Origin: Clostridia bacterium | GTDB lineage: Bacteria; Bacillota; Clostridia; Oscillospirales; CAG-272 | Direction of reading: 5' to 3' | Assembly: GCA_017461945.1 (NCBI GenBank) | Contig: JAFTSB010000051.1 | Coordinates: 1 to 42,406 of the forward strand | DNA length: 42,406 nt | Shown here: positions 1-42,406 of the stretch, one piece after another | Layout of the letters: each line of letters opens with the position of its first letter | Numbering within the stretch: the first letter of the stretch is position 1 | Notes under the pieces: generated by a model | What the model saw: only the letters and a program-made list of their open reading frames with translations | Database searches by the model: none | Told to the model about the DNA's origin: nothing | Program-made: the position numbers and the translations under genes

Positions 1-425
1 GAGTACATCTGAATAAAGCGGCGGTAGCAGTCGTAAGCCCAGCGAGCGTTGCCGGACTTCTCAGCCATAACCTTTACAACGTCTTCGTTAAGACCAAGGT
101 TCAGAATGGTGTCCATCATGCCGGGCATGGATGCACGAGCGCCGGAACGAACAGAAACCAGCAGGGGGTTCTCCTTGTCGCCGAACTTCTTGCCGGTAAC
201 AGCTTCCATCTTAACGATGTACTCGTTGATCTCGGCCTGGATGGTGGGGTTGATCTGCTTGCCGTCCTCATAATACTTGGTGCAGGCCTCGGTGCTGATG
301 GTGAAGCCCTGGGGAACGGGGAGACCGATGTTGGTCATCTCGGCGAGGTTGGCGCCCTTGCCACCAAGGATCTCGCGCATGCTTGCATTGCCTTCAGTGA
401 AAAGGTAGCAATACTTCTTTGCCAT
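1..425 (-). CDS. ppdK: Pyruvate, phosphate dikinase, N-terminal part (cut by window edge)
   Basis: The reverse strand from 425 reads [12 protein letters not shown] followed by [20 protein letters not shown] and [20 protein letters not shown], which are the N-terminal nucleotide-binding motifs of pyruvate phosphate dikinase. The enzyme interconverts pyruvate, ATP and phosphate with phosphoenolpyruvate, AMP and pyrophosphate in the cytoplasm; many anaerobes use it in place of or beside pyruvate kinase. About 141 residues are present out of roughly 870-880 usual for the family; the rest lies beyond base 1. The start is set by a GGAGG site at 436-440, ten bases upstream. The gene is divergent from pth. 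Codon use is strongly biased toward a few codons, as expected for an abundant enzyme. Identification is secure. Confidence 0.95.
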
Positions 426-495
426 GTTGAAAATACCTCCGGTAATTTAATATTTTCGTGGATTTTGGATGACTGTGCGGGGCGATGTTTGGCAA

Positions 496-516
496 AACAC
501 CGTGCACAACGGTGTT
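496..516. repeat. Inverted repeat directly after the ppdK -10 box
   Basis: AACACCGT (496-503) and ACGGTGTT (509-516) are perfect 8-base arms around a 5-base spacer. The element abuts the TATAAT of the ppdK promoter, so it covers the transcription start. It may be a repressor operator or a hairpin at the 5' end of the mRNA. Confidence 0.5.
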
Positions 517-545
517 ATTATACCATATAATAAAGAAAAGTACAA
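517..545 (-). promoter_or_regulatory. Promoter of ppdK
   Basis: On the reverse strand TTGTAC (545-540), a 17-base spacer and a perfect TATAAT (522-517) form a sigma-A type promoter about 90 bases upstream of the ppdK start. Confidence 0.6.
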
Positions 546-603
546 GACCTTAGACAAAAAAATAACAAAAAACGGAAAACTTTTTTTGAAATTACAAATC
601 AAA

Positions 604-633
604 TTGACAAAAGGGCAAGGAATGGTGTATAAT
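604..633 (+). promoter_or_regulatory. Promoter of pth-mfd
   Basis: A perfect TTGACA (604-609), an 18-base spacer and a perfect TATAAT (628-633) lie about 80 bases upstream of the pth start. Confidence 0.8.
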
Positions 634-711
634 ACTCACAAAAGAAACGATACCGTCGGCATGGGGAGGGGATCCCTGTGGCGGCGTTTATGTGCTTGTA
701 AAGGAGCTTCT

Positions 712-1344
712 ATGTCCAATATTTTTGATCTGTTTAAGAAAATCGAAAAAGGGAACGCCACCCCCACCGGCCCGGTGACCCATATCGTGGTGGGACTGGG
801 AAATCCGGGCAGTGAATATGCCGCCACCCGTCACAATGCCGGCTTTCTGGCGGTGGATCGCTTTGCCGAGCGGCTGAACACGCGTGTGGATCGCGCACGC
901 TTCCGCGCTATCACGGGCGAGGCTACCTGGGCGGGCAAGCATGTGCTTTTGATGAAGCCGCAAACATTTATGAATCTTTCCGGCGAGGCCGTGCGTGAGG
1001 CCGCTGCTTTTTATAAAATTCCTGCCGAAAACGTGATCGTTATTTCCGATGACGTCAATTTTGACGTGGGTCGCATCCGCATCCGCGCCAAAGGCAGCGA
1101 TGGTGGTCATAATGGTATCAAAAATATCATTTATCAGCTGCAGTCCGATCAATTCCCCCGTGTCCGCTTGGGCGTGGGCGTCAAGCCCCATCCCGATTAC
1201 GATCTGGCCGATTGGGTGCTGTCTCCCTTTTCCAAGGAGGATATGGCCACGCTGACCGCTTCCTTTGATCGCATTTTTGAAGGCATTGGTATGATCCTGC
1301 AGGGGGATGTGCCCGGGGCTATGCAGGCCTGCAACGGGAAGTGA
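712..1344 (+). CDS. pth: Peptidyl-tRNA hydrolase
   Basis: Cytoplasmic enzyme that frees tRNA from prematurely released peptidyl-tRNA. The 210-residue protein shows GLGNPG (28-33) followed by TRHNAGF with the catalytic His at 41, then KPQTFMNLSG, DDVNFDVGRIRIR and GSDGGHNGIKNI, the standard Pth motifs in order. ATG 712 is chosen because AAGGAG (701-706) sits five bases before it; the reading frame stays open to 469 but that stretch contains the promoter. The start leaves about 20 residues more at the N-terminus than the E. coli enzyme. The stop is followed after four bases by mfd, and a pth-mfd pair is a common arrangement in Firmicutes. Confidence 0.95.
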   Translation: MSNIFDLFKKIEKGNATPTGPVTHIVVGLGNPGSEYAATRHNAGFLAVDRFAERLNTRVDRARFRAITGEATWAGKHVLLMKPQTFMNLSGEAVREAAAFYKIPAENVIVISDDVNFDVGRIRIRAKGSDGGHNGIKNIIYQLQSDQFPRVRLGVGVKPHPDYDLADWVLSPFSKEDMATLTASFDRIFEGIGMILQGDVPGAMQACNGK

Positions 1345-1348
1345 TGCT

Positions 1349-4300
1349 ATGCTGATCTCCAACTGCTTGCGTGCCGATGCCGAGTACCGTCAGCTCTCGG
1401 CGGATCTGACCAAGGCCCTTGGTGACCGCTCGTTGCCCTTTGTGGCCTGCGGTCTTTGTGACGGTGCTGCCGACGGCTTGATGCTGGCCCTGCTTGAGGA
1501 TACCAAGGCATCGCGCCGGGGCGCCGCACTTTGCATTTTGCCCGAAGAAAAGGAATGTACCCGTCTGCAAGGTTTTTTCGAGCAGGCGGGCCTTCGTGTT
1601 GCATTTTTTACAGCACGTGACCTTACTTTTTATAACATTACCGCTTCTCACGAATACGAGCATGACCGTTTGCGCGTGCTTTCCGGTCTTTCTCGCGGCG
1701 ACTTTGACGTGGTGGTCACCACTCCCGATGCCGCCTTGGGATATACCGTATCCCGTCAGTGCTTGGAGGAGAACACCATGCGCTTGGACGGAGAAAGCAT
1801 CATCGATATCGCAGCACTTGCCGACCGCTTGACCGCTGCGGGGTACACCCGCGTAGAACTGGTGGAGGGGGCAGGGCAATTTGCCGTGCGCGGCGGTATT
1901 GTAGACGTGTTTGCCCCCCACCTGCGGGCACTTTCTGCAGACAATCATATGATAACGGGTGCCGTCCCGTTGCGTATCGAGCTTTTTGGCGACGAGATTG
2001 ACCGTATGGGCGTTTTTGATCCCGAAAGTCAACGCATCCACACGGTGGTTACCGACTGCGAAATTCCCCCTGCCCGTGAGGTGTTGGTCAATGCCGAGGT
2101 GCGCAGAGCGCTTCGCGATGCGGTGGCGGCCCAACTGGCGGCCTCTCGTGACGAGCGCGCCAAGGAGGAATTAAAGGGCGAGCTGGCACAACTGGATGGG
2201 GGCGGAGAGATCCGCTTCGCTGATAAATATCTGACCTTGATCGACCCTGCGCGAGAGTGCTTGCTCTCGTATTTTGCCCCCCGTTCGCTTGTTTTTGTGC
2301 GTGGCACCAATGGTGTTAAGGATCGTCTCAAGGCCTCGGAATGGCATTGGGAGCGTGCCGTAGAGGAGCTGCTGGAGGCCGGCACCATTGCAGGCCGCTA
2401 TGCCGAATACGGCAAGCCTGCCTCGGCGTTGGAGCTGTTCTTGGGAGAGGGAACCACCTTGCACGTAGACTCCATTGCCGAGGGCATGACGGGAAAGCGT
2501 CTGGCAGGGCTTTATACCTTCCGTTCCCGTCACACGCCCTCCTATGGGGATCGGTTTGCCCTTTTGGAGGAGGATCTGGCCAATTATCGCGAGACCAAGT
2601 GGCGCGTGATCATAGCTGCCGAAAACGAGACCTCCGCCAAAAATACCGCAGGACTGTTGACCGAGCATGGCTATGCCGTGACCTTGCATCAAAAAGGCGA
2701 GGACGTCTTGCCGAAAAACGGTGAAATACTGGTGCAATGGAGCGAGCCTGTACGTGGCTTTGACCTCCCCTCTGCCCGTGTCACGGTGCTGTCACTTTCT
2801 GCCGATCAGCGGGTGGGATCGCTTTCGGGTGTGGGCAAGATGCGCCGCGCCAAAAAGAAGAAGGATGCCAAGGGCGCCATTTTGTCATATGCCGATCTGG
2901 AGCCCGGCGATCTTGTGGTCCATGAGGCGCACGGTATCGGCCGCTATGTGGGATTGGAAACTCTGACCATTGACGGTGTAACGCGGGACTATGTCAGCAT
3001 TCAATACGCCGGATCGGATCAGCTCTTTTTACCCTGTGACCGTTTGGATGCCGTTTCCAAATACATCGGCGCCCATGCCGATGACGGCCTTGTTAAGCTG
3101 TCGCGCTTTGGGGGTGGCGAGTGGAAAAAGGCCAAGGCACGCGCCAAGGCGGCCGTGCAGGATATGGCCAAGGATCTGATCCGCCTTTACGCCGAGCGCG
3201 AGCGCAGGGCAGGCTATGCCTTTCCGCCCGATGACGATTATCAGCGTGATTTCGAGATTGCCTTTGAATATGATGAGACCGACGGTCAGATGTCCGCAGT
3301 AGAGGAGATCAAGCAGGACATGATGGCTGCCACACCCATGGATCGTTTGCTTTGCGGCGATGTGGGTTTTGGTAAGACCGAGGTGGCTTTGCGTGCCGCC
3401 TACAAGGCCATTTTGGCAGGCAAGCAGGTGGCTATTTTGGTGCCTACCACCATTCTTGCTATGCAGCATTTTCGCACCATTCAATCCCGTATGCGCGCCT
3501 TTGCTGTCCGGGCGGATATGCTGTCCCGCTTCCGCACACCTAAGGAGCAAAAGCAGTCCCTCGCGCGTCTGTCGCGGGGCGATACCGACATCATTGTTGG
3601 CACACACCGGCTGGTGTCGGCCGATGTCAAGTTCAAGGATCTCGGCCTTTTGATCGTGGATGAGGAGCAGCGCTTTGGCGTGGCACAAAAGGAAAAGATC
3701 AAGCAAATGGCAGGGAATGTGGACGTGCTGACCCTGACAGCGACCCCCATTCCTCGCACGCTGAACATGGCGATGAGCGGCATCCGTGACATCTCCATTT
3801 TGGATGAAGCTCCCGGAGACCGTCTGCCGGTACAGACCTACGTGCTGGAGGACGATGACCTCATCGTGGAGGAGGCCATCCGCCGCGAGCTTCGTCGCGG
3901 TGGGCAGGTGTTTTACTTGCACAATGCGGTGGAAAGCATTGATGCGGTGGCAGCCAAGCTGGCACGTGACATCCCCGAAGCGCGGATCACCGTGGCACAC
4001 GGTCAAATGGATAAGGACACGCTGGAGCGCATCTGGAGTGATATGATTACGGGCGAGATCGATATTTTGGTCAGCACCACCATCATCGAAACCGGTGTGG
4101 ATGTGCCCAATGCCAACACGTTGATTGTCGATAACGCACACCGTTTGGGGCTTTCTCAGTTGCATCAGCTTCGTGGCCGCGTGGGGCGTTCTCCCCGTCG
4201 TGCTTATGCATACTTTACTTATCCCCGTGGCCGTGCCTTGGGGGATGTGCAGCGCAAACGATTGGAGGCCATTCGCGAGTATGCCGAGTTTGGTGCCGGC

Positions 4301-4912
4301 TTCCGCATCGCGTTGCGGGATCTGGAGCTTCGCGGTGCCGGTAATTTGTTGGGCGCCGAGCAGCATGGCCACCTGGATGCCGTGGGCTACGACCTGTATA
4401 TCAAGCTGCTTAACGAGGCAGTTTTGACCGAAAAAGGCGAAACGGTGCAGGAAAAAGTGGAATGTGTGGTGTCTCTTTCCTTTGACGCCAACCTGCCGGA
4501 GCGTTACGTGCGATCGGCTACCCAGCGTATGGCATTGTACAAGCGTATTTCGCTGATCAGCTCCCGATACGATCTGGAGGATATGACCGACGAGCTGTTG
4601 GATCGCTATGGCGATCTGCCCAAGGCGGCCTCCAATCTGCTGCGTATCGCTTTGATCCGTTCGCTGGCAGAACGGTGTGGTATTACTCAGATCCGCCAGG
4701 ACGGTGCCGATGTGCACATCTGCTCCCCTCAATTGAATGTGGATCTTTGGATGGAGTTAGCCGCCCGCTTTCCGGGTAAGCTGCGGATGATGCTGTCAGC
4801 CAATCCTTATATCCGCTACCATATCGAAAAGAAGAGCGATGCGCTGGAGGGCCTGATCGAGCTGTTTCTTTCCTATAGCGAGACGGAAAAGGGTATGCTG
4901 AAAAAGCAGTAG
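1349..4912 (+). CDS. mfd: Transcription-repair coupling factor Mfd
   Basis: ATP-driven translocase that removes stalled RNA polymerase at DNA lesions and recruits the UvrABC excision machinery. The 1187-residue protein has the usual full length. In order: UvrB-like N-terminal region with EGAGQFAVRGGIVDVF, an RNA-polymerase-interaction (CarD-like) domain around 515-570 with EPGDLVVHEAHGIGRYVG, helicase motifs including Walker A GDVGFGKTEVA near 670, DEEQRFG near 771, TATPIPRTL, then the RecG-like second lobe (TTIIETGVDVPNANT, QLRGRVGRS) and the C-terminal TRCF domain. ATG 1349 lies just after the pth stop, with only a weak ribosome site, so translational coupling is likely. The last codon overlaps the next gene's promoter. 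Confidence 0.97.
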   Translation: MLISNCLRADAEYRQLSADLTKALGDRSLPFVACGLCDGAADGLMLALLEDTKASRRGAALCILPEEKECTRLQGFFEQAGLRVAFFTARDLTFYNITASHEYEHDRLRVLSGLSRGDFDVVVTTPDAALGYTVSRQCLEENTMRLDGESIIDIAALADRLTAAGYTRVELVEGAGQFAVRGGIVDVFAPHLRALSADNHMITGAVPLRIELFGDEIDRMGVFDPESQRIHTVVTDCEIPPAREVLVNAEVRRALRDAVAAQLAASRDERAKEELKGELAQLDGGGEIRFADKYLTLIDPARECLLSYFAPRSLVFVRGTNGVKDRLKASEWHWERAVEELLEAGTIAGRYAEYGKPASALELFLGEGTTLHVDSIAEGMTGKRLAGLYTFRSRHTPSYGDRFALLEEDLANYRETKWRVIIAAENETSAKNTAGLLTEHGYAVTLHQKGEDVLPKNGEILVQWSEPVRGFDLPSARVTVLSLSADQRVGSLSGVGKMRRAKKKKDAKGAILSYADLEPGDLVVHEAHGIGRYVGLETLTIDGVTRDYVSIQYAGSDQLFLPCDRLDAVSKYIGAHADDGLVKLSRFGGGEWKKAKARAKAAVQDMAKDLIRLYAERERRAGYAFPPDDDYQRDFEIAFEYDETDGQMSAVEEIKQDMMAATPMDRLLCGDVGFGKTEVALRAAYKAILAGKQVAILVPTTILAMQHFRTIQSRMRAFAVRADMLSRFRTPKEQKQSLARLSRGDTDIIVGTHRLVSADVKFKDLGLLIVDEEQRFGVAQKEKIKQMAGNVDVLTLTATPIPRTLNMAMSGIRDISILDEAPGDRLPVQTYVLEDDDLIVEEAIRRELRRGGQVFYLHNAVESIDAVAAKLARDIPEARITVAHGQMDKDTLERIWSDMITGEIDILVSTTIIETGVDVPNANTLIVDNAHRLGLSQLHQLRGRVGRSPRRAYAYFTYPRGRALGDVQRKRLEAIREYAEFGAGFRIALRDLELRGAGNLLGAEQHGHLDAVGYDLYIKLLNEAVLTEKGETVQEKVECVVSLSFDANLPERYVRSATQRMALYKRISLISSRYDLEDMTDELLDRYGDLPKAASNLLRIALIRSLAERCGITQIRQDGADVHICSPQLNVDLWMELAARFPGKLRMMLSANPYIRYHIEKKSDALEGLIELFLSYSETEKGMLKKQ

Positions 4913-4938
4913 ACAAACGGCACAAGATATGATACAAT
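4910..4938 (+). promoter_or_regulatory. Promoter of the 132-residue gene and possibly the lipoprotein gene
   Basis: TAGACA (4910-4915, overlapping the mfd stop), 17 bases, then TACAAT (4933-4938) preceded by TG at the extended -10 position. A second possible start is TTGACA at 4951-4956 with TTAAAT at 4973-4978. Confidence 0.55.
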
Positions 4939-5001
4939 GATAACAATACTTTGACAACTTTGAATTGTACTTTTAAATTGTGCACAAAAAAGGAGAACAC
5001 T

Positions 5002-5400
5002 ATGGTACTTGTTAAAGTTTATAGAGCAAAGTCTGCGGACGAGCATTTTCAATCCCTGATACGGGATGAGATGGAGGAAGCGGTAGAGAATCTGAAAACG
5101 TATGTGCACGAAAAATTAGAAAGAGAGTGCTTTATTACCACTGTACGCGAAGAAAAGGACACGGTGATGGATCGAAACGGCGATTTTGCCGAAATTTCAT
5201 ACACGGGTGAACTGACAGCTGAAGAAAAAGAGGAATTGATGGATCTGATACATCCGTTGTTCAGAGACGGCGAAGCTGTCGTCCAAGACACGGATAGCGG
5301 TTACCCGGTACATAGCTACTGCTCCGATTTAGAATATTCGGTAGAGGTCATGATGCTGTTCCGTCAGATCGCGGATGAAGACGTTTTTTACGTGTCATAA
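5002..5400 (+). CDS. Small acidic protein of unknown function
   Basis: I do not recognise this 132-residue protein. It is acidic, has no signal peptide or membrane segment, and looks alpha/beta with a Glu/Lys-rich helix at about 15-40. AGGAG at 4991-4995 supports ATG 5002 over the upstream in-frame TTG, which is itself part of a promoter-like TTGACA. Codon use is more AT-rich and less biased than in mfd or the following gene, hinting at a different origin or low expression. It sits alone between mfd and the foldase-like lipoprotein with its own promoter; the downstream gene begins 43 bases later and may be co-transcribed. No function can be given. Confidence 0.7.
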   Translation: MVLVKVYRAKSADEHFQSLIRDEMEEAVENLKTYVHEKLERECFITTVREEKDTVMDRNGDFAEISYTGELTAEEKEELMDLIHPLFRDGEAVVQDTDSGYPVHSYCSDLEYSVEVMMLFRQIADEDVFYVS

Positions 5401-5443
5401 TGGCAATAAGAACTGGAACCAAATGTTTGGAAGGAAAGACAAA

Positions 5444-6883
5444 ATGAAGAAAAAAATAATACCCGTTGTGGCATTTTTGCTTGCGGCGTTGCTCTTGCTT
5501 TCGGGGTGTGCTTCCCATGGCAAAACGCTGATCGAGGCCGGCAACACCGAAATCTCGGTAAACGTATTTCAGTTGTACCTTTCCCGCATGAAGGGGAGCC
5601 TCAAAAGCGCCGGCAACGATGTTAACAATCAGGAGTTTTGGGATACCTACGTAGGGCTTGACAATCAGACTCAAAGCGATTATTACACCCATCAGGTGTT
5701 TGAAGGTCTGCGGCAGATTGCTGCGGCATTGGTTCTGTATGACGAGCTGGGGCTTGCCTTGGATCCTGCTGTCACCGAGGAGATCGACCTCTGGATCGAA
5801 ACATTGATCGAGGAGGTGGGCGAAGGCTCCAAGAGCCAGCTTAATTCCGTTCTTTCTGCCTACGGCGCCAATATTACGGTGCTGCGGGATGCTGCCTTGA
5901 TCGAGGCGAAGATCGCACAGCTTAAAACGCACCTTTACGGCGAGGATGGCAGCTTGATCTCGGATGTTGTAAAAGAGCAATTCTATCAGGATACCTATTA
6001 TCGTGGCCAGCAAATGCTGATCGCCAACTACTATCACGATCACGCCAAGGATAAGGATGGTGCCACCATTTATTATCTCACCGATGGCGACGGCAACCTG
6101 ACCGACCGCATTTCTTACGATAAAGAAAAAGGCACCGCCACCGAGGAATTGGACGAAAAAGGCGATACCGTATATCGAAAATTCGGTTCCGTGGCCTATG
6201 ATACCAAAAACGGCACCGCTGCCGAGGAGCGCGACGAAAACGGCGACTTGATCTACTATAAGGATGGCAAGATCGCTTACGACGCCAAAAACGGCAAGGC
6301 TACCGAAGAAACCGATAAAAACGGCGATACCGTTTATCGCAAATGGGTAATTGCCTATGATAGCAAAAACGGTGCCGTAAAGTATTATTACGATGCCAAG
6401 GGCAACAATAAAATTGCCTATTATACCACCGAGGAAATGGCCAAGCGATTGCTGGCTGCCGAAAAGATCGCCGAGGAATGTAAGGGCAATGCGGCGCTGT
6501 TTGAGCAGTACATGGCAGAGTTCAGCGATAATATCGAATTCAACGAAAAGTATGCCCCCAACGGCATGTACTTTTCTGTGGGCACCTATACCACCGACGA
6601 TGTCTTTTATACCTTCTCAACCGAACTGGCCAAGCTGGAGATCGGCGACCTGGCGATCCTCAAAGATTCCAATGCCGGCTATTATGTGATCATGCGTACC
6701 GAGCTGGATGCCGGCGCATGGCAGCAGGAGGCGAACGCCCGCTGGTTTGGCACGCTGACCGGTCTTGTTATGGAATATATGCTGCAGCAGCGCGCCGCAG
6801 AGTATCTGGATCGTGTTGTGGTGGATGAGGCACTAAAAGAAACCGTTGACATCACGATGGTGGATGCCAACAATTACTATTAA
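5444..6883 (+). CDS. SurA/PrsA-like (PpiC-type) lipoprotein with internal repeats
   Basis: A 479-residue lipoprotein: hydrophobic signal with lipobox LLSGC, lipid-attachment Cys at 22, so predicted to be anchored outside the cell membrane. Residues 30-200 resemble the helical SurA_N chaperone region (GNTEISVNVFQLYLSR). Residues about 340-440 resemble a degenerate parvulin domain (FEQYMAEFSDNIEFNEKY, then LEIGDLAILKDSNAGYYVIM). Between them lie tandem repeats at about 226-327 (see separate entry). ATG 5444 is preceded by GGAAGGAAAG; the frame is open further upstream but lacks a signal there. A foldase gene after pth-mfd is a familiar Clostridia order, which supports the call. Whether isomerase activity remains is unclear. 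Confidence 0.75.
   Translation: MKKKIIPVVAFLLAALLLLSGCASHGKTLIEAGNTEISVNVFQLYLSRMKGSLKSAGNDVNNQEFWDTYVGLDNQTQSDYYTHQVFEGLRQIAAALVLYDELGLALDPAVTEEIDLWIETLIEEVGEGSKSQLNSVLSAYGANITVLRDAALIEAKIAQLKTHLYGEDGSLISDVVKEQFYQDTYYRGQQMLIANYYHDHAKDKDGATIYYLTDGDGNLTDRISYDKEKGTATEELDEKGDTVYRKFGSVAYDTKNGTAAEERDENGDLIYYKDGKIAYDAKNGKATEETDKNGDTVYRKWVIAYDSKNGAVKYYYDAKGNNKIAYYTTEEMAKRLLAAEKIAEECKGNAALFEQYMAEFSDNIEFNEKYAPNGMYFSVGTYTTDDVFYTFSTELAKLEIGDLAILKDSNAGYYVIMRTELDAGAWQQEANARWFGTLTGLVMEYMLQQRAAEYLDRVVVDEALKETVDITMVDANNYY
6119..6423 (+). repeat. In-frame tandem repeat (about 27 codons) in the lipoprotein
   Basis: Units begin at 6119 (81 bases), 6200 (81), 6281 (78) and a partial unit at 6359. Each encodes a variant of YDxKNGxATEExDExGDxxYRK followed by I/VAYD. 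A degenerate earlier copy lies at about 6062-6118. Confidence 0.85.
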
Positions 6884-6930
6884 GTCGGTTTTTTGCACGT
6901 TCCTTCCCTATGCCGATTTGTATCAACAAA

Positions 6931-6960
6931 AGCCCCAATCAAAAATTTTTGATTGGGGCT
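6931..6960. terminator. Perfect 30-base palindrome, terminator after the lipoprotein gene
   Basis: AGCCCCAATCAAAAA followed directly by its reverse complement, 48 bases after the lipoprotein stop. Its A/T centre makes a strong hairpin. A T-rich tract follows a few bases later. Its last T is the first base of the next promoter's -35 box. Confidence 0.75.
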
Positions 6961-6988
6961 TGACATTTTTTGCCGCTTGTATTATACT
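6960..6988 (+). promoter_or_regulatory. Promoter of the thiT riboswitch transcript
   Basis: TTGACA (6960-6965), 17-base spacer, TATACT (6983-6988), ending about 20 bases before the riboswitch aptamer. Confidence 0.8.
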
Positions 6989-7008
6989 GATTATCGAAAA
7001 CCGCATAG

Positions 7009-7131
7009 AAATCAGGGGTGCTGTTAAATGGATGCAGGTGAGCTACCTGCGCTGTGGGAACGGCTGAGATAAACCACCAATGGTTTGAACCCTTAACCTG
7101 ATACGGATAATGCCGGCGTAGGGAGAGATCG
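7009..7131 (+). promoter_or_regulatory. TPP (thiamine pyrophosphate) riboswitch aptamer, THI box
   Basis: The conserved THI-box pieces occur in the right order and spacing: GGGGTGC (7015-7021), CTGAGA (7064-7069), ACCCTT (7089-7094), AACCTGAT (7095-7102), GGATAATGCC (from 7105) and GCGTAGGGA (7116-7124). The aptamer binds thiamine pyrophosphate and in Firmicutes usually lowers expression of thiamine transport or synthesis genes. Here it is followed by an intrinsic terminator and thiT. Confidence 0.95.
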
Positions 7132-7142
7132 AGGGAAATATC

Positions 7143-7180
7143 TTTACCGCACGGAGATTTTCGTGCGGTAAATTTTATTT
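7143..7180 (+). terminator. Riboswitch-controlled attenuator before thiT
   Basis: TTTACCGCAC (7143-7152) pairs perfectly with GTGCGGTAAA (7163-7172) and is followed by a T-rich tract (7173-7180). The hairpin lies between the TPP aptamer and the thiT ribosome site (AGGAGG, 7183-7188), the position expected for transcription attenuation when TPP is abundant. Confidence 0.85.
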
Positions 7181-7192
7181 TCAGGAGGTTTT

Positions 7193-8044
7193 ATGAAAAC
7201 AACGCAAAAAACCAAAGCCTTGGTTGAAAGCGCGCTGATGGTGGCGGTTGCCACCGCACTCAGCTTGCTGACCGTGGCGCAAATGCCGTACGGCGGCTCG
7301 GTTACGGTGGCTTCTATGTTGCCCATTGTGCTGATCGCCTACCGTCGTGGTCTTGGCTGGGGGCTTGGCTCCGGGGCTGTTTTTGCCGTGCTGCAACAGC
7401 TGTTGGGCCTTTCCAATCTCAGCTATTTTACTACTTGGCAATCCATTCTAGCCGTGATCCTGCTGGATTACCTCGTGGCCTTTACCGTGGCAGGGCTTGG
7501 AGGTGTGTTCCGCCGTGTGACCGAAAAGCAAAGCCTTGCACTGCTGTGGGGATCCTTGCTGGTGAGTGCGCTGCGCTACCTTTGCCACGTGATCTCCGGC
7601 GCCACAGTGTGGGCTGGCCTTTCGATTCCGACCGAGGCGGCTTTGTTGTATTCGCTGGGCTATAACGCCACCTATATGATCCCCGAGACTATCGTGCTGG
7701 CTGCTGCTGCGTGGTATCTGGGCACCGTCATCGACTTCAGACGGGAACAACCTGTTCGCATGATGAGCGAGCAAACCACCAAGCGTGGCTTTGGCCTGCT
7801 GGCAGCAGCCTTTGGATTGATCGCCGTTGTGATAGCGGTGGATGTGGCCTTGATCTTTCCCCATTTGCAAAATGCCGAAAGCGGCGAGTTTGATTTCTCC
7901 GGTCTTGCGGTCGAAAGCTTTGCCGACAGCTTCTGGCTCCCTGTGATCATTGTCACGGCGATTGCCGCTGTTGCCGTAACGGCTCTGCTCGTGATGCGGC
8001 GGCAGGCGCAAGAGGCTACTGAGACAGAAAATAGCAAAAATTAA
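7193..8044 (+). CDS. thiT: Thiamine transporter ThiT with C-terminal extension
   Basis: Membrane substrate-binding subunit of an energy-coupling-factor (ECF) importer for thiamine. The N-terminal 180 residues are hydrophobic with about six membrane segments and the family signature PYGGSVTVASMLPIVLIAYRR, then the YFTTWQSILAVILLDYLVAF region that in ThiT lines the thiamine site. The TPP riboswitch upstream agrees with this role. ThiT proteins are usually near 180-200 residues; this one has 283, adding two predicted membrane helices (about 200-225 and 245-270) and a polar tail. No ECF ATPase or EcfT is in the window, so a shared module encoded elsewhere is inferred. It ends at a bidirectional terminator. 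Confidence 0.9.
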   Translation: MKTTQKTKALVESALMVAVATALSLLTVAQMPYGGSVTVASMLPIVLIAYRRGLGWGLGSGAVFAVLQQLLGLSNLSYFTTWQSILAVILLDYLVAFTVAGLGGVFRRVTEKQSLALLWGSLLVSALRYLCHVISGATVWAGLSIPTEAALLYSLGYNATYMIPETIVLAAAAWYLGTVIDFRREQPVRMMSEQTTKRGFGLLAAAFGLIAVVIAVDVALIFPHLQNAESGEFDFSGLAVESFADSFWLPVIIVTAIAAVAVTALLVMRRQAQEATETENSKN

Positions 8045-8143
8045 GAAAACTCATTTTTAAAATTAGAAAATCACAAATAAAATATGGAATTTTAAAATGA
8101 AATTCTGGAATTTGCCAAAATCCCTCGTTGGCAAGTACCAAAA

Positions 8144-8176
8144 AGGCAGGCTTGCCCGGCAAGCCTGCCTTCCTTT
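8144..8176. terminator. Bidirectional terminator between thiT and the AraC gene
   Basis: AGGCAGGCTTG (8144-8154) and CAAGCCTGCCT (8160-8170) form an 11-base stem, T-rich on the plus side and A-rich on the other, so it can serve both convergent genes. Confidence 0.85.
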
Positions 8177-8181
8177 TCTGT

Positions 8182-8997
8182 TTATGCCTTTCGCTCTGCC
8201 AGATAGCGCATAGGGGGAATGCCCAAGCTCTTTTTAAAGCAGCGGATCATATTGCAGCAATCGTTAAAGCCGCATTCCTTAGCCACCTCGGGCTCGCTCT
8301 TGCCCCGACGTAGCAACTCGGCTGCATGACGGATGCGCGTGTGGGTGACATAGTCATTTAAGGTCATACCGGTGTATTTCTTAAATGCGGTCATCAGGGT
8401 GGTGCGCCCCACGTTTAGCTGCCACGCAAGGTCAGCGGCTACAATGCGCTCGGCATAATGCTCGGCAATATAACGTAGCGCACCCGACACGTGGGCCGGG
8501 AGAGGAGTTGCCACACCGCTCTTTTTGGCAATGTCGGCTGCGATGGATAAAAAGTAAAGCAGGATCGGCTTTTTGCGCAGAGGGGACTCCTCGCGTTCCA
8601 GCCCCTCGATCAGAGCAAGCAGCCGGTCTGCCATGTCGTCGGTCAGCTTCAGGATGACACCGTTTTTGCCAAAGCTGGGCAGGATCTCCTGCAGGTCCTG
8701 GGCGTGATCGGCCAGAAAATCAGCAGAGAATAGCAGGTTGCGACGGCGATAGAGCATATCGGGCTGACAAACAATAAAATGTGGGGTCTCGGGGCGGAGT
8801 AGCAGTAGCTTGGCACCGCAGCCGCTCTCGGCGGTATCGGAGAGCAGGATCTTAACATTACCCGAAAGGATCAGACTCAGTTCATAATAATGGTGAATGT
8901 GATAATCGCTCATATGGGGCTCGTAGCCCTCGTAATAATCGGTCGTAACGTCGGTCCAATCACGACCAAACGTAAAATTTTCCAAGCGCGCAGGCAT
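8182..8997 (-). CDS. AraC-family transcription regulator
   Basis: A 271-residue regulator. The N-terminal half is a cupin-like ligand domain (DYHIHHYYELSLILSGNVKILL, RPETPHFIVCQ). The last 100 residues are a double helix-turn-helix of the AraC type, with IVAADLAWQLNVGRTTLMTA and the second motif EPEVAKECGFNDCCNMIRCF followed by KKSLGIPPMRYL. GGGAGG at about 9005-9010 supports the start at 8997. It is divergent from the hexuronide operon with 190 bases between, so it is most likely that operon's regulator, sensing a hexuronide or uronate. Direct GAACGA repeats next to the operon's -35 box are plausible binding half-sites. Confidence 0.9.
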   Translation of the reverse strand: MPARLENFTFGRDWTDVTTDYYEGYEPHMSDYHIHHYYELSLILSGNVKILLSDTAESGCGAKLLLLRPETPHFIVCQPDMLYRRRNLLFSADFLADHAQDLQEILPSFGKNGVILKLTDDMADRLLALIEGLEREESPLRKKPILLYFLSIAADIAKKSGVATPLPAHVSGALRYIAEHYAERIVAADLAWQLNVGRTTLMTAFKKYTGMTLNDYVTHTRIRHAAELLRRGKSEPEVAKECGFNDCCNMIRCFKKSLGIPPMRYLAERKA

Positions 8998-9018
8998 TGC
9001 ATCGCCTCCCTTGGCCTT

Positions 9019-9047
9019 ATTATAGCAAAGCGCGGAGTCGTTTTCAA
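9019..9047 (-). promoter_or_regulatory. Promoter of the AraC regulator gene
   Basis: On the reverse strand TTGAAA (9047-9042), 17 bases, TATAAT (9024-9019). The transcript would have a leader of only about 15 bases carrying the GGGAGG site. Confidence 0.7.
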
Positions 9048-9096
9048 CCGAATTGTAAAAAAAACCGGGTTTTTAAAAAAATTTTTTCACAAAAAC

Positions 9097-9158
9097 GAAC
9101 GATTTGCAAATAAATGGAACGAAAAGATATTGCAAGATGCCAAGCTTTCTTTTATAAT
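9097..9158 (+). promoter_or_regulatory. Hexuronide operon promoter with tandem GAACGA half-sites
   Basis: TTGCAA (9130-9135), 17-base spacer, TATAAT (9153-9158). Just upstream are two direct repeats GAACGA at 9097-9102 and 9117-9122, 20 bases apart, the spacing and position typical of AraC-type activator half-sites. The ribosome site AGGAGG is at 9177-9182. Confidence 0.65.
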
Positions 9159-9187
9159 GGAGATAGTAACAAAGACAGGAGGCTGCT

Positions 9188-10909
9188 ATGAGACTGTTTG
9201 ACGAGCATATTGACAGAGAGGTCACTTCTCTGAATGGCATTTGGCACTTTTGCACCGATCCCCACGACGAGGGCAAAGAAAAGGACTATGCCACATCCTT
9301 GCCCGACCAAGCGACTGCTGTAACCGTCCCCGGGGTTTGGAACACCCAGCTGGGGCTTTTGCGATACGAGGGCGTGGCATGGTATGAAAAGCGCTTTTTC
9401 ACAAAAGGTGGTACGCTGCGTTTTGTCTTTGGTGCCGTGATGACCGAGGCAGAGGTCTATCTTGACGGCAAACCTCTTGGCTCGCATTACGGCGGCTTTT
9501 GTCAGTTTGATTTGATCGCGCGCGAGGTCACGCCGGGCCATCACGTGTTGACGGTGCGTGTGGATAATCGCTTTGATGCCCATTCCATTCCGCAAAAAAA
9601 GGTGGACTGGTATCATTACGGTGGCATTACCCGTGATGTCAGCGTGGAACGGTTGGAGGGCATTTGCGCTCTTTATCAGCGCTTTGAATACACCTTATCC
9701 AAGGATTTGAAGCAGGCAACCGCACATATGGTGATCGAGCTGTACAACGCTGCGGATAAAAAAACGAAGTCACGTGTTCGTGTTTTGCTGTCAGAACGGG
9801 AGATTTTTGCGGAAAATATCAGTTTAAAGGCGGGGGAAAGCACGATGCTGACCACCCCCGATTTCACCGTGAATGAGGTGCATTTGTGGGATGTGAGCGA
9901 TCCTCATTTGTATCGCGTTGCGGTGCTGACCGATACCGACGATCTGTATGACCGGGTTGGCCTGCGCCTTGTCGAAGCCAAGGAGGGCAAGATCTTTCTC
10001 AACCATCGCGAGATCGAGCTGCTTGGTATCAACCGTCACGAGGAGCATCCCGATTGGGGTATGGCCTTTCCATTAGGGCTGATGGGGCGCGACCTGGATA
10101 TTGTCCGTGATATGGGCTGCAACACGCTGCGCGGCTCTCACTACCCGAACTCGCGCGTGTTTTTGGACATGCTGGACCAGCAGGGCATTCTGTTTTGGAG
10201 TGAGATCCCCATCTGGGGGTGCGGCTTTGCCCCCGAAACGTTGGCGGATCCCGTGGTGATCGCACGTGGTCTTGAAATGCACCGGGAAATGGTACACCAT
10301 TATTACAATCACCCCGCCATTATTCTTTGGGGTATGCACAACGAGATCCGCACCGATCTGCCGGAATCGCTGGAAATGTCCAAGCAATATTACACGTATC
10401 TGAAGGAGCAGGGCGGCAACCGTTTGGTAACCTTTGCGGCCAACCGCTATCTGGATTGCATCTGCTTGGAATACTGTGATGTGATCAGCATCAATAAGTA
10501 CACCGGCTGGTACGGATTGTGCGCCGACTATCATGCGGATTGGTTGGAGTTTTTGGAAAAGTTCCGCCAAAAGCGCGTTGAACTTGGCATGGAGCACAAG
10601 CCCGTGATCATGGGCGAGTTTGGTGCCGCCGGTATCTATGGTCATCACACCTTTGATAATGTCAAGGGAACCGAGGAATATCAGGCCGAGCTGATTGCAG
10701 ATTGCTTGGAGACCTTTCATGCCGATCCCATGATAAAAGGCACATACGTATGGCAGTTTTCGGATATCCGCACCTGCCCCGAAATGGGCACAGACCGCGC
10801 CAGAGGCTATAACAATAAAGGCGTGATCAATGAATATCGCAAGCCCAAGGCTGCGTATTTTGCGGTGCGGAATGCCTATCGCAGATTTGCAAAGGAGAAT
10901 GAAAAATGA
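9188..10909 (+). CDS. GH2 beta-hexuronidase (beta-glucuronidase or beta-galacturonidase)
   Basis: A 573-residue glycoside hydrolase family 2 enzyme that releases a beta-linked uronic acid from a conjugate or glycan end. It has a jelly-roll sugar-binding domain, an immunoglobulin-like middle domain and a TIM barrel. The motif LLGINRHEEHPDWG, acid/base Glu386 in HNE and nucleophile Glu477 in GEFG are visible. N542-N-K544-G matches the NxK motif that in beta-glucuronidases binds the substrate carboxylate, so a uronidase is favoured over a galactosidase. The barrel has no long loop before the acid/base motif, resembling the no-loop class. No signal peptide: cytoplasmic, so substrate must be imported. 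The partner genes belong to the galacturonate branch, which suggests a galacturonide substrate. Confidence 0.88.
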   Translation: MRLFDEHIDREVTSLNGIWHFCTDPHDEGKEKDYATSLPDQATAVTVPGVWNTQLGLLRYEGVAWYEKRFFTKGGTLRFVFGAVMTEAEVYLDGKPLGSHYGGFCQFDLIAREVTPGHHVLTVRVDNRFDAHSIPQKKVDWYHYGGITRDVSVERLEGICALYQRFEYTLSKDLKQATAHMVIELYNAADKKTKSRVRVLLSEREIFAENISLKAGESTMLTTPDFTVNEVHLWDVSDPHLYRVAVLTDTDDLYDRVGLRLVEAKEGKIFLNHREIELLGINRHEEHPDWGMAFPLGLMGRDLDIVRDMGCNTLRGSHYPNSRVFLDMLDQQGILFWSEIPIWGCGFAPETLADPVVIARGLEMHREMVHHYYNHPAIILWGMHNEIRTDLPESLEMSKQYYTYLKEQGGNRLVTFAANRYLDCICLEYCDVISINKYTGWYGLCADYHADWLEFLEKFRQKRVELGMEHKPVIMGEFGAAGIYGHHTFDNVKGTEEYQAELIADCLETFHADPMIKGTYVWQFSDIRTCPEMGTDRARGYNNKGVINEYRKPKAAYFAVRNAYRRFAKENEK

Positions 10910-12195
10910 CACATATTCGAGATAGAAAAAAGCCCGAGCGTCCGATCCGCATCATTCAATTCGGTGGTGGTGTGTTTCTGCGTGGATTCTGGGATTGGAT
11001 GATCCAGAAGATCAACGATGCAGGTGTATATAACGGTAACGTGGTGATCGTGCGCAGCAAGACCCGGGGGCAGGATCCTCTGGCGGCGCAAAATTACAAT
11101 TATACGCAAGTGCTGCGTGACGGCGCACATCAGGAAAAAACCTGGATCAACGTGATAGCAGACTCGGTGCCGGCAGAGGAGCGATATGAGGAGTTTCTGG
11201 CCTTGGCCGACATCCCCACGGTGGAGATGGTGGTTTCCAATACCACCGAGGCCGGCTTGGTGTATGAAAAATGCTCTCGCACGGTGGGAAAATGCCCGGC
11301 CAGTTATCCGGCAAAGCTCACCGAGCTGTTGTACCGCCGGTATCAAAAAAACGGGAACGGTTTGCTGATTTTGCCACTTGAATTGATTGAAAATAACGGA
11401 AATACTCTGCGGAGTATCGTGCTGCAGCACGCAAAGGATTGGGGCTTGGAGCAGGACTTTGCCGATTGGGTAAACGAAAAATGCTCCTTCCGCAATACCT
11501 TGGTCGATCGCATTGTTTCCGGCTTGGTACCCGCTGGCGAGGTCGATCTGCCTTATGTGGACGATATGGTCAATACCGGCGAGTATTTCCATCTGCTGGT
11601 CATTGATGGTAAGGAGGACCCTCGCTTGCCTCTTGCCCGGGCAGGCATCAACGTGAAGTGGGTGGAGTCTGTTGCACCTTATCGCACCATCAAGGTGCGC
11701 ATTCTCAATGGCGCACATACCTCTATGATCCCGTATGCCCGTTTGTTAGGGGTAGAAACGGTGGGAGAGTGCCTAAGGCATCCCGTGCTTCGCTCCCACT
11801 TGGAGGCGTGCTTGGAGGAAATTATTGCGTCGCTTTCCGTGGATAAGGATGAAGCGCGCGCCTATGCCAGAGAGGTGCTGGAGCGCTTCGCCAACCCCTT
11901 TATTCATCATCGTACGGCTGCCATTGCTCTGCATTCGGCCGATAAATTTGTGGTTCGTGTTCTGCCCTCTATCGAGGAATATCGCCAAAAGCTTGGAAAA
12001 AATCCGGACCGTTTGCTGTTTTCGCTGGCCATGCTACTGTTTTATTTGAAAACCGAGGGCGATGGCGATGCCTTGTGCCCGGAAGCACTGCAGGGCAAAA
12101 CGGTGGCCGCACTTTTGGCAGACACTGCCCTGTGGGGGCGTGATCTGTCGCAATATGCGGGGGAGGTCGAGCGCTATGCGGATCCACGAGCTTGA
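10906..12195 (+). CDS. uxaB: Tagaturonate/fructuronate reductase (mannitol dehydrogenase family)
   Basis: NAD-dependent reductase of 429 residues that would convert D-tagaturonate to D-altronate (or fructuronate to mannonate). The N-terminus has the dinucleotide-binding pattern IIQFGGGVFLRGF. The KVRILNGAH segment near residue 263 carries the family's catalytic Lys and substrate-binding Asn/His, and the C-terminal helical domain is intact. Similarity in layout is closest to UxaB rather than mannitol dehydrogenases (for example VSNTTEAG, FRNTLVDRIV). Its ATGA start overlaps the stop of the GH2 gene, with AAGGAG just upstream, indicating translational coupling. The choice of UxaB over UxuB is supported by the following altronate dehydratase gene. 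Confidence 0.85.
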   Translation: MTHIRDRKKPERPIRIIQFGGGVFLRGFWDWMIQKINDAGVYNGNVVIVRSKTRGQDPLAAQNYNYTQVLRDGAHQEKTWINVIADSVPAEERYEEFLALADIPTVEMVVSNTTEAGLVYEKCSRTVGKCPASYPAKLTELLYRRYQKNGNGLLILPLELIENNGNTLRSIVLQHAKDWGLEQDFADWVNEKCSFRNTLVDRIVSGLVPAGEVDLPYVDDMVNTGEYFHLLVIDGKEDPRLPLARAGINVKWVESVAPYRTIKVRILNGAHTSMIPYARLLGVETVGECLRHPVLRSHLEACLEEIIASLSVDKDEARAYAREVLERFANPFIHHRTAAIALHSADKFVVRVLPSIEEYRQKLGKNPDRLLFSLAMLLFYLKTEGDGDALCPEALQGKTVAALLADTALWGRDLSQYAGEVERYADPRA

Positions 12196-13558
12196 TACCG
12201 TAGAGGTTGGCATTGACGGCCAAAAAACAGCCATACGTACGATAAAAAAAGGGGAAAACGTGATCAAATACGGGTTTCCCATCGGTCACGCCACCCGGGA
12301 TATTGCCCACGGCGAGCGGATCGACCCCGGCAATCTGAAAAGCAATCTATCCGGTCTTGGAGAGTGGCAATATCGCCCTGCTGAAGCCGTGACATTTTCA
12401 CAAAAAGAAGGCACGTTCCGGGGCTTTTTGCGCCCCGATGGCCGTGCAGGCATCCGAAACGAGATCTGGATCATCCCCACGGTGGGCTGTGCCGCAGGTG
12501 TGGCCAGAAAGCTGGCAGAACGCGCAGGAGAGCCCGTTCGCGCGTTGTCGCATCCGTATGGTTGTTCTCAGCTGGGGGACGATCTGTTGACCACGCAGCA
12601 GGTGCTGTGCGGCCTATGCCATCATCCCAACGCGGGCGGCGTGCTGGTGCTTGGACTTGGATGTGAAAATAACGGCATTGACCGCATGAAGGAGGTCCTG
12701 GGAGCGTATGACCCCCTGCGCCTTCGCTTTTTGAACCTGCAGGACTGCGAGGATGAAATGACCGACGGCCTTGCTATTTTGCAGGAACTGAAGGAGATTC
12801 TTGCCGGCGATCAACGCACCGATGTGCCGATCTCCAAATTGGCCATCGGTGTAAAATGTGGCGGCAGCGATGGCTATAGCGGCATTACGGCGAACCCTTT
12901 GGTGGGGGCCGTTTCGGAACGATTTTTTGCATACGGTGCGCGTATTCTGATGACCGAGATCCCTGAGGTGTTCGGCGCGGAGGAGCTGTTGCTCTCTCGC
13001 GCCGCATCCAAAGAGGTCTTTGACAGCACCGCGGATGTGATACGCCGTTTCCGCGCTTATTTTATCGCACATGGGGAGGGGATTGCCGACAATCCCTCGC
13101 CGGGCAATATTGCCGGTGGCATTTCCACATTGGAGGAAAAGTCGCTTGGCTGTGTCCAAAAGGCCGGTCGCGTTCCTCTTTGCGGTGCTTTGGGTTATGG
13201 CGATACCGTACCGGAGAATGCCGGTTTGTACATGGTTGACGGGCCCGGAAACGATCAGGTGGCCATCACCAATCTGACCGCAGCAGGTGCCCATCTGATC
13301 CTGTTTACTACGGGACGCGGCACGCCTCTTTGCGCTCCCGTTCCGACTCTTAAGATCTCTACCAATTCCGTCCTTGCAAAAAAGAAAGCACATTGGATCG
13401 ACTTTGATGCCGGCGCCATTGTGGAAGGGGCTTGTCGTGAATCCCTTTGCGCAGATTTGCTGCAGCTCTGCCTGACCGTGGCCGAGGGCAAGCCAAGCAA
13501 GGGTGAAGAAGGAAATTATGCCGATATCGCCATTTTCAAGGATGGCGTAACGCTGTAA
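12176..13558 (+). CDS. uxaA: Altronate dehydratase (altronate hydrolase)
   Basis: Dehydrates D-altronate to 2-keto-3-deoxygluconate in the cytoplasm. The 460-residue protein has an N-terminal SAF-like domain (KKGENVIKYGFPIGHATRDI) and the UxaA/GarD catalytic part with VGCAAGVARKLA, HPYGCSQLGDD, KCGGSDGYSGITANP and GRGTPLCAPVPTLKISTN. ATG 12176 follows a GGGAGG site and overlaps the end of the reductase gene by 20 bases; the frame is open upstream but there is no ribosome site there. Together with the previous gene it forms the galacturonate branch: tagaturonate to altronate to 2-keto-3-deoxygluconate. Uronate isomerase, KDG kinase and aldolase are not in the window. Confidence 0.92.
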   Translation: MRIHELDTVEVGIDGQKTAIRTIKKGENVIKYGFPIGHATRDIAHGERIDPGNLKSNLSGLGEWQYRPAEAVTFSQKEGTFRGFLRPDGRAGIRNEIWIIPTVGCAAGVARKLAERAGEPVRALSHPYGCSQLGDDLLTTQQVLCGLCHHPNAGGVLVLGLGCENNGIDRMKEVLGAYDPLRLRFLNLQDCEDEMTDGLAILQELKEILAGDQRTDVPISKLAIGVKCGGSDGYSGITANPLVGAVSERFFAYGARILMTEIPEVFGAEELLLSRAASKEVFDSTADVIRRFRAYFIAHGEGIADNPSPGNIAGGISTLEEKSLGCVQKAGRVPLCGALGYGDTVPENAGLYMVDGPGNDQVAITNLTAAGAHLILFTTGRGTPLCAPVPTLKISTNSVLAKKKAHWIDFDAGAIVEGACRESLCADLLQLCLTVAEGKPSKGEEGNYADIAIFKDGVTL

Positions 13559-13569
13559 AGGAGAATGGG

Positions 13570-14730
13570 ATGAAAAGCTTTCTTGGTTATGCCGTCCAGC
13601 AGCCGCAGATTCTGACGCCGAATGATGGCTATCACTACTTTTTTGGATATTATGACCTGCCCGCCACCGACCTGCAGGGGCGACATTTGTGCCATCGGGT
13701 TTCGTTTATGGATCGCTTGCCGGAGCCGGAGGATGTGGCCGAGCTCGGTTGGGTAAAGGACGGGGTGTTCACCCCCTTTGCTACGACCACCGCCTGGAAC
13801 TTTCAGCAAGGGGCTTTGCTGCAGTTCCATGGCCAAAAAAACGATACCGTATTGTATAATTCCGTACAAAATGGCAGATTTTGCACGGTGACGCAAGACC
13901 TCGCGACCGGCGAGAAGCGGTATACGGACCGTGCGGCTGCCGCTGTTTCCGAAGATGGAAAATGGGGGCTCGGCATCAACTTTGGCCGGATCTTTGCCTT
14001 TCGCCCCGGTTATGGCTACGCCGGCTTTGTGGATGAGAATGCCGATGTGAAAGCCCCCGGGGATGACGGCGTGTTTTTGATTGATATGGAAAGTGGCAGC
14101 TCCCGGTTGCTGGTCTCCTATGCAGAGTTGGCATCGCTTTCGGGCTTCGATCCTGCCAAAAAAATTCTGGTCAATCACATTAACTTTTCTCCCGATTGCG
14201 ACCACTATGTGATGCTGCTCCGCGATTTTCCCTTGCCCGATCAAAAGGGGTGGAGTACAACCCTGGTGCTTGGAGATACGAAGGGAAATTGCCAGGCGGT
14301 ATTGACCAACACCATGGTATCCCACTATCGTTGGGTGAACGAGCAGGATCTGGTGGCGTATTGCTGCATTGACGGACGACACAGTATGTACCTGATTCAT
14401 ATGAAAACGGGTGCGTATGAGGAGCTGCACACACCATATTTCTGCCGCAAGGGTATTGCCGATATCCATTGTAATGCAGTGCATAACGGCAAGTACATCA
14501 TTGGCGACGGTTATCCTGTCGAGGGCTATCGGTATATGATTGCTTACAATCGCGAGACCGGGGCATCCAAAACGCTGTTTGGAGCCGCTACGGTCATACC
14601 ACCCGTGATCGACATCCGCTGCGATCTGCACGCCAGATTTTCTGCCGACGGCAAGTGGATCACCTATGACACCACCGAGAATGGGAAACGGCAAATGGCA
14701 GCAATTTCAACAGACGTGTTGCAATTTTAA
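13570..14730 (+). CDS. Beta-propeller protein of unknown role, oligogalacturonide-lyase-like
   Basis: A 386-residue cytoplasmic protein without signal peptide, built of repeated beta-rich blades: the opening NDGYHYFFGYYDLPATD, HINFSPDCDHYVMLLRDF, then DLHARFSADGKWITYDTTENG. This pattern fits TolB/WD40-like propellers and in length and layout recalls the PL22 oligogalacturonide lyases (about 388 residues), which act on short pectin fragments in the cytoplasm. I cannot confirm the metal ligands of PL22, so lyase activity is only a possibility. It follows uxaA by 11 bases with AAAGGAG, as last gene of the hexuronide operon, and a terminator follows at once. Confidence 0.6.
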   Translation: MKSFLGYAVQQPQILTPNDGYHYFFGYYDLPATDLQGRHLCHRVSFMDRLPEPEDVAELGWVKDGVFTPFATTTAWNFQQGALLQFHGQKNDTVLYNSVQNGRFCTVTQDLATGEKRYTDRAAAAVSEDGKWGLGINFGRIFAFRPGYGYAGFVDENADVKAPGDDGVFLIDMESGSSRLLVSYAELASLSGFDPAKKILVNHINFSPDCDHYVMLLRDFPLPDQKGWSTTLVLGDTKGNCQAVLTNTMVSHYRWVNEQDLVAYCCIDGRHSMYLIHMKTGAYEELHTPYFCRKGIADIHCNAVHNGKYIIGDGYPVEGYRYMIAYNRETGASKTLFGAATVIPPVIDIRCDLHARFSADGKWITYDTTENGKRQMAAISTDVLQF

Positions 14731-14734
14731 TGAC

Positions 14735-14770
14735 AAAAGGGCACAGGGCACAGGCTCTGCGCCCTTTTTT
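14735..14770 (+). terminator. Terminator of the hexuronide operon
   Basis: AAAGGGC plus CAG pairs with CTG plus GCCCTTT around a short loop, one internal mismatch, followed by a run of T, starting five bases after the last stop codon. Confidence 0.85.
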
Positions 14771-14778
14771 GATGTGCC

Positions 14779-14807
14779 TTGACATTTTTGCGTTCCTGTG
14801 ATATGAT
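14779..14807 (+). promoter_or_regulatory. Promoter of rimO-pgsA
   Basis: TTGACA (14779-14784), 17-base spacer, TATGAT (14802-14807), 30 bases before the rimO start. Confidence 0.8.
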
Positions 14808-14837
14808 AAAGAAAGAGTTTATAGAAAGGCAAAAAAT

Positions 14838-16208
14838 ATGAAGATCGGATTTATTTCTCTCGGCTGTCCCAAAAATCAGCTGGATACCGAGGTTATGCTC
14901 CATGAGCTTGTGGCCGCAGGCTATGAGATCACCCCGGATGAGACCGAGGCGGATATCGTGGTGGTCAATACCTGCGCCTTTATCGAAAGCGCAAAAAAAG
15001 AAGCCATCGATAATATTTTGGATGTTGCTTGGCTCAAAGAAAACCGCTCTTTGCGAGCCATTATCGTAACGGGCTGTCTTGCCGAGCGGTATCGCGAAGA
15101 AATTTTCAAAGAGCTCCCTGAGGTAGATGCATTGCTTGGCGTGGGTAGTATCCACAACATTGTTGCCGCCGTAGAGGATGTGCAAAAGCGTTGGGAGGAT
15201 GCGACCCATCCCAAATATGCCTCCTTTGAGGATAAGAATACTGTGGCGCTTGGTGGTGACCGCGTGCTGACGACGCCCGAGTATTATAGCTATCTCAAGA
15301 TCGGTGAGGGTTGCGACAACTGCTGTACCTATTGTGCCATCCCCGCCATCCGCGGCCGCTTCCGCAGTCGCCCTATGGAGGAGCTGATTGCCGAGGCAAA
15401 GGACCTGGACGCTCTTGGCGTTCAGGAGCTGAATATTGTAGCGCAGGATGTGACCCGCTACGGCCAGGATCTTTACGGCTCCTACAAGCTGCATGAGCTG
15501 TTGCACCGCATTACCGAGGAGACCAGCATCCCTTGGATTCGCTTGCTATATTGCTATCCCGACAAGGTCACCGATGAGCTGATCGCCGAGATCCGCGATA
15601 ATGACCGCATCGTTAAATACATCGATATGCCCCTGCAGCACATTTCCGATCCCATTTTGAAGCGTATGAATCGCCACGGCGACAGCGCGATGATCCGCGA
15701 TGTCATCGGCAAGCTGCGCCGCGAGATCCCGGGGCTGACATTGCGCACCACCTTTATCGTGGGCTTTCCCGGTGAGACCGAAGCCGATTTCGAGCAGCTT
15801 TGTGATTTTGTGGAGGAGACCCGCTTTGAGCATATGGGCGTATTTGCCTATTCGCCGGAGGAAGGAACCGCCGCCGCCAAAATGCCTGATCAGATCGATG
15901 AGCAAATCAAGCAGGATCGTGTAGACATCCTGATGAAGGCCCAGATGCAGATCAATGCCGAGCAAAACGAGGCCAAGGTCGGCACGACCGTGCGTGTGCT
16001 GGTAGAGGACTTTGATGCCGTAAGCGAGGCGCATTTCGGCCGCTCGGCGGCGGATGCCCCCGAAATTGACGGTAAGGTGTATTTCAAGGCCGCCCGCCGT
16101 GTGGCGCCCGGCAGTATGATCGATGTTAAGGTGCGCGAGGTGCTGGATTACGATCTGTACGGTCGCGGCATTCTCCCCAAGCATGGAAAGGAGAGTAACA
16201 ATGAGTAA
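14838..16208 (+). CDS. rimO: Ribosomal protein S12 methylthiotransferase RimO
   Basis: Radical-SAM enzyme that adds a methylthio group to an aspartate of ribosomal protein S12. The 456-residue protein has the N-terminal UPF0004 domain with SLGCPKNQLDTE (Cys10), NTCAFIES and TGCLAERY supplying the second iron-sulfur cluster ligands. The radical-SAM motif C159-x3-C163-x2-C166 sits in GEGCDNCCTYCAIPAIRG, and the RimO-type segment QDVTRYGQDLYG follows. A C-terminal TRAM-like domain covers about 375-445. These features point to RimO rather than MiaB. It has its own promoter; the 3' end overlaps pgsA by eight bases. Confidence 0.95.
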   Translation: MKIGFISLGCPKNQLDTEVMLHELVAAGYEITPDETEADIVVVNTCAFIESAKKEAIDNILDVAWLKENRSLRAIIVTGCLAERYREEIFKELPEVDALLGVGSIHNIVAAVEDVQKRWEDATHPKYASFEDKNTVALGGDRVLTTPEYYSYLKIGEGCDNCCTYCAIPAIRGRFRSRPMEELIAEAKDLDALGVQELNIVAQDVTRYGQDLYGSYKLHELLHRITEETSIPWIRLLYCYPDKVTDELIAEIRDNDRIVKYIDMPLQHISDPILKRMNRHGDSAMIRDVIGKLRREIPGLTLRTTFIVGFPGETEADFEQLCDFVEETRFEHMGVFAYSPEEGTAAAKMPDQIDEQIKQDRVDILMKAQMQINAEQNEAKVGTTVRVLVEDFDAVSEAHFGRSAADAPEIDGKVYFKAARRVAPGSMIDVKVREVLDYDLYGRGILPKHGKESNNE

Positions 16209-16848
16209 AATGAATCTCCCCAATAAGCTGACAATGTTCCGTCTTTGCATGGTGCCGGTGATGGTGATCTTTTTGCTGTTGCCCACATCGGTGATCCCGT
16301 GGCAGTGGGCATACGGCATTGGTCTCGTGGTCTTTGCGCTGACGTCTCTGACCGATATGCTGGACGGCAAGATCGCTCGCGCCAGAAACCTGATTACCAA
16401 TTTTGGCAAGTTTATGGATCCCGTTGCCGATAAATTTATGGTGATCGGTACATTCCTTGCCATGCTGTTCCGTATGCTAAATCCTCATATTTACGGTGTT
16501 CCTTATCAAACCGTATTCGTGATTATCTATTTTGTTGCGGTGCTTTTGGTGATCTTCCGTGAGCTGGCCATCACCTCGCTTCGCTTGGTTCTGGTCAATG
16601 TCAGCGGTGAGGTTGTTGCAGCCAATATGCTGGGCAAGATCAAGACCGTTTGCCAGATCGTCAGCATCTGTTTTCTGTTTGTAGAGCCTCTTGTTGATGC
16701 CCTGATCTGCTACTGTGACCCCACCTTCTTTTTGGCTCACCTCTATCCCTGCTCCTATCTGTTTGTGGGCTTGATGCTGATCTTTACCCTGTGGTCCGGC
16801 ATCAATTATATCAAGGGCGGATGGAAGCTGATTTCCACGGATTGGTAA
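16201..16848 (+). CDS. pgsA: CDP-diacylglycerol-glycerol-3-phosphate 3-phosphatidyltransferase
   Basis: Membrane enzyme for phosphatidylglycerol synthesis: CDP-diacylglycerol plus glycerol 3-phosphate gives phosphatidylglycerophosphate. The 215-residue protein has several membrane helices and the CDP-alcohol phosphotransferase motif DGKIARARNLITNFGKFMD with the final Asp four residues later, matching DGx2ARx8Gx3Dx3D. ATG 16201 is preceded by GGAAAGGAG and overlaps the rimO stop, so the two genes are coupled; rimO-pgsA neighbours are common in Firmicutes. A strong terminator follows after 20 bases. Confidence 0.93.
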   Translation: MSKMNLPNKLTMFRLCMVPVMVIFLLLPTSVIPWQWAYGIGLVVFALTSLTDMLDGKIARARNLITNFGKFMDPVADKFMVIGTFLAMLFRMLNPHIYGVPYQTVFVIIYFVAVLLVIFRELAITSLRLVLVNVSGEVVAANMLGKIKTVCQIVSICFLFVEPLVDALICYCDPTFFLAHLYPCSYLFVGLMLIFTLWSGINYIKGGWKLISTDW

Positions 16849-16869
16849 CAAAAACGGAACAACGTATTC

Positions 16870-16908
16870 AAAAAAGGCGTCAAATCCTGCGATTTGACGC
16901 CTTTTTTT
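16870..16908 (+). terminator. Terminator of rimO-pgsA
   Basis: A 17-base perfect stem with arms at 16870-16886 and from 16891, four-base loop CTGC, A-run before and T-run after. Confidence 0.92.
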
Positions 16909-17440
16909 GTTCTTCATCTGCATGAATGCGCTGTGGCAAGGCATCCATACAGTCGGTGTGCCGACAGCAACATCACTAAGTGAGATCGGCTGCTTTACGG
17001 CGCGATCCGACAGGCTCCGACGGGAAAGGGGAGAGGTGCCGACACAAGGTGACTGCTGTCGATCAGATTCGTCGCCGTTCTTGATATTCGACAGCGTTCA
17101 CGGATAGACGCATTTTTTTGCAACGACGGCAAACGACGGGCAACGGGAAAAGACGCTGTGGTTCGCCGTCTTGCGCCCATGGCGTGTGAAAAATCTTGGA
17201 AAAAGCAGAGAAAAGTAACACTTTCGCAAAGCGATTCCATCACGCACGAAAAGGACAGGAATGCGACGTTAGCGCAAAAACGAAAGAGAAAATGTGAACA
17301 TTTTGTTAAAAAGTGCATTTTTGGAGAATCTGGATGGGTGTAGAAAATTCACGAGCTTTTTTGTGCAGGATGCACATAGCACCAAAGGTGCCTTCTGCCA
17401 ATTGTGACTGGAGGAAAACTAAGTATTTTTGCCCAGGCGG
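16909..17440. other. Non-coding stretch with hairpins, no gene seen
   Basis: About 530 bases without a convincing reading frame. The first 200 bases are GC-rich and hold hairpins: GTCGG/CCGAC around TGTG (16952-16965), and GCTGTCGA (17055-17062) with TCGACAGC (17088-17095), which extends outward with two mismatches. The second half is A-rich. It could hide a small RNA or distant regulatory DNA; I see no clear promoter for one. Confidence 0.4.
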
Positions 17441-17455
17441 GTAAATCAAATTTAC
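17441..17455. promoter_or_regulatory. Operator-like site 1
   Basis: GTAAAT-CAA-ATTTAC, six-base perfect arms around three bases, preceded by GG and followed by A-TTTT. A near-identical site lies 105 bases downstream. Confidence 0.5.
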
Positions 17456-17545
17456 ATTTTTCTTTGTCAAGAGGGAAGATGCACAAAAAGGTGACGAATT
17501 TTTTGAAAGTGGAGGGAAGCCGCCGATGTTTTTAGTATGCGATGG

Positions 17546-17560
17546 GTAAATGAAATTTAC
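17546..17560. promoter_or_regulatory. Operator-like site 2
   Basis: GTAAAT-GAA-ATTTAC, flanked by an extra G/C pair that makes the arms seven bases. It differs from site 1 at one base of 15 and lies about 140 bases upstream of the operon's -35 box. Confidence 0.5.
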
Positions 17561-17698
17561 CTTTTGGGATTGCCGGGTGATCAAAAGTGAAAAAGCGCTG
17601 AAAATCGGTTTTTTCTCCAAAGGCTCTTGACAATTCGCTGACGCGATCCCACGCGCGCTTTGCGCCCTCGTGCGCATAATGCGCGAGAAAAATCAGCC

Positions 17699-17728
17699 TT
17701 GACTTTCGGGGGCTTGGCGTGGTAAAAT
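17699..17728 (+). promoter_or_regulatory. Promoter of the large ABC/DUF5696 operon
   Basis: TTGACT (17699-17704), 18-base spacer, TAAAAT (17723-17728). A further TTGACA at 17627-17632 lacks a matching -10 box. Confidence 0.6.
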
Positions 17729-17734
17729 GTTGCC

Positions 17735-17943
17735 ATACGCAAGGCTGTGCCCCGGCACGGCCCGGTGTAGTCCGTCACTTGAGTATCAGATCAGCGAGCG
17801 GCAGTGTTTGTCGCCGTTCCTCTTATACGCGAGTGCGCGGGCGCACGTACTGTCGCGCGGCACGAGCGTCTGCCCGCCCGTGCCGCAGCAATACAAACGG
17901 TCGTGATCGGCAACGGTCACGGTCGGAACAGAGGAGGAAAAAC
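17735..17943 (+). other. Long GC-rich structured leader of the ABC operon
   Basis: About 208 bases between the predicted transcription start and the first gene. It holds several hairpins: GTGC/GCAC around CCCG (17747-17758), GTGCGC/GCGCAC (17833-17846) and GCGGCACG (17857-17864) with CGTGCCGC (17879-17886). It ends with GAGGAGG before ATG 17944. It matches no riboswitch class I know, and no T-run terminator is visible. Confidence 0.5.
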
Positions 17944-20900
17944 ATGAAGAAGACGAAGTTCCATCGGCTATTGGCGTTGGTCCTTGCCTTTTCGTTCCTC
18001 ATCGGCGGCGCGTTGACCGTTAACGCTGCTACCGAGGGCATGGAGGGCTCTACGACCAACAAAACCTTGGCGGAAATCAAGGAACAGCTCAACGCCATTT
18101 CCTATGAGGAATACATGGCGAACTACGCGGAGGTACAGCGGGCTATTCAGTCCGTGATGATCCTCGGCACCGATTTTACGTCCTTTGAAAAGGGCGCGAC
18201 CGGTGAAGAGGCCCGTGTGGTGACCGACGCTAACGGCGTCAGTGCTGTTTACACCCCCGGTACGGGTACCACCTCCTGGGAGGTTGAGATCCCCGAGACC
18301 GGTAAGTACAGCATCATCATCGAGTATTGGCCCGACGAGGCGAAGTCCGCCTCTATCGAGCGAATTCTCAAGATCAACGACAAGATCCCCTTTGCCGAGG
18401 CTCGTTACCTCACCCTTCCGAAGATTTGGAAGAACGCATACGTTTGCGCACAGGTGACCGATCCCAGCGGCAAGGTTTCGCTGCAGACCCTGTACGAGGA
18501 GGCTTTGGCTGCCGGCTTTGCGGCAGACAGCGTTCAGCTCGTCAATAACGCTAAGGGCGCTTATGTCGAGGTAAAGATTCCCGACGTGTGGACCCAGAGC
18601 ATGACCGAGTATGTCAACAAGCGCACGGTTCGCTTCATGACCTCGGATATCGACAGCAACGAACTGCGCCCCACCATGCAGCAGGCTCCTGAATGGCGCA
18701 CTTACGAGTTCCGCGATGCCGACGGCTTCTATGCGGAGTCCTTTGAGTTTGTCTTTGAGGCTGGCAAGCAGACCCTGTCTCTTGAGGCCGTCAACGAGCC
18801 CATGACCATCAAGACCATTACCTTGGTGCCTCACCAGGATATGATCAACTATGATGAGTATATCGGCCGCTATGAGGGCGTTGCCTCCGGCTCTGACAAG
18901 ATCACCATTCAGGCCGAATACGTCGGCGCTACCTCCTCCCAGAACATTTATCCTGTGGAGGACCGTACCGATGCTGCGACCATGCCTGCCGACACTGACC
19001 GCGTTGTGCTGAACACCGTGGGCGGCGAAAAGTGGCAGACCGCAGGCCAGTGGGTTCGTTACAGCTTTACCGTCAACACCAGCGGTATGTACAATATCGC
19101 GGCTCGTTACCGCCAGAATGTGCTGGACGGTATGTATGTTTGCCGCGCACTGTATATCACCAGCCACGGTGCAGAGCAGGGCTCTCTTGGCTACTACGGC
19201 GGCAAGGTTCCTTTCGTCGAGGCCACGCAGCTCCGCTTCAACTACAACACCCAGTGGCAGTCCACTCTGCTCAATAACGGTACCACCACCGAGGCCGGTG
19301 AGCCCCTTGCTTACGAGTTCTACTTCGAGCAGGGCGTTGTGTATACCATTGAGATGGAGGTTACCCTCGGCTCTATGGGCGGTATCGTTCGTGAGGTGGA
19401 TGCCATTCTGGATGCCGTCAATAACGACTACCTGGCTATCATGAAGCTGACCGGTGCTTCTCCTGACGAGTACCGTGATTACCAGTTCTTCACCGTTATG
19501 CCCGACACCATGATTGATATGCTGAACCAGTCCGAGGCACTGTACGATGTGGCCGCCCGTCTGGCAGCGATCACCGGTGAAAAGAGCTCTAACGTGGCTA
19601 CTCTGGAAAAGGTTGCCTGGCTCCTTGACCGTATGGGTGGTAATGAGGACGAGGTTGCAAAGTATCTCGATCAGCTGAAGTCCTACATCGGTACCCTCGG
19701 TACCTGGCTCAGCGATGCCAAGACTCAGCCTCTGCAGCTGGACTACATCGTGATCCAGGGCGCGGATTGCAAGGAATTGCCTGTGGCTAAGGCCGGCTTC
19801 TTCGCTTCTATCGCACACGAGGTCAAGTCCTTCTTCATGTCCTTCTTCCGCAACTACGACCGTATGGGCGCTACCAGCGAGGATGTAGAGGGCGACGAGG
19901 TGGTTGATGTTTGGTTGGCTTATGGCCGTGACCAGGCACAGGTTATCCGTAACCTGATCAACAACGACTTTACCCCCCAGACCGGTATCACCGTCAACCT
20001 GAAGCTGGTTGCCGGCGGCACGCTTCTGCCTTCCGTTCTGGCAGGCATGGGCCCTGATGTTTATATCGGTATTGGTGATGATAGCGTTATCAACTATGCG
20101 ATCCGTGGCGCTCTGGTGCCCGTTGAGCATATGGATGGCTTTGCTGATTTCGCCCTTGAATATATGGTAGACGAGCATTTCAATACGATCTACGATGAAA
20201 ACGGCGACCCCATTAAGAACCCCAACAGCCAGTTTAACGAGGCAGCAATGCTGGTTCTTGGTATTGCAGATGCAGACGATGTCTTCCATTATTACGGATT
20301 GCCCGAGACCCAGAACTTCACCATGATGTTCATCCGTGATGACATCCTGGCAGACCTTGGCATCGAGATCCCCAGAACCTGGGATGACATTCTGGCAGCG
20401 ATCCCCGTGTTGCAGGCAAACAACATGCAGATCGGTATGCACACCGACTACAAGATCTTCCTGTATCAGAACGGCGGTGAGCTGTTTGCCGACGACGGCA
20501 TGCGCATCAATCTGGATTCCAACGTTGGTTTGGAGTCCTTCGAGACCATGTGTAACTTCTTCACCATGTACTCCTTCCCCTATAAATACGACTTTGCAAA
20601 CCGCTTCCGTACCGGTGAGATGCCCATTGGATTTGCTTCTTACAACGGTACTTACAACCATCTGACGGTCTTTGCTACCGAGATCAAGGGTCTGTGGGAG
20701 TTCCTCCCCATGCCCGGTATCGAGCAGACCCGTGCAGACGGCTCCTCCTACATCAACAACGTGTCGGTATCCTCCGTTTCTGCAATCTGTATGATGGCAG
20801 GCGGCGGTCTGGAGCTGGAAAATGATACCCCCGAGGCCGATGCACGCCGTGCACGCGCTTGGGAGTTCATGAAGTGGCACGCAGGTGCCGACTGCCAGAT

Positions 20901-21456
20901 CAAGTACTCCAACGAGATGGTGGCAATCATCGGTCCCTCTGCAAAGCATGCAACCGCTAACATTCAGGCACTGAGAGAGATGCCTTGGACCTCTGCTGAG
21001 TACGAGCAGCTCTCCTATCAGTTCAACAATCTCGCTTCCATTCCCAACTACCCCGGCAGCTATATCATCGGTCGTTATACCAGCTTCGCATTCCTCGCCG
21101 CATACGAGGATAACGCAGACCCGATCACCGAGTTGCAGAGTTACATCAGCACCATCAACAAGGAGATCACCCGTAAGCGTGAGGAGTTCGGACTTGAGAC
21201 CCTTGAGCTTGGTCAGACTCTGACCGAAAAGCGTCTGCTGCAGGTAGAGCAGGCATACGAAAACGACACCGAGCGTATGGACGAGGGCAAGATCTCCGCT
21301 GCTGCCCAGGCTCTTGACGTGATGAAGAACGGCATCAAGGATGAGGATGCTGTAGCATTGCGCAAGGCTGCCGAGCTGTTTGCTGCGGTCGACGCAGAGG
21401 CCTTTAAGGCTACCATTACGGCACTCGGCAACGCGGCTACCGTGTTGGAACGCTGA
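17944..21456 (+). CDS. Giant extracellular solute-binding protein with duplicated N-terminal domains
   Basis: An 1170-residue exported protein. Signal peptide with LLALVLAFSFLIGGALTVNAA and no lipobox Cys. Residues about 60-300 and 300-500 look like two related beta-sandwich, carbohydrate-binding-like domains (ILKINDKIPFAEARYLTLPK against ALYITS...GKVPFVEATQLRF). From about 650 to 1075 is a family 1 sugar-binding protein (VWLAYGRDQAQVIRNL, GMGPDVYIGIGDD, LPETQNFTMMFIRDDILADL). A charged helical tail fills 1075-1170. Ordinary binding proteins are near 430 residues. ATG 17944 has GAGGAGG and begins the signal; the upstream open frame runs through the promoter. It should deliver a sugar or oligosaccharide to the downstream permeases; the added domains may hold glycan or wall. 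Codon use indicates high expression. Confidence 0.85.
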   Translation: MKKTKFHRLLALVLAFSFLIGGALTVNAATEGMEGSTTNKTLAEIKEQLNAISYEEYMANYAEVQRAIQSVMILGTDFTSFEKGATGEEARVVTDANGVSAVYTPGTGTTSWEVEIPETGKYSIIIEYWPDEAKSASIERILKINDKIPFAEARYLTLPKIWKNAYVCAQVTDPSGKVSLQTLYEEALAAGFAADSVQLVNNAKGAYVEVKIPDVWTQSMTEYVNKRTVRFMTSDIDSNELRPTMQQAPEWRTYEFRDADGFYAESFEFVFEAGKQTLSLEAVNEPMTIKTITLVPHQDMINYDEYIGRYEGVASGSDKITIQAEYVGATSSQNIYPVEDRTDAATMPADTDRVVLNTVGGEKWQTAGQWVRYSFTVNTSGMYNIAARYRQNVLDGMYVCRALYITSHGAEQGSLGYYGGKVPFVEATQLRFNYNTQWQSTLLNNGTTTEAGEPLAYEFYFEQGVVYTIEMEVTLGSMGGIVREVDAILDAVNNDYLAIMKLTGASPDEYRDYQFFTVMPDTMIDMLNQSEALYDVAARLAAITGEKSSNVATLEKVAWLLDRMGGNEDEVAKYLDQLKSYIGTLGTWLSDAKTQPLQLDYIVIQGADCKELPVAKAGFFASIAHEVKSFFMSFFRNYDRMGATSEDVEGDEVVDVWLAYGRDQAQVIRNLINNDFTPQTGITVNLKLVAGGTLLPSVLAGMGPDVYIGIGDDSVINYAIRGALVPVEHMDGFADFALEYMVDEHFNTIYDENGDPIKNPNSQFNEAAMLVLGIADADDVFHYYGLPETQNFTMMFIRDDILADLGIEIPRTWDDILAAIPVLQANNMQIGMHTDYKIFLYQNGGELFADDGMRINLDSNVGLESFETMCNFFTMYSFPYKYDFANRFRTGEMPIGFASYNGTYNHLTVFATEIKGLWEFLPMPGIEQTRADGSSYINNVSVSSVSAICMMAGGGLELENDTPEADARRARAWEFMKWHAGADCQIKYSNEMVAIIGPSAKHATANIQALREMPWTSAEYEQLSYQFNNLASIPNYPGSYIIGRYTSFAFLAAYEDNADPITELQSYISTINKEITRKREEFGLETLELGQTLTEKRLLQVEQAYENDTERMDEGKISAAAQALDVMKNGIKDEDAVALRKAAELFAAVDAEAFKATITALGNAATVLER

Positions 21457-21495
21457 GAAACGGTTACATTTTAGTTATTAAGGAGAGAAAAGCAC

Positions 21496-22431
21496 ATGTC
21501 AAAGAAAAAAGCGGTGATTCGCTCGGACATGACGCGGGCCCAATGGACTTGGAAAGAGATGAAGCGTAATAAGGTCGCTTACTTTATGGTGGCACCTTAT
21601 ATGATCATCTTCTCCCTGTTTACCATTGTACCGGTGCTGTTGTCTGTGGTGATCAGTTTTACAGACTTTAACCTTCTGGAACTGCCGAACTTCGTGTTCT
21701 TCGATAACTACATCCGGCTGTTCCTGGACGATGATATCTTTTTGATCGCATGTAAGAATACGCTGATCTTCGCCATTATCGTAGGCCCTGTGTCCTATAT
21801 GATGTCTCTGATGGTCGCTTGGTTCATCAACGAGCTGCCTCCCAAGATCCGCGCTATCGTTACTCTGATCTTCTACGCTCCCTCTATTTCGGGTCAGGTA
21901 TACCTGATCTGGGGTACTCTGTTCTCCGGTGACTCTTATGGCTGGGTCAACGGTATCCTGCTTAACCTCGGTGTGATCACCGAGGAAGTGCAGTGGTTCC
22001 AGGATGCTGACTACGTTATGCCCTTGTGTATCGTGGTGGCAATTTGGACCTCTCTTGGTACCTCCTTCCTGTCCTTTATCGCAGGTCTGCAGGGCATCGA
22101 TCGTTCGATGTACGAGGCAGGCGCGGTTGACGGTGTTCGCAACCGTTGGCAGGAGCTGTGGTACATCACCTTGCCCTCTATGGGCCCGCAGCTGATGTTC
22201 GGTGCGGTTATGTCCATTACCTCCGCCTTCGGTTTCGGCGGCGTTGTAACGGCACTGTGCGGCTTCCCCTCTGTGGACTATGCAGCACACACCATCATGC
22301 ACCATCTGGATGACTACGGCGGACAGCGTTTTGAGGTGGGTTACTCCTCCGCGATCGCAGTTGTACTGTTTGCCATCATGATCGGTGCCAATATGTTGGT
22401 TAAAAAAGTAATTTCGAAGGTGGGACGATAA
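21496..22431 (+). CDS. ABC sugar permease, MalF type (pair 1)
   Basis: A 311-residue membrane protein with about six helices (YFMVAPYMIIFSLFTIVPVLLS is the first) and the ATPase-contacting EAA loop YEAGAVDGVRNRWQELWYIT followed by LPSMGP. This is the binding-protein-dependent transport permease fold of carbohydrate importers (CUT1). It lies 39 bases after the binding protein gene and one base before its partner permease, so the three should form one importer, with the ATPase supplied from elsewhere. Confidence 0.93.
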   Translation: MSKKKAVIRSDMTRAQWTWKEMKRNKVAYFMVAPYMIIFSLFTIVPVLLSVVISFTDFNLLELPNFVFFDNYIRLFLDDDIFLIACKNTLIFAIIVGPVSYMMSLMVAWFINELPPKIRAIVTLIFYAPSISGQVYLIWGTLFSGDSYGWVNGILLNLGVITEEVQWFQDADYVMPLCIVVAIWTSLGTSFLSFIAGLQGIDRSMYEAGAVDGVRNRWQELWYITLPSMGPQLMFGAVMSITSAFGFGGVVTALCGFPSVDYAAHTIMHHLDDYGGQRFEVGYSSAIAVVLFAIMIGANMLVKKVISKVGR

Positions 22432-22432
22432 T

Positions 22433-23308
22433 ATGGCAAAGAAACTTCGTACAAGAAAACATAAAGTCGTCCTGAACCGCTCTGCGGGAGGCGACGCGGG
22501 CATTACCTTTATGCTCACCATCCTGGGTGCCTTCATGTTCCTTCCTATGCTTTACGTTATCATGCAGTCTCTGAAGCCTTTGGACGAACTTTGGATGTTC
22601 CCGCCCCGCTTCTTCGTGCGTAACCCTACCATGAAGAACTATCGTGACCTGTTTACCCTGATGAATACCTCCTGGGTGCCGTTCTCCCGTTACATCTTTA
22701 ACACGGTGTTTACCTCCGTGGTCGGTACCTTTGGCAATTTGTTCCTTTCCTCTCTGGCAGCATACGCCATGGCAAAGATCAAGTTCCCGGGCGGCAAGTT
22801 CATGTTTAAGACCGTTCGTACCTCTCTGATGTTCCACTCCACGGTTACCGGTATTACTTCCTTTATTATTATGAGTGCCTTGCACATGATCGACACCTAC
22901 TGGGCGATCATCGTTCCCGCTTGGGCAACCTCCCTGGGCCTCTACTTGATGAAGCAGTTTATGGAAACCAACGTTTCCGATGCGGTTCTGGAGTCGGCAC
23001 GTCTGGATGGCGCTTCCGAGCTTCGCACCTTCTGGACCATTGCAATGCCCATGGTTAAGCCCGCGTGGCTGACCCTGATCATTTACTCCTTCCAGGATCT
23101 GTGGAACAAGGGCTCCTCCATCTACATCCATTCCGAGCAGCTCAAATCCTTTAACTACGCCATCGGTCAGATCATGGCAGGTGGTATCAAGCGTGCCGGC
23201 GCACACGCAGCCTCTACGGTTATTATGATGCTGGTTCCGATTCTCGTATTCGTGATTTCCCAGTCCAACATCATCGAGACCATGGGCTCGTCCGGTATGA
23301 AAGACTAA
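22433..23308 (+). CDS. ABC sugar permease, MalG type (pair 1)
   Basis: A 291-residue partner of the preceding permease. It shows the MalG-like opening GITFMLTILGAFMFLPMLYV, the KPLDELWMFPPRFFV segment that follows the first helix, and the EAA loop LESARLDGASELRTFWTIAM followed by PMVKP. The start one base after the previous stop, in GATAATATG, implies coupled translation and equal amounts of both subunits. Confidence 0.93.
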   Translation: MAKKLRTRKHKVVLNRSAGGDAGITFMLTILGAFMFLPMLYVIMQSLKPLDELWMFPPRFFVRNPTMKNYRDLFTLMNTSWVPFSRYIFNTVFTSVVGTFGNLFLSSLAAYAMAKIKFPGGKFMFKTVRTSLMFHSTVTGITSFIIMSALHMIDTYWAIIVPAWATSLGLYLMKQFMETNVSDAVLESARLDGASELRTFWTIAMPMVKPAWLTLIIYSFQDLWNKGSSIYIHSEQLKSFNYAIGQIMAGGIKRAGAHAASTVIMMLVPILVFVISQSNIIETMGSSGMKD

Positions 23309-23326
23309 TTACAGGAGGGAATTACA

Positions 23327-25498
23327 GTGAAAAAGATTATATCTGTGCTTTGCGTGCTGTTTGCTCTCCTGGTGGTAGCTGCCATCCCGGTGAGTGCCGC
23401 AGGCGCTTATCAGACCTACACGTACTCCATTGACGGTCAAGCTCTGTATTCGCCCGATGCCTACACCGCCTCTAAGACCATCACCGCCGCTAATATGGGC
23501 CTTGACAAAAAGCTCAACGGCGCCAAGGATGTGATCACCGACGAGGCCGGAAACGTTTACATCGCCGATACCGAGAACAACCGCGTTGTCGTGTTGGACC
23601 GTTACTTCAACCTGCGCTTTGAGATCAATGAGTTCCGTAACGATCAGTTGATCATGGACCGTTTTTCCAAGCCTCAGGGTGTGTTTGTAACCGAAGATCG
23701 TTACGAAGAGGGTGAGCTGAAGTATCCTGGCAGAATTTATGTCTGCGATACCGAGGCAAGCCGTATCGTTACCTTTACTCACGAGGGTGAGTTTGCCTCT
23801 ATTATCGAGGCTCCCGAATCCGAGCTGTTCGCCGACGATGCCATTTACTGGCCCGTTGCTGTGGCTGTGGATGCTTACGACCGTTTGTTTGTTGTTTCTA
23901 CCGAGACCAATGAGGGTGTCATCGTTATGACCAACGAGGGCGAGTTTACCGGCTTTATCGGTGCACAGCAGTCCGTCACCTCTCTGTGGGATCAGATCTG
24001 GAAGCGCTTCCAGACCAAGGAACAGCGTGAAAAGTCCGAAACGGTTATCTCTTATCCTTATAACAACATCGCGATCAACGAGCGTGGCTTTATCTACGCT
24101 ACCATTTACGCGGAGCAGCTGGTTACCCAAATGACCAGCGCCATCACCTCCAAGAGCGTGGCCGGCACTTACGCACCCTGTAAGCTGCTGAACCCTGCCG
24201 GTGATGAGATCATGAGACGTAATGGCTTCTGGCCCCCTGCAGGCGAGATCGACTACATCAACAAAGAGGTTTCCGCCTACAATGGCGTATCCCGTATAAC
24301 CGACGTTGCCTGCGGCCCCGAGCAGACCTGGACCATTGTGGACTATAAGCGTAATAAGCTTTATACCTATGACTACGACGGTAACCTGCTGTTCGCCTTT
24401 GGTGACTCCGGCTCTCAGTTGGGTAATATGTCCAACATTCAGTCCATCGTCTATCAGGGCGATACACTGCTGGTGCTGTACGGTACGTCCATGACCCAGT
24501 CCATCACTGTGTTTGAGAGAACCGAGTATGGCGATGTGCTGATCAAGGCTCTCCACCATCAGAACACCCGTCAGTATGACCTTGCGATCGAGGACTGGAA
24601 AGAGATCTTGATGCGCAACTCCAACTACGATGCTGCGTATATCGGTATCGGTCAGGCGCTGTTCCGCAGCGGCGACTATGAGGAGGCGCTGGATTACTAC
24701 AAGTCCGCATATGATACGGAAAACTATTCTGTAGCATATCAGGAAATGCGTAAGGAGTGGATGTCCCGCTTCTTCATTCTGATTCCGATCGTCATTATTA
24801 TTATTTGCGTTCTGATCGGTAAGTTCCTGAAATACGCTGCCAAGGTCAATGCTGCTGCAGCCGTGTCCGGCAGAAAGGTGACCTTCAAGGAGGAAATCCT
24901 CTTTGTATTCCACCTGATGTTCCACCCCTTCGACGGTTTCTACGACCTCAAGCATGAAAAGCGTGGCTCGCCCCGTGTAGCCACCCTCTTTATGCTGCTG
25001 ACCGTTATCTCGCTGTTCTATCGCAGCGTGGGCACTGGTTACGTGATGAATCCGCAGGGCGAGTATTCGACCATCTTTATGCAGCTGCTGATCGTGGCTG
25101 TTCCCGTTGCACTGTTCGTGATTGCAAACTGGTGTCTCACTACCCTGTTTGACGGTGAAGGCAGCTTGAAGGATATCTATGTGGCAGTGGGCTACTCCTT
25201 GCTTCCCATTTCGCTTACGATGATCCCCACGACCCTGTTCTCCAACGTGGTCGTTGCTTCCGAGACCGACCTTCTGACTCTGATCACCACGCTGGGCTTT
25301 ATTTGGGCCGGCTTCCTGATCTTCTTTGGTATGATGGTCACTCACGACTATTCTATCGGCAAAAACCTGCTCATTACCGTTGTCACGATCGTTGGTATGG
25401 TATTCATTATGTTCCTGGGTATTCTGTTCACCTCTTTGGTGGTGGATATGATGACCTTTGTAACCGATATCGTATCCGAGATCAACTACCGATTGTAA
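23327..25498 (+). CDS. Exported NHL-propeller/TPR protein with YIP1-like membrane domain
   Basis: A 723-residue protein starting with GTG after GGAGGG. Signal peptide MKKIISVLCVLFALLVVAAI, then NHL-type propeller repeats over about 40-400 (NGAKDVITDEAGNVYIADTE followed by NNRVVVLD). A TPR-like pair lies around 405-465 (YDLAIEDWKEIL, GDYEEALDYYKSAY), then a membrane helix (FFILIPIVIIIICVLIG), and a C-terminal five-helix domain opening with HPFDGFYDLKHEKRGS, which is the YIP1 family signature. Orientation would put the propeller and TPR outside the cell. No enzyme motif is seen. The position between two permease pairs suggests a surface assembly, sensing or coupling part of the importer. I cannot assign a biochemical role. 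Confidence 0.7.
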   Translation: MKKIISVLCVLFALLVVAAIPVSAAGAYQTYTYSIDGQALYSPDAYTASKTITAANMGLDKKLNGAKDVITDEAGNVYIADTENNRVVVLDRYFNLRFEINEFRNDQLIMDRFSKPQGVFVTEDRYEEGELKYPGRIYVCDTEASRIVTFTHEGEFASIIEAPESELFADDAIYWPVAVAVDAYDRLFVVSTETNEGVIVMTNEGEFTGFIGAQQSVTSLWDQIWKRFQTKEQREKSETVISYPYNNIAINERGFIYATIYAEQLVTQMTSAITSKSVAGTYAPCKLLNPAGDEIMRRNGFWPPAGEIDYINKEVSAYNGVSRITDVACGPEQTWTIVDYKRNKLYTYDYDGNLLFAFGDSGSQLGNMSNIQSIVYQGDTLLVLYGTSMTQSITVFERTEYGDVLIKALHHQNTRQYDLAIEDWKEILMRNSNYDAAYIGIGQALFRSGDYEEALDYYKSAYDTENYSVAYQEMRKEWMSRFFILIPIVIIIICVLIGKFLKYAAKVNAAAAVSGRKVTFKEEILFVFHLMFHPFDGFYDLKHEKRGSPRVATLFMLLTVISLFYRSVGTGYVMNPQGEYSTIFMQLLIVAVPVALFVIANWCLTTLFDGEGSLKDIYVAVGYSLLPISLTMIPTTLFSNVVVASETDLLTLITTLGFIWAGFLIFFGMMVTHDYSIGKNLLITVVTIVGMVFIMFLGILFTSLVVDMMTFVTDIVSEINYRL

Positions 25499-25517
25499 GC
25501 ACAGAAAGGAGATAAAT

Positions 25518-28500
25518 ATGAATAAAAAACTGCTGATGCGGTTGCTTTGCGCGCTCTTGTCTGTGCTGATGCTGGTGTGCATGATTCCTGCGATCACCGT
25601 GTCCGCCGCCGAGGACTCTGTGCCGGTGCTGGATACCAAGATCGACTACACCTCCGTCGACTATAAGAGTGCAGAGGAAAGACTTGCCGCTATGACCCAG
25701 TATTACAGCGACGACAACTTCTCGCTTTACTGCGACCAGCTCCTCGGCGTTGTGGGTTACCGCAATAACAAAACCGGCGAGATCCTCTTTACCAACCCCT
25801 GGAACATGACCGCAGAGAAGAGCTCTGTGGATAAGACGCGTGCCAAGCTCATGTCCCAGATCACGCTGTCCTATGTAAACAGCAAAAACGAGGCCAAGGA
25901 CCTGACCAGCTACACCGATGCGGTGCTGAAGGGTCAGATCGCCGTTAAGACCATCAAGAACGGTTTGCGCGTTGAATATGTTATCGGCGAGCGCTCCGCA
26001 CGTACTTTGGTCCCTCAGATGATCGAGGCCGGCGCCTTTGAAGAAAAGATTTTGAAGCCTCTGGGTGAAAATGCAGGCTTTAACTCCAGCGAATACAGAA
26101 AGCTGAAGGCCTACTTTAACGAAATGTTCTACGTGACCTACATGGCCGACGGCAGAACCGACTATGCAGAGGCAATCGCTACCGAGTATCCCATTACCAA
26201 GGAAAAGGGAATTGACATTTACGTGTTGCAGTACGATCTGGGCAACAAGGTTCTGCGTGAGTTGGAGTCCTGGATCATGGAATACTGCCCCGAATACACC
26301 TTTGAGGAAATGGATAACGACCACGCCTATGTGGAATTCGAGGAGGAGTCGGTTTCTCCCCCCGTGTTCAAAATGGCTTTGGAGTATACCGTTGATGCTA
26401 ACGGTTTGTCTGTAACACTTCCCGCGAACGGCCTGCGTTATGACGAAACCGCTTACCGTGTCACCGATCTTTCCATTCTGCCTTATATGGGCGCTTGTAA
26501 CTCTACCAATCAGGGCTACTCCTTTATTCCCGATGGTTCCGGTGCGATCTTTGATCTCAGCACCACCATCGTGGACTACAACTACCGTGTATACGGTGAG
26601 GACTACTCCTTGGATTTTAACGTGTCTGACGCACACAACCAGACCATTCGTATGCCTGTGTACGGACAGGTAGAAACCGAAGTCCTGGAGGATGGCACCA
26701 CCGGCGCCAGCCGTGGCTATCTGGCTATCATTGAGTCCGGCGAGTCTTTGGCTTCGCTGCATATCAACCACCAGCCCGCCGTGTCTACCTTCTCCTCCAT
26801 CATTCCTTCTTTCGTAACCCGTCAAGACGATAAGGCAAGCCAGTCCAGCTGGGATGTTTACGCTTGCCGCCGCTATGTAGACGACTACAAGATCCGCTAC
26901 ATTATGCTGTCTGACGATACCAAGGCCGCAGCTGCCGGCCTGACCAGCTACTACGAGTGCAGTTGGATGGGTATGGCTTGCGCTTATCGCGACTATCTCT
27001 CCAAAACCAACGAGGGCTATCAGCGTCTTACCGATGCCGATGTTAAGACTTCCTTGCCTCTGTATCTGGAAACCTTTGGTTGCATGGATTCCATTGAAAA
27101 GGTGATGTCCATGCCCGTTACCGTGTCGGTTCCTCTTACCACCTTCGAGGATGTCGCCGCTATGTACGATTACCTCGCCGGTGAGGGCGTGACCAACGTA
27201 AACTTCAAGCTGACCGGCTTTGCCAACGGTGGTATGTATTCCGAAATGCCCTATAAGCTCAAATGGGAGAAATCCGTGGGCGGCAAGGGTGGCTTTGAGG
27301 ATCTGACCGCTTATGCGGCAGAGAAGGGCTTTAGCCTGTATCCCGATTTTGACTTTGTGTTCACCACCCAAGGCGATGGCGGCAGCAAGGTCAATATGAA
27401 GAAAAACGCTGCACGTACCATTGATAACCGTTACACCTCCAGACGTGTCTACTCTGCTACCAAGCAGTCTCTGGTTAGCTATTACCAGATGGTCATGTCT
27501 CCTGACACCTACAGCCACTTCTATGAGAAGCTGGGTAAGAAGTACGCCAAGTACGAGAATGCAACCGGCATTTCTTTGGAATCCTTCGGTAACGCCTTGA
27601 ACTCTGACTACGATGAGAACAAGACCGTTCTGCGTGAGGAAGCAAAGGAATATGTCATCGAGGCTCTTGCTTATTTCAAGCAGAACTATGACATCATGCT
27701 GGATGGCGGCAATGCCTTTACTTGGGGCTATGCTGACCACATTCTGAACGTTCCGCTGGACTCCAGCCGTTACAACTATGAAAAGAGCGCTGTTCCTTTC
27801 ATGGGCGTGGTTCTTCACGGTTACGTGGAATTCGCTGGTTCTCCCTTGAACATGGAGGGCAACTTGAGCTATGCAATGCTTAAGGCTATGGAAAACGGTG
27901 CCTCCATCTACTTTGTACTGTCCTATGCCAATACCGAGCTGCTGAAGGAGGATGTGCTCCTCTCCCAGAACTATTCGGTACGCTATGACATTTGGCAGAG
28001 CAGACTGGTTGACATCTACGAAGAGATCAACGCTGTTCTGGCTGATGTACAGACCAAGTTGATCATCGACCATAAGTTCCTGGAAGGCAACCGTGTTGCC
28101 GATCAGGATGAGCTGCTGCAGGATATTGCCGATGCTGCCGCCGATAAGGCTGCAGAGATCGAGGCACAGCTCAAGGCCGAGCACGATGCTGCCGTGGCAG
28201 CTATTCGTCAGGCTCGTATCGCAGCTACCACCGCTGCAGCTACCATCGATGCCTACATTGCCAACGATTTCGTTACTAAGCTGCAGGCACAGCGTGTTTC
28301 CAACACCACCGCAATCCAGCCTCTTGCCAACTACTGGAAGCTGCTGCTGGCTACTCCCGAGGGTGAAAGCTTTAACGAGGGCTATGTTACCAGCTTTAAG
28401 CTGAACTACAGATCCACTATTCAAAACTACATTGATAGCATGCGCGCCAACGTAGCCGATGCAGCCACTTTGCTGCAGGCTGCCAAGGATGCACACGCAT

Positions 28501-29177
28501 ACCTGATCTCCGTCGATGCCGATCAGATGCTGATTGATGAAGCCGCTGCCGGCGTTGTCGAAGCACAGACTGCTTACGATACGCTGATGGCACAGTACAA
28601 TGGTAACGGTGCTACCTTCAATGTGGCTGACTTTGCCACGGAGGAGGAGTACATCGCATTCCTTAATGACTACATCCTCGGTTCTGTAACCGACCTGGAT
28701 GGCGACGAGGATGTGGATGCCGACGATAAGGCGCTGTACAATCAGAAGTACGCCGCTTATGACGGCATCGGTGCTGAGGCTTTGTACGATGCTTACATTC
28801 AGTTGATGAAGGCACAGGGCCTGTATGATCTGACCACCGAGACCCCCGACGAGGAGCTTCCCGGCGAGGGTGAGGGTGAGGAGACTCCTGGTGAAGGCGA
28901 AGGCGAAGGCGACGAGACCCCCGGTGAGGGCGAAGGCACTCCCGGTGAGGGTGAAGGCGAAGGCGAGGGCACTCCCGAGGAGGATGCCACCGTTGTTCCC
29001 GATCCTCCCAAGTCCAAGTACGCTATCGACAACGACATCGTGCTGGTGACCTACGGTGAGGAAGGCGCCCCCTACAAGTCCATCATTCTCAACTTCAACG
29101 ACTATGCCGTTCAGACCACCTACAATGGTGTTATCTACACCATCGAGGCCTATGGCTATGTAGTGATCTACTATTAA
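25518..29177 (+). CDS. Very large secreted DUF5696-like protein with inserted coil, EF-hand and PGEGE linker
   Basis: A 1219-residue exported protein: signal peptide MNKKLLMRLLCALLSVLMLV to VSA, no lipobox. Residues about 60-845 match my memory of DUF5696 proteins that accompany sugar permeases in Firmicutes: NPWN near the N-terminus, YSFIPDGSGAIFDL, and a probable TIM-barrel with YPDFDFVF, MLDGGNAFTWGYADHILNVP and LHGYVEFAGSPLN. A glycosidase-like role is plausible but unproven. Residues 847-1054 are Ala/Gln-rich helix, likely coiled coil. DLDGDEDVDADDKAL (1058-1072) is a calcium-loop motif as in dockerins. A Pro-Gly-Glu linker (1112-1157) follows, then about 60 residues of beta strand that look like the natural end of the family domain. 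Confidence 0.65.
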   Translation: MNKKLLMRLLCALLSVLMLVCMIPAITVSAAEDSVPVLDTKIDYTSVDYKSAEERLAAMTQYYSDDNFSLYCDQLLGVVGYRNNKTGEILFTNPWNMTAEKSSVDKTRAKLMSQITLSYVNSKNEAKDLTSYTDAVLKGQIAVKTIKNGLRVEYVIGERSARTLVPQMIEAGAFEEKILKPLGENAGFNSSEYRKLKAYFNEMFYVTYMADGRTDYAEAIATEYPITKEKGIDIYVLQYDLGNKVLRELESWIMEYCPEYTFEEMDNDHAYVEFEEESVSPPVFKMALEYTVDANGLSVTLPANGLRYDETAYRVTDLSILPYMGACNSTNQGYSFIPDGSGAIFDLSTTIVDYNYRVYGEDYSLDFNVSDAHNQTIRMPVYGQVETEVLEDGTTGASRGYLAIIESGESLASLHINHQPAVSTFSSIIPSFVTRQDDKASQSSWDVYACRRYVDDYKIRYIMLSDDTKAAAAGLTSYYECSWMGMACAYRDYLSKTNEGYQRLTDADVKTSLPLYLETFGCMDSIEKVMSMPVTVSVPLTTFEDVAAMYDYLAGEGVTNVNFKLTGFANGGMYSEMPYKLKWEKSVGGKGGFEDLTAYAAEKGFSLYPDFDFVFTTQGDGGSKVNMKKNAARTIDNRYTSRRVYSATKQSLVSYYQMVMSPDTYSHFYEKLGKKYAKYENATGISLESFGNALNSDYDENKTVLREEAKEYVIEALAYFKQNYDIMLDGGNAFTWGYADHILNVPLDSSRYNYEKSAVPFMGVVLHGYVEFAGSPLNMEGNLSYAMLKAMENGASIYFVLSYANTELLKEDVLLSQNYSVRYDIWQSRLVDIYEEINAVLADVQTKLIIDHKFLEGNRVADQDELLQDIADAAADKAAEIEAQLKAEHDAAVAAIRQARIAATTAAATIDAYIANDFVTKLQAQRVSNTTAIQPLANYWKLLLATPEGESFNEGYVTSFKLNYRSTIQNYIDSMRANVADAATLLQAAKDAHAYLISVDADQMLIDEAAAGVVEAQTAYDTLMAQYNGNGATFNVADFATEEEYIAFLNDYILGSVTDLDGDEDVDADDKALYNQKYAAYDGIGAEALYDAYIQLMKAQGLYDLTTETPDEELPGEGEGEETPGEGEGEGDETPGEGEGTPGEGEGEGEGTPEEDATVVPDPPKSKYAIDNDIVLVTYGEEGAPYKSIILNFNDYAVQTTYNGVIYTIEAYGYVVIYY
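28852..28983 (+). repeat. Low-complexity GEGEGE/TPGEGE coding repeat
   Basis: Imperfect six-base units (GGTGAG, GGCGAA and variants) interrupted by ACTCCC or ACCCCC encode PGEGEGE-type linker repeats near the C-terminus of the DUF5696-like protein. Confidence 0.9.
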
Positions 29178-29196
29178 GAAAGGGAGGTAAATACTT

Positions 29197-30168
29197 ATGA
29201 CAAATCAAGTCAGCGGCACCGCCGCAGCGGCTAAGCAGCCCGCAAAGAGAAAAAAGATCGCCTCCCTTGACCGCCGCAAGGCGCGCTCCGGTTGGCTCTT
29301 TGTGCTCCCCTTTGTCATCGGTTTTGTAATGCTTTACATTCCGATTGTTTACGAATCGCTTTCCTACAGCTTCTTTAATGTTGATATTATTGACGGCTCC
29401 GTAGTAAAGACATTTGCCGGTTGGGAGCATTATTCCGACGCACTCTTTGGTGAGACCGATTTCGTGCAGACCCTGGTAACGGGTCTGCAGGAAATGGCCT
29501 TCGACATTCCCGCAATTCTGATCTTTTCCTTGTTCGTTGCCGTGATTCTGAATCAGAAGATGATCGGCCGTGCCGCATTCCGTGCTATCTTCTTCCTGCC
29601 TGTTGTGGTTTCTACCGGTTTGATGGAATCCATTATGACCGTGTCCTATGCCGAGGGTGGTGAGGGCATGGAGCTGGGCGGTGCAGAGACCGCTACGGAT
29701 AAGGTTGCCTCCGCTCTTGCTCTTGAGGAGCTTTTGATGAGCGTGTTTGAGGGCCTTGGATTTGGTGTTGGTCTGGTAACCTACATTGTGGAGGCTGTTG
29801 GTAGCATCTCTACCATCATCAACCGTTCCGGTGTGCAGATCCTGATCTTCCTGGCCTCCCTTCAGTCCATCTCTCCCGCTATTTACGAGTCTTGTCAGAT
29901 CGACGGTGCAACCTCTTGGGAAACCTTCTGGAAGATTACGTTCCCCATGGTCAGCCCTATGATTCTGGTAAACGGCGTGTACACCATCATCGACAGCTTT
30001 ACAACCGATTCCAACTCGGTTATGAAGGTTATTGATGACACGTATGCTTCCGGTAAAATGGAGGTCAGTGCAGCCATGGGTTGGATGTACTTCCTCGTTG
30101 TTTTGCTGATCGTCGGTATTATCGCGGCCGTCTTCTCGGCTTACGTGTTCTACCAGCGTAGAGACTAA
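29197..30168 (+). CDS. ABC sugar permease, MalF type (pair 2)
   Basis: A 323-residue membrane permease with a basic cytoplasmic N-terminus, first helix SGWLFVLPFVIGFVMLYIPI, and the EAA loop YESCQIDGATSWETFWKITF followed by PMVSP. A polar stretch of about 40 residues (AEGGEGMELGGAETATDKVA onward) lies in an extracellular loop after the third helix. It follows the DUF5696-like gene by 19 bases with AAAGGGAGG. This is a second complete importer half inside the same operon; no separate binding protein accompanies it. Confidence 0.92.
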   Translation: MTNQVSGTAAAAKQPAKRKKIASLDRRKARSGWLFVLPFVIGFVMLYIPIVYESLSYSFFNVDIIDGSVVKTFAGWEHYSDALFGETDFVQTLVTGLQEMAFDIPAILIFSLFVAVILNQKMIGRAAFRAIFFLPVVVSTGLMESIMTVSYAEGGEGMELGGAETATDKVASALALEELLMSVFEGLGFGVGLVTYIVEAVGSISTIINRSGVQILIFLASLQSISPAIYESCQIDGATSWETFWKITFPMVSPMILVNGVYTIIDSFTTDSNSVMKVIDDTYASGKMEVSAAMGWMYFLVVLLIVGIIAAVFSAYVFYQRRD

Positions 30169-30185
30169 GAAAGGAGGGGAATAGT

Positions 30186-31295
30186 ATGACTCAAAATATG
30201 GAAAACAAGCCTCAAGTCAAGCGCGAGACCAAAAACAAGATCCGCGTTGATTTCGAGCGCACCAGCTTGAAAGAGCGTTTGAAGGCCAAATACGGTTCCG
30301 CCTACTTCTTTAAGAACACGCTGTGGTACATTTTCCGCCTGCTGTTGCTTATTGGTATCGCCTTTGTGGTTCTGCAGCCCTTCTACACCATGTTGATCAA
30401 CTCCTTCATGGCTCCTGAAGATTTTGTGGACGCAACCGTTGTTAAGGTGCCCAAGCACCTCTCCATGGGCATTTATAAGGCGATTATTACGGATCTTGGT
30501 TACTTTAAGATCTTTTTCTCCACCCTGGGCTTGTCTCTGCTGACCGCACTGCTGCAGACCTTTACTGCCTGCCTTGTTGGTTACGGTCTTGCCAAGTTCA
30601 AGTTCCGTGGTAACAAGATCGTGTTCTTTGCTGTGATTCTGACCCTGGTCATTCCTCACGGTACGCTGCAGTCCGCTATTTATCACCGCTTCTGCTACTT
30701 TGACTTCTTCGGTATTCTGAAGTTCTTGTCCGGTGGCACTCATACCGGTATTGAATGGCTGGACGGCATCCTTTCCAAGATTCACATCTTGAACCTGCCC
30801 AACGGTATCAATATGCTCAACACCATTATGCCTTTGGTTGTTCTTTCCATCTTTGGCTTGGCCTTTAAGAATGGTCTGTACATCTTCTTGCTCAGACAGT
30901 TCTTCCGCGGTGTGCCTGACGAGTTGGAAGAATCCGCATATTTGGACGGTGCCAATACCTTCCGTACGTTTATCCAGGTGATTTTGCCCTTGTCGGTGCC
31001 TATGATGATCACTGTGTTCCTGTTCGCATTCTGCTGGCAGTGGACCGACGACTTCTATATCCGACTGTTCTTCATCTCCCCGGATAAGCCTCCGCTGATG
31101 ACCTACATTACCAAGACCATTCCGTTCCCGTCTCTGCAGGCGACCTACACGCAGGTCACTCACTCCAGCGGCTCTTACTCTCAGGCGATGCGTTTTGGTT
31201 GTGGCATGATGGCATGCACGCCCTTGATTATTTTGTACCTGTTCTGCCAGAGACATCTGGTGCAGGGTATCGAGCGTTCCGGTATCATCGGATAA
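30186..31295 (+). CDS. ABC sugar permease, MalG type (pair 2)
   Basis: A 369-residue partner permease. It has a long charged N-terminal tail (about 1-40), the helix LLLLIGIAFVVLQPFYTMLI, and the EAA loop LEESAYLDGANTFRTFIQVI followed by LPLSVP. An extracellular loop near 180-200 is longer than usual (LSGGTHTGIEWLDGILSKIH). MalG-type subunits are usually near 280 residues, so this one is enlarged in the tail and loop. It is the last gene of the operon. Confidence 0.92.
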   Translation: MTQNMENKPQVKRETKNKIRVDFERTSLKERLKAKYGSAYFFKNTLWYIFRLLLLIGIAFVVLQPFYTMLINSFMAPEDFVDATVVKVPKHLSMGIYKAIITDLGYFKIFFSTLGLSLLTALLQTFTACLVGYGLAKFKFRGNKIVFFAVILTLVIPHGTLQSAIYHRFCYFDFFGILKFLSGGTHTGIEWLDGILSKIHILNLPNGINMLNTIMPLVVLSIFGLAFKNGLYIFLLRQFFRGVPDELEESAYLDGANTFRTFIQVILPLSVPMMITVFLFAFCWQWTDDFYIRLFFISPDKPPLMTYITKTIPFPSLQATYTQVTHSSGSYSQAMRFGCGMMACTPLIILYLFCQRHLVQGIERSGIIG

Positions 31296-31429
31296 TTGCT
31301 CACCCGATAAGCGTCGCAATACCGCGTTGCGCCGCGTCTCCTCCCCTCGGCGTAGGAAACTACGCCGTCGGGGCAATCGCCTTGGTGCGCCTTGCCTTGC
31401 TCGCTTCTCGGGCGAGCAGGGGAGAAAAC
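31296..31429. other. GC-rich hairpin region after the ABC operon
   Basis: No gene. Contains CGGCGTAG/CTACGCCG closed by a GAAA tetraloop (31348-31367) and GCTCGC/GCGAGC (31399-31417). It could be an extended 3' structure of the operon mRNA that protects it or a remnant of a repeat. Confidence 0.4.
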
Positions 31430-31470
31430 AAACAGGCCACGCCCACATGGGCGTGGCCTGTTTTACATAT
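31430..31470. terminator. Bidirectional terminator, ABC operon and cysteine desulfurase gene
   Basis: A 16-base perfect stem (31430-31445 with 31448-31463) around a tiny loop, A-rich before and T-rich after. It touches the stop codon of the convergent gene. Confidence 0.88.
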
Positions 31471-32584
31471 TTTTTAACACGCGCCAAAGCGCATCAATGT
31501 CCGCCAAAGTGTTATAGCGTCCAAAGCTGATGCGCACAGCGCCACCTTCGGGCGTACCGAGGGCGCGGTGTGCCATGGGAGCACAATGGAGGCCGCTTCG
31601 CACGCAAATACCGCAGGAGGACAGATAACGTCCCAGCTCTGTTGACAATACGTTGGGGGCATTAAACAACAGGACCGCACCTTCATACTCCGGGGCGTAG
31701 ATCTGCATCCCCAACGAGGAAAGACGCTCTCTTGCTGCCAAAAACAGGCTGCGCTCCCGCGCGGCAATCTGCTCCATCATGCCGTTTCGCAAGGAACGAA
31801 CGCCTTCCAACAGACCGACAATGGCAGGTGTCGGTAATGTTCCTGCTTCAAAACGCTCCGGCGGATCTGCCGGCATCTCGGTTGATAGCGAATCCACGCC
31901 GCTGCCACCCTCTAGTAATGGGTCAAGAGAAATGCGCTCTCCCAGCGCCAATACACCGCAGCCTTGGACGCCGTAAAGGGATTTGTGGGCAGGAATGGCC
32001 AGGGCATCCATGTGCATTTTTTTCATGTGGATGGGATAGACCCCTGCCGATTGTGCGCCGTCAACAATAAAGAAAATGCCTTTTTCGTGGCAAAGGGAAC
32101 CAATGCTTGCGATCGGTAATACGGCCGAGCAAACATTAGAAGCATGGGTGCAGATCACGACCTTGGTAGCAGGCTTAAAGCGCTCGGCTATGCCTGCAAT
32201 GATCTGCTCGCAAGTCAATCCCAGTACGGGAAACACATCAACGGTGACGGATTTTTCGGCCATCATACGGTGCAAAGGGCGCCTTACAGCGTTGTGCTCC
32301 AGCTCGGAGATCAACACGTGATCCCCATCCTTTAAAAGCCCCTTAATGGCAAAATTCAGCGCGTGAGTGGTGTTCAGCGTAAACAGGATGCGTTCTGGGG
32401 CAGAAAGCCCCAAAAAGGCGGCAAGCTCCTCACGGCAACTGTAGATCTGCTCTGCGGCAGCCAAAGCCATAGCGTGAGAGCCTCGCCCAGGGTTGCCGCA
32501 GTATTCTTGCATACAGCGCAGGACCTCGCTATATACGCGCCCGGGCTTTGGAAATGAGGTGGCGGCATTGTCCAGATAGATCAC
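31463..32584 (-). CDS. Cysteine desulfurase-like class V aminotransferase
   Basis: PLP enzyme of 373 residues expected to take sulfur (or selenium) from cysteine (or selenocysteine). It starts MIYLDNAATSFPKP, has the PLP region THASNVCSAV and VDGAQSAGVYPI, the Schiff-base Lys in AHKSLYG, and the active Cys in CVRSGLHCAPMAHRALGT. It looks like the stand-alone Gram-positive type rather than IscS or SufS with scaffold partners; no scaffold is nearby. ATGA overlap with the upstream DUF3343 gene means the two are translated together, and DUF3343 proteins are thought to be sulfur/selenium carriers, so a donor-carrier pair is inferred. Confidence 0.88.
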   Translation of the reverse strand: MIYLDNAATSFPKPGRVYSEVLRCMQEYCGNPGRGSHAMALAAAEQIYSCREELAAFLGLSAPERILFTLNTTHALNFAIKGLLKDGDHVLISELEHNAVRRPLHRMMAEKSVTVDVFPVLGLTCEQIIAGIAERFKPATKVVICTHASNVCSAVLPIASIGSLCHEKGIFFIVDGAQSAGVYPIHMKKMHMDALAIPAHKSLYGVQGCGVLALGERISLDPLLEGGSGVDSLSTEMPADPPERFEAGTLPTPAIVGLLEGVRSLRNGMMEQIAARERSLFLAARERLSSLGMQIYAPEYEGAVLLFNAPNVLSTELGRYLSSCGICVRSGLHCAPMAHRALGTPEGGAVRISFGRYNTLADIDALWRVLKNM

Positions 32585-32835
32585 GGTAGTGATCCGTCCC
32601 GGTGAAGATATTGCGATACCGGGATGCGCGCCTCGCGCAGAGCTCCCCGAATCGCTTTTTCAAGGCCGGGAGCAAAAATAACGCCATATGCACACCCCCG
32701 CTTTGTGGCAGAGGGCTCAAGAGAAACGATCTCGCAGGCGATTCCTTTTGCCTCCAATGCGCGCTTTGCCTTGATCGCTCCTGTCATCGAGCCAATGGCC
32801 GCCACAACCATCTCTCCCCTTGGATTTTCGCGCAT
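32581..32835 (-). CDS. DUF3343 protein, putative Se/S carrier
   Basis: An 84-residue protein, MRENPRGEMVVAAIGSMTGA followed by KRALEAKGIACEIVSLEPSA, KRGCAYGVIFAPG and the C-terminal ALREARIPVSQYL. Size and the conserved Cys in RGCAYG fit DUF3343, a family often found with selenium or cysteine-desulfurase genes. The start at 32835 has AAGGAGGTG at the right distance. It comes first in a two-gene operon with the cysteine desulfurase, with which it overlaps by four bases. Confidence 0.8.
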   Translation of the reverse strand: MRENPRGEMVVAAIGSMTGAIKAKRALEAKGIACEIVSLEPSATKRGCAYGVIFAPGLEKAIRGALREARIPVSQYLHRDGSLP

Positions 32836-32935
32836 ACGCACACCTCCTTTCGTTGTCAGTATATGTCGAAAAGAAGGTTGTGTTTCGAAATGTATGGCCA
32901 AAGCGTAAACTTCAACGAAAGAGGAGGGGGAAACC

Positions 32936-32964
32936 TTGACAAACACATTTTTCTTAGGTAAAAT
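32936..32964 (+). promoter_or_regulatory. Promoter of the DUF1538/P-II operon
   Basis: TTGACA (32936-32941), 17-base spacer, TAAAAT (32959-32964), followed by a ribosome site GAAAGGAG before 33008. Confidence 0.8.
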
Positions 32965-33007
32965 AAATAATGTATGCCCATACTGATGTTAGGAAAGGAG
33001 TGAAAGC

Positions 33008-34534
33008 ATGGTCAAAATTTTGTTGGTAAAAATGCGTGAGGCGTTGGTGTCGGTCCTACCGGTCACCGCCATTGTGTTTTTGCTGAATCTGACCCCGTGG
33101 GTCAACTTTTCCACGACTGAGACTGTGACCTTCTTACTTTCCTCCATTTTTTTGGTGCTTGGCATTGGTTTGTTTAACCTGGGTGCTGATATTGCAATGA
33201 CGCCTATGGGCGTTCACGTGGGCTCCGGCCTTTCCAAATCGGGTCGAATTGCCGTGCTACTGTCGGTTTGCTTTGGTCTTGGTGTGCTGATTACCGTGGC
33301 CGAGCCCGATCTCTCCGTGTTGGCTGCGCAGGTTTCGGATGTGATCCATCCCACCCAGCTGATTCTATTTGTGGGTGTGGGCGTGGGACTCTTTTTGCTG
33401 TTGGCAGTTTTAAAGATCGTTGCAAAGGTCTCACTCTCCCGTATGCTTTTGTTCTTCTATATGATGCTTTTCGCCTTGGCCGCCTTGCTTGCGGTGCAGG
33501 GAAAGGCAGAGCTTCTCCCGGTTTCCTTTGATTCGGGCGGTGTCACCACCGGTCCCATTACCGTTCCCTTTATCATGGCACTTGGCACCGGTATCGCAAC
33601 CACGCTGGGTGGTAAGGATGCAGGGGAAAACAGCTTTGGTCTGGTGGCGCTTTGTTCGGTTGGCCCCATTTTGGCCGTGATGATGCTGGGCGCGTTTTCG
33701 GGCGGAGAGTTAAGTGCTTATGCCGTGCCGGATTATGCTGTTGAAAACCATCTTGGTGAGCAATTTGTACATACGGTTGTGGATATTATTGGCGAGGTTG
33801 CCTTGGCGCTTGGCTTAATCGTGGCGTTTTTCTTTGTGCTGCAATGGATCTGCCTGCGCCTGCCGCGTCGTAAGCTGCTGCGTATGGCAGTGGGTATTGT
33901 TTACACCTTCTTTGGCCTTGTCATCTTCTTGTCTGCCGTGACGATCGGCTTTATGCCCATTGGCTTTAAGCTGGGGCAACAAATGGCTGCCGTACATCCG
34001 GGTGTTTTGGTCGGCTTCGGATTTATACTGGGCCTTGTGGTGGTTTTGGCCGAGCCTGCCGTTCACGTGCTGAACAAGCAAGTGGAGGAGATCACCAGCG
34101 GCACCGTCAGCAAGCGTGCCATGATGCTGGCGCTGTCCATTGGCGTGGGCGTTTCCATCGGCCTTTCTATGATCCGTATTATCTTCGATTTCAGTATTCT
34201 GTATTATCTCATTCCCGGCTATTTGGTGTCGCTGGGTCTTTCCTTTTTCGTGCCCCGCATTTATACGGCGATCGCCTTTGATTCGGGCGGTGTTGCCAGC
34301 GGCCCTTTGACCTCGGGCTTTATTCTCCCCCTTGCCGTGGGTGCTTGTGCGGCCATTCAGCCCGACCGTATTCTGTCAGATGCTTTTGGTATTGTGGCTA
34401 TGGTTGCTATGACTCCTCTGATTACCATTCAGATTATGGGCTTCAGAGCGATCGTGGCACGTAAGGTGCGCGACAATATTATGATGAAAAATATTTTGGG
34501 TGCGGACGATGAGCAGATCATCGACTTTATGTGA
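33008..34534 (+). CDS. DUF1538 polytopic membrane protein
   Basis: A 508-residue membrane protein with about 12 or more helices. It contains two related halves, each with a FDSGGVxxGPxT motif: FDSGGVTTGPITVPFIMALG (about 177-196) and FDSGGVASGPLTSGFILPLA (about 423-442). This matches my memory of DUF1538, predicted transporters of unknown substrate. The next two genes are P-II-like, so activity may be controlled by nucleotide-binding regulators, as AmtB is by GlnK. The three genes are packed with gaps of 8 and 1 bases. Confidence 0.8.
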   Translation: MVKILLVKMREALVSVLPVTAIVFLLNLTPWVNFSTTETVTFLLSSIFLVLGIGLFNLGADIAMTPMGVHVGSGLSKSGRIAVLLSVCFGLGVLITVAEPDLSVLAAQVSDVIHPTQLILFVGVGVGLFLLLAVLKIVAKVSLSRMLLFFYMMLFALAALLAVQGKAELLPVSFDSGGVTTGPITVPFIMALGTGIATTLGGKDAGENSFGLVALCSVGPILAVMMLGAFSGGELSAYAVPDYAVENHLGEQFVHTVVDIIGEVALALGLIVAFFFVLQWICLRLPRRKLLRMAVGIVYTFFGLVIFLSAVTIGFMPIGFKLGQQMAAVHPGVLVGFGFILGLVVVLAEPAVHVLNKQVEEITSGTVSKRAMMLALSIGVGVSIGLSMIRIIFDFSILYYLIPGYLVSLGLSFFVPRIYTAIAFDSGGVASGPLTSGFILPLAVGACAAIQPDRILSDAFGIVAMVAMTPLITIQIMGFRAIVARKVRDNIMMKNILGADDEQIIDFM

Positions 34535-34542
34535 GGTGTGCC

Positions 34543-35010
34543 ATGCCTGAAGAAAAGAAACAAAAAACGGTCACCCGTTATAAAAAAATGCGTAAAAAAC
34601 CGGAGTCTCAAGCTCCGAAAACGCAGGAAACCGGGCATATGCAAGCTCCTCGTGCCCTAAAGCTGCTGATCACTGTGGTCAACCGCGAAAAGGTGGAGTT
34701 TTATACCGACCTACTGCAATCCTTTGAGGTCAATATGCAGTTTTCCGCCTCTGCCAGAGGCACCGCCAGCTCCGAGATTTTAAACCTGATGGGCTTGGAG
34801 GAAAGTGCAAAAAGCGTGATCTTCAGCATCATCCGCGAGGATAAGGCAGCCGAGGCCTTGCGTGTGCTGGAGGAAAAATTCGTCACCATCAAGCGTGGCA
34901 AGGGCATCGCTTATACGGTGCCGTTATCCGGCATGATCGGCGTTTCGCTGTATCAATTTTTCTGTAACAACCGCCGTGCGGTCAACACCAACAGCAAGGA
35001 GGCTCAATGA
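34543..35010 (+). CDS. P-II-like regulatory protein with basic N-terminal tail
   Basis: A 155-residue protein. Residues 1-38 are Lys/Gln-rich and probably disordered. Residues 40-140 follow a P-II-like ferredoxin fold: ALKLLITVVNREKVEFYTDL, a middle SEILNLMGLEESAKSVIFSI and KRGKGIAYTVPLSGMIG. The start follows GAGGTG, eight bases after the DUF1538 stop. The closeness to a membrane protein and a second P-II-like gene suggests a regulatory partner; the ligand is unknown. Confidence 0.7.
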   Translation: MPEEKKQKTVTRYKKMRKKPESQAPKTQETGHMQAPRALKLLITVVNREKVEFYTDLLQSFEVNMQFSASARGTASSEILNLMGLEESAKSVIFSIIREDKAAEALRVLEEKFVTIKRGKGIAYTVPLSGMIGVSLYQFFCNNRRAVNTNSKEAQ

Positions 35011-35011
35011 C

Positions 35012-35344
35012 ATGGCATTTGAATATGAAATGATCGTTTGTATCGTCAATACCGGCTTTAGCGATGCCGTCATGGATGCCGCCCGTCAGTACGGCGCACG
35101 TGGCGGCACGGTGTTGCACGCACGTGGTACGGCCAATCCCGAATCTGAAAACTTTTTCAAAATCACCATTCAGCCCGAAAAAGAAGTGGTGCTGATTCTG
35201 GTTCCCACCGCTATCAAGGATGACATTCTGCACGCTTTGTATAAGGATGTCGGCTTGAATTCCCCCGGGCAGGGCATTGCATTTACGCTCCCCGTGGATG
35301 CTGCCGTGGGACTCCCCAAGGCCTCTGACGAGGGCAAAAAATAA
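35012..35344 (+). CDS. Second P-II-like regulatory protein
   Basis: A 110-residue protein with YEMIVCIVNTGFSDAVMDAA, GARGGTVLHARGTAN and GQGIAFTLPVDAAVGL, a nearer match to canonical P-II proteins (for example RGGTVLHARG in place of the T-loop start). AAGGAGG at 34996-35002 supports ATG 35012, one base after the previous stop. It shares the G-x-GIA-x-T-x-P pattern with its neighbour, so the pair may form a heteromer. A strong terminator follows. Confidence 0.8.
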   Translation: MAFEYEMIVCIVNTGFSDAVMDAARQYGARGGTVLHARGTANPESENFFKITIQPEKEVVLILVPTAIKDDILHALYKDVGLNSPGQGIAFTLPVDAAVGLPKASDEGKK

Positions 35345-35349
35345 GCCAT

Positions 35350-35389
35350 AAAACAAAAATCCCGCACACGGTGCGGGATTTTTGTTTTA
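35350..35389. terminator. Terminator of the DUF1538/P-II operon (hairpin copy 1)
   Basis: Perfect 18-base stem with CCCGCAC/GTGCGGG core, A-run before and T-run after; serves also the convergent small RHH gene. The core 35359-35383 recurs at 35964-35988. Confidence 0.92.
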
Positions 35390-35542
35390 TTAGGATAGTT
35401 TTTCATCTTTGGCAAGGTGATTGCGTAACACCAGGTTGATATATTGCGATACAGATCGCTCATCTTCTTCTGCACGCATTTTGATTTCAGCAAGCACATC
35501 TTCATCTAATGTAATACTGATGCTTCGCTTTAAAGGCTTCAT
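35390..35542 (-). CDS. Small ribbon-helix-helix protein
   Basis: A 50-residue protein, MKPLKRSISITLDEDVLAEI followed by KMRAEEDERSVSQYINLVLR and NHLAKDEKLS. The basic first strand, the xSITLDEDVLxxIK segment and the second helix SVSQYINLVL fit Arc/CopG-type DNA-binding proteins, often antitoxins or plasmid-type repressors. AAAGGAG (about 35551-35556) precedes the start. It is divergent from a gene for an unknown 101-residue protein, and two palindromes lie between; autoregulation is the likely model. Confidence 0.85.
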   Translation of the reverse strand: MKPLKRSISITLDEDVLAEIKMRAEEDERSVSQYINLVLRNHLAKDEKLS

Positions 35543-35570
35543 AATAAACTCCTTTAATCTTTATGAATAC

Positions 35571-35640
35571 ATTATACTATAAAGCAAGATACAATATTGA
35601 CATACACGATAAAATCGTGTAAAATAGTGTAAAACACTAT
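35571..35640. promoter_or_regulatory. Divergent promoter region with twin palindromic operators
   Basis: Rightward: TTGACA (35597-35602), 17 bases, TAAAAT (35620-35625). Leftward for the RHH gene: TATAAT at 35576-35571 with a poor -35. Two adjacent 17-base palindromes, ACACGAT-AAA-ATCGTGT (35604-35620) and ATAGTGT-AAA-ACACTAT (35624-35640), fill the spacer and the start region of the rightward promoter, as for repressor sites. Confidence 0.75.
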
Positions 35641-35653
35641 TTGGGGGTTGATG

Positions 35654-35959
35654 ATGAGTCTTTACGATCAAATGATATTAAATATTGCCAGAAAATCTAT
35701 GGAGGAATGTGATTACCATGCCTTAGGCATTCTTATGAACGAATTTGCTTATGGCGAATGCTATAATATGCTAAAGCACATACATAACATTATTCGGGAT
35801 GAATCGCTGACCGATGCAGATTGCTATGCCAGGATTGAAGCGATTATTAAAGTGTTTGAAAAACAGGATTTTAGTGTGGGCAATCGACACCGCCTTATGA
35901 AGCATATGGATCTGGAATGGACAAATGCCGAGGCAAAGGATTTGGGGTGGGAGGAATAA
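35654..35959 (+). CDS. Unknown 101-residue protein paired with RHH gene
   Basis: I do not recognise it. It is all-helical by appearance, without signal or membrane segment: MSLYDQMILNIARKSMEECD, then HALGILMNEFAYGECYNMLK, and ends WTNAEAKDLGWEE. GGGGG at 35643-35647 suits ATG 35654; ATG 35651 is the alternative. The layout (divergent from a small RHH gene, shared operators) recalls toxin-antitoxin or phage-type switches, but nothing in the sequence shows a toxin motif. A terminator hairpin follows the stop at once. Confidence 0.7.
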   Translation: MSLYDQMILNIARKSMEECDYHALGILMNEFAYGECYNMLKHIHNIIRDESLTDADCYARIEAIIKVFEKQDFSVGNRHRLMKHMDLEWTNAEAKDLGWEE

Positions 35960-35988
35960 GAAAATCCTGCACACGGTGCGGGATTTTT
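35960..35988 (+). terminator. Terminator (hairpin copy 2)
   Basis: ATCCTGCAC/GTGCGGGAT hairpin with one G-T pair and a T-run, directly after the stop codon. 24 of 25 bases match the terminator core at 35359-35383. Confidence 0.85.
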
Positions 35989-36002
35989 CACCTTTTTTGA
36001 AA

Positions 36003-36183
36003 AGGAATGCGTGTTATGGTAACGGTCATTTACTCCAAGGGGCAAAAGCAAACGCCTTCGTCGTCGGCTCACAAGTGGCCGTCGTTCGTGCGGCGTTTGC
36101 CGCACCCATGCGTGTGCCCTTTCAGCATCGCAAAAGGCCGAGCTGCCTATTGGGCACAAGCCGGTCGTTTTAGGTACGGGTCA
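36003..36183 (+). ncRNA. Possible structured small RNA, class unknown
   Basis: A 180-base non-coding stretch with nested pairing: GCAAACGCC (36048-36056) with GGCGTTTGC (36092-36100), and GTGCCC (36114-36119) with GGGCAC (36152-36157), followed by a strong terminator. No convincing promoter is seen (TTGAAA at 35997 lacks a -10), so this is tentative. Confidence 0.3.
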
Positions 36184-37743
36184 CCAACGGAAAAAAGAGG
36201 CTGCACAACTGTGCAGCCTCTTTTTTTCCGTTGGTGAAGCCGTCATTTTGATATCCGAACTATTTTCAATAGAGTCGAGCTCTTCGCCCGTGGGCACGGC
36301 AAGAGGCTCGTCCTTAAATGTAAAGGTAATAATAAGTTTGTCATCGTAAAGCAGGATGGATTTGACCAGACCGTCGATCAGGCGCTCGCGGTTCTTTGTA
36401 ATGCTGATGTCCAGGTTGCTGAAACGCTCCAATATGAACAGAATATGCTCCTTTGTGAGTGTGGGGCGCTTGACTTTCTCCTCCAAAATGCTATGCTTGA
36501 TGCGCTCCTCCTCGGCTTCCAGTTCCTCCAAACGGGACTTGGTGGAGCGTGTGATGACGCCCATTTCAATGGCCTTCATCACATTGTCGAGGGATTTTTG
36601 CACTTCCTTCAACTGCGCTTCCAGTGCAGGAATCAAGGTGTTATCTTCCTGTATTAACTCCATAATGCTGTCTGCGATTTTATTGAGCGTTTCGGTATCC
36701 TTCAGAATGCGCATCACGCGCTCGATCACCAGATCCTCGATCCACTCCTTGCGCACCGCTTTCTTGTCGCATTGATGCTTTTTCGCCGACGCGCATTTAT
36801 AATAGCGGTAGATCGTGCCGTTCTTTTTCTGTGCACTGTCACCCACCATCATCGTTTTGCATTTCCCGCAAAACAGTTTGGTAGTAAGGATATAACGTTC
36901 GGGGGCTTTACCCTTGGCAGAGGCACGCTTGTTGGATTCCATCCGCTTGGATACTCGCTCAAATACGTCGGGTGAAATCATAGCGGGGACGCCGTTCGGC
37001 ACGACCACGTCACTGAAATGGTACTCGCCAATGTAAATACGGTTTTGCAGCATACGGTTCATGCTGCTTTTGGTGAACGGCTTGCCCTTGGAATAGCGCA
37101 CGCCACGCCCGTTGAAATCGTTGATAATATTCGTAATGGATTCGCCGGCGGCATAGCGGTTGAAAATATCTATCACAATGGGCGCAACGGCAGGGTCGAT
37201 CTGATAATTTTTCTCTGCATCGATTACGTATCCGTATGGCACTACGCTACCGTTATATTTGCACTTCAAAGCGTTTTCGGTCATACCGCGGGTGATCTTT
37301 TCCGCAAGGTCGGCAGAATAGTATTCCGCAAGACCCTCTAAAAGAGATTCCAAAAGTATTCCTTCCGCTCCTTCGGAGATCGCTTCGGTAGCGGATACCA
37401 CACGAACGCCATTCTTTTTTAGCATAGCTTTATAGATGGCAGAGTCGTGACGGTTACGCGAAAAACGGTCAAGCTTCCAAACGATGATCAGATCAAAGCC
37501 GCGCTTGGCGCTGTCCTTGATCATACGCTGGAATTCGGGGCGCTCATCGCTTTTGGCGGAGAACGCGCGATCGATATAATGCCCCACGATCCGCAAGCCG
37601 TTCTTTTCGGCAAAGGCAGTGTTTTCGCGGATCTGCCCCTCTATGGATTCCTCACGCTGATTGTCGGAGGAATAGCGCGCATAGATGACGGCGCGCAGAC
37701 CGTCTGAAATGCCATCGGAGTGCTTTTTCGCATCACGTTCCAT
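36181..37743 (-). CDS. Large serine recombinase
   Basis: A 520-residue site-specific recombinase. N-terminal resolvase domain with VIYARYSSDNQREESIEGQI (catalytic Ser near 25) and WKLDRFSRN, then a Recombinase domain (YGSVVPYGYV-like segment, GESITNIINDFNGRGV). A zinc ribbon follows with LFCGKCKTMM and a second Cys pair (CASAKKHQC), then a long coiled coil (about 370-445). Such enzymes move integrative elements. The start overlaps the Xre gene end by 11 bases. The final 17 or so residues (SPTEKKRLHSCAASFFRW) are encoded by the inverted repeat at 36184-36236, so the C-terminus may be altered by element joining. Confidence 0.93.
   Translation of the reverse strand: MERDAKKHSDGISDGLRAVIYARYSSDNQREESIEGQIRENTAFAEKNGLRIVGHYIDRAFSAKSDERPEFQRMIKDSAKRGFDLIIVWKLDRFSRNRHDSAIYKAMLKKNGVRVVSATEAISEGAEGILLESLLEGLAEYYSADLAEKITRGMTENALKCKYNGSVVPYGYVIDAEKNYQIDPAVAPIVIDIFNRYAAGESITNIINDFNGRGVRYSKGKPFTKSSMNRMLQNRIYIGEYHFSDVVVPNGVPAMISPDVFERVSKRMESNKRASAKGKAPERYILTTKLFCGKCKTMMVGDSAQKKNGTIYRYYKCASAKKHQCDKKAVRKEWIEDLVIERVMRILKDTETLNKIADSIMELIQEDNTLIPALEAQLKEVQKSLDNVMKAIEMGVITRSTKSRLEELEAEEERIKHSILEEKVKRPTLTKEHILFILERFSNLDISITKNRERLIDGLVKSILLYDDKLIITFTFKDEPLAVPTGEELDSIENSSDIKMTASPTEKKRLHSCAASFFRW
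36184..36236. terminator. Long inverted repeat, bidirectional terminator
   Basis: CACCAACGG, an A-run and GAGGCTGCAC mirror GTGCAGCCTC, a T-run and CCGTTGGTG; arms of about 25 bases differing by one base in the A/T run. The last codons of the recombinase gene run through it. Confidence 0.8.
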
Positions 37744-38104
37744 CGTTTTCCTCCATCATTTGCAGCATAAGTGCCTTGATTTTGGCACTCGCCTCGGACT
37801 TGGGATCAAAGCACATCGCCACGAAATCTGCCATTTCACGGCGGCGCTCTTCTGTGATTTTGAGTGCCTTCGGCTCGTATTTATAGAGCTTGCCTTGTGG
37901 CTTGTCCGTGCGTCCAAAAATATAATCCATGGACACGTCAAAGTAATCGGCATACCAAAGTAACGCCTCTGCCGAGGGCGTGTAGGTGCCGTTTTCATAA
38001 CGATAAATACTGGTCTGCGGACAGCCGATCATATCCGCTACCTTCTGTTGCGAGAGCTTCATGCCCTCTCGCAACGCTTTCAATCTTTCACCAAGTATCC
38101 GCAT
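37733..38104 (-). CDS. Xre-family helix-turn-helix repressor
   Basis: A 123-residue protein. Residues 5-65 form a Cro/C1-type domain: LKALREGMKLSQQKVADMIG, then CPQTSIYRYENGTYTPSAEA and YFDVSMDYIFGRTD. The C-terminal part is charged helix. GGAGG (38111-38115) lies seven bases before the start at 38104. It precedes and overlaps the serine recombinase gene, so it probably controls that gene and itself through the palindrome overlapping their promoter. Confidence 0.9.
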   Translation of the reverse strand: MRILGERLKALREGMKLSQQKVADMIGCPQTSIYRYENGTYTPSAEALLWYADYFDVSMDYIFGRTDKPQGKLYKYEPKALKITEERRREMADFVAMCFDPKSEASAKIKALMLQMMEENDGT

Positions 38105-38122
38105 AGCATACCTCCGTCGATA

Positions 38123-38156
38123 ATGCTATTATAGCATAACGTCGACCGTGTGTCAA
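38123..38156 (-). promoter_or_regulatory. Promoter and palindromic operator of Xre-recombinase operon
   Basis: On the reverse strand TTGACA (38156-38151), 17-base spacer, TATAAT (38133-38128). The palindrome ATGCTA-TTA-TAGCAT (38123-38137) covers the -10 box. TAGCAT occurs again at 38104-38109. Confidence 0.75.
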
Positions 38157-38269
38157 GTCACATATGGATCTTGCTTTTTACCTCGCCATTGCCTCCGCTA
38201 ATAATTTGTAACAAAGCGAACAATTCCTTTATGGGAAAAATATAAATCGTATTTATTTATCGAATTGTA

Positions 38270-38298
38270 TTGATAAATTTCCTATAATGTGGTATAAT
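38270..38298 (+). promoter_or_regulatory. Promoter of the Fic-TIR/SEFIR operon
   Basis: TTGATA (38270-38275), 17-base spacer, TATAAT (38293-38298); a second TATAAT is at 38283. Ribosome site AAGGAGG at 38313-38319. Confidence 0.75.
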
Positions 38299-38325
38299 AA
38301 AGACAGTAAATCAAGGAGGCATCGT

Positions 38326-39216
38326 ATGAAATACTTATCTGTTGCCGAATTTGCCGCCAAATGGGGGCTGACCGACCGCAGTGTGCGCAAATACTGCGCC
38401 GACGGCAAAATTGCCGGGGCGTTTCTCACGGGCAAGACGTGGAATATTCCCGAGGATGCGCAAAAGCCCTCACGTAAACCGCGAGAAAGCAAAAAGCCGA
38501 AGACATTACTTGCCATTCTGCGCGATCAGAAGGATTCCCGTTTGTCAGGCGGTATTTATCACCGCGTGCAGATCGACCTGACCTATAACTCCAACCACAT
38601 CGAGGGCAGCCGCCTCACCCACGATCAGACACGCTACATTTTTGAAACCAACACCATTGGCTTCACCGATGGCAGCGTGAACGTGGACGATATCGTGGAG
38701 ACCACCAATCATTTCCGTTGTATCGACTCCATCATAGACAACGCAACACACGCCCTCTCGGAAAAATATATCAAGGAGCTGCATCTGCTCCTCAAAAGCG
38801 GCACCAGCGACAGCCGCAAGAGCTGGTTTGCGGTGGGTGATTACAAAAAGCTCCCCAACGAGGTCGGCAACCGTGAAACTGTTGCGCCAGAGGCTGTCCA
38901 CAACGAGATCAGCGAACTGATCGCCGAGTATAACGCCCTTGAGAATGTCACCTTTGAAGATATTATCGCCTTCCACGTGCGCTTCGAGCGCATTCACCCG
39001 TTCCAGGACGGCAACGGCAGAATCGGCCGCCTCATTATGTTCAAGGAGTGCCTCAAGTATAACATCGTTCCCTTCATTATTGACGAGAGCCACAAAATGT
39101 TCTACTACCGCGGCCTCTCCGAATGGGACTACGAGCGCGGCTACCTCCTCGACACTTGCCTCTCCGCGCAGGATAAGTTTAAGAGGGTGTTGGAGTATTT
39201 TAGGGTTGAGATGTAA
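38326..39216 (+). CDS. Fic-domain AMP-transferase with N-terminal HTH, class II
   Basis: A 296-residue protein. Residues 1-45 are a MerR/excisionase-like helix-turn-helix (LSVAEFAAKWGLTDRSVRKY). Residues 80-296 are a Fic fold with HPFQDGNGRIGR (224-235), catalytic His224, so transfer of AMP (or another nucleotide) to a target hydroxyl is expected. S89-NHI-E93-G94 matches the (S/T)xxxE(G/N) inhibitory motif placed before the Fic core, the class II arrangement in which the enzyme restrains itself. No separate antitoxin is therefore needed. It is followed after 15 bases by the TIR/SEFIR gene with no terminator between. Confidence 0.92.
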   Translation: MKYLSVAEFAAKWGLTDRSVRKYCADGKIAGAFLTGKTWNIPEDAQKPSRKPRESKKPKTLLAILRDQKDSRLSGGIYHRVQIDLTYNSNHIEGSRLTHDQTRYIFETNTIGFTDGSVNVDDIVETTNHFRCIDSIIDNATHALSEKYIKELHLLLKSGTSDSRKSWFAVGDYKKLPNEVGNRETVAPEAVHNEISELIAEYNALENVTFEDIIAFHVRFERIHPFQDGNGRIGRLIMFKECLKYNIVPFIIDESHKMFYYRGLSEWDYERGYLLDTCLSAQDKFKRVLEYFRVEM

Positions 39217-39231
39217 AAAAGGAGAATAACA

Positions 39232-40206
39232 ATGCGAGTATTTTTGTCATATTCTTGGGATAGCGATGCACATAGAGAATGGGTTGTAAAAATTGCCAAC
39301 ACTTTAAGAAATCCTTACGGCTTTGATGCACGATGTGATGGCACGCGAACTATCGATAATTTGAATCGTATGATGGTAGAAGAGATTCGTGATAGCGATA
39401 AAATTATCGTTGTTGCCACTCGCCAGTATGCAGAGAAAGCCGATGGTATTAAAGGTGGTGTAGGCACAGAGACACAATTGCTCTTTAACTATTTTGTCAA
39501 AAACCCAAGCAAAATCGTGGTAATTAAAAAAGAGGATACAGAACTTCCCTTTTATTTGAATGGATTCCAGTACATTGATTTTACACAGGGCGACTTTGTA
39601 GAGAATATTGAGCAACTTGTTTTGAAACTTCAAGATAGTCCTCAATATGAGCCAGCACCTATAGCTCAAAATCCCAAAAAAGTCACTAGTAAACGTGTTG
39701 ATGTGGATGATGACTTGATCCCGAATCTAAAACGTTATACACGCGAGGACAAGCAACTGTTTTTAGAGCAACAGTTAGAGCAAGCACATGAACGAATTAT
39801 GGATTTGCTTCAAAGAACCAAGGATCAATATCCCGATTTTTCATTTTCGCACAAAGAAATTGACGAGAGCGTTTCTGCCGGAAGATACTGGCTTCTTGAC
39901 GGTCAAATGATAGAAAAGAAAACACAGTATAAGGGACATATGTATCAAATCAGTTTCCAGGGTGAGTTAGACGGATATCGCCTTTGGGTTCCCAATGGTG
40001 AGGATACTATGGGTATATACGGGTCTTCTGATTTGGGAAGATATAGCCGACCTGGATATAATTCCTATCACCTGTGGATTGGTCCAGATCAAAGCGAAAA
40101 GGTATTGGCATTGAATGCAACAATGGGGGTGTATGGCGAAAAGATTTCCAACGGCAAGGAATTGGGTGAATTTGTATTTAAACAAATGACATGGAGGTTA
40201 AGATGA
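39232..40206 (+). CDS. TIR/SEFIR-like protein with unknown C-terminal domain
   Basis: A 324-residue protein without signal or membrane segment. Residues 1-135 are TIR/SEFIR-like: MRVFLSYSWDSDAHREWVVK, IRDSDKIIVVATRQYAEKAD, and GGVGTETQLL with Glu80 as possible catalytic Glu, then KIVVIKK. Such domains in bacteria can be NAD-degrading effectors of phage defence. Residues 155-200 are a charged coil. Residues 205-324 are a Tyr/Gly-rich beta domain (FQGELDGYRLWVPNGEDTMG, SSDLGRYSRPGYNSYHLWIG) that I do not recognise; it may sense a trigger. Base composition is clearly more AT-rich than the neighbouring fic gene, suggesting separate acquisition. RBS is AGGAGA; the end overlaps the next gene (ATGA). 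Confidence 0.8.
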   Translation: MRVFLSYSWDSDAHREWVVKIANTLRNPYGFDARCDGTRTIDNLNRMMVEEIRDSDKIIVVATRQYAEKADGIKGGVGTETQLLFNYFVKNPSKIVVIKKEDTELPFYLNGFQYIDFTQGDFVENIEQLVLKLQDSPQYEPAPIAQNPKKVTSKRVDVDDDLIPNLKRYTREDKQLFLEQQLEQAHERIMDLLQRTKDQYPDFSFSHKEIDESVSAGRYWLLDGQMIEKKTQYKGHMYQISFQGELDGYRLWVPNGEDTMGIYGSSDLGRYSRPGYNSYHLWIGPDQSEKVLALNATMGVYGEKISNGKELGEFVFKQMTWRLR

Positions 40207-40673
40207 AAACATTTCTGACAATTAATGATCTTCAAGAAAATCGTTTTCACGTGGAAGGTATCGCGAATGTACTTCGTCCTTTTGGGATAGATTTGGCAAA
40301 GCAAGATCATTTAACTTATGTAGCAGTCGACGAGGATAATGATAAAGCGTTTTATACAGTGTTGATTGATGACAAGCGAGATTTTTGTGTTCTCCAATTC
40401 GAAAAAGCTTTGAGAGAGTATTGGGATGTATCTAACCTAGGATTTGATATCAGTATTTATCCTAAATCAACCATAGAAATGATAGCATATCGAGAAAACA
40501 AAATTTTTGATGACTTTCAAACAAAGTACAGTGTTTTAATATCAATAAAGACAAAAAGCCAAAACCATATTGAAATCGCTGAAACAGTTTTAAAGGAAAC
40601 TGTGAGTACTTTGCTAAAGAAATTTATAAAAGAACTGAGAAATGATAGTATAGAAGAGATAAACCAAATTTGA
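40203..40673 (+). CDS. Unknown small protein coupled to the TIR/SEFIR gene
   Basis: I do not recognise this 156-residue protein. It starts MKTFLTINDLQENRFHVEGI, looks alpha/beta in its first 100 residues (LTYVAVDEDNDKAFYTVLID) and ends in charged helices (about 105-156). No signal or membrane segment. The ATGA overlap with the TIR/SEFIR gene and TGGAGG upstream imply strict co-translation, so it is probably a partner or immunity protein. Like its partner it is AT-rich. No function can be named. Confidence 0.75.
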   Translation: MKTFLTINDLQENRFHVEGIANVLRPFGIDLAKQDHLTYVAVDEDNDKAFYTVLIDDKRDFCVLQFEKALREYWDVSNLGFDISIYPKSTIEMIAYRENKIFDDFQTKYSVLISIKTKSQNHIEIAETVLKETVSTLLKKFIKELRNDSIEEINQI

Positions 40674-40714
40674 ATGTGCGCAGAAAGCACAATGCATATT
40701 AACAATTTCTTTTC

Positions 40715-40743
40715 TGGACTTTCCCTGCAACTTGTGGTATAGT
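40715..40743 (+). promoter_or_regulatory. Possible promoter of the small accessory gene pair
   Basis: TGGACT (40715-40720), 17-base spacer, TATAGT (40738-40743), with AGGAGG at 40761-40766 before ATG 40774. Confidence 0.5.
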
Positions 40744-40773
40744 GTGTGCTACCAACCATAGGAGGTAGCAAAA

Positions 40774-41019
40774 ATGGTAAAAATCACAGTAAAAGAACTA
40801 TACTACGGAGAGCGCTACGGCGTGATGGGCGAGGTGTTCAAGGCGATGCTGTTGGCATCCGACAACACGGTGGACGAGCAAACACGCTTGGAGCTAGAAA
40901 TCGTCCGTCAGACGCTGATCGCAGCAGAAAAAATGAAACAAAACGGCGACTGCATTGCCGAGAGAGATCTCGGTAGCGCGGCCGCCGTTTTTGCATCGGG
41001 AGGTGAGGGGAATGGCTAA
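40774..41019 (+). CDS. Small unknown protein of the integrase region
   Basis: An 81-residue protein, MVKITVKELYYGERYGVMGE followed by VFKAMLLASDNTVDEQTRLE and helical IVRQTLIAAEKMKQNGD. It has no domain I can name. The AGGAGG site at 40761-40766 and tight overlap with the next gene (stop 41017-41019, next ATG 41012) support it as real. Short helical proteins like this are common beside integrases in Firmicutes elements. Confidence 0.65.
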   Translation: MVKITVKELYYGERYGVMGEVFKAMLLASDNTVDEQTRLELEIVRQTLIAAEKMKQNGDCIAERDLGSAAAVFASGGEGNG

Positions 41020-41284
41020 CATCTTGGAGGAGCTTTGGCACGGAAATGTTGTGCCTTACGGTAGCGTGCGGCACACGCCCGAGATGACGCAGTTGATGGG
41101 CTACATCGCTCGGCACCACGAAAAGCTAACGGCAAATCTAACAGGTGAATTAAAGGAAACCTTTGAGAAATTAGACGACTGCTGGAACGAATACGCCGAG
41201 CTATGCGATAAGGAAGTCTTTATACACGCCTTCCGCCTCGGTATGCAAATCGCCATAGCGGCAATGACGGAGAGGGACGAGTGA
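41012..41284 (+). CDS. DUF6809-like small protein
   Basis: A 90-residue helical protein, MANILEELWHGNVVPYGSVR, then HEKLTANLTGELKETFEKLD and FIHAFRLGMQIAIAAMTERD. The opening ILEELWHGN and the C-terminal F-x-x-G-x-x-x-G-like helix fit what I remember of DUF6809, a family found in conjugative elements and prophages of Clostridia; role unknown. The start has GAGGGG and overlaps the previous gene by eight bases. Confidence 0.65.
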   Translation: MANILEELWHGNVVPYGSVRHTPEMTQLMGYIARHHEKLTANLTGELKETFEKLDDCWNEYAELCDKEVFIHAFRLGMQIAIAAMTERDE

Positions 41285-41347
41285 TCGTCCCTCTTGCCTT
41301 TTATCAACGCCCTTTTTGTGGCATAATAGTCAAAAAAGGAGGTTCAC

Positions 41348-42280
41348 ATGAAAACAAGAGAACTACTGACCGAATGGTTGGAGGATTACGAAAAAGAGCG
41401 TGTAAAAGCGCGAACGTACAGCAGGTACGAGGGGCTGATCACCCTGCACATTTTGCCCGAGCTGGGTGATATTGAGGTAGGGTTGCTTGGCAAGCGAGAG
41501 ATACAGGATTTTCTCACCCGCAAACGGCGGGGAGGCAATATCCGAAACGGGGAACAGCTGTCTGCTACTAGTACTAACCTCATGCTAACGGTGCTCAATC
41601 TTGCCTTTGAATATGGATGCGATATGGAACTAATTGATCGTAATCCGTGCGAGCGATTGCGGCGAGTGCCGGAGGATGCCAAAAAGGTGGAAGCGTTTAC
41701 TAAGGAGGAGCAGCGCAAGCTGGAGCGCGTGATCGCCGCAGAAGAAGATCCAAGGCATGTAGGTATCCTATTATGCCTCTATACGGGGCTCAGAATCGGT
41801 GAATTGCTGGGGCTTACGTGGGAGGATGTGGATCTTGTCCGCGGCATCATTCACATTGACAAAACGGTATACCGCGAACGGGATGAAAGTGGGCAATGGA
41901 AGATGTGCGTGGACACCCCGAAAACGCGCTCCTCTACACGGGTGATCCCACTGCCCACGTATATCACCAAAATGCTGAAAAGTGCCAAAACGGGTGCAAA
42001 AAGTGCCTATGTGGTGGAAAATAAAAAGGGCGAGCGCATGGCAATACGCTCGTACCAATATATCTTTGAAAAGCTGACCGAGCGTGCCGGCATCCGCCGC
42101 CTGAATTTTCACGCTCTGAGGCACACCTTCGCCACCCGCGCACTGGAATGCGGTATGGACATCAAGACACTTTCCGAGATCATGGGACATCAAAATGCAT
42201 CCATCACTCTCAATCGCTACGCCCACAGTATGATGGAGACAAAAATAAAAATGATGCAGAAATTGCCGAAAATTTTTTAG
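41348..42280 (+). CDS. Tyrosine-type site-specific integrase
   Basis: A 310-residue integrase. N-terminal SAM-like core-binding domain (ELLTEWLEDYEKERVKARTY) and C-terminal catalytic domain with the full set Arg149 (TGLRIGELLGL), Lys192, His255-x-x-Arg258 (HALRHTFATR), His281 (MGHQNASI) and nucleophile Tyr291 (NRYAHS). Length is ordinary for element integrases that lack an extra arm-binding domain, so it may be a compact type. AAGGAGG precedes ATG 41348 and CATAAT lies about 20 bases further upstream. It would cut and join DNA at att sites; these were not found in the window, probably because one lies beyond base 42406. Confidence 0.93.
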   Translation: MKTRELLTEWLEDYEKERVKARTYSRYEGLITLHILPELGDIEVGLLGKREIQDFLTRKRRGGNIRNGEQLSATSTNLMLTVLNLAFEYGCDMELIDRNPCERLRRVPEDAKKVEAFTKEEQRKLERVIAAEEDPRHVGILLCLYTGLRIGELLGLTWEDVDLVRGIIHIDKTVYRERDESGQWKMCVDTPKTRSSTRVIPLPTYITKMLKSAKTGAKSAYVVENKKGERMAIRSYQYIFEKLTERAGIRRLNFHALRHTFATRALECGMDIKTLSEIMGHQNASITLNRYAHSMMETKIKMMQKLPKIF

Positions 42281-42406
42281 GCAAAAACTGCATTGAAGGT
42301 TATCATCGGAACATACTAATAGGTTAATTACATATAATTATACCATTATCTCGCGCGTTTTTCAACAGTTAAGGTAAAATATCATTACGAAACGAGGCAT
42401 ATATCC

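What the first reader, a model, noticed from the sequence alone, without database searches (positions are those of the whole stretch)
38326..40673. Three-gene operon Fic - TIR/SEFIR - unknown: candidate undescribed defence or toxin system
Seen: one promoter, gaps of 15 bases and a 4-base overlap, no internal terminator. The Fic protein has an intact catalytic motif and a built-in inhibitory motif; the next protein has a TIR/SEFIR-like domain with a possible catalytic Glu80 plus an unfamiliar C-terminal domain; the third is unknown. Known: Fic proteins modify targets with AMP and bacterial TIR domains can consume NAD in phage defence. Inference: the pair couples two kinds of nucleotide-based attack or a Fic-controlled TIR effector. 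It sits between two recombinases.
Basis: partly seen in the sequence, partly recalled or inferred. Interest (0 to 1): 0.8.

Follow-up and report, generated by a model that had tools for sequence, protein, structure and literature searches.

The report
Swappable SEFIR defence cargo beside Fic
A gut bacterium's mobile DNA carries a likely anti-phage gene pair (a TIR-like SEFIR enzyme plus a very variable partner) at a spot where relatives carry other defence-type genes, and the neighbouring Fic gene is probably not its true partner.

Summary
The three-gene run is real: Fic 38326-39216, SEFIR 39232-40206, unknown X 40203-40673, with a 15-base gap, a 4-base overlap and a strong promoter in front. 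Glu80 is invariant in 9 of 9 aligned SEFIR domains. The cassette recurs in one other genome of the genus, inside a 5.1-kb block at 90% DNA identity. SEFIR-X is low-GC (0.40/0.32), Fic is not (0.53). In one relative the same Fic and downstream genes flank a different low-GC pair. Other copies of the downstream block lie beside AbiJ, a CD-NTase or AbiH. Best reading: SEFIR-X is an exchangeable, probably NAD+-depleting abortive-infection cargo next to Fic. X has no convincing relative and is 56% identical between two elements whose other proteins are 91-97% identical; it may be the sensor or specificity part. New variant of a known kind (bSEFIR). NADase activity, AMPylation and phage defence are untested.

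The parts
36181..37743 (-). serine recombinase of the mobile block
   Evidence: Resolvase 8.8e-30, Recombinase 2.9e-17; 95.9% identical in L008
37733..38104 (-). Xre-type HTH regulator, overlapping the recombinase
   Evidence: HTH_3 3.2e-14; 95.1% in L008; promoter-like site 38156-38128 on - strand, 12 of 12
38270..38298 (+). promoter-like site in front of Fic
   Evidence: 11 of 12, extended -10; also in L008 and L161
38326..39216 (+). HTH-Fic protein, 296 aa
   Evidence: PF02661 7.3e-17, PDC-S04 5.7e-112, 4x2e best in PDB
39232..40206 (+). SEFIR/TIR protein, 324 aa; SEFIR domain about residues 2-134, Glu80 in GGVGTE, C-terminal half without a known family
40203..40673 (+). X, 156 aa, no convincing relative, ATGA overlap with SEFIR
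   Evidence: 55.8% identical in L008
40714..40743 (+). start of the constant right-hand block (CTGGACTTT) with the promoter-like site of g81
   Evidence: six-locus alignment; TGGACT-17-TATAGT, 9 of 12
40774..41019 (+). g81, 81-aa protein of unknown function
   Evidence: 91% identical in L008, L160, L161, L162
41012..41284 (+). DUF6809 protein
   Evidence: PF20648 9.8e-20; matches in 114 of 246 family genomes at 1e-8
41348..42280 (+). tyrosine integrase, outside the block shared with L008 but present behind DUF6809 in L161
   Evidence: Phage_integrase 6.7e-32

Best explanation
SEFIR and X form a horizontally acquired defence pair carried as exchangeable cargo in mobile DNA of a Clostridia genus, between a Fic gene and a constant g81-DUF6809 block. 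Fic is a neighbour read in the same direction, not an obligate partner. Proposed action: phage infection is sensed by X and/or the C-terminal half of the SEFIR protein; the SEFIR domains then assemble and, through Glu80, break down NAD+, so that the infected cell stops phage growth (abortive infection). X, translated right behind SEFIR and far more divergent than the genes around it, is most likely the sensing or specificity subunit acting on the SEFIR C-terminal half. Shown: layout, domain assignment, Glu80 conservation, purifying selection, presence in two genomes at different sites, different cargo in relatives, compositional break, divergence of X. Inferred: NADase activity, phage defence, role of X, independence of Fic at protein level.
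For: bSEFIR profile 1.1e-43 and bacterial SEFIR structures 5y8e/5y8f; Glu80 in 9 of 9. GC 0.396/0.316 for SEFIR/X against 0.527 Fic, 0.496 recombinase, 0.535 g81 and 0.525 for window 1-35000. L161: Fic 93% identical, then an M78/HTH and a DUF4411/PIN gene (GC 0.36), then the same g81, DUF6809 and integrase. L160: AbiJ (9e-81) and a PDC-S37/Hhe-type helicase before the same block; L162: CD-NTase (6e-101) divergent beside it; L164: AbiH (3.8e-19) before it. SEFIR in 1 of 46 Fic loci, Fic in 0 of 9. Chromosomal left flank only 68% alike between the two genomes that share the 90% block. X dS 1.2-1.5 from codon 40 on against 0.42 for the SEFIR C-terminal half. SEFIR listed as NAD+-depleting phage defence (PMC12322248, passages).
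Against: SEFIR-X is known from one element in two genomes, and in both it follows Fic closely in the same direction, so co-function cannot be excluded. No activity was measured. The window SEFIR lacks two residues and the Trp that 7 of 8 aligned relatives have after D36. The bSEFIR profile covers only residues 2-186. The defence-type neighbours were seen only in this genus; across 40 DUF6809 loci of the family most matched PADLOC models had a single member among 79 upstream proteins. DUF6809 also has a high dS (0.96) between the two copies while staying 96.7% identical, so high dS is not unique to X.
Confidence: 0.6

Rival explanations
1. Fic, SEFIR and X are one functional system: Fic AMPylates or otherwise controls the SEFIR effector or a trigger.
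For: Same strand, 15-base gap, shared promoter, no terminator between them; order kept in both copies; Fic is a PADLOC candidate defence family.
Against: SEFIR in 1 of 46 Fic loci, Fic in 0 of 9 others; compositional break; other cargo behind the same Fic in L161, the block without Fic in L160, Fic with no same-direction gene within 360 bases behind it in L163; Fic elsewhere just before phage tail genes.
Confidence: 0.15
2. SEFIR and X are a toxin-antitoxin-like pair: X holds the SEFIR NADase off and the pair serves to keep the mobile element.
For: Small overlapping partner gene, mobile block; the pair at the same place in L161 (M78/HTH and PIN) looks toxin-antitoxin-like; X co-varying strongly with its element would suit a cognate inhibitor.
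Against: X lies behind, not before, the SEFIR gene; SEFIR genes elsewhere occur without X; X has no antitoxin-like domain.
Confidence: 0.2
3. X is an unrelated gene that happens to lie behind a one-gene SEFIR defence.
For: The other SEFIR genes fetched here lie in varied contexts, including a type I RM operon (L132), and have no X.
Against: ATGA overlap, shared low GC, both present in both copies and X found nowhere else.
Confidence: 0.12

Closest known systems
SEFIR / bSEFIR phage defence (PADLOC PDLC03957; SEFIR in Table 1 of PMC12322248; original description recalled as Millman et al. 2022, not seen)
   Same: SEFIR domain with the GGVGxE glutamate
   Different: C-terminal half not covered by the profile and without known family; an overlapping partner gene X not seen in the other SEFIR loci fetched
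CdFic-type Fic proteins / PADLOC candidate PDC-S04
   Same: Fic motif, SxxxEG-type motif, PDC-S04 5.7e-112, 4x2e 7.6e-28
   Different: Extra N-terminal HTH; PDC-S04 is only a candidate, one native-host test found no defence (PMC12409345, passage)
Cargo sites of mobile elements with variable defence genes (defence islands or hotspots; general knowledge)
   Same: Constant flanking genes and variable low-GC defence-type cargo
   Different: The g81-DUF6809 marker: one paper search for DUF6809 gave 0 papers; seen here only within one genus

Membership tests
bSEFIR defence proteins | SEFIR domain | tested here: met
   PF08357 5.4e-11, PDLC03957 1.1e-43, 5y8f 1.5e-15
bSEFIR defence proteins | conserved Glu of the GGVGxE motif | tested here: met
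   invariant in 9 of 9; kept in 5y8e/5y8f. That it is the catalytic residue is recalled by analogy with TIR NADases, not tested
bSEFIR defence proteins | match over the whole bSEFIR profile | tested here: not met
   profile positions 40-227 of 412 only, protein residues 2-186 of 324
bSEFIR defence proteins | NAD+ depletion and phage protection | not testable with these tools
Fic AMP transferases with N-terminal inhibitory motif | catalytic HPFx[D/E]GNGR motif | tested here: met
   HPFQDGNGRIGR read directly; PF02661 7.3e-17
Fic AMP transferases with N-terminal inhibitory motif | [S/T]xxxE[G/N] motif | tested here: met
   SNHIEG aligned with SNKIEG of 4x2e; whether it inhibits is open (CdFic paper title)
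   1 of 46 Fic loci, only the copy of this element; 0 of 9 SEFIR-search loci
Type II toxin-antitoxin | toxic protein neutralised by its partner | not testable with these tools
   X has no antitoxin family match
Thoeris, CBASS or pAgo systems with TIR effector | their sensor gene (ThsA, CD-NTase, pAgo) beside the TIR gene | tested here: not met
   the two genes beside SEFIR are Fic and X, neither of which matches such a family

The most novel reading that the evidence does not exclude
The HTH-Fic protein is a constant controller, and the genes placed behind it (SEFIR-X here, M78/HTH plus PIN in L161) are interchangeable effectors that it modifies or licenses; X would adapt a TIR-type NADase to this shared controller and to changing phages.
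Probability: 0.07. Interest if true: 0.75.

Novelty: new variant of a known kind. Interest (0 to 1): 0.42.

Why it matters
If SEFIR-X defends, it is a two-gene form of SEFIR immunity whose partner has no known relative and differs strongly between two close elements, a useful system for asking how a TIR-type NADase is switched on. The site next to g81-DUF6809 is a place to look for further defence genes in this genus. It also shows that a tight operon-like layout in mobile DNA can be a cargo neighbourhood rather than a joint system.

Tried and rejected
Fic-TIR joint system: tested in Fic loci and SEFIR loci, not supported. X by homology: Pfam, PADLOC, NCBIfam, PHROGs, PDB, plasmids, viral contigs and 246 family genomes gave nothing convincing; the best outside hits (PHROG 0.0036 over 37 residues; G555 3.7e-4 over 49 residues of an 832-aa frame; DUF4857 0.012, below cut-off; PDB 0.45; plasmids 0.9) were taken as chance. 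SEFIR C-terminal half: two weak hits besides the own genome in 391 class genomes (0.0027 and 0.0077), one weak hit in the order (G244, residues 160-272, 4.7e-4), no PDB hit at E 10, none in viral contigs. DUF6809 as a general defence-site marker: 79 upstream proteins (the two nearest of at least 150 aa) from 40 family loci gave matches to 43 PADLOC models at 1e-8, of which 25 were listed; no listed model had more than 3 members and several are overlapping methyltransferase models, so nothing is claimed beyond the genus. Element survey by recombinase similarity gave recombinase-HTH pairs but no second Fic-SEFIR. Rfam: no match in 35900-42406 at gathering thresholds. Whole Fic-X stretch in plasmids by DNA: one short Fic match. 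Paper searches: SEFIR with 'anywhere' was swamped by the word ceasefire; bSEFIR with abortive infection 0 papers; Fic domain with phage defense, AMPylation and operon 0; Fic with TIR domain and anti-phage one paper, listing only; PDC-S04 five papers, one of them looked into; Fic/C. difficile and TIR/NADase listings, one paper of the former looked into. Passages of PMC12926258 and PMC13142454 gave nothing needed.

Full report
Check of the observation. A strong promoter-like site lies at 38270-38298 and no terminator-like site lies between the Fic stop and the X stop; weaker promoter-like matches inside the run mean that a single promoter is likely but not proven. A serine recombinase and an Xre regulator lie to the left on the other strand, a tyrosine integrase to the right.

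The proteins. Fic matches PF02661 (7.3e-17) with a weak N-terminal HTH_17, PADLOC's candidate family PDC-S04 (5.7e-112) and best in PDB the C. difficile Fic structures 4x2e/4x2c (protein identified as C. difficile Fic from recall). HPFQDGNGRIGR and SNHIEGS are intact. That the second motif inhibits is not certain: the CdFic paper, seen only as a title in the reference list of PMC6408439, reports inhibitory motif-independent AMPylation. The second protein matches TIR_2 and SEFIR, PADLOC bSEFIR (1.1e-43, residues 2-186 only) and the solved bacterial SEFIR domains 5y8e/5y8f. A caution: the window protein lacks two residues and the tryptophan that 7 of 8 aligned relatives have after D36. X has no convincing relative in anything searched.

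A second copy. A scan of 84,980 species genomes with peptide patterns from the SEFIR protein, which reaches close relatives only, found one relative: L008, a Clostridia MAG from sheep colon. One homologous block, window 36231-41334, is shared at 90% DNA identity and the flanks are not: recombinase, HTH, Fic, SEFIR, X, g81, DUF6809. The same contig appears as G982 in the window's own genus (contig length 54195 in both), so it is one record, not two. Window DNA left of the block (a P-II-type region) matches G982 at only 68%, which points to transfer between species. Pairwise dN/dS is 0.02-0.32 for the seven genes.

Who belongs with whom. Of 197 order genomes, 120 have some match to Fic, many to the HTH part only; 16 besides the own one match over nearly the whole protein (from residue 16 or earlier to 294 or later) at 57-71% identity, and 23 viral contigs hold relatives at 51-69%. 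A SEFIR profile run over 46 Fic loci (23 viral, 20, and L008, L161, L163; some are near-duplicates such as L044-L047 and some flanks are short; the short loci L010-L038 were not used) found SEFIR in one, L008. Fic was found in 0 of 9 loci brought in by SEFIR searches (L131-L139), eight of which carry a SEFIR domain. Matches to the SEFIR protein are rare: 5 of 394 order genomes at E 0.001, own one included, one of the others matching only residues 160-272 and none over the whole length; 1 of 246 family genomes, the own one. In plasmids 142 records match, none over 80% of the query; in phages 5. Composition splits the run: Fic 0.527 GC, recombinase 0.496, g81 0.535, against SEFIR 0.396 and X 0.316; window 1-35000 is 0.525.

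The cargo site. Among 21 genus genomes the constant right-hand block begins at CTGGACTTT, window 40714. In L161 (G983) a Fic 93% identical with the same promoter-like site is followed by an M78/HTH gene and a DUF4411/PIN gene (GC 0.36), then the same g81, DUF6809 and integrase. In L160 (G977) recombinase and HTH are followed by a PDC-S37/Hhe-type helicase (GC 0.48), AbiJ (GC 0.40) and the same block, without Fic. In L162 (G983) a CD-NTase stands divergently beside g81. In L164 (G236) an AbiH fragment at a contig end precedes a broken g81-DUF6809 copy. So each of the six records with a close copy of the block that I examined (window, L008, L160, L161, L162, L164) has a defence-type or toxin-antitoxin-type gene next to it, two of them SEFIR-X; the toxin-antitoxin label for L161 is mine. 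Weaker or shorter matches to the block in G985, G495 and G977:C83 were not examined for this. L163 (G980) has a Fic 80% identical with no same-direction gene within 360 bases behind it. Beyond the genus the pattern does not generalise.

Fic elsewhere is a passenger too: of nine viral contigs whose genes behind Fic I read, five (L039, L042, L049, L051, L052) have a tape-measure gene next or next but one, and L041 a major tail protein gene.

X. Between window and L008 X is 55.8% identical while the other six proteins are 91-97%. From codon 40 on its dS is 1.2-1.5, against 0.42 for the SEFIR C-terminal half, 0.46 for Fic and 0.05 for the SEFIR domain. Changes within SEFIR are 2 of 134 residues in the domain and 19 of 190 behind it (Fisher p 0.002), but dS differs in the same direction, so recombination explains this at least in part. 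The element is a mosaic: the SEFIR domain was recently made alike and X is an old allele, probably exchanged with an unsampled source. DUF6809 also shows a high dS (0.96), at 96.7% protein identity. A part shaped by phage pressure or partner recognition fits; allele exchange without such selection is not excluded.

What it most likely does. SEFIR is listed as an NAD+-depleting, abortive defence with narrow phage range (PMC12322248, passages) and named among NAD+-depleting systems (PMC11559045, passage). I propose that SEFIR-X is such a system with X as sensor or specificity partner. PDC-S04, the candidate family that Fic matches, gave no evidence of defence in one native-host test (PMC12409345, passage). 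The activity of every protein here is untested.

Verdict. Observation confirmed; interpretation partly right (defence-type SEFIR) and partly not supported (Fic coupling). New variant of a known kind, moderate interest.

Noticed in passing
L039, L042, L049, L051, L052 (viral contigs): Relatives of this HTH-Fic gene sit just before, or one gene before, a phage tape-measure gene, so Fic looks like a prophage passenger gene.
   Followed up: partly
L042 5930-6610; L051 4156-4602: Extra small genes without PHROG match between Fic and the tape-measure gene, one overlapping Fic by 4 bases.
   Followed up: no
window 40699-40744: A 46-base stretch with the g81 promoter recurs alone (83-85%) in G495:C3 and G984:C109, and 27 bases of it in G982:C45.
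   Followed up: partly
window 38231-38302: The stretch in front of Fic recurs at 77-81% at the end of another contig of the own genome (G000:C39) and in G980:C33.
   Followed up: no
window 35348-35391: A palindromic, terminator-like repeat found at several places in the own genome (C31, C36, C64) and in other genomes of the genus.
   Followed up: no
L008 10159-14817 and L160 5553-10208: The same PDC-S37/Hhe-type helicase lies right behind the block in L008 but between HTH and AbiJ in L160, as if it too were moving cargo.
   Followed up: partly
L132 1001-9000: A SEFIR gene lies inside a type I restriction-modification operon, between the HsdS and HsdR genes, with an Mrr gene upstream.
   Followed up: no
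L133 3382-6067: A SEFIR gene is followed by a protein kinase gene on the same strand and lies near an NgoPII-type restriction endonuclease gene.
   Followed up: no
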